The notes under the pieces: generated by a model
Database searches by the model: none
The model's input: only the letters and a program-made list of their open reading frames with translations
What the model was told of the DNA's origin: nothing
Program-made: the position numbers and the translations under genes
Origin: a virus
Direction: 5' to 3' (one strand)
DNA length: 41,192 nt
IMG/VR virus record: IMGVR_UViG_3300007542_000057
Coordinates: 1-41,192 of that record
Part shown: positions 1 to 41,192 of the stretch, in pieces
How the letters are laid out: each line of letters starts with the position of its first letter
Position numbering within the stretch: the first letter of the stretch is position 1

Positions 1-59
1 CTTTGCAAGAACTTAGTAAAGCTAAAAAAATAAAAAAGAAAAATTATGACAAATTATGA
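1..59 (+). CDS. C-terminal end of an upstream gene (partial)
   Basis: An open frame enters from the left edge (codons from base 3) and ends at TGA 57-59. It encodes a lysine-rich tail, LQELSKAKKIKKKNYDKL. It would overlap the next start codon by 14 bases, which matches the tight packing elsewhere. No function can be given from 18 residues. It is only seen to be open to the edge, so it could be a chance frame. Confidence 0.4.
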   Translation, partial: LQELSKAKKIKKKNYDKL

Positions 60-384
60 TTGGAACTGTAAAACAGTAGACGCTTATCCACAAGATGGAG
101 ATTACACAGATGTAGTGTACAATGTACATTGGATTGTAACAGGAACTTCAGATTCTGAAGGTGTTACTTATTCATATACTATTATTGGTACGCAAGTATT
201 AGATACTAGTGTTATCACAGATTTTATTCCTTTTGATGAACTAACTAACGAACAGGTAGTAAGTTGGACTAAGTCTGCAATGGGTGAAGAGCAGGTGGAT
301 AGTATTGAGACTGCTATTCAGTCTGAAATAGACAATTTAATTAATCCCACAAGTGTTACTTTGACTATAGGAGAGTCCGAGTAA
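46..384 (+). CDS. Small conserved phage protein, unknown function (DUF7936-like)
   Basis: A 112-aa acidic protein. Residues 23-45 read as a beta strand, a turn and a second strand (VVYNVHWIVTG then VTYSYTIIGTQ). The middle has a FIPFDELTNEQVVSWTK helix, and the C-terminal half has an amphipathic stretch followed by NPTSVTL. This layout (VxNVxW, then LTxEQVxxWxK, then NPTSV) is what I recall of the DUF7936 family, small proteins of marine phages found near virion genes. That match is from memory and not searched. The role is unknown; a place in or on the virion is inferred from the neighbours only. It contains a perfect TTATCCACA nonamer at 84-92, which lies inside codons and may be chance. 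Confidence 0.75.
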   Translation: MTNYDWNCKTVDAYPQDGDYTDVVYNVHWIVTGTSDSEGVTYSYTIIGTQVLDTSVITDFIPFDELTNEQVVSWTKSAMGEEQVDSIETAIQSEIDNLINPTSVTLTIGESE

Positions 385-390
385 TTTTAT

Positions 391-398
391 TATATTTG
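391..398 (+). promoter_or_regulatory. Putative Bacteroidota -7 box (TATATTTG)
   Basis: TATATTTG fits the Bacteroidota -7 consensus TAnnTTTG and lies in the only gap of this cluster, 19 bases before the ATG at 417. No TTTG -33 element is found at a 17-20 base spacing. The leader after it ends in ATAATCAAATGG, nearly the same as the leader before the scaffold gene at 7030, which supports a functional site. Confidence 0.5.
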
Positions 399-416
399 TA
401 GTAAAATTATAATCAA

Positions 417-656
417 ATGGAAAAATTAACGCAAGAAGAATTATCTAATTTACAAAAAGTAATTCAAGAATTTAATCAAGCAAAAATACAACTAGGAGAA
501 ACTGTAATTGCACAGCAAAATCTTTTAGAAAGTGTAAAACAAATTAAACTAGCTTACTCTGACATAGAGAAAAGTTTAATGGAAACTTACGGAACAGATG
601 CTTTGATTAACATTGAAACAGGAGAAATTTCTAAAGAAGAAAAAAAAGAAGAATAA
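417..656 (+). CDS. Small coiled-coil protein, unknown function
   Basis: A 79-aa charged protein. Residues 1-58 are almost all helix-forming with a heptad-like pattern of L, I and V (LTQEELSNLQKVIQEF, then a QQNLLESVKQIKLAY stretch), so a coiled coil is likely. It then has YGTDALINIETGEI and a lysine/glutamate tail. Proteins with a helix-rich front and a YGxDxxINxxTGEI end are, from memory, common among small genes of Bacteroidota phages, but no function is established. It sits just after a putative promoter and three bases before the jelly-roll gene, so the two are probably co-transcribed. Confidence 0.75.
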   Translation: MEKLTQEELSNLQKVIQEFNQAKIQLGETVIAQQNLLESVKQIKLAYSDIEKSLMETYGTDALINIETGEISKEEKKEE

Positions 657-659
657 ACT

Positions 660-1259
660 ATGGCACAGATAAGTACTTACTCATCAATACAGACTCCAAC
701 ATTAGACGATAAGTTAATTGGAACTGATATTGAAAATGAAAATTTAACTAAAAATTTTACTATATCAAGTATTTTATCTTTAAAAGCTATTAGTTCTACT
801 TCGGTATTATCTTCAGTAGATAACACAAATCAAGAGCCAAGCGGCTTAGATTCCCCATTACAGGTAACATTTGGAGCTGCTCAAGGAGCAGCTTCTGACC
901 CTGTTATGTTAGATGCACTTGGTAACATTACATTTAACCAAGCAGGACTTTACTTGTTTAATGGGTATGGAAATTTTGAAAGACAAGGCTCTTCAGGTGG
1001 AGTTACTGTAATTTTATTTAGAGCATTGTTAAATGGAGTTCAAACAGGACCTACTAAAGGTGTTGAGCTTTCAGGTACAGGCATTATGTTCCCTTATGAA
1101 TTAACTTTACCTATACAAGTTAGTGCAGGAGATGTTCTTACTTGGGAAATTATGAGAGATAGTTCAGGCGTAAATGCAGGAGGGTTATATATTCACACAA
1201 ATAGTGGACCTTGGTCTAACGTGCCATCTTCTGATATTAGAATATATAAGCTAGGGTAG
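660..1259 (+). CDS. Putative virion surface protein with N-terminal anchor and jelly-roll domain
   Basis: A 199-aa protein. The first ~45 residues (MAQISTYSSIQTPTLDDKLIGTD, then NLTKNFTISSIL) match a short N-terminal segment I recall from many phage appendage proteins, probably a docking tail. Residues ~60-199 are beta-rich with alternating hydrophobics: FNQAGLYLFNGYGNF, VTVILFRALLNG, LPIQVSAGDVLTWEIMRD and a final DIRIYKLG strand. That order resembles C1q/TNF-like jelly rolls, in which sheets trimerise. A receptor-binding or decorating role is inferred from the fold. The gene ends in TAG overlapping the GTG start of the next gene by one base. Confidence 0.65.
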   Translation: MAQISTYSSIQTPTLDDKLIGTDIENENLTKNFTISSILSLKAISSTSVLSSVDNTNQEPSGLDSPLQVTFGAAQGAASDPVMLDALGNITFNQAGLYLFNGYGNFERQGSSGGVTVILFRALLNGVQTGPTKGVELSGTGIMFPYELTLPIQVSAGDVLTWEIMRDSSGVNAGGLYIHTNSGPWSNVPSSDIRIYKLG

Positions 1260-1486
1260 TGGGTATAATTAGAAAAATATCTATTGGTCCTGATTACAAA
1301 TCAGGTGCTATGCATTACATTACGGGTCAAAGGGTTCTTAATGATACATACATTATACATTTAATAAAATTTAATAATACAAGCCAATCAATAGAGATAT
1401 GGATCGAGTCTAAAGATGAAATAGTTCTTTGGAAAGAGTTTACTCATACCGTGCCAATATCTATTGAATACAATATAAGATTTTAA
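1259..1486 (+). CDS. Small conserved phage protein, unknown function (GTG start)
   Basis: A 75-aa protein beginning at GTG; its first base is the last base of the preceding TAG, and its stop overlaps the next ATG by one base, so all three are translationally coupled. The opening MGIIRKISIGPDYKSGAMHY is charged and followed by short beta strands (TYIIHLIKF, SIEIWIES, SIEYNIRF). I recall similar small proteins with a G-DYK-AMHY signature in Bacteroidota phages, without known function. The first in-frame ATG is at residue 18, which would remove this signature, so GTG is preferred. Confidence 0.7.
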   Translation: MGIIRKISIGPDYKSGAMHYITGQRVLNDTYIIHLIKFNNTSQSIEIWIESKDEIVLWKEFTHTVPISIEYNIRF

Positions 1487-2049
1487 TGAAATCACCGTTT
1501 AGCTTTATAGTAAAGCCAATTGACGGAAAGAGATACAGTAATACAAAAGAAATAGCAGGTCTAGATCTTATTGTAAGCACATCGGAAGAAGATCATAAAT
1601 TTTCTAACAGATATGCTGAGGTTATCGAAACTCCAATTGGCTACACAGGAGGCATCACAATAGGTGACACCTTACTTGTGCATCATAATGTATTTAAGTT
1701 TTACAACGATATGAAAGGTAGGCAGAAAAGTGGAAAGAGCTTTTTTAAGGATGATCTTTTTTTCGTAGACTTAGATCAATTTTTTATGTATAAAAACAAA
1801 GATGGTTGGAATGCATACGATAGGTATTGTTTTATAGAACCAATAAAAAGAGAAGACTCTATTATATTTAAGAATACTGTAGAAGAACCTCTAGTTGGTA
1901 TTATGAAATATCCAAATGAATATCTTGTTTCAAAAGGAATAAATCCAGGAGATAGAGTTAGCTTTACTCCTGAAAGTGAGTATGAATTTACGGTAGATGA
2001 TGAGAAGTTATATAGGGTTTACGATCATCAAGTAACAATTAAATTATGA
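1486..2049 (+). CDS. Putative tandem GroES-fold protein (candidate phage co-chaperonin)
   Basis: A 187-aa protein with two halves that each follow the GroES order. Half 1: FIVKP (7-11), then GLDLIV and a flexible acidic stretch (25-40) where GroES has its mobile loop with the IVL tripeptide, then YAEVIETP (43-50), IGDTLLVHHN (59-68) and LDQFFMYK (96-103). Half 2: DRYCFIEPI (112-120), LVGIMKYP (136-143), PGDRVSF (154-160), then DDEKLYRVYDHQVTIKL (171-187), which closely tracks the GroES end, in which a conserved acidic-EE-hydrophobic strand precedes the last strand. Known phage co-chaperonins such as T4 gp31 fold capsid proteins with host GroEL. A job in capsid folding is inferred. The stop overlaps the next ATG by four bases. 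Confidence 0.6.
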   Translation: MKSPFSFIVKPIDGKRYSNTKEIAGLDLIVSTSEEDHKFSNRYAEVIETPIGYTGGITIGDTLLVHHNVFKFYNDMKGRQKSGKSFFKDDLFFVDLDQFFMYKNKDGWNAYDRYCFIEPIKREDSIIFKNTVEEPLVGIMKYPNEYLVSKGINPGDRVSFTPESEYEFTVDDEKLYRVYDHQVTIKL

Positions 2050-2327
2050 ACGTAAAAGAAACAAAAAAGAAAATAATAGAAGCAGGTCACAGAGCTGTTG
2101 AACAATTAATAAAAGTGGCTAAGGAAGATATTATTAAGCACGACCCCCAAGATGATTTGGCTGCTGATAAATTAAAAAATGCAGCAGCTACAAAAAAGCT
2201 AGCAATATTTGATGCGTTTGAAATACTAAATAGAATAGAGCTTGAACGAGAGTCTTTAGAGTCTGCTGAAAAAGGAGAAAGTAAAACATCAACAAAACAA
2301 GGATTTGCAGAAAGAAGATCAAAATAA
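2046..2327 (+). CDS. Putative small terminase subunit / terminase-linked protein
   Basis: A 93-aa, almost entirely helical protein: helices at about 3-28 (VKETKKKIIEAGHRAVEQL), 38-52 (LAADKLKNAAATKK) and 53-76, then a basic tail. It lies directly before TerL and its last 23 bases overlap the TerL frame. Small size, high helix content and position fit a small terminase subunit, which binds phage DNA and regulates the large subunit. No clear helix-turn-helix is visible, so the assignment rests mainly on position and on recalled similarity (ADKLKNAAAxKK and a GFAExRSK end) to small proteins before terL in related phages. Confidence 0.5.
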   Translation: MNVKETKKKIIEAGHRAVEQLIKVAKEDIIKHDPQDDLAADKLKNAAATKKLAIFDAFEILNRIELERESLESAEKGESKTSTKQGFAERRSK

Positions 2328-4554
2328 TTTGTACGTACAATTACACGACTATATACCAAAGAGTGTATTGTCTAGTAAAAATAAAGCTAAGTCTTGGTCG
2401 TATGGATATAACGAAAAATATGATGTTGTAATAATATCTAAAGATGGTACTTTAGGAGAAATAATATCTATAAATGGCTTGATAATAGGTCTACCATTAG
2501 CCCCTAAAAATATAAAAAAAAGGAGCAAAGATAATAAAAAAGAACAATATTGGGAAAGATCGGAGTTGCCTAAAGAGCTTGATAAGATTCAATCTATATT
2601 TCATTGGAATGAAAAGCCATCTGAGTTTAAGGACAGGTGGGTTGATTATATTGAATCTGAGTTTGATTCAAGAGAGTATGGGTATTGGTTTATGAATAAT
2701 GGCGTGCCAACGTATATTACAGGATCCCACTATATGTACTTGCAATGGACCTCAATTGATATTGGATACCCGGACTATCGTGAAGCAAATCGTATATTGT
2801 ATATTCATTGGGAGGCTTGTAAGGCTGATAAAAGAAGTTTTGGGCAAGTATATTTAAAAATAAGGCGTTCAGGTTTTTCATTTATGTCTTCGTCTGAATG
2901 TGTTAATACGGGAACTCTTGCAAAAGATGCAAGGGTTGGAGTTCTGTCAAAAACAGGATCTGATGCGAAGAAGATGTTTACTGATAAGATTGTGCCTATA
3001 AATAGTAGGCTTCCTTTTTTCTTTAAGCCTATAATGGATGGTATGGATAAGCCGAAGACAGAGCTTGCGTTCCGTATTCCGGCATCGAAGATTACCAAGA
3101 AGAATATGTACGACACAGATGATAGCGAGTTGTACGGATTGGATACCACAATTGATTGGAAGAATACAGATGACAACAGCTATGATGGTGAAAAGTTATT
3201 ATTGTTAGTGCACGATGAGAGTGGTAAGTGGATTAAGCCGAATAATATTTTAAACAATTGGCGAGTAACTAAAACCTGTTTGCGATTAGGTAGCAAGATT
3301 ATAGGTAAGTGTATGATGGGTTCTACATCCAATGCACTTAGCAAAGGTGGAGATAATTTTAAAAAGTTATATAATGACTCTGATGTCAATAGTAGAAACT
3401 CTAATGGTCAAACCAAGAGTGGGATGTATTCACTTTTCATACCTATGGAATGGAATATGGAAGGGTTTATAGATAGATATGGAATGCCTGTTTTTAGAGC
3501 ACCTGAAAAACCTGTGCTTGGTGTTGATAATGAAATGATAAGTCAAGGTGCTATTGATTATTGGGAAAATGAAGTAGCATCATTAAAAAGCGATGCAGAT
3601 GCATTGAACGAATTTTATCGTCAGTTCCCAAGAACAGAGTCCCACGCATTCAGAGATGAAAGCAAACAGTCTATATTTAACTTAACTAAAATATATCAAC
3701 AGATAGATTATAACGATGCGTTAATACAAGAACATCACCTTACAAGAGGTAGCTTTCATTGGAAAGACGGCGTAAAGGATAGTCAGGTTATATTTAGCCC
3801 TGATAAAGGGGGTAGGTTTAATGTAAGTTGGACACCAAATAAACATTTACAAAATAGAGTAACTGAAAGAAATGGGACTAAGTATCCTGGAAATAATCAT
3901 ATAGGTGCATTTGGTTGTGACTCATATGATATTTCAGGTACTGTAGGTGGTGGAGGTTCTAATGGAGCATTGCACGGCGTTACAATGTTTAATATGGATG
4001 AAGCTCCAAGTAATGAGTTTTTTTTGGAATATGTAGCAAGACCACAGACGGCAGAGATATTTTTTGAAGAAGTTTTGATGGCTTGTGTTTTTTATGGTAT
4101 GCCAATACTTATAGAAAATAACAAACCACGTTTGCTGTATCATTTTAAGAATAGGGGCTATAGAGGATTCTGTATGAATAGACCTGATAAATCTTATAAT
4201 AAATTATCTAAAACTGAACGTGAATTAGGTGGCATACCTAATAGTAGCGAAGATGTTAAACAAGCACACGCAGCAGCAATAGAATCTTATATAGAAAAGT
4301 ATGTAGGTTTTGATATAGAGGGCAATTATAGAAGTCCTGATGAAATAGGATCTATGTTGTTTAGTAGAACATTAGAAGATTGGGCTAAGTTTGATATAAC
4401 AAATAGAACTAAGTTTGATGCAACTATAAGCTCAGGTCTAGCAATTATGGCTACCCAAAAGCATCTATACACTATAGAGAAAAAACAATCAAAAATAAAG
4501 ATTAACTTTGCAAGATACAGCAATAAAGGAAATATTAGCGAAATTATTAGATGA
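2305..4554 (+). CDS. terL: Terminase large subunit
   Basis: A 749-aa DNA-packaging motor. The ATPase domain has a deviant Walker A, KIRRSGFS at 185-192, with the lysine at the first position and Phe where GKS normally has Lys; this resembles the lambda gpA form KSARVGYS. Walker B is LLLLVHDE at 298-305. The RNase-H-like nuclease domain has candidate acidic residues in GCDSYD (D539, D542), ILIENNKP (E604) and SSEDVKQAHAA (E649/D650). The length is close to terminases of Bacteroidota podoviruses. The frame opens with TTG at 2305; another TTG at 2329 follows the upstream stop at once. No ATG occurs before about residue 130. It ends four bases into the portal gene. Confidence 0.92.
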   Translation: MQKEDQNNLYVQLHDYIPKSVLSSKNKAKSWSYGYNEKYDVVIISKDGTLGEIISINGLIIGLPLAPKNIKKRSKDNKKEQYWERSELPKELDKIQSIFHWNEKPSEFKDRWVDYIESEFDSREYGYWFMNNGVPTYITGSHYMYLQWTSIDIGYPDYREANRILYIHWEACKADKRSFGQVYLKIRRSGFSFMSSSECVNTGTLAKDARVGVLSKTGSDAKKMFTDKIVPINSRLPFFFKPIMDGMDKPKTELAFRIPASKITKKNMYDTDDSELYGLDTTIDWKNTDDNSYDGEKLLLLVHDESGKWIKPNNILNNWRVTKTCLRLGSKIIGKCMMGSTSNALSKGGDNFKKLYNDSDVNSRNSNGQTKSGMYSLFIPMEWNMEGFIDRYGMPVFRAPEKPVLGVDNEMISQGAIDYWENEVASLKSDADALNEFYRQFPRTESHAFRDESKQSIFNLTKIYQQIDYNDALIQEHHLTRGSFHWKDGVKDSQVIFSPDKGGRFNVSWTPNKHLQNRVTERNGTKYPGNNHIGAFGCDSYDISGTVGGGGSNGALHGVTMFNMDEAPSNEFFLEYVARPQTAEIFFEEVLMACVFYGMPILIENNKPRLLYHFKNRGYRGFCMNRPDKSYNKLSKTERELGGIPNSSEDVKQAHAAAIESYIEKYVGFDIEGNYRSPDEIGSMLFSRTLEDWAKFDITNRTKFDATISSGLAIMATQKHLYTIEKKQSKIKINFARYSNKGNISEIIR

Positions 4555-6986
4555 AGGATGTTAAAATAAACATATCGTCTACAGGGTTTCCAAGTCAATT
4601 TGTGTCTGATGCCGAAAAAGCAACAGATGAGTTTGGATTACAAATTGGACAAGCTATTCAGTACGAATGGTTTAAAAAGGATAGCTCACAATGTAGATTT
4701 TATAGCCAATGGGGAGAGTTTCATAGACTTAGGCTATATGCTCGTGGAGAGCAATCGGTTGGAAAATATAAAAACGAATTGGCAATTGATGGTGATTTAA
4801 GTTATTTAAACTTAGATTGGACTCCTGTTCCTATATTGCCAAAATTTGTAGACATTGTAGTTAATGGAATGTCTGATAGATTATTCAAAGTAAAAGCATA
4901 TTCTCAGGATGCTATGTCTCAATCAAAGAGAAGTAAGTTCCAAGAAATGATTGAAGGTCAAATGTTAAATAGACCTTTATTAGAAAAGATAGAACAAAAC
5001 ACAGGGGTAAATGCATTCACAGTAGATCCTGAAACACTTCCTCAAACAGACGAAGAATTAGCTTTATATATGCAGCTTAATTTTAAGCCTGCTATAGAGA
5101 TAGCTGAAGAGACGGCTATCAATACAATGTTTGACGAAAACCGTTACGATGATATTAGAAAAAGAATTGACTATGATTTAACTGTATTAGGTATCGGTGT
5201 AGCAAAGCACGAGTTTCTTCCCGGAGCAGGGGTTAAAATAGATTATGTAGATCCTGCTAATATTGTTTACAGCTATACAGAAGATCCTAACTTTAAGGAT
5301 TGTTTTTATTGGGGAGAGATTAAAACAGTCCCATTAGTAGAATTAAAAAAGATAGATCCAACCTTAACAAATGAGCAGTTGGAGGAAATATCTAAATATG
5401 GGCAGTCTTGGTATGACTACTATAACGTAGCTCAGTATTACGATAACGATATATTTTATAGAGACACTACCACTCTAATGTACTTTAATTATAAGACAAC
5501 TAAGAAGATTGTATATAAGAAGAAGATTAAAGATAGTGGTGCTATTTCTATGGTAGAAAAAGATGACCAATTTAATCCTCCAACAGAAATGATGGAAGAA
5601 GGGTCATTCGAAAAAGTAGAAAAAACCATAGACGTTTGGTATAATGGCGTTATGGTTATGGGTACTAATATAATGCTAAAATGGGAGTTGGCTGAAAATA
5701 TGGTCAGACCAAAGTCTGCTAGTCAGCACGCACTCCCTAATTATGTTGCAGTTGCTCCAAGAATGTATAAAGGTGCTATAGAGTCATTGGTAAGAAGAAT
5801 GATTCCTTTCGCAGATTTAATACAAGTAACACACTTAAAGTTACAGCAAGTTATATCAAGAGTTGTACCCGATGGTGTATTTATAGATGCAGACGGATTA
5901 AACGAGGTGGATTTAGGCACAGGTGCAGCATATAATCCTGAAGATGCATTAAGATTGTACTTCCAAACGGGTAGTGTTATCGGTAGAAGTTACACAGGAG
6001 ATGGTGAGTTTAATAATGCAAGAGTACCAATCCAACAACTAACGGCTAATTCGGGTGCTTCTAAAGCACAAATGCTTATAGGCAACTACAACCATTACTT
6101 AAACCAAATAAGAAACGTAACGGGTCTTAATGAGGCTAGAGATGGAAGTTCTCCTGATCCTGATTCTTTAGTTGGATTACAGAAGTTGGCAGCAGCTAAT
6201 TCAAACACAGCAACTAGACATATATTAGATGGAAGTTTATATATGTATAGAACAATGGCAGAAGGCTTATCATACAGAGTTGCAGATATATTGCAATACT
6301 CAGACTTTAAGGATGAATTTGTAAATAAAATAGGAAAGTATAATGTAAGCATATTAGGGGACATCAATGAGTTGTACATATATGATTTTGGTATATTTAT
6401 AGAAGTGTCTCCTGACGAAGAGCAAAAAGCTCAGCTTGAGCAAAATATTCAAATGGCACTATCTAAAGGCGATATAAATCTTGAGGATGCTATTGACATA
6501 AGAGAGATTAAGAATCTTAAATTAGCCAATCAGTTACTAAAAGTTAAGCGTAAAGCTAAACAAGAAAGAGAACAAAAAATGGCTGCAACGCAACAAGCTA
6601 TAACTGCACAACAACAATTGCAGTCTCAGCAGGTGGCTGCACAGACTGCTATGCAAAAAATACAAATGGAGTCGCAGTCTAAGATGCAACTAAAACAAGC
6701 TGAGGTCGCTTTTGAAATAGAGAAGATGAAAAACGAAGCTATGTTGAAATCTGAATTAATGGACAAAGAGTTTAGCTTACAGGTTCAGCTCCGTAAGATG
6801 GAGGTTGATTCATTGGCTTCTAGAGAAGATAATAAAGAAAAGGCTAAGTCGGAACGAATTAGTCAGCAAAACTCTGAGCAATCAAAACTAATAAATCAAA
6901 GAAAGAATAATTTACCACCTATGAAATTTGAATCTAACGAGGATAGTCTAGATGGGTTTGACCTAGCTGAATTTGAGCCAAGATAA
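4551..6986 (+). CDS. Portal protein
   Basis: An 811-aa protein directly after TerL with an ATGA overlap. It forms the dodecameric vertex ring through which DNA enters and leaves. The N-terminal part has WGEFHRLRLYARGEQ and WTPVPILPKFVDIVVNGMSD, typical of portals of Bacteroidota podoviruses as I recall them. The middle holds a beta-rich region (300-390) and ALPNYVAVAPRMYKGAIESLVRRM, then helices of the stem/crown with LNEARDGSSPDPDSLVGLQ. Residues ~640-770 are a long Q-, K- and M-rich coiled coil, as in portals with a C-terminal barrel. The gene is followed by the scaffold gene, the normal order. Portal identity is strong from order, size and recalled motifs. Confidence 0.88.
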   Translation: MKDVKINISSTGFPSQFVSDAEKATDEFGLQIGQAIQYEWFKKDSSQCRFYSQWGEFHRLRLYARGEQSVGKYKNELAIDGDLSYLNLDWTPVPILPKFVDIVVNGMSDRLFKVKAYSQDAMSQSKRSKFQEMIEGQMLNRPLLEKIEQNTGVNAFTVDPETLPQTDEELALYMQLNFKPAIEIAEETAINTMFDENRYDDIRKRIDYDLTVLGIGVAKHEFLPGAGVKIDYVDPANIVYSYTEDPNFKDCFYWGEIKTVPLVELKKIDPTLTNEQLEEISKYGQSWYDYYNVAQYYDNDIFYRDTTTLMYFNYKTTKKIVYKKKIKDSGAISMVEKDDQFNPPTEMMEEGSFEKVEKTIDVWYNGVMVMGTNIMLKWELAENMVRPKSASQHALPNYVAVAPRMYKGAIESLVRRMIPFADLIQVTHLKLQQVISRVVPDGVFIDADGLNEVDLGTGAAYNPEDALRLYFQTGSVIGRSYTGDGEFNNARVPIQQLTANSGASKAQMLIGNYNHYLNQIRNVTGLNEARDGSSPDPDSLVGLQKLAAANSNTATRHILDGSLYMYRTMAEGLSYRVADILQYSDFKDEFVNKIGKYNVSILGDINELYIYDFGIFIEVSPDEEQKAQLEQNIQMALSKGDINLEDAIDIREIKNLKLANQLLKVKRKAKQEREQKMAATQQAITAQQQLQSQQVAAQTAMQKIQMESQSKMQLKQAEVAFEIEKMKNEAMLKSELMDKEFSLQVQLRKMEVDSLASREDNKEKAKSERISQQNSEQSKLINQRKNNLPPMKFESNEDSLDGFDLAEFEPR

Positions 6987-7005
6987 AACACAATTATTTT
7001 TTGTT

Positions 7006-7013
7006 TAATTTTG
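7006..7013 (+). promoter_or_regulatory. Putative Bacteroidota -7 box (TAATTTTG)
   Basis: TAATTTTG fits TAnnTTTG and lies in the 43-base gap between portal and scaffold genes. The leader that follows, ending in ATATAATCAAATGG, is almost identical to that before 417. No well-spaced TTTG -33 element is seen. It would let the scaffold and capsid genes be transcribed more strongly than terL and portal. Confidence 0.5.
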
Positions 7014-7029
7014 CATAAAATATAATCAA

Positions 7030-8133
7030 ATGGAAATAAAAGTAAGAGAATTAAGTAATGTCGAGTCAAAGTCTGTTCAGGAAGTTGAACAAGAATTGCT
7101 TGAAAAACACGAAGAAAAGTTGAATGAAGATGTTGGAGCTGAAGAAACAACTGAAGTTGTTGCTGAAGAAAATGCATCTGAAGATACTCAAGAAGATACA
7201 GCTCAACCCTCAGAGCTAAATGAGGAAAGCGTTCTTTCATTTATTAAAAATAAGTACGGAAGAGATATTAACTCTCTTGATGAGCTTACAGCAGCTAAAG
7301 AATCTGAAGAGATGCCTGAAGATGTTGCAGCTTATTATAAGTACAAAAAAGAAACAGGGAGAGGTATAGATGATTTTGTTAAGTTAAATAAAAACATAGA
7401 TGACCTAGACCCTGATACATTGCTACGAGAATATCTTAGCGTAACAGAGGAAGGATTAGATTCGGAAGACATTGATATGTTAATGGATGACTATGTTTAC
7501 GATGAAGATTTAGACGATGAGGCTGACGTTAAGAAAATCAAAATAGCAAGAAAAAAAGCTATTGCTAAAGCCAAAAGTTATTTTAAAGAGCAGAAGGAAA
7601 AATACAGAGTTCCCCTTGAGTCAAGTGGGCGTTCTATTTCTGAAAGCGATGCGAAAGAACTAGAGGAATATAAACAATACATAGAGTCATCAAAGACTTA
7701 CGAAGAAGAAGCAAATAGAAAGCGTGATTGGTTTGAGAAAAAAACTAATGACGTATTCGGAAGTGAGTTCAAAGGTTTTGAGTTCACGCTTGACGATAAA
7801 AAAATTACTTTTTCTCCGGGTGATGCTGCTGAATTAAAAAAGATACAATCAGATCCTAGTAACTTTATAAAGAAGTTCCTGAATGACGATGGTCTAATTG
7901 AAGATGCAGTTGGATACCACAAGTCTTTGTCTGTTGCGATGAATCCTGAAAAATTTGCTAAGTTCTTTTATGAACAAGGCAAAGCAGAAGCTACTGATGA
8001 TGTGATACGTAAGACAAAAAACATAAATATGTCTGAACGTAAAACACCTGAAATAACTTCTAAAGGAGGGATGCAAATTAGGTCTCTGAGCAACGATTCA
8101 GGAAGAGGCTTAAAAATTAGAAGTAAAAAATAA
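7030..8133 (+). CDS. Putative capsid scaffolding protein
   Basis: A 367-aa acidic, helix-rich protein between portal and capsid genes, the standard place for a scaffold. Residues ~10-70 are low-complexity Glu/Asp/Thr/Val (EETTEVVAEENASEDTQED) and likely disordered. Residues 100-240 are charged helices with IARKKAIAKAKSYFKEQKEKY. The C-terminus becomes basic with RGLKIRSKK, the kind of short basic helix or tail that scaffolds use to hold the capsid protein. Scaffolds diverge fast, so identity comes from position and composition. It could carry a protease, but no Ser-His-type or HExxH motif is visible. Confidence 0.75.
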   Translation: MEIKVRELSNVESKSVQEVEQELLEKHEEKLNEDVGAEETTEVVAEENASEDTQEDTAQPSELNEESVLSFIKNKYGRDINSLDELTAAKESEEMPEDVAAYYKYKKETGRGIDDFVKLNKNIDDLDPDTLLREYLSVTEEGLDSEDIDMLMDDYVYDEDLDDEADVKKIKIARKKAIAKAKSYFKEQKEKYRVPLESSGRSISESDAKELEEYKQYIESSKTYEEEANRKRDWFEKKTNDVFGSEFKGFEFTLDDKKITFSPGDAAELKKIQSDPSNFIKKFLNDDGLIEDAVGYHKSLSVAMNPEKFAKFFYEQGKAEATDDVIRKTKNINMSERKTPEITSKGGMQIRSLSNDSGRGLKIRSKK

Positions 8134-8158
8134 GTTTAAAAATTAAAAAATTAAAAAA

Positions 8159-9619
8159 ATGGCAGGTTCATTAAATACACCGGGTTTTAACTTACAGCCA
8201 AGTGCTGAGCAAGTAGCCCTTTCAACAAATTATATTACCAATTTCAATTTCTTAGATCAGTATCTTCCTGATACTTACGAAAAAGAATTTGAGCGTTATG
8301 GTAATCGAACAGTAGCTTCATTCCTTCGAATGGTAGGTGCTGAGATGCCTTCTAACTCTGACCTTATCAAATGGGCTGAGCAAGGAAGACTTCACACTAA
8401 ATATGTAAACTGTACTTCAGCAGCTACTTATACGCCACCAGCGGCAGTAGCTTATGTAAATACAGCTACATTTACTATCAATGATACATTGATCCCCGGA
8501 TCAGGTTCAATTGCAGTTAGGGCAGGTCAAACTATTATGATTAGCTCTAAAACAATTGTAGCTGGTGTAGCTACTACTAATAAAGCTATTGTAACAGCAG
8601 TAAACACCTCATCAGGTACTATTGATGTTGCTTTTTACGATGCACAAGGTTTTGCTAATGGTGATGCAACTAACGTTTTTGAAATGTTCATCTACGGTTC
8701 TGAGTTCAAAAAAGGAACTGCCGGAATGCAAGGTTCTTTAGAAGCTGATGATAGCATTTTTGAAAACAAACCAATCATCCTTAAAGACAAATATGAAGTA
8801 TCAGGTTCTGATATGGCTCAAATCGGATGGGTAGAAGTTACTACTGAGAATGGTGCTACAGGTTACTTATGGTATATGAAATCAGAGCACGAAACTCGTT
8901 TGCGTTTTGATGATTACTTAGAGACTGCAATGATTGAAGCAGTTCCTGCTGCTCAAGGTTCAGGTGCTGATGCCGTATTAGGTAATGGTGCTGCAACAGG
9001 TGCAACAGGTGCAGGTTCTGAAGGTATTTTCTACGCTGTAGAAGATAGAGGTAACGTATGGTCAGGTGGATACCCAACTGCATTAACTGAGTGGGATTCA
9101 ATTATCACTAGATTAGATAAGCAAGGTTCTATTGAAGAGAATGTTATTTTCTTAAATAGAGATTTTGGATTTGCTGTTGACGATATGTTAGCTGCTCAAT
9201 CTAGTAACGCAGCAGGTGGTGTTTCTTACGGTTTGTTTGATAATGAGAGAGATATGGCTCTTAACTTAGGTTTCACAGGTTTCCGTAGAGGATATGATTT
9301 CTACAAAACTGATTGGAAATATCTAAACGATCCTACTATGCGAGGTGGTCTTACAGGTACTAATAAAGTAAACGGATTATTAGTTCCTGCTGGATCTACT
9401 ACTGTTTACGATCAAGTTCTTGGAAAGAATGCTAAGCGACCTTTCTTGCACGTTAGATACCGTGCTTCAGAAACTGAAGATAGACGTTACAAGACTTGGA
9501 TTACAGGTTCAGCAGGTGGAGCTATGACTAGCGATATTGATGCTATGCAAGTAAACTTCTTGTCTGAGAGAGCTGTATGTACTTTAGGTGCAAACAACTT
9601 TGTTATCTTTAAAGGATAG
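8159..9619 (+). CDS. Major capsid protein
   Basis: A 486-aa protein after the scaffold. The start follows a 25-base A/T-only leader typical of strong Bacteroidota genes. The N-terminal arm LDQYLPDTYEKEFERYGNRT and AEMPSNSDLIKWAEQGRLH match capsid proteins of marine Bacteroidota phages as I remember them. Residues ~95-185 form a beta-rich insertion (FTINDTLIPGSG, VRAGQTIMISS, NKAIVTAVN) that resembles a barrel and probably protrudes. Residues 240-285 include a glycine-rich loop GNGAATGATGAGSEG. The C-terminal part, TSDIDAMQVNFLSERAVCTLGANNFVIFKG, ends a likely HK97-type core. A strong terminator follows at once, as expected for the most expressed gene. Confidence 0.9.
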   Translation: MAGSLNTPGFNLQPSAEQVALSTNYITNFNFLDQYLPDTYEKEFERYGNRTVASFLRMVGAEMPSNSDLIKWAEQGRLHTKYVNCTSAATYTPPAAVAYVNTATFTINDTLIPGSGSIAVRAGQTIMISSKTIVAGVATTNKAIVTAVNTSSGTIDVAFYDAQGFANGDATNVFEMFIYGSEFKKGTAGMQGSLEADDSIFENKPIILKDKYEVSGSDMAQIGWVEVTTENGATGYLWYMKSEHETRLRFDDYLETAMIEAVPAAQGSGADAVLGNGAATGATGAGSEGIFYAVEDRGNVWSGGYPTALTEWDSIITRLDKQGSIEENVIFLNRDFGFAVDDMLAAQSSNAAGGVSYGLFDNERDMALNLGFTGFRRGYDFYKTDWKYLNDPTMRGGLTGTNKVNGLLVPAGSTTVYDQVLGKNAKRPFLHVRYRASETEDRRYKTWITGSAGGAMTSDIDAMQVNFLSERAVCTLGANNFVIFKG

Positions 9620-9632
9620 TAATTAATATTAT

Positions 9633-9661
9633 AAGGGGGTTTTAAAAAGCCCCCTTTTTTT
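9633..9661 (+). terminator. Rho-independent terminator after the capsid gene
   Basis: A GGGGG run (9635-9639) pairs with CCCCC (9650-9654), extended by outer A-T pairs and inner T-A pairs, and is followed by seven T. It lies 13 bases after the capsid stop. It should stop or reduce read-through from the capsid transcript. Confidence 0.9.
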
Positions 9662-9668
9662 AAAATTG
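9661..9668 (+). promoter_or_regulatory. Possible weak -7 box (TAAAATTG)
   Basis: TAAAATTG has one mismatch to TAnnTTTG and starts at the end of the terminator T-tract. Its leader ends in AAATCAAATG, like the leaders before 417 and 7030. The match is weak; the main support is that the downstream gene otherwise depends on read-through. Confidence 0.3.
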
Positions 9669-9681
9669 TAAATTAAATCAA

Positions 9682-10425
9682 ATGAAAAATAAACAAATAC
9701 CTGTAGATAAGACCTACAGATTAACATCAAAAAAAGCACCGTTGGCATTCTTCTTGCCGACAAAAAATTCAACAAGTTTCAATCTTCTTTATTTCGATGA
9801 AGAAAAAAATGAAAACAGAGCATTAAGATATGCAAGAAATCAAAAATCACCTTTCGAAGATGAGCAAGATGGAAATTCTATATTAGAACCAATTGTTTTT
9901 GAAGATGGATTTCTTTTTGTTCCTAAAAACAATCCTGTTTTACAGAAGTTTTTACATTTACATCCTATGAATGGGACTGATTTCGTAGAAGTTGATGACG
10001 AGAAAGATGCATTGAAAGATGTTGAAAGATTAAATACAGAGGTTGATGCTTTAATTGAAGCCAAAAACCTTTCTATAGAGCAAATGGAAAACATTTCAAG
10101 AGTTGCTTTTGGAATTGATCCTAGCAAATTATCTAGTTCTGAAATAAAAAGAGATATTCTTTTGTTTGCTAAAAACAATCCATCTGAGTTCTTGGATGTA
10201 GTAAATGATCCTTCATTAAAATTGCAAGCTGAAGTTCAAAACTTTTTTGACAAAGGGCTTTTATCATTTAGAAAAAATAAAAAAGAAGTGTGGTATAACA
10301 CATCATCTAATAAAACAAGAATGTTAGTTGTACCTTATGAGGAAGATCCAATGTATGTTGTCTCGTCTTACTTGAGAAGCGACGAAGGTATTGAATCTCT
10401 AAAAATGCTTGAAAGTTTACTATAA
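9682..10425 (+). CDS. Conserved head-associated protein, unknown function
   Basis: A 247-aa protein following the capsid gene and bounded by terminators on both sides. Recognisable stretches are LPTKNSTSFNLLYFDEEK (26-43), RNQKSPFEDEQDGN (52-65), VFEDGFLFVPKNNPVLQKFL (72-91) and HPMNGTDF. The second half is helical with SEIKRDILLFAKNNP and PSLKLQAEVQNFFDKGLL, then TRMLVVPYEEDPMYVVSSYL. I recall this family at the same place in many Bacteroidota and uncultured marine phages. No function has been shown to my knowledge; a role in the head, such as a decoration or completion protein, is inferred from synteny. Confidence 0.75.
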   Translation: MKNKQIPVDKTYRLTSKKAPLAFFLPTKNSTSFNLLYFDEEKNENRALRYARNQKSPFEDEQDGNSILEPIVFEDGFLFVPKNNPVLQKFLHLHPMNGTDFVEVDDEKDALKDVERLNTEVDALIEAKNLSIEQMENISRVAFGIDPSKLSSSEIKRDILLFAKNNPSEFLDVVNDPSLKLQAEVQNFFDKGLLSFRKNKKEVWYNTSSNKTRMLVVPYEEDPMYVVSSYLRSDEGIESLKMLESLL

Positions 10426-10452
10426 ACTATTAGGCATAACAGTATATACAAT

Positions 10453-10485
10453 AAGAGTTCGATTTTCATCGGACTCTTTTTTTTT
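10453..10485 (+). terminator. Rho-independent terminator
   Basis: An 11-bp stem (10453-10463 with 10468-10478, one G-T pair) with a four-base loop TTTC and a T-tract running to 10485. It closes the unit of the 247-aa gene. The next promoter box begins three bases later, giving a compact terminator-promoter joint. Confidence 0.9.
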
Positions 10486-10487
10486 GT

Positions 10488-10495
10488 TATCTTTG
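10488..10495 (+). promoter_or_regulatory. Bacteroidota -7 box (TATCTTTG)
   Basis: TATCTTTG is a full match to TAnnTTTG, 14 bases before the ATG at 10510, so the transcript would have a leader of only about 5-10 bases. It immediately follows the terminator T-tract. No clear TTTG -33 element exists because the terminator stem fills that place. Confidence 0.65.
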
Positions 10496-10509
10496 TATAA
10501 AAGTTTACA

Positions 10510-11442
10510 ATGATAAACTCAGTAAGAAATACAGTATTTTCGGTTCTTAACAAGAATAACTATGGATACATATCTCCACAGGATTTTAATTTGTTTGCTA
10601 AGCAAGCACAGCTAGAAATCTTTGAAAGTTATTTTACGGATTACAATACATCAATAAACAAAGAGAACGCTAGAGTGTCAGGTACAGAGTACGCTGATAT
10701 GACTAAAGGTATAGAAGAATCTATAGATACATTTTCAACAATAAGAAACTTCGACCAAAAAGCATACAATAGATATTTCACACCATCTCAAACAACAACA
10801 GGAGATGATTACTATTTACTCAATAAAGTAATGGCATATACCACATTTAGGGTTAGTGGTGAGAGTGACGCATCAGGTAATAATCAATTAATTGATTCTA
10901 CTGCAAGCTTTACAACGACAGTTAACGTTGGAGATATAGTAGTAAATATAGCGACACTTAATAAGGCAGAGATATTAGCAATAGTTAGTGACACTGAGCT
11001 TACTTTAGATGAGAATATATTTACGCCTTCAGGTGATGATTATTCTATATTTAAAGATGAGAGCTATGAAGCAGAAAAGGTAACTAACAGTAAGATTAGT
11101 ATGCTAGCTAATTCACTGCTTACAGCACCTACTAAAACGTTTCCAGCATATTCTTTAAATAGTGATTCAATAACAGTATTGCCGAAAACAATAAATAATC
11201 CGGGTCAAATATATAGTCAGTATATTAGATACCCTAAAGATCCTAAATGGACATACAGTACATTAGCAAGTGGTCAGCCTATATTTGATCAATCTCAGCC
11301 TGATTATCAGGATTTTGAATTGCCTATTGACGATGAGATTAGGTTAGTTACTAAGATACTTCAGTACTCGGGTATGCAGATAAGAGAAACAGAGGTAGTT
11401 CAGTTTGCTAATTTAGAAGAACAAAAAGATAATCAACAATAA
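10510..11442 (+). CDS. Conserved virion protein, probable head-tail connector/ring component
   Basis: A 310-aa protein starting a new transcription unit. The helical N-terminus (SVRNTVFSVLNKNNYGYISPQDFNLFAKQAQLEIFESYF) is a signature I recall in structural proteins of Bacteroidota podoviruses and crAss-like phages. Residues ~115-184 form a beta insertion with DSTASFTTTVNVGDIVVN and SDTELTLDENIF, like small barrel insertions in other phage structural genes and in the capsid protein here. The C-terminal part has QYIRYPKDPKWTY and ends in helices. Its position before the adaptor and tail-tube genes suggests a ring between portal and tail. The exact role is not shown. Its last base is the first base of the next ATG. 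Confidence 0.7.
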   Translation: MINSVRNTVFSVLNKNNYGYISPQDFNLFAKQAQLEIFESYFTDYNTSINKENARVSGTEYADMTKGIEESIDTFSTIRNFDQKAYNRYFTPSQTTTGDDYYLLNKVMAYTTFRVSGESDASGNNQLIDSTASFTTTVNVGDIVVNIATLNKAEILAIVSDTELTLDENIFTPSGDDYSIFKDESYEAEKVTNSKISMLANSLLTAPTKTFPAYSLNSDSITVLPKTINNPGQIYSQYIRYPKDPKWTYSTLASGQPIFDQSQPDYQDFELPIDDEIRLVTKILQYSGMQIRETEVVQFANLEEQKDNQQ

Positions 11443-12365
11443 TGGCATATATATCAGAATATCAATATTACGAAAATGGAGGAGTAGATCCTAAAGACAG
11501 TAATTGGGGATCATATCAATATGTCAGCTTGTACGATATAGTCAACAATTTTATGTTGATGTATAATGGAAACCACTCTTTAGTAAATAACGAAGAAAGG
11601 TTTAAGATATTATTTCACGCAAAGCGAGCAATACAGGAACTTAATTATGATGCATTTAAGGAAGTTAAAATATTAGAGCTTTCTGTAACCGACAACTTAA
11701 GATTTGTTTTGCCTTCGGACTATGTCAATTGGATTAGAGTAAATATATATAAAAATGGTTTATTGAGACCATTAACTGAAAATATTCAGACTAATTATTC
11801 AAATGCATATCTTCAAGATAATGATGGTAATATTTTATTTGATATAGATGGGAATATACTTAGACCTCAGTTTTCAACTATAGACTTTGATAGAATTAAA
11901 AAGAAAAAGAAAAGCATATACCTTAATCAGGGAAGTCAATTTAATGGAATGGAAGGATATCTTTACGAAGGGAATTGGTATTTTGATTATGGCATTGGGG
12001 CTAGATATGGTTTAAATACAGAAACAGCAAACGCAAATCCTACATTTAAGATAGACAAGGCTTCAGGTGTTATAAACTTTAGCTCAGGTATGAGTGGCGA
12101 GCTTTGTATACTTGAGTATGTATCTGATGGTATGGAAAGTGGAGATGATTCTAAGATTAGTGTAAATAAATTATTTGAGGATTATGTATATGCATATATC
12201 GAGTATGCCATACTAAATAGTAAACTCAATGTGCAGGAGTACGTTGTACGAAGAGCACAGAAGAGAAAAACTGCTTTATTGAGAAACGCTAAGATAAGAA
12301 TAAGTAACATCCATCCGGGTAGATTATTAATGAATCTAAGAGGTCAAGATAAGTGGTTAAAATAA
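11442..12365 (+). CDS. Head-tail connector, tail tubular protein A / gp4-like
   Basis: A 307-aa protein. The N-terminal region VSLYDIVNNFMLMYNGNHSL plus ILFHAKRAIQELNYDAFK is the helical bundle typical of adaptor proteins in short-tailed phages of the T7 gp11 / P22 gp4 type as found in marine phages. It is followed by LRFVLPSDYVNWIRVNIY, then repeated DGNILFDIDGNIL beta turns, and a C-terminal helical part (LFEDYVYAYIEYAILNSK, then RRAQKRKTALLRNAKIR). These adaptors dock under the portal and start the tail tube. It precedes the tail-tube-B-like gene, as in T7. The family call is from motif order and context. Confidence 0.75.
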   Translation: MAYISEYQYYENGGVDPKDSNWGSYQYVSLYDIVNNFMLMYNGNHSLVNNEERFKILFHAKRAIQELNYDAFKEVKILELSVTDNLRFVLPSDYVNWIRVNIYKNGLLRPLTENIQTNYSNAYLQDNDGNILFDIDGNILRPQFSTIDFDRIKKKKKSIYLNQGSQFNGMEGYLYEGNWYFDYGIGARYGLNTETANANPTFKIDKASGVINFSSGMSGELCILEYVSDGMESGDDSKISVNKLFEDYVYAYIEYAILNSKLNVQEYVVRRAQKRKTALLRNAKIRISNIHPGRLLMNLRGQDKWLK

Positions 12366-12366
12366 T

Positions 12367-15300
12367 ATGGCGAACATTACAAGAAACTTTATAAAAGGCA
12401 AAATGAATAAGTCGGTTGATGAACGACTTATACCTGACGGCGAATATATAGATGCAATCAATGTTCGTATGGGGTCTACTGAAAACTCTGAGATTGGTGT
12501 AATAGAAAACACTAAGGGTAATACAGCATTGACTACATTACAATATAATAATGTCCCGTTAAGCACTTCTGCTAAATGTATTGGTGCGTATGAAGATGGA
12601 GCTAATGAAACTATATATTGGTTTGTTCACGATAGTAATTTTCCTGTATCAACGGAAGCACCACTTGGCAAGATTGATATGATAGTATCATATGATGTTC
12701 AAGATGGTATAATTCGCTATCACGTTATTAGTGTTAACGATGGAGGTGGAGTAAACACAACACTAAACTTTGATCCTAAGTACCTTATAACAGGCGTTGA
12801 TTTGGTAGAAGATTTATTGTTTTTTACGGACAACATTAATCCACCTAGATTTATAAACAGAAAAAGTGGATACCCTGATCCAAACACATTAGGTGTTGAT
12901 TACGATGGTAATGGTGCTTTATTGTCTGAAAGATTATTAGTTATAAAAAAACCACCATTATACGCACCTACTGTAAAATTATTAAATACTCCACAAGCTG
13001 AAGAAAATTACTTAGAAGATAGGTTTATTTGCTTTGCGTATAGATACAGGTATGCTGATGGGGAGTATTCTGCAACATCTCCATTTTCTAATCCTGCATT
13101 TATTCCTAAAGTTTTTGATTTTAGTGTAAGCAGCAACTTAAATGAAGGTATGGTCAATAAGTTTAATTCAGCAAATGTATCTTATAATACGGGAGGACCT
13201 TTAGTGGAGAGTATTGAATTATTGTTTAAAGAAGCTCAAAATAGTACAATAAAGGTTATTGATAAGTTCAACAAGAACGATAGAGGATTTTCAGATAATT
13301 CAATAGAAATATATACATTTACAAACAGTAATATATTTACTATACTTCCTGATTCTGAAATACTAAGACTATATGATAATGTGCCTCGATTTGCTTTAGG
13401 GCAAACAATAATGGGTAATAGGCTTATATATGGTAACTATATAGATGGGTATAATCTTCAAAGAAATGGAGTAGATACTCAAATAGAATATTCTGTTGAT
13501 TTGATTAGTGAAGATTTATCAATTAATGAGATAGAAGGAACTGAGAGCCAAATCTTATATAGTATACCTACAAGAAGTATTACACCTTCACCTACTCCAA
13601 ATAGTTTAGCATCAGTAAATTTATCTAGTATTAAAGATAAATTAAAAAAGGGTTCTGTATTGAATTTTGAAATTGGGTTTAATTTAAGTAGCTTTGAAGG
13701 TCCAATAACCCCTACAAGTCCTGTACCTAATCTTAATATTTCGTTTTCATTTACATTAACTAGAGATTATACAAGTGTATATGATTTAGCGACAAGTGAT
13801 GAGTTTGTAAATACGGTAGGTAGCAATAGTCCTAAAAACATAAAACCCGTTTACGACCCAAGTGGAGACGATGCTTGCCAAGGCGTAACTTTTACGGACA
13901 TATTTAACTGTGCTATTTCAAGCCCACTACAAGCACCGACATCATCAGGATTTGTGTATAAGTTTGCTAGTGGAACAAGTGGATCTTCTTTTGTAGGAAA
14001 CACGGCATATAATAATAACGAGCCAATTAGCATCGTAGCTTTACCATCAGGACCTTTTGAAGATGTAATAGGTTTTGGGTTGCCTTATGTTAGGTTTGTA
14101 AATGACCTAACTAATGGAGTAGATCAGACTGAAGATGTTTATGCGTTCTATGATGTGAACTCTGTATTATTAACTTTGCAATCTACAGACGCTTTAGGAA
14201 GCCTACATAGTAATAGAGGTTACGAAATAGGTATGGTATATATGGATGATTTTGGTCGTTCAAGTACAGCACTTGTTAGTAATAACAATTCACTACACAT
14301 TCCTTGCGGTTTTTCTGAAAATAAAAACAATATACAGGTAAATATACCAACTAGGCAAATAGCACCTGAATGGGGTACACATTATAAGTTTGTTATAAAG
14401 CCCGATGAAGAAAATTACGATGTAATATATAGTAATATATATTATCAAGGCGTTTCTGATGGACTTGCTTATTTCTTATTAGAGGGGGAAAACGCAAGGA
14501 AAGTAGAGGAAGGCGATAGATTGATTGTTAAAAAAGATTCATTAGGACCTTCTAGTAGTTGTGTGTATACTACTGTTCTTGAAAAATTAACTTTAGCTAC
14601 AGACGATATAATTACAGGAAGCCTTGCAGGTACTTATATTAAGGTAAATCCTAATAATATAAGCCTTGATCAAGATCCCGATACATATAGACCATCTTCA
14701 AATAAAAGACAAAGTAAACTTTCGGGAACGTGTCCTCCTAGAATAAGTATTTCTTTTGGCACTACAGACGATCCATATATAGATTTAGACATACCTGCTG
14801 GAACTATTGTAGACATTAATTTACAAATATCTAGAGGTGGTGCTCTTGTATCTTGTCCTGAACGTAGTTATAGCTTAATAACGAAACTTACAGCAACTAG
14901 AGATTTTGACAATATGGAAGATTTTTTGATAGCAGAAAATTTTCAAGCAGTTTTAAACACGGGTGTAGGTAATGTTAAATATGAATTTACGCCAAATCAA
15001 AATCCTCCTTGTTCTGACAATACGGCTTATGTTTGGTGGCAACAGGGAAATGGATCTACAACTATAAGTAGTTTGAATTTTCAAGGTATTCAAGCGTGTG
15101 GAGCTTTCCCCGATGGAAGAATTTCTAAAATTCAAGTAGATTTTAATACAACAAGAAAAGATGCAGTTGTAATTTTTGAGTCACAACCACAAGATTCCTT
15201 GCCTGATGTATGGTTTGAATCTGCCGATACATATGAGATATATACCTATATAGACCCTATAACTTTAGATGAATATCCGGGAAGTCATAAGGGAAATGTT

Positions 15301-16878
15301 CAAGACCAAACAAACATTGATTCTGCAATAGTTAATACAGATTTCTATAATTGTTTTTCATTTGGAAATGGAGCAGAAAGTTATAAGATAAGAGATTCAA
15401 TCGTAGGTAAGACATTTAACTTAGGAAATAGAGTTTACACAACAAGCGAAAAAGAATATAGAGAAGCACATCGTTTTGCTGACTTAACGTATAGTGGCGT
15501 TTATAATGAAGAGAATAACATAAACAAACTTAACGAGTTTAATTTAGGGTTACTAAACTTTAAGCCACTTGAACGCACATTTGGACCTATTCAAAAGTTA
15601 TTTGGCAGAGAGACTGACATACTTGTATTGCAAGAAGATAGAATATCATATGTTCTGCAAGGAAAAAACTTATTGTCAGATGCAGGAGCAGGGAGTGCAT
15701 TAACTTCAGTACCTGAAGTATTAGGAACTCAGATTGCTCGTATAGAGGAGTATGGTATATCTAACAACCCGGAAAGTTTCGTACAATGGGGTGCAGATAA
15801 ATACTTTACGGATGCTAAGCGAGGTGCTGTTATACAATTAAAAGGTAGCTCTGCTCAGAATGAACAACTTAACGTAATATCTGAGCAAGGTATGCGTAGT
15901 TGGTTTAGAAATTTATTTATAGATTCATTCAATACTCAAAAGCTAGGTGGTTTTGATCCGTATATGGATGAATATGTATTAAGCTCTAACGACACATTAA
16001 AACCTTTTGTTGAAGACTGCATTGATTGTGGCGAGATAGTAGGAAGTATAGTTATAGACGAGTTAAATCCTTACGAGTTTTGCGTTGACGTTGGAGGCTT
16101 AGTAGGTAATTTAGCTATAGAAATAGATATAGATCCAAACCTTATTGTGGCTAATCAACCTTTTGATATAGAATATACATACGCAGGAGTTACAAATTTT
16201 TATAGTAGCTTAAACCCTCCTGTATCTGATGTAATAAATATTAATAAAAGCTCTGTTGCTGATCAGAAAGTAACATTAATAATAAAAAATTATAGTTTAG
16301 AAAAAAGTTATATAAGAGGAATTACAGTTGGATGTCCTGTAGCTGAGCAAATTACAATTATACCTGTATCTATAACAAGCGATGCAAATAATGGTGAATA
16401 CATACACAGCGAATACAGTTGGACTGATGGTACATTTGTATCGCCACTACATTTACGATTAGTTTCATTCGAGAATGACAATACAACTGAGTTTGTAATA
16501 TCTGATTATGCACAAATATCAGGACCTCAGGGAGCAGGAGTAATTCCTGCCGATGGAGCTACCGTTAGCATAATATGCAACAAGATAAACTATGATAATT
16601 TCGTGTTCAATAAAAACGTAAATAACTTTAGATACTTACGAAGCAGTACGCTTTATGCAAATAATATTGCAGACATAAAATCATTACTTGCAGCATCAAC
16701 TACAGCTACACCGATAGATGATATGGATGAGCCTGATAGATACTTTGCTACATTTACAATGCCATCTCCTGCACTACCTTTTGAAAATAACCTGTACTTG
16801 ATTTGGGATTATAGATTGTCAACTGAAGATGATTTATGTTTTGGAGCAACAATAGAAGACTCGTGTTGCAATTGTTAA
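12367..16878 (+). CDS. Large tail tube/nozzle protein, tail tubular protein B-like
   Basis: A 1503-aa protein, one base after the connector. The N-terminus NFIKGKMNKSVDERLIPDGEYIDAINVRMG is the hallmark of tail nozzle proteins (T7 gp12 / P22 gp10 type) in marine and Bacteroidota podoviruses as I recall them. Strand-rich segments continue (DGIIRYHVISV, EDLLFFTDNINPPRFINR, FICFAYRYRYADGEYSATSPFS), fitting a beta-propeller. The protein is about twice the length of T7 gp12, with large inserts at ~430-640 and ~760-1000. The region ~1100-1200 (FGPIQKLFGRETDILVLQEDRISYVLQG) looks like the rest of the propeller. The C-terminus is cysteine-rich (DSCCNC). Confidence 0.8.
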   Translation: MANITRNFIKGKMNKSVDERLIPDGEYIDAINVRMGSTENSEIGVIENTKGNTALTTLQYNNVPLSTSAKCIGAYEDGANETIYWFVHDSNFPVSTEAPLGKIDMIVSYDVQDGIIRYHVISVNDGGGVNTTLNFDPKYLITGVDLVEDLLFFTDNINPPRFINRKSGYPDPNTLGVDYDGNGALLSERLLVIKKPPLYAPTVKLLNTPQAEENYLEDRFICFAYRYRYADGEYSATSPFSNPAFIPKVFDFSVSSNLNEGMVNKFNSANVSYNTGGPLVESIELLFKEAQNSTIKVIDKFNKNDRGFSDNSIEIYTFTNSNIFTILPDSEILRLYDNVPRFALGQTIMGNRLIYGNYIDGYNLQRNGVDTQIEYSVDLISEDLSINEIEGTESQILYSIPTRSITPSPTPNSLASVNLSSIKDKLKKGSVLNFEIGFNLSSFEGPITPTSPVPNLNISFSFTLTRDYTSVYDLATSDEFVNTVGSNSPKNIKPVYDPSGDDACQGVTFTDIFNCAISSPLQAPTSSGFVYKFASGTSGSSFVGNTAYNNNEPISIVALPSGPFEDVIGFGLPYVRFVNDLTNGVDQTEDVYAFYDVNSVLLTLQSTDALGSLHSNRGYEIGMVYMDDFGRSSTALVSNNNSLHIPCGFSENKNNIQVNIPTRQIAPEWGTHYKFVIKPDEENYDVIYSNIYYQGVSDGLAYFLLEGENARKVEEGDRLIVKKDSLGPSSSCVYTTVLEKLTLATDDIITGSLAGTYIKVNPNNISLDQDPDTYRPSSNKRQSKLSGTCPPRISISFGTTDDPYIDLDIPAGTIVDINLQISRGGALVSCPERSYSLITKLTATRDFDNMEDFLIAENFQAVLNTGVGNVKYEFTPNQNPPCSDNTAYVWWQQGNGSTTISSLNFQGIQACGAFPDGRISKIQVDFNTTRKDAVVIFESQPQDSLPDVWFESADTYEIYTYIDPITLDEYPGSHKGNVQDQTNIDSAIVNTDFYNCFSFGNGAESYKIRDSIVGKTFNLGNRVYTTSEKEYREAHRFADLTYSGVYNEENNINKLNEFNLGLLNFKPLERTFGPIQKLFGRETDILVLQEDRISYVLQGKNLLSDAGAGSALTSVPEVLGTQIARIEEYGISNNPESFVQWGADKYFTDAKRGAVIQLKGSSAQNEQLNVISEQGMRSWFRNLFIDSFNTQKLGGFDPYMDEYVLSSNDTLKPFVEDCIDCGEIVGSIVIDELNPYEFCVDVGGLVGNLAIEIDIDPNLIVANQPFDIEYTYAGVTNFYSSLNPPVSDVININKSSVADQKVTLIIKNYSLEKSYIRGITVGCPVAEQITIIPVSITSDANNGEYIHSEYSWTDGTFVSPLHLRLVSFENDNTTEFVISDYAQISGPQGAGVIPADGATVSIICNKINYDNFVFNKNVNNFRYLRSSTLYANNIADIKSLLAASTTATPIDDMDEPDRYFATFTMPSPALPFENNLYLIWDYRLSTEDDLCFGATIEDSCCNC

Positions 16879-16890
16879 AAGAATTAAATT

Positions 16891-17805
16891 ATGGCGATAT
16901 ATTATATAAACGGAACGACACTATCTAACTCAACAACAGTGTTTAATGATGCTGCATTAACTACTGTTAGTGCAGATGGATTCTATGCTGATGGGAGTGG
17001 GATAAGTAGAGAGCAGGTTAGTGGCGTGTTAGGACCTATACAAAACTGTCCTGAATGCTTAACTCCTTGTGGTAGCCCTATAAATACAGGAACTACAAAT
17101 GAAGGAGTTTATATTTTAAATAGCGACTTAGGAGCATCTGTTGGTGCTGTTCTTGTTAAATTTACTCCTGCAAGTATACCTGATGGTATTAGAGCAAACT
17201 ATAATGGCGTAACTTACAATAAATTAAGTTCACCTGTAGATGGATACCACGGCAGTACAGTTTCAGGTGGATACACTTATGTTGGTAATGATTCAGCTAC
17301 TTGTGTTCCTGTAGCCGGAACTACATATAGTAATATAACGCAATACAAATACAAAAATGGGGTAGGATACCAAGATACAGGTTTGACTCAAACAATAACA
17401 CCACAAGCAGGAGAACTGAGTTTTACAACAGGTACTGTTCCGGGTGTATGTGTTATGGTTATTCCAAAAGTATCTGCATCTCCAAAAAACATAAATATTG
17501 AAATGGTTGGGTTGTGCTCTTTAACTGCGTTTACTGTAGAGGTTGAATGCCCTGTATTGCTGACATCATTTTTATCATCAGTTAGAGGTAATACTCAAAT
17601 ACAGGCTTGTGGTTTTAGCGTAATAAACACACCAATATATAACGCACCTGTATCAGGGACAGCAGGTAACCCTGCCGTAAATGATTGGGTGTTCTCAGAT
17701 GCATACGGAGAAAATGTATTAGCTCAAGGATTTTATAAAATAAATGCAACCGAGTATATAGAGGTTGATGCAAACGGAATAGTAATACAAAGAGCAAACT
17801 GTTAA
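16891..17805 (+). CDS. Putative tail protein with repeated end modules
   Basis: A 304-aa protein, beta-rich and low in charge, typical of exposed tail parts. The N-terminal module (TVFNDAALTTVSADGFYADG, then REQVSGVLGPIQNCPECLTPC) and the C-terminal module (WVFSDAYGENVLAQGFYKI, then EYIEVDANGIVIQRANC) share the order VFxDA, V-A-GFY, E-V, G, C and look like copies of one small domain. Between them is a beta-sandwich-like part. The cysteines recall the cysteine-rich end of the preceding protein. It may be a tail spike or collar component contacting the nozzle. No enzymatic motif is seen. The function is inferred. Confidence 0.6.
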   Translation: MAIYYINGTTLSNSTTVFNDAALTTVSADGFYADGSGISREQVSGVLGPIQNCPECLTPCGSPINTGTTNEGVYILNSDLGASVGAVLVKFTPASIPDGIRANYNGVTYNKLSSPVDGYHGSTVSGGYTYVGNDSATCVPVAGTTYSNITQYKYKNGVGYQDTGLTQTITPQAGELSFTTGTVPGVCVMVIPKVSASPKNINIEMVGLCSLTAFTVEVECPVLLTSFLSSVRGNTQIQACGFSVINTPIYNAPVSGTAGNPAVNDWVFSDAYGENVLAQGFYKINATEYIEVDANGIVIQRANC

Positions 17806-17808
17806 GAT

Positions 17809-18633
17809 ATGGCAAATTATACACTAACATATGACGAAGGAGTACAGGGATTCCCATCCTTTTATACCTATTATCCTGACTGGATGGTAGGAATGAACAA
17901 TTACTTCTATACGTTTAAAGGAGGTAATCTTTACCGTCATAATGTGAATGAGAATAGGAACACATTCTATTCACAATGGTGGACTCAGATAGGGACTCCA
18001 TTAGAGGCTTTTAAGCCATCTGAAATGCAAAGTGTATTCAATGTATCACCTTTAGAGAATAAGCTCTTTAAAACGCTTAATTTAGAGGGAGACGATGCTT
18101 GGGCAGCTACATTGGAAACAGATATACAAAACTCAGGCAATATAGATTATGATTGGTTTGAAAAGAAAGAGCAAAGTTGGTATGGGTTTATTAGAAACGG
18201 AGATGGATCAGCTCCTGTATCTCAAGAAGAATATTCTCTGCGTTCATTAAATGGTATAGGTAATAGTACTACTGTTGATATAGTTGGATTGACATCTACA
18301 ATAAACTTCGCTACATCTATTCAGATTGATAGCTTGCTTAGTATTGATGATTACTTTTACTTTTTATCAGTTAGCACTCCTGTATATGCAGGAAATGTTA
18401 CAGCTATAAATATAGATCTTAGACGAGGCGTGAATAATGTTGTAATAGACACATCTCCTGCCGGAACTACTCCAATACCTACAAACGTAGAAACCTTTTT
18501 ATTTATTAAGAACTCAGTTGCCGAATCTCACGGAGTATTAGGACACTATGCTGTATTTAATTTGACATATTCTAAAAATACCAAGGTTGAATTATTTGCT
18601 GCTGAATCCGAAGTAATGAAAAGTTATCCTTAA
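17809..18633 (+). CDS. Conserved tail protein, unknown exact role
   Basis: A 274-aa protein three bases after its neighbour. The first 60 residues hold a clear signature, YDEGVQGFPSFYTYYPDWM then NNYFYTFKGGNLYRHN, that I recall in tail proteins of marine Bacteroidota and cyanobacterial phages and of crAss-like phages. Residues 60-160 include SVFNVSPLENKLFKTLNLEG and WYGFIRNGDG. The C-terminal part is beta-rich. It is probably part of the tail tip or collar. It ends the tail operon; the next gene has its own promoter box. Confidence 0.7.
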   Translation: MANYTLTYDEGVQGFPSFYTYYPDWMVGMNNYFYTFKGGNLYRHNVNENRNTFYSQWWTQIGTPLEAFKPSEMQSVFNVSPLENKLFKTLNLEGDDAWAATLETDIQNSGNIDYDWFEKKEQSWYGFIRNGDGSAPVSQEEYSLRSLNGIGNSTTVDIVGLTSTINFATSIQIDSLLSIDDYFYFLSVSTPVYAGNVTAINIDLRRGVNNVVIDTSPAGTTPIPTNVETFLFIKNSVAESHGVLGHYAVFNLTYSKNTKVELFAAESEVMKSYP

Positions 18634-18640
18634 ATTTTAT

Positions 18641-18648
18641 TATCTTTG
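18641..18648 (+). promoter_or_regulatory. Bacteroidota -7 box (TATCTTTG) for the internal-protein operon
   Basis: TATCTTTG lies eight bases after the tail gene stop and 25 bases before the ATG at 18673. The leader can form an imperfect hairpin (TCTTTGTG with CACAGAGA, loop CTAAAC) that overlaps the box. No TTTG -33 element is present at the usual spacing. Confidence 0.6.
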
Positions 18649-18672
18649 TGCTAAACCACAGAGAATAAGATT

Positions 18673-19530
18673 ATGGCTTTAGGAGCAATATTAACAGGAG
18701 TATCTATAGGCTCTCAATTACTAGGTTCGGGAATGTCTTTTTTTGAAGCTAGAAAACAAAAAAAAATACAAGCAGACGCAGAAAGAAGAGCAGATCAAGC
18801 TATGGCATCGGCTCGTAAAAGTTTAGAAAAAAATTATATGGATGCTTTGGCTATTCAAAAAGAGCCATATGAATTAGAAAGAGAAGCTGCATTAGTTGCA
18901 GGTGCTCAAGCAACAGAAGCTCTTAGAGAAAGCGATAGAGGTATGGGTAGGGTTGGTGCTATATATGGACAGCAACAGCAAGCACAGCGACAAATTGCAT
19001 CTGCAATGGGTCAAGAGTTATTTAACTTAGATTATTTAAGTGCTCAAGAAGATACAAGACTTCGTGACATAGGAACTCAGCTTGATTTAGGAGAGGTTAC
19101 AGGTGCACAGCTTGAAGCTGCGAGTGCTGAAGAAAGAAGAGCACAGCAGTTAATGTCAGGCGTTAAAGGTATTGGAGGAGCTGCAATGACGGGTGTAGAG
19201 GGATTGGCTTTATATGGAAAACAAAAAACACCTACAAGTGGATCTACTAGTGGTCCAAGTATGTCAGAATTAGTTTCTCAAGCAGATTTGGGATTAGGAA
19301 AATCAGTACAAGGCTTGCAATCAAATCCTTACCAAGCAGATATGTACAATATCGCTCAAATAGCTCCACCACAAATACCGTTAACCCTTGAAGAGCAAAT
19401 GATGTTGATGCAGACCACAACAGACTCAAGAGGAACTCCTATAGGAGCTGAACCTACGCAATATATGCTTCCACCTACAAAGCGCTTTCTTAGTTCTTTA
19501 AATCCTTTTTCTTTATTTAGAAGAAATTAA
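18673..19530 (+). CDS. Putative internal virion (ejection) protein, gp14-like
   Basis: A 285-aa protein. It starts with a hydrophobic helix (ALGAILTGVSIGSQLLGSGMSFF), followed by a long Ala/Gln/Arg/Glu-rich helical region (KKIQADAERRADQAMASARK, then GAIYGQQQQAQRQIASAMGQ) to about residue 175, then a Pro/Ser/Thr-rich tail with PPQIPLTLEEQMMLMQ. This layout is typical of podovirus internal core proteins such as T7 gp14, which are ejected with the DNA and form a pore in the outer membrane. It begins an operon of three virion genes of rising size, as gp14-gp15-gp16 do in T7. The call rests on layout and composition. Confidence 0.7.
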   Translation: MALGAILTGVSIGSQLLGSGMSFFEARKQKKIQADAERRADQAMASARKSLEKNYMDALAIQKEPYELEREAALVAGAQATEALRESDRGMGRVGAIYGQQQQAQRQIASAMGQELFNLDYLSAQEDTRLRDIGTQLDLGEVTGAQLEAASAEERRAQQLMSGVKGIGGAAMTGVEGLALYGKQKTPTSGSTSGPSMSELVSQADLGLGKSVQGLQSNPYQADMYNIAQIAPPQIPLTLEEQMMLMQTTTDSRGTPIGAEPTQYMLPPTKRFLSSLNPFSLFRRN

Positions 19531-19542
19531 AAATATTAATAT

Positions 19543-21270
19543 ATGGCAAAAACAAGTTACGGATACGTTGAACGGAATTTAGAGAACGATGTAAATTGGG
19601 CTGAAGTAGGGAAGGGATTCTCTGATATGCTTATTGCAGAAAGAGAAGAGAGAAAGGCTAAGAAGGAATTTCTTGACTCTGCTATGGTTCAGACTCAAGA
19701 AGATATAACCAAAAATGCTCCATTAGGATATAATACTGATTTTAATGACAGGATGATTGGGTTGGCATCTAATTCAAATGCATTTGTGTTAGCTGCAAAT
19801 AAAGACTTAAAAGCAGGCAGAATAACTCCCGAAGAGTATATGCGTAAACTTCAGCGAATAAACTCTAGTGCAGATACGGTATTCGCTTTAGGTAATGACT
19901 TTAATGCCATATATGAAGATAAGTTAATTAGAATGGATGATAAAACTTCAGGTGCTGTTGAACAAACTGCATTTGAAGCTATGGCTGATTTAGTTAATTT
20001 TAATAGTCACGATTTTATGATCGACAAGAACGGAACAATAGTAGCTGCTCCGTTAATTCAAGATGCAAATGGCGTAACAACACTCGATGGCAATAACGCT
20101 AGGAGTGTTCAAGCTATATTTAACATAGCTCAAAACAAAGTAGATAGACTTGATGTAGAAAATACTATACAAGAAAAAGTAAAAAGACTTGGGCAAACAA
20201 TATTGGGCACATCCGTAGCTGCTACATATAGTAAGCAAGGTATGGATGTTTTAATGAAAGGCATAAGACGAACAGATCCTGAAGCATATGAAAAGTGGAG
20301 AAAAGAAACAGTTAAAGAAATAATGGCTAATGATTTAGATGTGGCTTCTGTTTTAGCTGACTATGGCAATGCATACGAAACCACTACAGATAAAAATCTT
20401 TATGATAAAAATAAAGACAAATATATATATGTAGACATTACGAATGGTAGGGAGATAAAGGTAGAGTTGACAGAAAAGCAAAAAGAAGATGCTTTAGATA
20501 TATTATATGGAGTTATAGATAGCCAAGTTGGAAGCGAAAGAACGGAAGAGGCAACGTCTGTAATGAGACCTGATGTGTCACTAAGAGAAAGTTGGAACAA
20601 AGAAAATGCTGAAAAGTTAAAAGCTCAGGATGCTGTAAATATGCTAGGTTACTTATACGCACCTAAAAACGATGATGATATGATCGTAGCTATTAATTAC
20701 TTCGAAGGTTTAAATCCTAACATTATGGATATTCGAAGAACGCCTGAAAAAATTGAAATTGACACAAAAGATAAAGATGGAAATATAGTTACTACCCCAA
20801 TTGGATATGGATCTGATTTTAGTATGTTCGTCAAAGGAGCTACTGCATTGACAGCAGAAAAGGATGTATCTTCTGCTTTAAGTAAAATAGACAAGACAAA
20901 ACTTAATATTGATGAAAAAGGAAAATATATTTTCTCGCAAGGAACAAGAAGTCAACCTAGAAAAATAAAGACAAGTAAAAGTGGAGCTGATTTCAGTCAA
21001 TACAAAAAATATATTGATGATAACGTAAATATTGATAATGTTGAACAATTACAAAATACGCTAAGTGGTTTGGGTATTACTTCCAATGGTATAGCAAATG
21101 GCATTGTAATAACAGATGATAAAAAGGGCAAACTTACTTTTGACTACAATAAAAAAGGTATGGATTCATTAAGACGATACTTGGAAGGAAATGCTGCTGC
21201 TATCTCTCAATATCAGATTTCATTAAAAGTAAACCCACAGGGGAAACAAAATTTACCGGGAGAAGGATAA
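19543..21270 (+). CDS. Putative internal virion protein (second ejection protein)
   Basis: A 575-aa hydrophilic protein between the gp14-like gene and the giant gene, matching the place of T7 gp15. The N-terminal part is helical (WAEVGKGFSDMLIAEREERKAKKEFL), then ITPEEYMRKLQRINSSADTVFALG. Residues ~240-300 hold GIRRTDPEAYEKWRKETVKE. There is no signal peptide, membrane helix or catalytic motif that I recognise. Its stop is directly followed by the next ATG (TAA ATG), so it is likely coupled. In T7 such a protein spans the periplasm as part of the ejection tube. That role is inferred from gene order only. Confidence 0.6.
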   Translation: MAKTSYGYVERNLENDVNWAEVGKGFSDMLIAEREERKAKKEFLDSAMVQTQEDITKNAPLGYNTDFNDRMIGLASNSNAFVLAANKDLKAGRITPEEYMRKLQRINSSADTVFALGNDFNAIYEDKLIRMDDKTSGAVEQTAFEAMADLVNFNSHDFMIDKNGTIVAAPLIQDANGVTTLDGNNARSVQAIFNIAQNKVDRLDVENTIQEKVKRLGQTILGTSVAATYSKQGMDVLMKGIRRTDPEAYEKWRKETVKEIMANDLDVASVLADYGNAYETTTDKNLYDKNKDKYIYVDITNGREIKVELTEKQKEDALDILYGVIDSQVGSERTEEATSVMRPDVSLRESWNKENAEKLKAQDAVNMLGYLYAPKNDDDMIVAINYFEGLNPNIMDIRRTPEKIEIDTKDKDGNIVTTPIGYGSDFSMFVKGATALTAEKDVSSALSKIDKTKLNIDEKGKYIFSQGTRSQPRKIKTSKSGADFSQYKKYIDDNVNIDNVEQLQNTLSGLGITSNGIANGIVITDDKKGKLTFDYNKKGMDSLRRYLEGNAAAISQYQISLKVNPQGKQNLPGEG

Positions 21271-24200
21271 ATGAACGATAAAATACAACAACTATATAAC
21301 GCATTAGAAGGTGATTATAACTTAGGTTCAATTGAAGATTTTATAGCATATCTTCAAGATGAATCTAAACGTAAAATGTTTTACGAGCAAGTAATAGCAC
21401 CTAGATACAATGTAGAAAGTTTAGAGGAGTTTGAGTCTGTTTATGGTTTAAACGTAAAAAAAAAAGACGCTTCAGAGCCTGTTGGAACTACCAAGGAAAC
21501 TATGGTTTCTACTACAGAGCAAGCTCCGGCAGAAGATATTTCTTCGGACTCGGTATTCGAGTATGATTTAACAGAAACTGAGAAAATAAAAGCAGAAGAG
21601 GAGGCTAAGGCGAAAGCAGGTGAATACGATTTTAAACCTAAATCCCAAGATACCCCTGAAGATAAATTTGGAATTTATGATACTGAGCAAGATTTTTCAG
21701 CAGTACAGGGAAGCGATATTTCGCAACAAGTTAGTGATACTCAGCCAAAAATAAAACAACAAGAAGAGGCAGAAGCTGCTTATCAAGAAAAGATTAACGA
21801 AAAATTTGAAGAGATAAAACAAAGTGCTATAAACCAAGGGATAATAAAACAAGAAGAGCAAGAGATAGTAGAGCCATCAGGCGATTTATTTGCTCCTGTA
21901 GTTCAAGATCCTACTATAGAAAAGCTATACGAATTAACACCTGACTTGGATGATAGAATTAGAAACTACATCTCTTTAGAAGCTGAAATTAATAAAAACT
22001 ATGATGATCTGTCGGATGAGGTTAAAAGAAAAATCGAGCCTGCAATAAAAAGAGAAAATGGAAATGTTGTAGGTATTGACTACTCACTATTATCTAAGGA
22101 AGATGTGGACTCTTTAATTAAAGAAACCAAAGAAAATATTTTGTTTGGTAAAAAAATAAAGGGATCTGCATTAGCTAATGATATACTTGAAAATTATGTC
22201 GAAATAAACCAAGTACAAAATAAAATAAAAATAGAATCAGCTAATAACTTACGATCAGAAATTGAAGACATACAGGAAAATATAAAAGATTTAAGTACGT
22301 CTTTAGATCTATCTAAACCTGAAGATATAGAACAAATAAAACAAGTCGAAGCGTTAGCAACCAACAAAATAAATGAATATAATAGACTTTTTGAAGATAT
22401 AAATAGTCAACAAGTTGAACTAAATGCAGCAGAAATAGCAGCAAAAAACACGGAATTAGGCACTTCTGATTCTGTTATTTTTTCAGCAGTAGAAACACTT
22501 TCAGGATTAGTTGTTCAAGAACTCCCAATATTGGCTTCACTTGGGTTGTATCTTTCAGAACCTTTTACATACTCTCCGGCATTAACTAGAACTATTGCTA
22601 AGCCCAAAGAGGAAGCATTAATGAAATGGAGCGTAGAAACTAAAAAGAAAATAGAGGAATTTGTACCTACAGATACTGATGATGTTAAAGCAAATTTTGT
22701 AGGTAATGTTTTAGGGCAAATTGGTTTTGTTGTTGGGAATAGTTTGTTAGGGGCAACTCCGTTAGCTATGTTAGCAAGTGGCACAATGTCAATGGGAGAA
22801 ATGTATGAAGAAGCAATTGAAAATGGTTTGTCTCACGATGATGCTATGAATCTTTCTGTAGCTTATGGTACTGTATCTGCACCATTAGAATTTTTAGGTG
22901 CTAAAAGAGGCATTGAAGCGTTAGCAGGAAAATCTCTCAGGAAAATAATAATTAAGAAAGTATTAGAAAGTGGTGCTAAAGATTTTACAAAAGATTTTGC
23001 AGAAGAAGCAGTAAAATTTTCATTAGTACCATTATTAAAAGAGACTCTATTTGAGGGAATTGAAGAGGGTCTACAAGAGGGTGCTCAGTATCTAATAAGT
23101 AAAGGATTAGCAGAAACTTATAATGCTTTAAAAGAAGAAGATAAACCTGAGTTTATTAAAGCGAAACTATGGTCTAATGATTTTTGGAAAGAGCTTAAAG
23201 ACAATGTTGTATTAGGATCTATCGGTGGAAAAATAGGTGGTGCTACTTTAAATGTAGTGGGTGGAAATGTTTTTGTAGGCAACGAATATAAAACAATAGA
23301 AAAAATGTTTTTAGATGCTGACCAAATGTCTAAAATAGATAATCAATTAAGAGCATATAGAAGGGCAGGAAAAATAGAAACAGACGAAGATCTTCAGTTA
23401 GCAAGAGAGCAGGTTGGTATTGTTCAGTCGGCAGCAGCAGAAGTTAATAATGCTACCAAAACAAGTAAAATAAACGAAGTACAAAAGAAAAAATTATTCC
23501 AACTTACAGCAGAAAGGCTTTCGCTACAAAAAGAGATAGAAGGCGTTACTGTACCTGCCTTAGTTTCTGATAAGAAAAAAAGAATTGAAGATATAGATAA
23601 AAATATTTCTAATGTAATTTCAGGTAAATTTACAATAGAAGATATATTATCTGAACAGCAAGCACAAAAAGAAATTACTCCTGAAGAAAAAGTTGAAGCC
23701 GAAGTTACCGAAGAAGCAGCCCCTGAAGTTGCTGTTGAAGAAAAAGTAATTAATGAAACTAAAAGGGTAGATAATATATTTAACGAAACAAATCCTGAAG
23801 TAGCAGAAAAAATATCGGATAATTTAGTTAGAAATAAATCTGCTGATTTTGAGCTTTCATCTGTAGGTCAAGCAATAGTAAACCAAGCAACAAAAGCTGC
23901 CGTTGCTATTCAACGAGTAGCACCTAATGTTAGGGTGGTCCTGCACGATACAACTAAGGAATATACTAAGTTTGCGAAAGAAGGCACTAGAGGTTCTTAC
24001 GACCCTCCGACAAAAACAATACATATAGATTTATCAAAAGCTAATAAAAGAACCGTAGGGCACGAAACATTCCACTCTATATTATTGGAGTCCATAAAAT
24101 CTGATGTAGAGTTACAGAAGCTAACGGATAATATGTACAAAACTGTTAATCGTTCTTTAGCTACCAATCCATTCTTAAAAAGAAAGCTAAGAAAGTTTTC

Positions 24201-27200
24201 TGAAAAATATGCTGACAACGTAAGAAGCGAGGAAGCATTATCTGAATTGTTTGGTATGCTTTCAAGTGATTACAAGAAACTAAGTGTTCCTGTTAAGATT
24301 AAGATTAAGCAGTTTATAAAAAAAGTTGCATCAAGAATTGGTTTAGATATAAATTATTTATCAGAAAAAGACCTATCAGACCTTGAGACAATTGAATTAC
24401 TAAATACAATGGCTGCCCGTGTAAAAGAGGGGGAAGCTATTACTGAAGAAGAAACTAAACCGCTTACTGATAGAGAAGTTGAAGAGAAAGTTTCTGATAA
24501 AAGAAAAGAACGTGAGCAGAAGGTAAGTGACGAAGAAATACAAGCAATAAAAAAAGTATCTGAGCTATCTACATCTATTCAGAAATCATTAGACTTTGCA
24601 GACAAAAGTGCTTTTAACAATAAATTGGAATTTAAAAAAGCATTACAAGACAGGTTTAATAAAGATACATATAACAAAATAAAAGAGACCTATAACGTAA
24701 AAGACAACAAATCTAATAACGACCCGGGTCTTAAAGAGTATTTAATTGATGCGTATTTAAATGAAACGCTTACGGCAATTGAAGCGTACCCTGATGCATT
24801 AGGTTGGTATGATTCTAGAATAAATGGAGCTATGTCATTTATGGAAGAGCTTCATCCTGAATTAGCTACAGATAAAAATGCAGAATCTACATTTAAAATT
24901 GCGTTAGCTATTACATCAAATGGGAATAAAGTATACGATAATTTTGTAGAAGCTAACAGACAATATGAATATTTCAAAGAAAATGGTCAATTTGATGAAA
25001 ATTATTCAATAGGAGACCAAAAAAACGGTATACTTTCTACTTTAAGATTTACTAATAAGGCTTTACAATCAATGTCTATGAGTGAGTTTACAAACTTTCT
25101 CACATCAAAGTATATAGCAGGCGATTTAAAATATATAAAAGATGGTAAAAAAACACCTCTGCTCCCCGGATTCGCAGTAGATGAAGAGGTATATGGTGCT
25201 TCTATATTTGGACCTAAAATTGGTAACGGATTTTTTATGAACCTATATGGTGAGTTTAATCAACTCACAATGGATAGATGGTTTATGAGACAGTACGGTA
25301 GAATAACAGGGACTTTACTTGATTTCGACCAAGCTAAAGTAGACAAAGGAGATGCAAGGCTGAAAAAAGCTATTAAAGGATTAGGAGTAAAAAGAAGTAA
25401 AGTTTTAGAAAGTATTGTACCTGATTTTAAAAATATATCTAATGAAGAACTAGCAAATAAAATTCAAAAGGCTAGTATGGATTTAAAGAAAAGAGCATTA
25501 TTTAAATCAGATATTAAATTAGATGAAGTAAGAAAATCGGGAAATAATTTAAGTAAACTATATAGTGCTGAGGTTGAAGCTCCAAAAAATAGTTCGCAAA
25601 GAAAATTTATAAATGAAGTTTTCTCTGAGCTTCAGTCTAAATTAAAAGAAGATTATGGCATAGACATAACAATTGCTGATTTACAAGCTGTAAATTGGTA
25701 TCCTGAAAAAGCATTATATCAGACCTTTAAAGCTGACCAAAATATAAAACAAGGAAAAGTTAATACAAGTGACAATGAGCAACCTGATTATCAAAGTGCT
25801 GCAAAAAAATTCATAAAAACAAAAGGTATATCCGAAAATAAAATTAAAGAAAATGAAAGAAGAAGAAGTGAACAAACTAAACGAGAAGACACCAATAGAA
25901 AATCTATCGAACAAGGAGCAAGACAGTTTAATAAAAACAATATTAAACCTTCAGAAATCAAAAGATTAAAAGATGAAATTATATCTATAAAAGAAGAAGT
26001 AACATCTAACGATTTAAAAGAAGTTGCGATAACTCGCGCTGTTCGTGAGCAGAAGGATGATCAGATACCTGAGAAAACTAAAAATAGAATAACAAAATTA
26101 GCAGACAGGCTAAAAAATAAATTCAATAAAGACACAGACCCTAGTATAATACTTGAAGACGTATTAGCTAATTTACAAAGATTAGATACGTGGTATGAGA
26201 CAGCAAATGATACTCAGAGAGAGGATGCTGTAAGGTTTGCAAGAAAATACCTTGGGTTTAAAGAAATAAAAACTCCTAAAATTGTAGACTATAGAGGGAG
26301 AATTAGAAAGATATTTAGTCTAATTACGGATGTAACAAAAATAGACTTAGAGCAACAGATAGAGATAGCTAGAGAATTAAAGAAAAGAGATAAGTTAACT
26401 AAGAAAGAAAAGAAGATACTAGATGATAGTTTGAACGAGATCTTAAAAGAGCTTGAAGGTGAAGGCAAGTTAACAACAAGTCAAGTAAAAGCTGTTATCA
26501 GAAAATTCCAAAAGATTGATGTTTTCTCTCCATCTCAAGTTGATTCTTTTGTTGACTATATGACCAAGGTATTCGCTGATGCAGATTATATAGCCAAGGT
26601 TAGAAAAGCTGAAAGTAAGTTACCTAAGGCAAGGAGCAATATAAAAACTAAAACAGGTATAAATGAAGTAGGTCCTGTTCTATACAAATTATTTAGAATA
26701 AACCCTAGACTAATACCATCACAGTTTTTTGAAACTTATTTAGATTTGGTTGATACATTTTCTAAAAATAAAAAAGAACTAAATCCGAAAAATTTAGAAA
26801 AAACAATGGAAGATGGTCAAGCCATACTCAACTATCTTAATGTAGAGGCTACTAAGTTAGATTGGTTGTCTAAAGGGTTTAATGATTACGTTGCTGAAAA
26901 TAAAATAAAGAATAAAGGTTTTAAGGAAATAGTTGGTCTTATGAAAAAAGAAGGCATCATAGACGATACAGACCAAGAAATTATGTTAAAATATCAGTCA
27001 GTTATCGATCCAAGTAAAAGACCAAAGAAAACAGAACAAGAAATACAGGAAGAAAAGGATGAGTTAGTAAAGGATATAAAAGATTTATCAAAAGAAATAA
27101 ATCCAATGTTCAGCACTAATGATGAAAAGTTATTAGCTGAAAAATTAAAAAATCAAATAAAAGGAAAGTCTATAGATCAGTTATCTCTAAATGAATTAAA

Positions 27201-29841
27201 AACATTACTTCAAGTTATTTCTAATATAAATCAAGGACTAATAACAAATAATGCATTAGAATTAAGTATAAAATTAGACTCAATTCAAGATTCAAAATCA
27301 CCCACTAAGTCTTTAATGGGTGTTTCAATAGGGATTTTCACTAAAGCATATAATAAAGTAAAAGCATCAATATCAGATAAAAACTACATTCAAAAAACAC
27401 TTGAATCATCTCCATTATACTACTTAGATATGGTACTTGGTGATGGGAAAAGTACAGTATTGTATGATTCTTTATTCAGAAAATTAGCTACTGCTGAACA
27501 GCGATTTAATTACGATATGCGTAAGATTAGAATTAAGATTGAAAAAGCACAAAATAATGTGAAAAAATCTTTAAAAGGAAGTCAAAATGCATTAATAAAA
27601 TCTTCAGCAAAACAATATCTTTATATGTTAGAATTAGAATACCTTTCTAACGCTGACAAAACAAAGGTTAAAAAAGCATCACAATATTTAGAAAAAACCA
27701 TAGACGAAGGGAAGTTAGCAAATAGAGATATAGAAATGCTTGAAGATATTAGAAACGAGTTTGTTGTTGACGGGGATGTTGATATGAAAAAACTTTTCGA
27801 TTCTTTTAACAAAGCTGAAAGAGAATCTATAAAAGTATCTCAAGAAATAAATTCAAGTTTATCTGATAAAGCTATGTATACAGCAGGGGTTATTAGAGGT
27901 CAGAGAATAGATCTACTTAATAACTATGTTCACCACATTGTAACTAGCGATAAATTTGATGGCAAAACTATTGATGATGGGCACGAATTTATGCAGAAGT
28001 TTAATAATTCATTGAAACCATCAACAAAAGCTAAAACATTAGTAGAAAGACAAAATGTTGTTACGGCACTAAACTTTGATATATATAACTCAGTAAACAG
28101 AGGATCTAAACTAACATTATTAGATTATCATTTAAGCGTTCCTATTAAGACTGCTAGAATGACAATGAGACAGGTTAAGGCGAATTTAGAAGAGGAGGGC
28201 GTATATAAAAACAAAAAAGAAATATACGAAGGTATAGATTCATATTTAGAGAATACAATCGAAACTTTTATATTTAACAATATATCATCTATTGGTGGTG
28301 TTGAAATGACCTTAGCTACAATAGCTAAAATAGGATACCAAAGAGCTTTAGTAAGTACAGCAAGGATGACGAATGAGCTTTTATCCAACTTTTCTTACCT
28401 ACTTTTTTACGGCATAAAGGATTGGTCTAGAGGTATGCGACACAGGAATGTTGATCAAGAGGTTATCGCAGAGGCGATGAGTAATCTTGGATCTTTAGCT
28501 TTAGGTAAACTATATTCAGATGCCGGGATGAGATCAAGATTTGCAGAAAAAATTACTACTGATAATCCGGGAGTGAAAGGAAAGAAAAATAAATCCAAAG
28601 TAATGGATGTGTTAGGGGTTATAAATTACTATACTTTAAATCGTGGTGTAAATGCTGTTGATACTATTGCCGAAACAATAATACCTTTCTCTGATCAGAT
28701 GATGACTAGACCTCTCTGGAATGGTGCTTTTGATGCTGCTTTCGAAAAAGAAACAGGGCAAAAATTTCCTGAAGATGGATTTGAAAGAATAGCTGCTAAT
28801 GATCAAGCATTTATGTCTAAGTATAAAGATGCATTAAAAGTTGCTACTAGAAAAGCAGACGATGTGGCGATAGAAGCAGGGGCTTCTAGTGGTATGTTTA
28901 CAGGCATTACTAGAGGTAAAGATTGGAAGACAAACAAAAATGTTTTAAGTGGTGGTCTAAAGTTTTTATTTAGCAACTTTAATAACTATATGACTACATT
29001 TATGAGCTATGAGTATATGTCTTTTAGAAAAGGTTTAAATGCAGCTATGGGTAACGGGACTATAACAAGAAAAGAAGGGTTGCAGCTTATGGCAGCAGTA
29101 ACAACTAGAATGACACTATATACTTGGCTAGGGTCTTTAATTACTAAAGGTGTTGTTGCTTACTTGCTTGAAGCCCTAGGATTAAGAGAAGAAGAGCCTG
29201 AAGATAAAGAAGGTAAAGACACAAAATTCCTTCGCAGTTTTGTTCAAACAGGCTTATCTTTATTCGTAGGGAGAAACTTTGGTAATATGACAAAAGGTGT
29301 TCAGAATCTTATAATAGAAGATATAAATGAAAAATACTTAGACATACTAAGAGACGGTGAGTATGACAAGTATAAAAATTCACTTGCTTACACAATATCT
29401 CCATCGAAAAAACCATACGAAACAACTCAGTTGCAAGACTACATCACTCCGTTTGCAGGACCTTTTGGCAAACTTATAAATTCAGCGAATGCTGCAATCA
29501 GAGTGTTTGAAGAGAAAGGAAAAAAAGAAAAGGATGCAAAAGAAAGACAACTGAAAAGAAAATATAAACTTTTCTTTAGTGACATTCCTGCTGCTTTAGG
29601 TCTGCTGCCATTGTCGAAAGAAGTTGAAAAGGAATTTAATAATTGGATATACAGCGACTTAAAGTATGAGTCTAAGCAAAAGGAAAAAGAAAAAGGAGGT
29701 GAAAAACAAACTTACCCAAAAGCATTTAATATTTCTGACTTAAAAGAGGTTGCTCCTGAACTTTACGAGGAGCTAAAAGCAATTGAGGATGAAACTAAAG
29801 CTATTGAAAAAGAAATAAAAGGTGATTTAAAATCTGATTAA
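21271..29841 (+). CDS. Giant internal virion / polyvalent-type protein with HExxH metallopeptidase motif
   Basis: A 2856-aa protein. Residues 1-65 hold two short related motifs (GSIEDFIAYLQDESKRKMFY and YNVESLEEFESVYG). Residues 80-390 are acidic coiled coil. Residues ~400-530 are hydrophobic (VVQELPILASLGLYL, GQIGFVVGNSLLGATPLAML), followed by EGIEEGLQEGAQYLI (~597-610). HETFH at 931-935 with EEALSEL at 987-993 fits a gluzincin-type metallopeptidase, as in phage polyvalent proteins. A compact conserved region lies at ~1160-1350 (GWYDSRINGAMSF to LTMDRWFMRQYGRITG). The rest is mainly helical with hydrophobic parts near 2370 and 2611-2645. It occupies the place of T7 gp16 but is over twice as long. 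No RNA polymerase DxDGD motif is seen. Confidence 0.8.
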   Translation: MNDKIQQLYNALEGDYNLGSIEDFIAYLQDESKRKMFYEQVIAPRYNVESLEEFESVYGLNVKKKDASEPVGTTKETMVSTTEQAPAEDISSDSVFEYDLTETEKIKAEEEAKAKAGEYDFKPKSQDTPEDKFGIYDTEQDFSAVQGSDISQQVSDTQPKIKQQEEAEAAYQEKINEKFEEIKQSAINQGIIKQEEQEIVEPSGDLFAPVVQDPTIEKLYELTPDLDDRIRNYISLEAEINKNYDDLSDEVKRKIEPAIKRENGNVVGIDYSLLSKEDVDSLIKETKENILFGKKIKGSALANDILENYVEINQVQNKIKIESANNLRSEIEDIQENIKDLSTSLDLSKPEDIEQIKQVEALATNKINEYNRLFEDINSQQVELNAAEIAAKNTELGTSDSVIFSAVETLSGLVVQELPILASLGLYLSEPFTYSPALTRTIAKPKEEALMKWSVETKKKIEEFVPTDTDDVKANFVGNVLGQIGFVVGNSLLGATPLAMLASGTMSMGEMYEEAIENGLSHDDAMNLSVAYGTVSAPLEFLGAKRGIEALAGKSLRKIIIKKVLESGAKDFTKDFAEEAVKFSLVPLLKETLFEGIEEGLQEGAQYLISKGLAETYNALKEEDKPEFIKAKLWSNDFWKELKDNVVLGSIGGKIGGATLNVVGGNVFVGNEYKTIEKMFLDADQMSKIDNQLRAYRRAGKIETDEDLQLAREQVGIVQSAAAEVNNATKTSKINEVQKKKLFQLTAERLSLQKEIEGVTVPALVSDKKKRIEDIDKNISNVISGKFTIEDILSEQQAQKEITPEEKVEAEVTEEAAPEVAVEEKVINETKRVDNIFNETNPEVAEKISDNLVRNKSADFELSSVGQAIVNQATKAAVAIQRVAPNVRVVLHDTTKEYTKFAKEGTRGSYDPPTKTIHIDLSKANKRTVGHETFHSILLESIKSDVELQKLTDNMYKTVNRSLATNPFLKRKLRKFSEKYADNVRSEEALSELFGMLSSDYKKLSVPVKIKIKQFIKKVASRIGLDINYLSEKDLSDLETIELLNTMAARVKEGEAITEEETKPLTDREVEEKVSDKRKEREQKVSDEEIQAIKKVSELSTSIQKSLDFADKSAFNNKLEFKKALQDRFNKDTYNKIKETYNVKDNKSNNDPGLKEYLIDAYLNETLTAIEAYPDALGWYDSRINGAMSFMEELHPELATDKNAESTFKIALAITSNGNKVYDNFVEANRQYEYFKENGQFDENYSIGDQKNGILSTLRFTNKALQSMSMSEFTNFLTSKYIAGDLKYIKDGKKTPLLPGFAVDEEVYGASIFGPKIGNGFFMNLYGEFNQLTMDRWFMRQYGRITGTLLDFDQAKVDKGDARLKKAIKGLGVKRSKVLESIVPDFKNISNEELANKIQKASMDLKKRALFKSDIKLDEVRKSGNNLSKLYSAEVEAPKNSSQRKFINEVFSELQSKLKEDYGIDITIADLQAVNWYPEKALYQTFKADQNIKQGKVNTSDNEQPDYQSAAKKFIKTKGISENKIKENERRRSEQTKREDTNRKSIEQGARQFNKNNIKPSEIKRLKDEIISIKEEVTSNDLKEVAITRAVREQKDDQIPEKTKNRITKLADRLKNKFNKDTDPSIILEDVLANLQRLDTWYETANDTQREDAVRFARKYLGFKEIKTPKIVDYRGRIRKIFSLITDVTKIDLEQQIEIARELKKRDKLTKKEKKILDDSLNEILKELEGEGKLTTSQVKAVIRKFQKIDVFSPSQVDSFVDYMTKVFADADYIAKVRKAESKLPKARSNIKTKTGINEVGPVLYKLFRINPRLIPSQFFETYLDLVDTFSKNKKELNPKNLEKTMEDGQAILNYLNVEATKLDWLSKGFNDYVAENKIKNKGFKEIVGLMKKEGIIDDTDQEIMLKYQSVIDPSKRPKKTEQEIQEEKDELVKDIKDLSKEINPMFSTNDEKLLAEKLKNQIKGKSIDQLSLNELKTLLQVISNINQGLITNNALELSIKLDSIQDSKSPTKSLMGVSIGIFTKAYNKVKASISDKNYIQKTLESSPLYYLDMVLGDGKSTVLYDSLFRKLATAEQRFNYDMRKIRIKIEKAQNNVKKSLKGSQNALIKSSAKQYLYMLELEYLSNADKTKVKKASQYLEKTIDEGKLANRDIEMLEDIRNEFVVDGDVDMKKLFDSFNKAERESIKVSQEINSSLSDKAMYTAGVIRGQRIDLLNNYVHHIVTSDKFDGKTIDDGHEFMQKFNNSLKPSTKAKTLVERQNVVTALNFDIYNSVNRGSKLTLLDYHLSVPIKTARMTMRQVKANLEEEGVYKNKKEIYEGIDSYLENTIETFIFNNISSIGGVEMTLATIAKIGYQRALVSTARMTNELLSNFSYLLFYGIKDWSRGMRHRNVDQEVIAEAMSNLGSLALGKLYSDAGMRSRFAEKITTDNPGVKGKKNKSKVMDVLGVINYYTLNRGVNAVDTIAETIIPFSDQMMTRPLWNGAFDAAFEKETGQKFPEDGFERIAANDQAFMSKYKDALKVATRKADDVAIEAGASSGMFTGITRGKDWKTNKNVLSGGLKFLFSNFNNYMTTFMSYEYMSFRKGLNAAMGNGTITRKEGLQLMAAVTTRMTLYTWLGSLITKGVVAYLLEALGLREEEPEDKEGKDTKFLRSFVQTGLSLFVGRNFGNMTKGVQNLIIEDINEKYLDILRDGEYDKYKNSLAYTISPSKKPYETTQLQDYITPFAGPFGKLINSANAAIRVFEEKGKKEKDAKERQLKRKYKLFFSDIPAALGLLPLSKEVEKEFNNWIYSDLKYESKQKEKEKGGEKQTYPKAFNISDLKEVAPELYEELKAIEDETKAIEKEIKGDLKSD

Positions 29842-29846
29842 AAACT

Positions 29847-30032
29847 ATGCCATTTAAAAGTAAAGCACAAAGGAGATATATGTATGAGAACCTACCTGAA
29901 CTCGCAGCAAAGTGGGAGAAGAAGTATGGATCATCTAATCTACCCGAAAGATTAGCTCCTAAAAAAAATAAGAATGTACTAAAGCCTAAAAAAGTTAGGA
30001 TAAAAACCTCGATAAAACGAATAAAAAGATAG
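29847..30032 (+). CDS. Small basic DUF3008-like protein
   Basis: A 61-aa basic protein. The start MPFKSKAQRRYMYENLPELA is a widely seen opening of small phage and bacterial proteins (MPxKSKAQRR, DUF3008-like). The rest is Lys/Arg-rich. The function is unknown; nucleic acid binding is possible from charge alone. It begins five bases after the giant gene and is the last + strand gene before the convergent - strand block. Confidence 0.75.
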   Translation: MPFKSKAQRRYMYENLPELAAKWEKKYGSSNLPERLAPKKNKNVLKPKKVRIKTSIKRIKR

Positions 30033-30052
30033 CTAAGTTAATTAATATAGCT

Positions 30053-30071
30053 ATTACGAACTCCTCGTAGT
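30053..30071. terminator. Possible weak hairpin between convergent blocks
   Basis: ATTACGA and TCGTAGT can pair (7 bp, one G-T) around the loop ACTCC in the 51-base gap between the last + gene and the last - gene. There is no T-tract on either strand, so it is at best a weak or factor-dependent end signal. Confidence 0.25.
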
Positions 30072-30083
30072 TTGGTCCTTTCA

Positions 30084-30350
30084 TTATATGTTATGGTCTA
30101 GTCTTACAAAGATAGGATTTTTCTTTCCAATTCTATTGGAAGAAAATGTTTGATAGAAAAACTCTACAGCATCTAAGTAGGGAATATCATCTGCTAAAAT
30201 ATCTATAAATACATCTTGATCGTATACTGCTACAATAGTATTATCAATCTCGCTGTAGCCTATTAGTGCATCATCCATACCTGATATTTTCAGAGATCCT
30301 GTATCTCTTAATACTTCTAGTGTTTTTATCTTAAATGGGTCTCTATCCAT
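30084..30350 (-). CDS. Small acidic protein, paralogue of the 31683-31925 product
   Basis: An 88-aa acidic protein. The core has GMDDALIGYSE (24-34), TIVAVYDQDVFIDIL (38-52), YLDAVEFFYQ (58-67) and a GKKNPIFV end (74-81). The product of 31683-31925 has the same order: GFDEAIIGVDE, LIYSCEKCIEIL, YEDAIEHFEYNV, GTKTPIWC. The two are clearly related. I recall this family as small uncharacterised phage proteins that occur singly or in pairs. The function is unknown. It is the last gene of the - strand block and overlaps the previous gene by eight bases. Confidence 0.75.
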   Translation of the reverse strand: MDRDPFKIKTLEVLRDTGSLKISGMDDALIGYSEIDNTIVAVYDQDVFIDILADDIPYLDAVEFFYQTFSSNRIGKKNPIFVRLDHNI

Positions 30351-30741
30351 ATTTAATAATCGTTGCTATACTTTCATCTAACTCATAGGTTAGCTTTATT
30401 ATTTTTTTATCTGAACCAAAATCTGTATTTACAGGTTGGTGTTTTTTAGTTACCGGTAGTCTGACTATATCGTCAATGTTTTTATTTATATTGAATACAT
30501 AAATTCCTTTTTCATCTGACACAACGTAAAGAAAAACTTTATCTAACAACTGAGACTTTTGGTAATTAGCTACCATTTTATATATCTCTATAATTTTAGT
30601 TTGATAGTATGATCTTCTGTTTTTTATCTCAAGAATGTATCTATCTTCTTCAGCATCATATGAGCTGTATTCATCTGAAACCAACTTAAAAGAAGTTTTG
30701 AATTTTTTATTTATAATATTTAGGACATCTTGCTCCGTCAT
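30343..30741 (-). CDS. Putative PD-(D/E)XK-like protein
   Basis: A 132-aa protein. The centre reads EDRYILEIKNR (32-42), with E38-I-K40 as a possible ExK motif, D23, D29 or D33 as a possible upstream acid, and an amphipathic helix after it (YYQTKIIEIYKMVANY). Next come strands FLYVVSDEKGIYVFNI (71-86) and a basic patch LPVTKKHQP (95-103). This beta-ExK-helix-beta layout is that of restriction-like nucleases and of recalled phage proteins of this size. The acid spacing is not certain, so nuclease activity is a guess. The start overlaps the phosphatase stop by four bases (ATGA). Confidence 0.5.
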   Translation of the reverse strand: MTEQDVLNIINKKFKTSFKLVSDEYSSYDAEEDRYILEIKNRRSYYQTKIIEIYKMVANYQKSQLLDKVFLYVVSDEKGIYVFNINKNIDDIVRLPVTKKHQPVNTDFGSDKKIIKLTYELDESIATIIKYG

Positions 30742-31454
30742 AGCTCCATCATACAGTTAATTGCTGTATGTCCACCGAATACTACACCACATCCAATAGC
30801 TTGCTTCTTGAAGTTCTTAGCATACGCTGCTGCGTATGACTTACCATCAACTCCACAACCTACCTGCATTCCGAATATCTTAAAGTTCTTACCTACATTC
30901 CATTCAGTATACGCTTGTGTATGTATATGACCTTGTACGGTTGACATCATATCATTCTTAGATTTAGTCCGGGCTGTGCCTCCTTCTCCGTGAACATACT
31001 GAACACCATCATACACAACCTGCTCAACCCAATTCCAATTAGTACCAAGCACATCATTATAGTTCTTTATCCAACGTGCAGGAATCTGAGAATCAAATGC
31101 CTTACGCATTATTATTCTATCGTGGTTTCCTATACACACATCAGCTTCAGGGAAAGCATCTGCCCACTTACTAATCTCTTGTATGGCATAATCAAGCTCA
31201 TCCCCACCACCCATCCCATCAGGATCTGTTGTATGGAATGACGAATAATGATTATCTATTATATCGCCAATAAATATAACTTGATTGCAATTATATTTTG
31301 AATATGTTTCTTTACAAAAATCAAAGTAACCTTCTAGCGTAAATGGTGCGTGAAGATCTCCTACAACAAGTATTCGTCTTTCGTTTTTGGTTAAGTTTAG
31401 GTAGGCATCTTTTTTATTACCTTTTAATCTTGGTCTAAAATCACTATAGCTCAT
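30738..31454 (-). CDS. Calcineurin-like metallophosphoesterase
   Basis: A 238-aa enzyme with the full motif set of the calcineurin-like family: GDLH (32-35, D-x-H), GDIID (63-67), GNHD (109-112), HGEGG (155-159) and GHIH (175-178). These residues bind two metal ions. Such enzymes hydrolyse phosphoesters; substrates in phages include nucleotides, RNA or protein phosphate, and none can be chosen here. An insertion rich in Gly and Asp (DPDGMGGGDELD, 77-88) lies between motifs II and III. It sits among small uncharacterised genes and overlaps both neighbours by 4 and 11 bases, so it is translated in the same operon. Confidence 0.92.
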   Translation of the reverse strand: MSYSDFRPRLKGNKKDAYLNLTKNERRILVVGDLHAPFTLEGYFDFCKETYSKYNCNQVIFIGDIIDNHYSSFHTTDPDGMGGGDELDYAIQEISKWADAFPEADVCIGNHDRIIMRKAFDSQIPARWIKNYNDVLGTNWNWVEQVVYDGVQYVHGEGGTARTKSKNDMMSTVQGHIHTQAYTEWNVGKNFKIFGMQVGCGVDGKSYAAAYAKNFKKQAIGCGVVFGGHTAINCMMEL

Positions 31455-31632
31455 CTGATATTGATAATTGAATTTCTTTTAGCTCTTCCATCAAGTCTTT
31501 TAATGCAGCACTTAATTCATCAAAATCTCTATCAACTAAAGATTCATAAATGGTATCTACATACTCATATATTTCGTTCATCTTAAAATTAATGTGAGAT
31601 AACCTTTCTTTTTCGTATGAAGATAGATTCAT
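31444..31632 (-). CDS. Small coiled-coil protein, unknown function
   Basis: A 62-aa acidic protein, nearly all helix (YEKERLSHINFKMNEIYEYV and DELSAALKDLMEELKEIQL) with heptad-like leucines and isoleucines. It follows a good promoter (31651-31682) and overlaps the phosphatase gene by 11 bases, so they share a transcript and may act together. No family is recognised. Confidence 0.65.
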   Translation of the reverse strand: MNLSSYEKERLSHINFKMNEIYEYVDTIYESLVDRDFDELSAALKDLMEELKEIQLSISDEL

Positions 31633-31650
31633 TATTTTGTCTTAATAAAA

Positions 31651-31682
31651 CAAAAGTATATATAAGTTTTTAAAAAAACAAA
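31651..31682 (-). promoter_or_regulatory. Bacteroidota promoter, TTTG-N20-TACTTTTG, minus strand
   Basis: Read on the minus strand, TTTG at 31682-31679 and TACTTTTG at 31658-31651 are 20 bases apart, matching the Bacteroidota -33/-7 layout. The ATG of the 62-aa gene is 18 bases past the -7 box. It lies right after the stop of the 80-aa gene, so it would drive the phosphatase group apart from the main replication operon. Confidence 0.7.
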
Positions 31683-31925
31683 TTATAAATGATCAACGCA
31701 CCATATTGGTGTTTTTGTTCCTACATAAGATCCCCTTACATTATACTCAAAATGCTCTATTGCATCTTCGTAATTCATACCTTCACCCACTAATATCTCT
31801 ATACATTTTTCGCAAGAATATATCAACCTAAAAGAGTGCTCATCTACACCAATGATAGCTTCATCGAAGCCATTTGCTATTAACAACTCCTCTTCATCGA
31901 ACCATTCTAATATTTTATCTAACAT
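31683..31925 (-). CDS. Small acidic protein, paralogue of the 30084-30350 product
   Basis: An 80-aa acidic protein (GFDEAIIGVDEHSFRLIYS, then CEKCIEIL, YEDAIEHFEYNVRG and GTKTPIWCVDHL). It shares its order and spacing with the product of 30084-30350. Four cysteines (CEKC plus one near the end) are special to this copy or in part shared with recalled homologues; metal binding is possible but the pattern is incomplete. Unknown function. It lies one base from the upstream 78-aa gene. Confidence 0.75.
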   Translation of the reverse strand: MLDKILEWFDEEELLIANGFDEAIIGVDEHSFRLIYSCEKCIEILVGEGMNYEDAIEHFEYNVRGSYVGTKTPIWCVDHL

Positions 31926-31926
31926 A

Positions 31927-32163
31927 TTATCCGATTGTTATATTGTCTATTTGCTCATTCCAATGGTTTACCATAGCATCGTGCGCCTCCTTTAGACTAT
32001 CGTGCTTATAGAAAGCCTCAGCAGCCTCATTAGCCTGCTCTTCGCAGAACTTATTAACCCTAAGAAAACTACTCTTAGTTTTTGGTGGCATAGGTGCATC
32101 TATCTCATCTAATAACGCAGGTAACATTAATGTCATTAAGTATATTTTTAATTCAGGTGTCAT
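31927..32163 (-). CDS. Small helical protein, unknown function
   Basis: A 78-aa protein. It begins with a hydrophobic helix (ELKIYLMTLMLPALLDEI), followed by PMPPKTKSSFLRVNKFCEEQANEAAEAFY and a last amphipathic helix. The first helix is too mixed with charge to be a sure membrane segment. No family is recognised. The start overlaps the DnaA-domain gene stop by four bases (ATGA), so it depends on that gene for translation. Confidence 0.6.
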   Translation of the reverse strand: MTPELKIYLMTLMLPALLDEIDAPMPPKTKSSFLRVNKFCEEQANEAAEAFYKHDSLKEAHDAMVNHWNEQIDNITIG

Positions 32164-32780
32164 AAGTTTGATATAATAAATTCTTCTAATTTTTCGTATT
32201 CTTTTCTAAATTGCTTATCTGTTTCAATAAGATCCCCTGCTGTTCTTATACCGTGTATAACTGTAGAGTGATCTCGATTACCTAGATACTTACCTATTTC
32301 TTTTAATGTCACGTTTGGCATATTAAACTTTGTTATATAGCAAAACATTTGTCTAGGTACTACAAGCTCTCTTCTTCTGCAAGTAGATAATATTTCTTTT
32401 TTGGGTTGTGCGTAAAATTTAGATAATAAGCTAAGTAGTTTGTCGAATTTTATCCTACCCTTCATACTATTTTCTGATTGCCAACCACCAAACTGATCTA
32501 TACCTAAAGATGCGTTTAACGATACAGGGTTCTCCTTTAATACATATCTATATGATTTAACTACATTATTTGTAACCCCAACATTGTTATTTACCTCAAT
32601 CTTCTCTACCTGACCCCATTCTACCAAGTTCTCTAACTTTTGTCTTGCATCCTTCATTTTTATGGCACTTCCTCTACAAAGTGGTATTATAATACTATCT
32701 CGTGTATACCCTTTTTTTAACAGATTCCTAATATAAATATAGTCTGAATAATCTGTTTTTACATCTTTTACTAATTTCAT
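32160..32780 (-). CDS. Replication-initiator-like protein: winged-helix-like part plus DnaA domain IV
   Basis: A 206-aa protein. The C-terminal ~75 residues match DnaA domain IV: RRRELVVPRQMFCYITKF (135-152), VTLKEIGKYLGNRDHSTVIH (155-176), then the final helix. The GxRDHSTVxH signature, which reads the DnaA box in bacterial DnaA, is complete. The N-terminal half (YIRNLLKKGYTRDSIIIPL, KDARQKLENLVEWGQVEKIE, then SYRYVL) looks like a winged helix. The AAA+ ATPase part of DnaA is absent. It may bind the phage origin or modulate host DnaA. It begins a transcript section after a hairpin terminator and a 71-base leader. Confidence 0.85.
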   Translation of the reverse strand: MKLVKDVKTDYSDYIYIRNLLKKGYTRDSIIIPLCRGSAIKMKDARQKLENLVEWGQVEKIEVNNNVGVTNNVVKSYRYVLKENPVSLNASLGIDQFGGWQSENSMKGRIKFDKLLSLLSKFYAQPKKEILSTCRRRELVVPRQMFCYITKFNMPNVTLKEIGKYLGNRDHSTVIHGIRTAGDLIETDKQFRKEYEKLEEFIISNL

Positions 32781-32851
32781 TTGTTTATTTAATTTATTTA
32801 ATTTAATTTCGTACTATTCCTCGGAAGGGATGTTTTCATAACTTACTTATT

Positions 32852-32877
32852 AAAAGCCCTCAATGAGGGCTTTTTTT
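32852..32877. terminator. Hairpin terminator between zinc-ribbon and DnaA-domain genes
   Basis: AAAAGCCCTC, loop AAT and GAGGGCTTTT form a 10-bp stem. On the + strand it is followed by seven T in all; on the minus strand by TTTTAATAAG, so it can act on minus-strand transcripts just at the TAA of the 53-aa gene. The 70 bases that follow toward 32780 hold an A/T-rich leader and a dyad TTCCTCGGAA, but no visible promoter. Confidence 0.75.
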
Positions 32878-33037
32878 ATTCTTCAGCTTTACTTACACAT
32901 TCATTGCAAAGCACTTGTGAATTGTGAGTGCAATCTAATATAAGATTACCGGATCTCAAACAATTTACACAAAAATTTTGACCAAACTCCCAAAACTGTT
33001 TGTTGAGAGGGTGATGATTTTCTTCTGTTACGTTCAT
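32876..33037 (-). CDS. Small zinc-ribbon-like protein (53 aa)
   Basis: A short frame from ATG 33037-33035 to TAA 32878-32876. It encodes 53 residues with cysteine pairs C23-V-N-C26 and C44-N-E-C47, plus C36 and H38 between, a zinc-ribbon-like spacing. It fills the gap between the VRR-NUC gene and the terminator, reads in the operon direction, starts 14 bases after the upstream stop, and its stop codon touches the terminator. A DNA- or protein-binding role is inferred. The regular cysteine pairs make chance unlikely. Confidence 0.7.
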   Translation of the reverse strand: MNVTEENHHPLNKQFWEFGQNFCVNCLRSGNLILDCTHNSQVLCNECVSKAEE

Positions 33038-33051
33038 ATTATTATTATTAT

Positions 33052-33294
33052 TTATTTACCTCTGTACACTTCGGTTTTAAAACCAAATGCACTAAGTTCT
33101 TTTAATCTGTATTCTTGTAGTTTTGACAGTTTGCCTGTTTCGGTTTTGATTTCGCTAAAGATGACAGCAGCGTCAGGAGGTATTGCGATTACATCGGGGA
33201 TTCCATTCTTATTGGTCTTAATTAATTTAAGAACATAATATCCTTCAGCTTCTAATTCCTTGATCCTTTTGCTTTGTATCTGCTGTTCGGTCAT
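33052..33294 (-). CDS. VRR-NUC domain nuclease
   Basis: An 80-aa single-domain PD-(D/E)XK nuclease. It has NGIPDVIAI (30-38, catalytic D34), FSEIKTETGKLSKLQEYRL (46-64; E48-x-K50, then the Q-x-x-R/K-type helix) and GFKTEVYRG at the end. This is the compact phage form of VRR-NUC. Such enzymes are thought to cut branched DNA and often stand next to SF2 helicases of the kind encoded at 34218-35636, as here with two HNH genes between. Its start overlaps the upstream gene by four bases. Confidence 0.9.
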   Translation of the reverse strand: MTEQQIQSKRIKELEAEGYYVLKLIKTNKNGIPDVIAIPPDAAVIFSEIKTETGKLSKLQEYRLKELSAFGFKTEVYRGK

Positions 33295-33680
33295 TTACTT
33301 TTCTTGTACCTTCTCCGTTCTTCTTTAGAGACGTAACCATTTTTGTTATAGTCAGCAGGGTCAAACTTACTTTTAGATAATGGCTTACTCAAGTCTCTCT
33401 TAGTAGACTTTCCGTTTTGACCATTCCTAGCACGGTTACTGCTTCTTTTTTCTTCAATTAATTTACCACCTTTTGTGTGGCTCATATCCTTGCCGTCTCC
33501 GTTACCGTAAGTTCCTGCCTCTTTATTTTTTCTGTTAAGCAAAGCACGATATTTCTTACGCTTCTCTGTTGCGTGGTATTTCTTATCATATGCTATTTTT
33601 TTCTTACGTCTTTCTTCAGACATACCTAGTTTGTCATACGATGGATGTTTACCTGCACGAGAGTTTCTTTTGCTTTTCAT
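33291..33680 (-). CDS. Small basic HNH-like protein with an EF-hand-type loop
   Basis: A 129-aa, Lys/Arg-rich protein. The middle GNGDGKDMSHTKGGKL (59-74) and SSNRARNGQ (80-88) resemble the DGKDxxH ... GGSN ... SxxNRSRNG layout I recall from small phage HNH-like proteins, but the usual second His/Asn positions are only partly there. The C-terminus has DYNKNGYVSKEE (110-121), an exact fit to a calcium EF-hand or dockerin-type loop (DxNxNGxVxxxE). It lies between the NUMOD4-HNH gene and VRR-NUC. A TAACTTTG box at 33693-33686 may give it its own promoter. Confidence 0.6.
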   Translation of the reverse strand: MKSKRNSRAGKHPSYDKLGMSEERRKKKIAYDKKYHATEKRKKYRALLNRKNKEAGTYGNGDGKDMSHTKGGKLIEEKRSSNRARNGQNGKSTKRDLSKPLSKSKFDPADYNKNGYVSKEERRRYKKSK

Positions 33681-33682
33681 TA

Positions 33683-34213
33683 CTACAAAGTTAACATATT
33701 TCTGAATTCTTTATTGTCTCCGTCAAATAAATGCATATTCTCTAATGCTTTTTGATACATATTAAGCCCATCCTGCTTGTATATGAACCTTCCTAAGTGA
33801 ACTGTTTTGTCTCCTATCTTAATCTGAGCCCGCCATTTATTATCTCGTTTTGACCAATACACACCGCAGTCTGTTTTGCCACGTGAAGAGTTCTCACGAT
33901 TAGATATGATTTGCAAATTAAATACGTGATTGTTTAAACGATTGTTGTCTATATGGTCCACCACAAAATTCATCCCGTCAGGCTCGTGCTCTAGGAATGC
34001 CATAGCGACTGCAACGTGTACTCCATATGTTTTCCTTTTGCCGTCTTTATGTAAACCGACTATTAGATAGCCCTTGTTACTAATACTAGGCTTTCTTATT
34101 CTTTCTTTCCCGTACTTCAGGCTCTTTACAGCCCCGTAGTTGCTTACCTGATAGACTCCATCGTAACCGGGGATATCTTTAAATATTTCTTCTTTTTCTA
34201 TTATTTTGTACAT
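33683..34213 (-). CDS. NUMOD4-HNH homing endonuclease-like protein
   Basis: A 176-aa protein. Residues ~8-40 are a NUMOD4 domain (FKDIPGYDGVYQVSNYGAVKSL). HNH follows: VHVAVAMAF (65-73), VDHIDNNRLNN (85-95) and LQIISNRENSS (100-110). The C-terminal GVYWSKRDNKWRAQIKIG (117-134) is an AP2-like DNA-binding part. This layout is that of free-standing homing endonucleases, which spread by cutting a site in genomes that lack them. It sits between the SF2 helicase and the small basic gene with short spacers, breaking an otherwise continuous recombination operon, as a selfish insertion would. All key HNH residues appear present. Confidence 0.9.
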   Translation of the reverse strand: MYKIIEKEEIFKDIPGYDGVYQVSNYGAVKSLKYGKERIRKPSISNKGYLIVGLHKDGKRKTYGVHVAVAMAFLEHEPDGMNFVVDHIDNNRLNNHVFNLQIISNRENSSRGKTDCGVYWSKRDNKWRAQIKIGDKTVHLGRFIYKQDGLNMYQKALENMHLFDGDNKEFRNMLTL

Positions 34214-34217
34214 AATT

Positions 34218-35636
34218 TTATAAATTTAACAAATCTTTCTTAAAGTGTTTGGTAGTGTAATCTTTTTTATTAGATACAGCCTTGTATATCTTATCTTCTA
34301 TACCACCTTCAGCGAATACCCAATATACATCGCTCTCTAATCTATCGCTAGTTGTCATCCTATCCCTGCTTTGCCAATAGCTTGTAGCACTAAAGTCAAT
34401 ATTATAGTACACCAATGCTTCAGCCTTACGAAGACTAATACCTTCTCTGCCTGCTTGGATCTGTAAAGCGATGGTTTTATGCGTTGTATTGAACTCATCC
34501 AACTCCGTGCATAGATCATCACCATAGACCTCTTTTAAAGCGTTGTACTCCTCTTTAAACTTGTAGAAGATACCTGTCTTTGCATCTCCAAAGTTGTCGT
34601 GTATAAACTCTGCTTTACTTAGATCAAGTATTTTTGAGTTACCTGATTCAAATTTTACCGTACCTGAATATATCTGATGCAGTTTAGTCATTAGCTTTAC
34701 GCTTGTATCACCAAGCACAACTTCATCCTTACCCTCAACAACCAAATCCTTTTTCAACTTGTTCGCTATTCTATAAGTGATATCAGCCATTTTTACGTAG
34801 AGTTTATGCTCACGAGTATCAACCTTAAAACCTGCTTCTTTTTGCGAATACGATATAGTATACGGCTTCACGGCATCTATGATAGTTTGCTTACCTTTAG
34901 AGTAGTCTCTGATATTCATACCATTTATCTTTCTTTCGGTAACATTAACATAATCATCGCAGAAACGATAAAAGTTTTTGTAACTACTGAATGGATTGTT
35001 AGGTATACCATACACCTGATGATACATCTGACTGAACGACTCAGGAGTTGGCGTACCCGACATAAGAATAACTTTTGGTTTTGTAGATCTAATTATCTCA
35101 CGAACCTGTTTCGCTCTCCTACTAGGCTTAGGGAATGCACCCATACTATGTGCCTCGTCCAATATAATTACATCGTATTTAGAATCATCTAACTTATGTA
35201 TGCTCTCGTAATTAGTTACAACAAGATTATATTTTGGGTTAAGACTTTCGTAATCGCCCTCTATACTTGATATAGCTTTTTTCTTTGTAAGAAACAATAC
35301 ACTATTTGCATTTACTTTTTCGCATATACCTAAACTTGTAAGGGTTTTTCCTGTCCTCACTTCCATAGCGAGGTACAGGAATCCCTTGTCAACCAATACG
35401 TCACTACCGTCATTGATTATTTTCTTTTGGTAATCTCTAAACTTAAAACTTAATTTAGTCATATCCTTATTTAACTTTAAGTCGATTAACTTAAATAAGG
35501 GTCTTTGCGAATGAATAACCTTATGTCTATTCATTAACCTTGCAAGCAAAGAATCTTTATCATCCGAGTCTCCATAGACTTCAGACGATATTATCTTTCT
35601 TCCTTTCTGTGCTGTAACTTTATATAATCCTTTCAT
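34218..35636 (-). CDS. SF2 (DEAD/SNF2-like) helicase
   Basis: A 472-aa ATP-dependent DNA helicase. Motif Q-like FRDYQKKII (66-74); Walker A MEVRTGKTLTS (91-101, K97); DEAH (160-163); motif III MSGTPTP (192-198); motif V QAGREGISL (394-402); motif VI QSRDRM (422-427). The size and motif spacing fit phage helicases of the SWI/SNF-like group used in replication or recombination and often paired with VRR-NUC, which lies downstream here. The N-terminal ~60 residues have a short strand-rich region before motif Q. The start overlaps the primase-helicase stop by four bases, so both are made from one message. Confidence 0.92.
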   Translation of the reverse strand: MKGLYKVTAQKGRKIISSEVYGDSDDKDSLLARLMNRHKVIHSQRPLFKLIDLKLNKDMTKLSFKFRDYQKKIINDGSDVLVDKGFLYLAMEVRTGKTLTSLGICEKVNANSVLFLTKKKAISSIEGDYESLNPKYNLVVTNYESIHKLDDSKYDVIILDEAHSMGAFPKPSRRAKQVREIIRSTKPKVILMSGTPTPESFSQMYHQVYGIPNNPFSSYKNFYRFCDDYVNVTERKINGMNIRDYSKGKQTIIDAVKPYTISYSQKEAGFKVDTREHKLYVKMADITYRIANKLKKDLVVEGKDEVVLGDTSVKLMTKLHQIYSGTVKFESGNSKILDLSKAEFIHDNFGDAKTGIFYKFKEEYNALKEVYGDDLCTELDEFNTTHKTIALQIQAGREGISLRKAEALVYYNIDFSATSYWQSRDRMTTSDRLESDVYWVFAEGGIEDKIYKAVSNKKDYTTKHFKKDLLNL

Positions 35637-38020
35637 TTGCTTTTAATAATAATCCATTGACCGTAATTATCTTTTCCTTTTTCAGGCTCTATACCTGTAG
35701 TGTACAAACCATATTCTTTTATCCATCTGTAAAAAACAGTACGACTTATCGTTAGCTTTGCTCTTGGTCCGTAATCAGGATAATCTAAAATGAAATGATT
35801 AAATAATTCATTACCCATAAGTTTAGTATCTAGAGATAACATTGGATTTGGATCTCCACTAATAACACCACACCACTCTATGAAATCATAACAGGTACTA
35901 GCCTCTAATGATCTAGCCTTTAGGTTTACAAAATTACTTTCGATTAGACCTGTTCGCATATAACTACTAAGACAATTTACCATATAGCTATCAAACAAAC
36001 ACCACTCATCTCTATCCCAATCTTCAAATAAATGCTTACCAAACTCATCATACGGCGTATTGTTTCTATTATAATGCTGATGTAATTCCACTTCCCACTT
36101 ACGTCTAGCGAATGAATTTCCACTTCCCTTAATCGCATAATTGGTTGTTATAGCAACCTTTGGAGATTTACTATATGGTATTTTTATTGCATCCTTATTC
36201 TTCTTCTCAAGCGTTAAACCTTCCGTTATAACACTAAACAACCTCTCGAAGTCAAAATGCTTTTTAACGTCATCAAAAAGCAATATCTGTGTATCTGCCG
36301 ATACTGTCTGATATGGAAATGATTTTTCAAAATTAAATGCCTTGCCATCAATCACTACTAACTTTTTCATATGAGACAATGCATTCATAAATATTCCCTT
36401 GCCTGTTCCACCTTCAGGATTCTCTGACATAACTTCATCATTAAGTATTACAGCCGGGCAATAAGATAGGTTCTTATATCCGTGCATCATAAAACCAATA
36501 GTAGATTCCATTGTATCTATTCTATCTTTCTCACCACCACATATCCTTGATATAAATATTTTATAATCGCATTTATCGTTTTCGCATAATGCAAAATTCC
36601 TATTTATTACGTGGTCTCTCCAAACATATCCATCTAAATCTAAGTAGTCTATCATCTCTATGCCTGTTGTGGTAACCTTGACGGCACAATTTATATAGTA
36701 AAGATAGGAATGATCTTTAGTGTCCTCCACAAAATGAATATCAATAGTCTCTATCAGGTTGAGGAAATTTTCTTGGAAATAAGAAACCTTTTCAGCAAAG
36801 TAGTTATAGATTGACCTGTCCTCCAATTGTATAAGGTAGTCAAGAACAAAATCTTTTATCTCCTCTGATGAGGTATTATCAATAAGGTTATTTACTATCC
36901 TTACAAATATATAATTCTGCGAACCTTCGGGATATATCTTATGAAATCCATTATCTTCCAAAAACTTCTTAAACGAATATGGTATTATTTTAATAACACC
37001 CTTTTCGCTCTTAGTCCAAAACTGTGTGTTAGACTCTTCTTTTTCTATACTCGATACAACCTTATTGACATCGTCTGAGGAAAGGTCGCTATTCTCATCT
37101 AATATCTCTGATATAATCTCCTTACGAGTAGCACCACCTCTTAATTTTAATTTTATGTAATTGATCTTATCCTCATCCTCGTAGTACTTTGTACCAAATT
37201 TATTAGCGTTACTATATGCAGACTCGACAGTTGTTTGTATTTCTTTAATAGAAAAATCATCCGTTGCATATTGGTTTAATATATAATATGCAGTAGTCTT
37301 TGCGATACCATAATCATTAAAAGCCATTGCTAATATGTATGTGTTTTGGTTTCTGTGACCCTCGCTCATTGGATATTTCTTTTCCCACCACTTCATAAGT
37401 ATATTTATAACTTTTGTTTCATCGGTGATTGGAATGCTTTTGTATGTGGAAGAAGAATCTATTTCCCTATACTCTCGTTCCTTTATCTTATCCCATACTT
37501 TAGAATCTTTATTGATATAAATATTCTTATCGTAAGATTCGTAACACACCCTACTTACATTTTTAGATGTCTTATCAAAATAAGGAGAATTAAAATACTC
37601 CTCTAATGATATGAAATAGTTAACGTGGTTTTCTGCATCAGCAGGTATCTTAACAATTACCTTTAGACCTTTACCTGAAGGAGATACAAAGACAGAGTAT
37701 ACATACTTATCTTTAGATAGCCTTGACTTATCATCCTGCATATCTTTAAATTTATTATAGTTATCAAAGTCTAAACATATAAAACCACTATGACTTACAA
37801 GTGATTTATCTTCACGTTTAGTAAACTCCCCACTAAAACATATAGCAGGTAGCATCTTCTTTAATTCATTTCTCTGTAGCTTATCATTCTCGCTACGTAT
37901 ACTTTTTACCAAATCACGACTCTTTCCATCCTTTATTCTATCCAATATTAAATCTATATTTCTGTAGAAAGGAGTCGATGTTTCTCTTATATTTTTAAAA
38001 ATTGTGACGTTTTTGTTCAT
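35633..38020 (-). CDS. Primase-helicase: BT4734/VirE-like N-terminal domain plus SF3 helicase
   Basis: A 795-aa protein. Residues ~60-190 match the BT4734/VirE-like domain (SGFICLDFDNYNKF at 78-91, VFVSPSGKGLKVIVKIP at 110-126). The paired aspartates and SGKGLK recall archaeo-eukaryotic primases, so primer synthesis is likely but inferred. Residues ~200-290 are a helical PriCT-like linker (MSEGHRNQNTYILAMAFNDYG). The SF3/D5-like helicase part has Walker A NPEGGTGKGIF (534-544, K541), Walker B QILLFDDV (578-585) and KVAITTN (621-627). In Walker A the usual Ser/Thr after Lys is Gly. The C-terminus has a winged-helix-like end. It probably primes and unwinds phage DNA for the host polymerase. Confidence 0.88.
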   Translation of the reverse strand: MNKNVTIFKNIRETSTPFYRNIDLILDRIKDGKSRDLVKSIRSENDKLQRNELKKMLPAICFSGEFTKREDKSLVSHSGFICLDFDNYNKFKDMQDDKSRLSKDKYVYSVFVSPSGKGLKVIVKIPADAENHVNYFISLEEYFNSPYFDKTSKNVSRVCYESYDKNIYINKDSKVWDKIKEREYREIDSSSTYKSIPITDETKVINILMKWWEKKYPMSEGHRNQNTYILAMAFNDYGIAKTTAYYILNQYATDDFSIKEIQTTVESAYSNANKFGTKYYEDEDKINYIKLKLRGGATRKEIISEILDENSDLSSDDVNKVVSSIEKEESNTQFWTKSEKGVIKIIPYSFKKFLEDNGFHKIYPEGSQNYIFVRIVNNLIDNTSSEEIKDFVLDYLIQLEDRSIYNYFAEKVSYFQENFLNLIETIDIHFVEDTKDHSYLYYINCAVKVTTTGIEMIDYLDLDGYVWRDHVINRNFALCENDKCDYKIFISRICGGEKDRIDTMESTIGFMMHGYKNLSYCPAVILNDEVMSENPEGGTGKGIFMNALSHMKKLVVIDGKAFNFEKSFPYQTVSADTQILLFDDVKKHFDFERLFSVITEGLTLEKKNKDAIKIPYSKSPKVAITTNYAIKGSGNSFARRKWEVELHQHYNRNNTPYDEFGKHLFEDWDRDEWCLFDSYMVNCLSSYMRTGLIESNFVNLKARSLEASTCYDFIEWCGVISGDPNPMLSLDTKLMGNELFNHFILDYPDYGPRAKLTISRTVFYRWIKEYGLYTTGIEPEKGKDNYGQWIIIKSK

Positions 38021-38054
38021 TGTGTGACGTTTTTGTGACGTTTTTGTGACGTTT
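38003..38054. repeat. Short direct repeats GTGACGTTTTT upstream of the primase gene
   Basis: Four copies of GTGACGTTTT(T) begin at 38004, 38024, 38035 and 38046; the last three are spaced exactly 11 bases, one helical turn. The first lies inside codons 3-6 of the primase gene and the others in its leader. They look like protein-binding iterons or a leader control site. Confidence 0.7.
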
Positions 38055-38246
38055 TTTTTTAGTTAAGTTATTGATTATCAAATACATTGACGATTTTGAC
38101 GATTTTTCTCATACATATGAGAGAAAAAAAAATATATATTACTATAGTAGTAGTAGTAGTATAGGGGACATTGAAAATCGTCATTTAGTAAAGCAAATAA
38201 AAGGGGATCTGAATTGACCCCCTTGTTATCTACATTTAGTTTTGGG
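38021..38246. other. Intergenic region with TGACG motifs, dyad and triplet repeat (origin/regulatory candidate)
   Basis: The longest gap in the window. Besides the 11-base repeats it has two direct TGACGATTTT copies (38088-38106), one inverted copy (AAAATCGTCA, 38174-38183), a dyad TCTCATACATATGAGA (38107-38122) next to an A-run and a (TAG)n stretch (about 38145-38160). No promoter box is seen. The mix of repeats and AT-rich DNA beside a primase-helicase fits an origin or a regulatory region. It also holds a 60-aa frame with a run of six Tyr from the triplet repeat that I do not take as a gene. Confidence 0.5.
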
Positions 38247-38519
38247 TTAAAAAGGTTCAACTGAATCTTCTTGTATGATTTCCATCACATCTTTTTTCCC
38301 TTGTGGTTTAGGTTGCCAAGTATCAAGTTCGCAATAATACTTTCCGTTTTTACTCTGCTTGATGTCTAGGTTAACCCATCCATTCTTTTGGTTTGCTTGT
38401 AAGAATGCAATAGCATCGTTTACATTGATTGACTGAGACCCTACTACAAATTCAGGTGCATTTTCTTTTCGCTTAAAGATAAAACCATCAGCGAATACTT
38501 TTTCTGTTTGATTTGACAT
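38247..38519 (-). CDS. Small conserved phage protein, possibly DNA-associated
   Basis: A 90-aa protein: KVFADGFIFKRKENAPEFVVG (7-27), SINVNDAIAFLQ (29-40), GWVNLDIKQSKNGKYYCELDTWQPK (47-71) and an acidic end (EIIQEDSVEPF). I recall this family (DGFxFKRxxxAPxFVxG ... GWVNLxIxxSxxGKYYxEL) in marine phages beside replication and recombination genes. The alternating strands and the acidic tail, like those of phage single-strand-binding proteins, make a ssDNA-binding-like role possible but unproven. It has its own promoter (38550-38578) and an inverted repeat overlaps that promoter, so it may be regulated. Confidence 0.7.
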   Translation of the reverse strand: MSNQTEKVFADGFIFKRKENAPEFVVGSQSINVNDAIAFLQANQKNGWVNLDIKQSKNGKYYCELDTWQPKPQGKKDVMEIIQEDSVEPF

Positions 38520-38549
38520 AATTTATTAATTTGATTTCCCTTGATTAAA

Positions 38550-38585
38550 CAAAAGTAGATATGATAAGGGGATTCAAATCTACTT
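38550..38585 (-). promoter_or_regulatory. Bacteroidota promoter with overlapping inverted repeat (operator candidate)
   Basis: On the minus strand TTTG (38578-38575), 17 bases, then TACTTTTG (38557-38550) make a good -33/-7 pair. Perfect 8-bp arms AAGTAGAT (38553-38560) and ATCTACTT (38578-38585) flank it, overlapping both elements. A repressor or activator could bind the arms, or the RNA of the upstream gene could fold a hairpin there. The upstream gene (38594-39325) ends just before it. Confidence 0.65.
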
Positions 38586-38593
38586 ATTTTTTT

Positions 38594-39325
38594 TTAAATT
38601 TCCTCAGATATAAAATAATTATCTATACTTTCAGGACTATCGTCAGCAAAAAACTTATTATAAACGTCTATTGCTTTTATAACTTTCTCTTTTCCACGAT
38701 CCAATGTGTCTATAGTTGGCTTAAATATTCCAAGCATTCTACTTGTCTTATCTATTACATAGAACAGCAGAGGCTTACCAAATAATTGCTCGTATATGTA
38801 TGCTTGGCTATCGTAGTTATACTTCCTTGCAGACCACTTAAAATCATTTATATTGCCTGTTGTCTTTAAGTCTATAAGCATATTTGGATGTACAATATCA
38901 GCCTTACCTTTCCACATAACCCCACCTATCTCTTTTACAGCAGGTACTTCGTACTTATTGTCTGAATGCCTGATGTCGTTAAAGAAATCGTAGTTAGATA
39001 GCATAGTATCTACCCAAGATTGTATCTCTAATAACTCCTTATCAAGCAAGGCGAATGATAGTTCGTTCTCTTCGCAATACTCCTTATAACCTTTTGTGTT
39101 ACGGCTACTTGAATCGAATGACTTGACATCCTTTGCCTTGTCAGGCTCAAGTATAAGTTGATGAAAATACCTACCTTTTGCAAACGCAGGGTTATCTTCT
39201 GTCCTTACACCAAACTCTCTTGGATTCGTCAATAAAGTACCTATGTCGGAGTTTGATAGATATTGGCTACCAAACTCCCCATAGTACTCATTATCATCTT
39301 TTAATCTTTCTAATACATCTTTCAT
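38594..39325 (-). CDS. PD-(D/E)XK exonuclease (RecE / exodeoxyribonuclease VIII-like)
   Basis: A 243-aa nuclease. KGRYFHQLIL (50-59) gives the KGxxxH element of RecE-type exonucleases. Then come E126, WKGKADIV (138-145, D143), LIDLKTTG (150-157, D152-x-K154) and YDSQAYIYE (171-179, the Q-x-x-x-Y helix). These enzymes resect 5' ends of dsDNA and load an annealing protein. The next gene upstream encodes a Sak-like annealing protein and overlaps the exonuclease start by four bases, so the two make a recombinase pair. The order of motifs is complete, so activity is likely. Confidence 0.9.
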   Translation of the reverse strand: MKDVLERLKDDNEYYGEFGSQYLSNSDIGTLLTNPREFGVRTEDNPAFAKGRYFHQLILEPDKAKDVKSFDSSSRNTKGYKEYCEENELSFALLDKELLEIQSWVDTMLSNYDFFNDIRHSDNKYEVPAVKEIGGVMWKGKADIVHPNMLIDLKTTGNINDFKWSARKYNYDSQAYIYEQLFGKPLLFYVIDKTSRMLGIFKPTIDTLDRGKEKVIKAIDVYNKFFADDSPESIDNYFISEEI

Positions 39326-39939
39326 TTCAGTAGTTTTTGTAGTTCTGATTTAGTAGATGTACTGATAGTATACTTTGTTTTAAGTTGATCTAAAATGGTG
39401 TCTATGCCTTTTGATTTGTTAGCTTTAACAAACGCACTAACCTTACTCCAATTATCATCATCTTTTTTCAATGAGATGAGAGCTATTTCTTTCACCTCCT
39501 CTTGAACTTCTGACGTTGGTATATCATCACCTGCAAAGATGTATATGCCAAGACCAAACATAGCGAGGTTTTTAACTAAACACCTCATCATTGTTTTGTT
39601 GATGTCGAATGTTGTCGCAGCCTCAACACTTTTCTCTCCATATCTTGTAGAGTATTTGTAAGGTTGTTTCTTCATTGACTTGTTAGCACCATCCATAACA
39701 GGTAACCACATAGGTAGTGTTTCCCCATCAATAGTAACTGATGTGTTGCACATAAAACCTAACGCATCATCGTAGGTTGTCTCTCCGATTTCATACGTTG
39801 CATCAGGGCAATTCTTTTTAACCTCGCTCCAAGCGTAAGCCCAAGATAAATAGGTTAGTCCATTTTTCTTCTCAACGAATTTGTTTACGTTGATCTTCGA
39901 TAACATTTCAAATGTTGTCTCTTTCTTTTTTGTTGTCAT
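39322..39939 (-). CDS. Single-strand annealing protein, DUF1071 / Sak family
   Basis: A 205-aa protein. Residues ~28-140 show the DUF1071 (Sak, Rad52-superfamily) signature: LTYLSWAYAWSEVKK (28-42), VTIDGETLPMWLPVMDGANK (68-87), then TTFDINKTMMRCLVKNLAM (109-127) and GLGIYIFAGDD (129-139). Such proteins anneal complementary single strands during phage recombination and repair. The C-terminal ~60 residues are Lys/Ser-rich helices. It is coupled by an ATGA overlap to the RecE-like exonuclease, its expected partner. Its start is set in the last 32 bases of the preceding gene, after an A/T-rich leader. Confidence 0.92.
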   Translation of the reverse strand: MTTKKKETTFEMLSKINVNKFVEKKNGLTYLSWAYAWSEVKKNCPDATYEIGETTYDDALGFMCNTSVTIDGETLPMWLPVMDGANKSMKKQPYKYSTRYGEKSVEAATTFDINKTMMRCLVKNLAMFGLGIYIFAGDDIPTSEVQEEVKEIALISLKKDDDNWSKVSAFVKANKSKGIDTILDQLKTKYTISTSTKSELQKLLK

Positions 39940-40321
39940 TTAATTTATTATTTAATTTATTGTAATTAGACATTAGATCATCTCTAAGTGTCCATAATTG
40001 TTTTACTTTTTTACTGCTATTCTTATCGTTAACTTCATCTCTAATCCTACTCTCTATTGCCTTTAATTTTAAACGATAATTGTACAAAGTTACCTCAAAA
40101 ACTCCACATTTCCAACCGTATTTTTTAAAAAAATCCATATGTTCTTCGCTTATTGGTACGTACATTGAATGGTTTGTGTTTAGTATTTGAATCTCGTGTG
40201 TATAATCATCTTTGATTAACTTAACTCCAAGTAGAGATATAGATTGATAGCCGTTGTTGATTAGTTTAGCTGATGCTTTATCACTAAGTGCTTGATTAAA
40301 TATATCTTCTAATTTGTACAT
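39908..40321 (-). CDS. Protein of unknown function with C-terminal coiled coil
   Basis: A 137-aa protein. Residues 1-80 are mixed alpha/beta (KLINNGYQSISLLGVKLI, YTHEIQILNTNHSMYVP, MDFFKKYGWKCGVFEVTLYN), the rest a charged helix (LKLKAIESRIRDE, then LWTLRDDLMSNYNKLNNKL) likely to be a coiled coil. I do not recognise a family. Its end overlaps the annealing protein gene by 32 bases, unusually long for this operon; the tail of Asn, Lys and Asp in that overlap follows from the A-rich leader. A role in recombination is possible by position only. Confidence 0.65.
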   Translation of the reverse strand: MYKLEDIFNQALSDKASAKLINNGYQSISLLGVKLIKDDYTHEIQILNTNHSMYVPISEEHMDFFKKYGWKCGVFEVTLYNYRLKLKAIESRIRDEVNDKNSSKKVKQLWTLRDDLMSNYNKLNNKLNDNKKERDNI

Positions 40322-40605
40322 ATATCTTCAATTAATTGTTTATAATCAGCATCTTTTTTTATCTTCTCTCTGATTCTTTTTATGCCGTGAGATATAGTTG
40401 TATGGTATTTAACCTCATAACCTTTACTTGTCATAAGCCTTTGTATGTTTACTAATTGGAATCCATTTTCAAAGCACACAAAGTATAGTATCTGCCTTGC
40501 ATCCACTACCTCCCTCTCTCCAATATCATCAAATAGTTTTTTCTTTGGCATTTTAAATGCTTTAGCTATTTTCTTTACGTACTCGTCAAATCTTTTGTGT
40601 TTCAT
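40309..40605 (-). CDS. Second DnaA-domain-IV-like protein
   Basis: A 98-aa protein when started at ATG 40605 (MKHKRFDEYVKKIAKAFKM). It follows the DnaA domain IV order: a first helix, GEREVVDARQILYFVCFENG (29-48), a middle helix, then KYHTTISHGIKRIREKI (66-82) where DnaA has RDHTTVxHa, and a final helix. A longer frame reaches ATG 40677 (122 aa), but those 24 residues are in the space of another likely gene (40586-40735), so the short start is preferred. It is only a DNA-binding domain, with no ATPase, like the product of 32160-32780. It may bind the phage origin or compete with host DnaA. Confidence 0.72.
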   Translation of the reverse strand: MKHKRFDEYVKKIAKAFKMPKKKLFDDIGEREVVDARQILYFVCFENGFQLVNIQRLMTSKGYEVKYHTTISHGIKRIREKIKKDADYKQLIEDICTN

Positions 40606-40735
40606 TTTTATTTTCGTTATTTTTTCTCTCTCTGTTAATTTTCTCCCACTCATTGTACCAATAGTCGGAGTCTGCATATACGGTATAAAAATCCATAGAA
40701 TGCATTTCTTCTAATAATGTTTTAGTCTTGCTCAT
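40586..40735 (-). CDS. Small ORF between MazG-like and DnaA-like genes (49 aa)
   Basis: A frame from ATG 40735-40733 to TGA 40588-40586. It encodes 49 residues: a helical start (SKTKTLLEEMHSMDFY), an aromatic and acidic middle (YADSDYWYNEWEKIN) and a Lys/Asn/Glu end. It overlaps the stop of the upstream gene by 14 bases and the preferred start of the DnaA-like gene by 20, the pattern of coupling seen in this operon. The aromatic-rich middle looks like a real protein rather than a shadow of AT-rich DNA. Function unknown. Confidence 0.6.
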   Translation of the reverse strand: MSKTKTLLEEMHSMDFYTVYADSDYWYNEWEKINRERKNNENKNETQKI

Positions 40736-41081
40736 TTTTTGCTATAATTAATAATATTAAATACCCTGCTAAATCGAATAACGTGTCTTCTGTTTTATCG
40801 TTTAGCCCTTTGTTCTTAATCCTACTTAACTTATCGTCTATCCTCGCACACAGAGAGTCTACTGCATTCTGCTTTGAGAATACATTAAGTGGCTCTAATG
40901 CCGAGTTACCATAAGCCTTGTTCTTTTTTAATAGTAAGTCTCGTAACTGATTTGTAATTTCCGTGATCTGATTTTCACTCTTCGGGTTATCCAAAAGTTG
41001 TTGCAACTTTTGAATCTCTAATTTAGACGCACCCATTGTTTTTGCGTCTAATAATTGTTCTTTAATTGATTTCTCTTTCAT
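40722..41081 (-). CDS. DUF1599 / MazG-like nucleotide-associated protein
   Basis: A 119-aa helical protein. The signature is LLLKKNKAYGNSALEPLNVFSK (49-70), then LCARIDDKLSRIKN (77-90) and EDTLFDLAGYLILLIIA (98-114). K-x-x-x-YGxSAL, RxDDKLxRI and EDxxxDLxGY are the order I know from DUF1599 (nucleotide modification associated domain), an all-alpha group related to MazG-type NTP pyrophosphatases that bind metal through Glu/Asp. It probably works on nucleotides or nucleotide pools during phage replication. It is joined to the upstream open frame with no spacer (TAA ATG). Confidence 0.82.
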   Translation of the reverse strand: MKEKSIKEQLLDAKTMGASKLEIQKLQQLLDNPKSENQITEITNQLRDLLLKKNKAYGNSALEPLNVFSKQNAVDSLCARIDDKLSRIKNKGLNDKTEDTLFDLAGYLILLIIAKNEQD

Positions 41082-41192
41082 TTAAAACAGTCTTATTTGT
41101 GTTTGTGGTTTATAACTTGCATCGTATCTTTTGTTATCTCCTTTTGGGTATTCTAATATATCCATTTTTAATTTTGTTTTCATTTTCTTAAC
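41082..41192 (-). CDS. Partial or very small gene at the right edge
   Basis: An open frame runs from the right edge to TAA at 41084-41082 with no stop in the 37 codons seen. Two in-frame ATGs (41183 and 41165) would give a 33- or 27-aa peptide ending YDASYKPQTQIRLF. Its stop directly touches the next ATG, so it is read in the same operon. It may be the end of a larger gene that continues outside the window. Confidence 0.5.
   Translation of the reverse strand, partial: VKKMKTKLKMDILEYPKGDNKRYDASYKPQTQIRLF

Follow-up and report, generated by a model that had tools for sequence, protein, structure and literature searches.

A phage genome fragment (IMG/VR virus record IMGVR_UViG_3300007542_000057; the whole stretch of 41,192 bases is called the window below) encodes two separate proteins with the fold of DnaA domain IV and no AAA+ part, and carries an element organised like a bacterial oriC directly before its primase-helicase gene. 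The gene pair and the element recur throughout a family of related phages, and complete genomes of the family carry the element twice. We propose that the shorter protein is probably the origin-recognition factor at this element, where it would recruit the primase-helicase, with the second copy of the element acting along with the first. If this is true, an origin is recognised by DnaA domain IV without the DnaA motor, and box reading is separable from melting. The results suggest a candidate function for a widespread, unassigned class of phage genes, and they propose where replication may begin in a phage family known from hundreds of viral contigs. Phage DnaA-helix-turn-helix proteins are already annotated as such, and in the open-access literature no description was found of phage DnaA domain IV pairs, trios or oriC-like elements.

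Genome context

Complete relatives of the window phage measure about 55-65 kb, so that the window, with some 41 of 60 kb, covers approximately two thirds of its genome. At least 561 IMG/VR stretches encode a relative of its primase-helicase, and the best 80 loci were fetched for comparison. To judge from related phages, the host presumably belongs to the Bacteroidota. Phage contigs of the family have been binned into Cytophagales, Aliivibrio and Pseudomonadales MAGs (L093, L094 and L095, respectively), and the latter two placements are likely binning errors.

The genes considered here lie on the minus strand. The short DnaA domain IV gene (40309-40605) is followed by genes for a 137-aa protein, a Sak-type single-strand annealing protein (39322-39939), a RecE/exonuclease VIII-type nuclease (38594-39325), a small protein (38247-38519) and the primase-helicase (35633-38020), and then by those for an SF2 helicase (34218-35636), an HNH nuclease, a VRR-NUC protein, the long DnaA domain IV protein (32160-32780) and a phosphoesterase. 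Profile matches identified the annealing protein, the exonuclease and the SF2 helicase, and showed that primase and helicase are fused in one phage protein (BT4734-like N-terminus, PriCT_1, DUF5906). The small protein, syntenic in L003, L005 and L006, gave no family match in profile searches; it has an acidic C-terminal tail and may be SSB-like.

In agreement with the initial annotation, which had seen no DNA polymerase in the window, no match to PolA, PolB or PolIII-alpha was obtained in the window or in any of 13 relatives (14 records in all), a result that holds for these profiles, since Maribacter phage Panino likewise lacked a PolA or PolIII-alpha match despite its annotated DNA polymerase. 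This absence is consistent with a phage origin served by a host polymerase. The same annotation had envisaged recruitment of host DnaA, DnaB and polymerase to an origin of the phage; the polymerase part agrees with the above and an origin-like element is present in the window, but recruitment of host DnaB is unneeded because the phage encodes its own primase-helicase.

Several further features of the window were recorded. A NUMOD4/HNH endonuclease gene (33683-34213, minus strand) is probably mobile, since it is 94% identical in L003 yet missing at the corresponding place in L005. Two related small genes (31683-31925 and 30084-30350, minus strand) both match phrog_13182. A co-chaperonin GroES-like protein (phrog_13932) is encoded at 1486-2049 on the plus strand, and a relative, MW202828, carries groEL and a chaperonin-10 gene. 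No tRNA genes were found in the window, nor any known structured RNA or any defence or anti-defence match.

Two DnaA domain IV proteins without an ATPase

The long protein (206 aa) consists of an N-terminal PadR-like winged helix and a C-terminal domain IV. Residues 114-179 match Pfam Bac_DnaA_C with 62 bits (cut-off 31.5), and the protein matches E. coli DnaA domain IV (PDB 1j1v) with an E-value of 2e-8. In the structural model domain IV spans residues 110-206 (Z 16.5 to 3pvp, rmsd 1.1 over 95 residues). The additional winged-helix-like domain noticed in the initial annotation was recovered at residues 6-85 as a PadR/LmrR-type fold, with a middling best Z of 9.8.

The short protein comprises about 98 aa from a methionine at 40605, the start originally assigned, which is conserved in 42 relatives; the reading frame itself opens at 40677. 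Its Bac_DnaA_C match of 25 bits lies under the curated cut-off, but the AlphaFold2 model (42 aligned sequences, pLDDT 91.9) superimposes on the DnaA-box-bound domain IV of 1j1v with Z 14.0 and rmsd 1.5 over 90 residues. The outcome named initially as refuting, a predicted structure that does not resemble domain IV, therefore did not occur. Profile and fold together thus bear out the view that both proteins are domain IV proteins without AAA+ parts. The DnaA AAA+ domain (PF00308) was absent from the window and three relatives in a profile search. Both proteins match PHROG 16091, annotated as of unknown function, in profile searches (E 1.8e-6 for the long and 3.4e-6 for the short protein).

The phage proteins share with bacterial DnaA domain IV (1j1v, 3pvp) the fold and the counterparts of Arg399 and the recognition helix, which in the short family read VDAR and HSSIIHG, respectively. 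In DnaA the recognition helix contacts TnCACA and Arg399 contacts TTA (PMC5742627). Unlike in bacterial DnaA, the DNA reader of the phage is a separate protein without an AAA+ domain.

With a family-built profile the pair was found at two fixed places in 35 of the 37 related loci with enough flank (L005 being left out as a duplicate of L022), showing that it is no quirk of a single phage. In almost every locus the short gene precedes the primase by 1.8-3.1 kb, and the long gene lies 4-7 kb beyond the primase start. Bac_DnaA_C was matched in 49 of 50 whole records.

The long slot is variable. Most relatives have a domain IV with a C-terminal extension resembling a coiled coil, and the winged-helix build occurs in the window, L003, L014 and L019. 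Of 59 relatives, at least 8 (L041, L054, L058, L062, L068, L077, L082 and L087) have a long protein without the canonical recognition motif DH(S/T)T, which the window phage retains, whereas the short protein keeps its core. The two proteins are therefore under different constraint, and it is possible that tasks are divided between them, as was suggested initially. Just ahead of the long gene a 53-aa zinc-ribbon-like ORF (CVNC...CNEC; 32876-33037, minus strand), shorter than the usual length limit, is followed by a strong terminator; the same holds for L003 and L005.

The initial annotation had also raised the possibility that host initiation is blocked. In such a role the proteins would sit on host DnaA boxes and so block or titrate initiation by the host. 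A lone domain IV could conceivably compete with DnaA for boxes, and the long protein of the window phage has the canonical motif. On the other hand, the phage boxes described below always deviate from TTATCCACA at one particular position, their clusters are on the DNA of the phage itself, the window contains a single canonical TTATCCACA without any cluster, and the short gene is lodged among phage recombination and replication genes. The proposal thus found no support, and we regard a role against the host as very improbable.

An oriC-like element in front of the primase-helicase gene

A cluster of box-like repeats, a feature of oriC-type origins, was found at 38003-38185 on the minus strand. 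From the primase outwards the element consists of four tandem boxes AAAACGTCACA (38003-38056) in 11-bp steps with one longer gap, the last of which falls within the first codons of the primase; a perfect IHF consensus AATCAATAACTTA (38064-38076); a double box, two copies of AATCGTCA at a spacing of 9 (38087-38104); an AT-rich tract resembling an unwinding element (38107-38161), with (TAG)5-6 on the plus strand; and, on the far side of the tract, an inverted AATCGTCA box (38176-38183, plus strand). CGTCA, which occurs 42 times in the window, is present 7 times in 250 bp at the element compared with a maximum of 4 in 200 shuffles.

In nearly all loci examined a conserved non-coding stretch separates the primase start from the small gene. 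Read toward the primase, the family element contains a terminator, then an inverted box and an AT-rich tract, a double box (9-bp spacing), an IHF-type site and 2-4 boxes, the latter spaced by about 11 bp and reaching into the start codon. The consensus of the double box, WATYRACAT, departs from the 9-mer DnaA box TTATNCACA at position 6 and to some extent at position 2, and the family-wide box WATYRACA reads as a DnaA box changed at one main position. The box of the window phage, ATCGTCA, is one position further from the DnaA box than the family consensus. We take these repeats to be putative initiator boxes.

An exact match to the IHF consensus was present in 52 of the 83 primase-side copies and in 17 of the 18 second copies (see below), as against 2.3% of shuffles; the consensus scored was that of E. 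coli, and Bacteroidota IHF-like proteins may read another. Judged by sequence, the site is placed between the box on the unwinding side and the further boxes, as in E. coli oriC, where the order is unwinding element (DUE), R1, IHF site and further boxes (PMC5742627). The phage element thus runs in the order of E. coli oriC, from unwinding tract through box and IHF site to boxes. It differs from bacterial oriC in a box altered mainly at position 6 and in the presence of two elements per genome. In addition, the phage boxes are oriented opposite to R1 in oriC.

In DnaA-trio (basal unwinding) systems a (3'-GAT-5')n run adjoins a DnaA box in a set orientation. A reading of (TAG)n as a DnaA-trio was considered and not adopted: the repeat is limited to one subgroup and to certain second copies, it occurs on either strand, and its flanking boxes point opposite to the chromosomal arrangement. 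(TAG)7-10 is found in the AT-rich tract of the second copies of L096, L099, L040 and L052, on the strand opposite to that of the window. GC skew tracks gene direction in these phages and can therefore not place the origin.

The element occurs twice in complete genomes

In 18 loci a profile of the element picked up another copy upstream. A covariance model using sequence only, for which 43 primase-side copies were taken, matched each of 51 records and detected two copies in every one of the 28 that measure at least 55 kb, on the same strand and 8.4-11.7 kb apart round the circle. The relatives had been sampled via primase similarity, and kin genomes inherit both copies by descent. One copy was seen in the window, and since the record is a partial genome we infer that the window phage has a second. 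In G004, its closest complete relative, the second copy has CGTCA boxes too.

The two copies of a genome tend to share the same box variant. For 38 genomes the likeness in box type of paired copies averaged 0.78 compared with 0.55, above all 10,000 re-pairings, and common descent contributes to this sharing; in L006, L023 and L015 the two copies agree poorly. In L104, L105, L108 and L109, and in L064, L077 and L087, the second copy adjoins an inverted partial copy of the element, which gives it the look of facing both ways. tRNA-Arg(TCT) adjoins the second copy in L098 (1663-1735), L099 (1683-1925), L101 (2308-2552) and L033 (218-292), and two of these cases also have tRNA-Ile and tRNA-Leu.

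An arrangement of this kind could also represent an operator, by which the DnaA domain IV protein or proteins regulate the primase operon and a second locus, the AT-rich tract being promoter DNA. The boxes overlap the primase start codon, the first half of the double box often reads TTGACA, a winged helix of PadR type forms part of the long protein, and second copies precede tRNA-Arg genes in some relatives. However, the second copy has no closely following gene on its strand in L096 and L006, the double box is further from the IHF site in many second copies (L064, L077, L087), unlike a -35/-10 spacing, and an operator would need neither an IHF site nor a long AT-rich tract with boxes on both sides. 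We therefore consider an operator unlikely. Repeats together with an IHF site are also a property of lambda cosB, and a packaging site read by terminase would account for both, but the copies lie about 10 kb apart, one of them before the primase gene and distant from the terminase genes, and the element contains DnaA-box-like repeats and an AT-rich tract, making packaging hardly credible.

Proposed mode of initiation

In the origin-recognition reading that we favour, the free-standing domain IV of the short protein would bind the DnaA-box-like repeats just before the primase-helicase gene. A host IHF or HU protein may bend the DNA at the IHF-type site, phage-encoded HU/IHF being absent from the phages searched. 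The box-bound short proteins would then recruit the phage primase-helicase, which would open the AT-rich tract and prime, leaving synthesis to the host polymerase. The second element, some 10 kb away, would work jointly with the first, whether as an additional origin or as a partner site that initiation requires, and the long protein, of variable build, is probably an accessory factor that binds boxes or element. Since box class showed no covariation with the contact residues of the short protein beyond overall divergence (four T-class genomes being usable), and no covariation signal with the primase C-terminus, the boxes are provisionally assigned to the short protein on grounds of conservation, of location and of the likeness of the repeats to DnaA boxes.

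Why a genome should carry two conserved oriC-like elements is a clear question that can be put to the test. A more elaborate scheme, a split DnaA with a separate box reader, the primase-helicase as motor, two elements acting jointly and the second DnaA domain IV protein setting order or timing, is put forward tentatively.

Comparison with known systems

Phage P4 alpha is a fused primase-helicase that reads repeats itself, and the cis sites of P4, ori and crr, lie kilobases apart. The present family likewise has a fused primase-helicase, repeats and two distant cis sites; unlike in P4, separate DnaA domain IV proteins are proposed as the repeat readers. It might be argued that here too the primase-helicase reads the boxes, like alpha on its iterons, with the DnaA domain IV proteins serving otherwise, given the same fusion, the same number of sites and an element immediately preceding the primase gene. 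The boxes, however, resemble DnaA boxes, and in Elemovirus, whose primase is related at the N-terminus and differs at the C-terminus, the DnaA domain IV genes and the element are both absent. Direct reading by the primase-helicase is accordingly judged improbable, and reading by the short protein is retained.

Lambda O is a small DNA-binding protein that acts on repeats beside an AT-rich tract and recruits a helicase, at the single origin of lambda. The proposed system resembles it in having a small DNA binder, repeats, an adjoining AT-rich tract and helicase recruitment, and differs in the unrelated fold of the binder and in a phage-encoded helicase.

Closer counterparts of the proteins are gp13 of Cellulophaga phage phi19:3, annotated as 'DnaA protein', and gp26 of Muminvirus (PHROG 16091), both ATPase-less domain IV proteins of Bacteroidota phages. 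Unlike the window phage, phi19:3 and Muminvirus each encode a single such protein, and the element was matched in neither of them. It was not matched in ctOK67 either, and in Panino one match was obtained, weak and partial (17.6 bits). Within the gene preceding an annotated DNA replication protein, phi19:3 carries five 12-bp repeats GTAACAGATACA (L007:8118-8180), which are unrelated to the element and are possibly that phage's origin.
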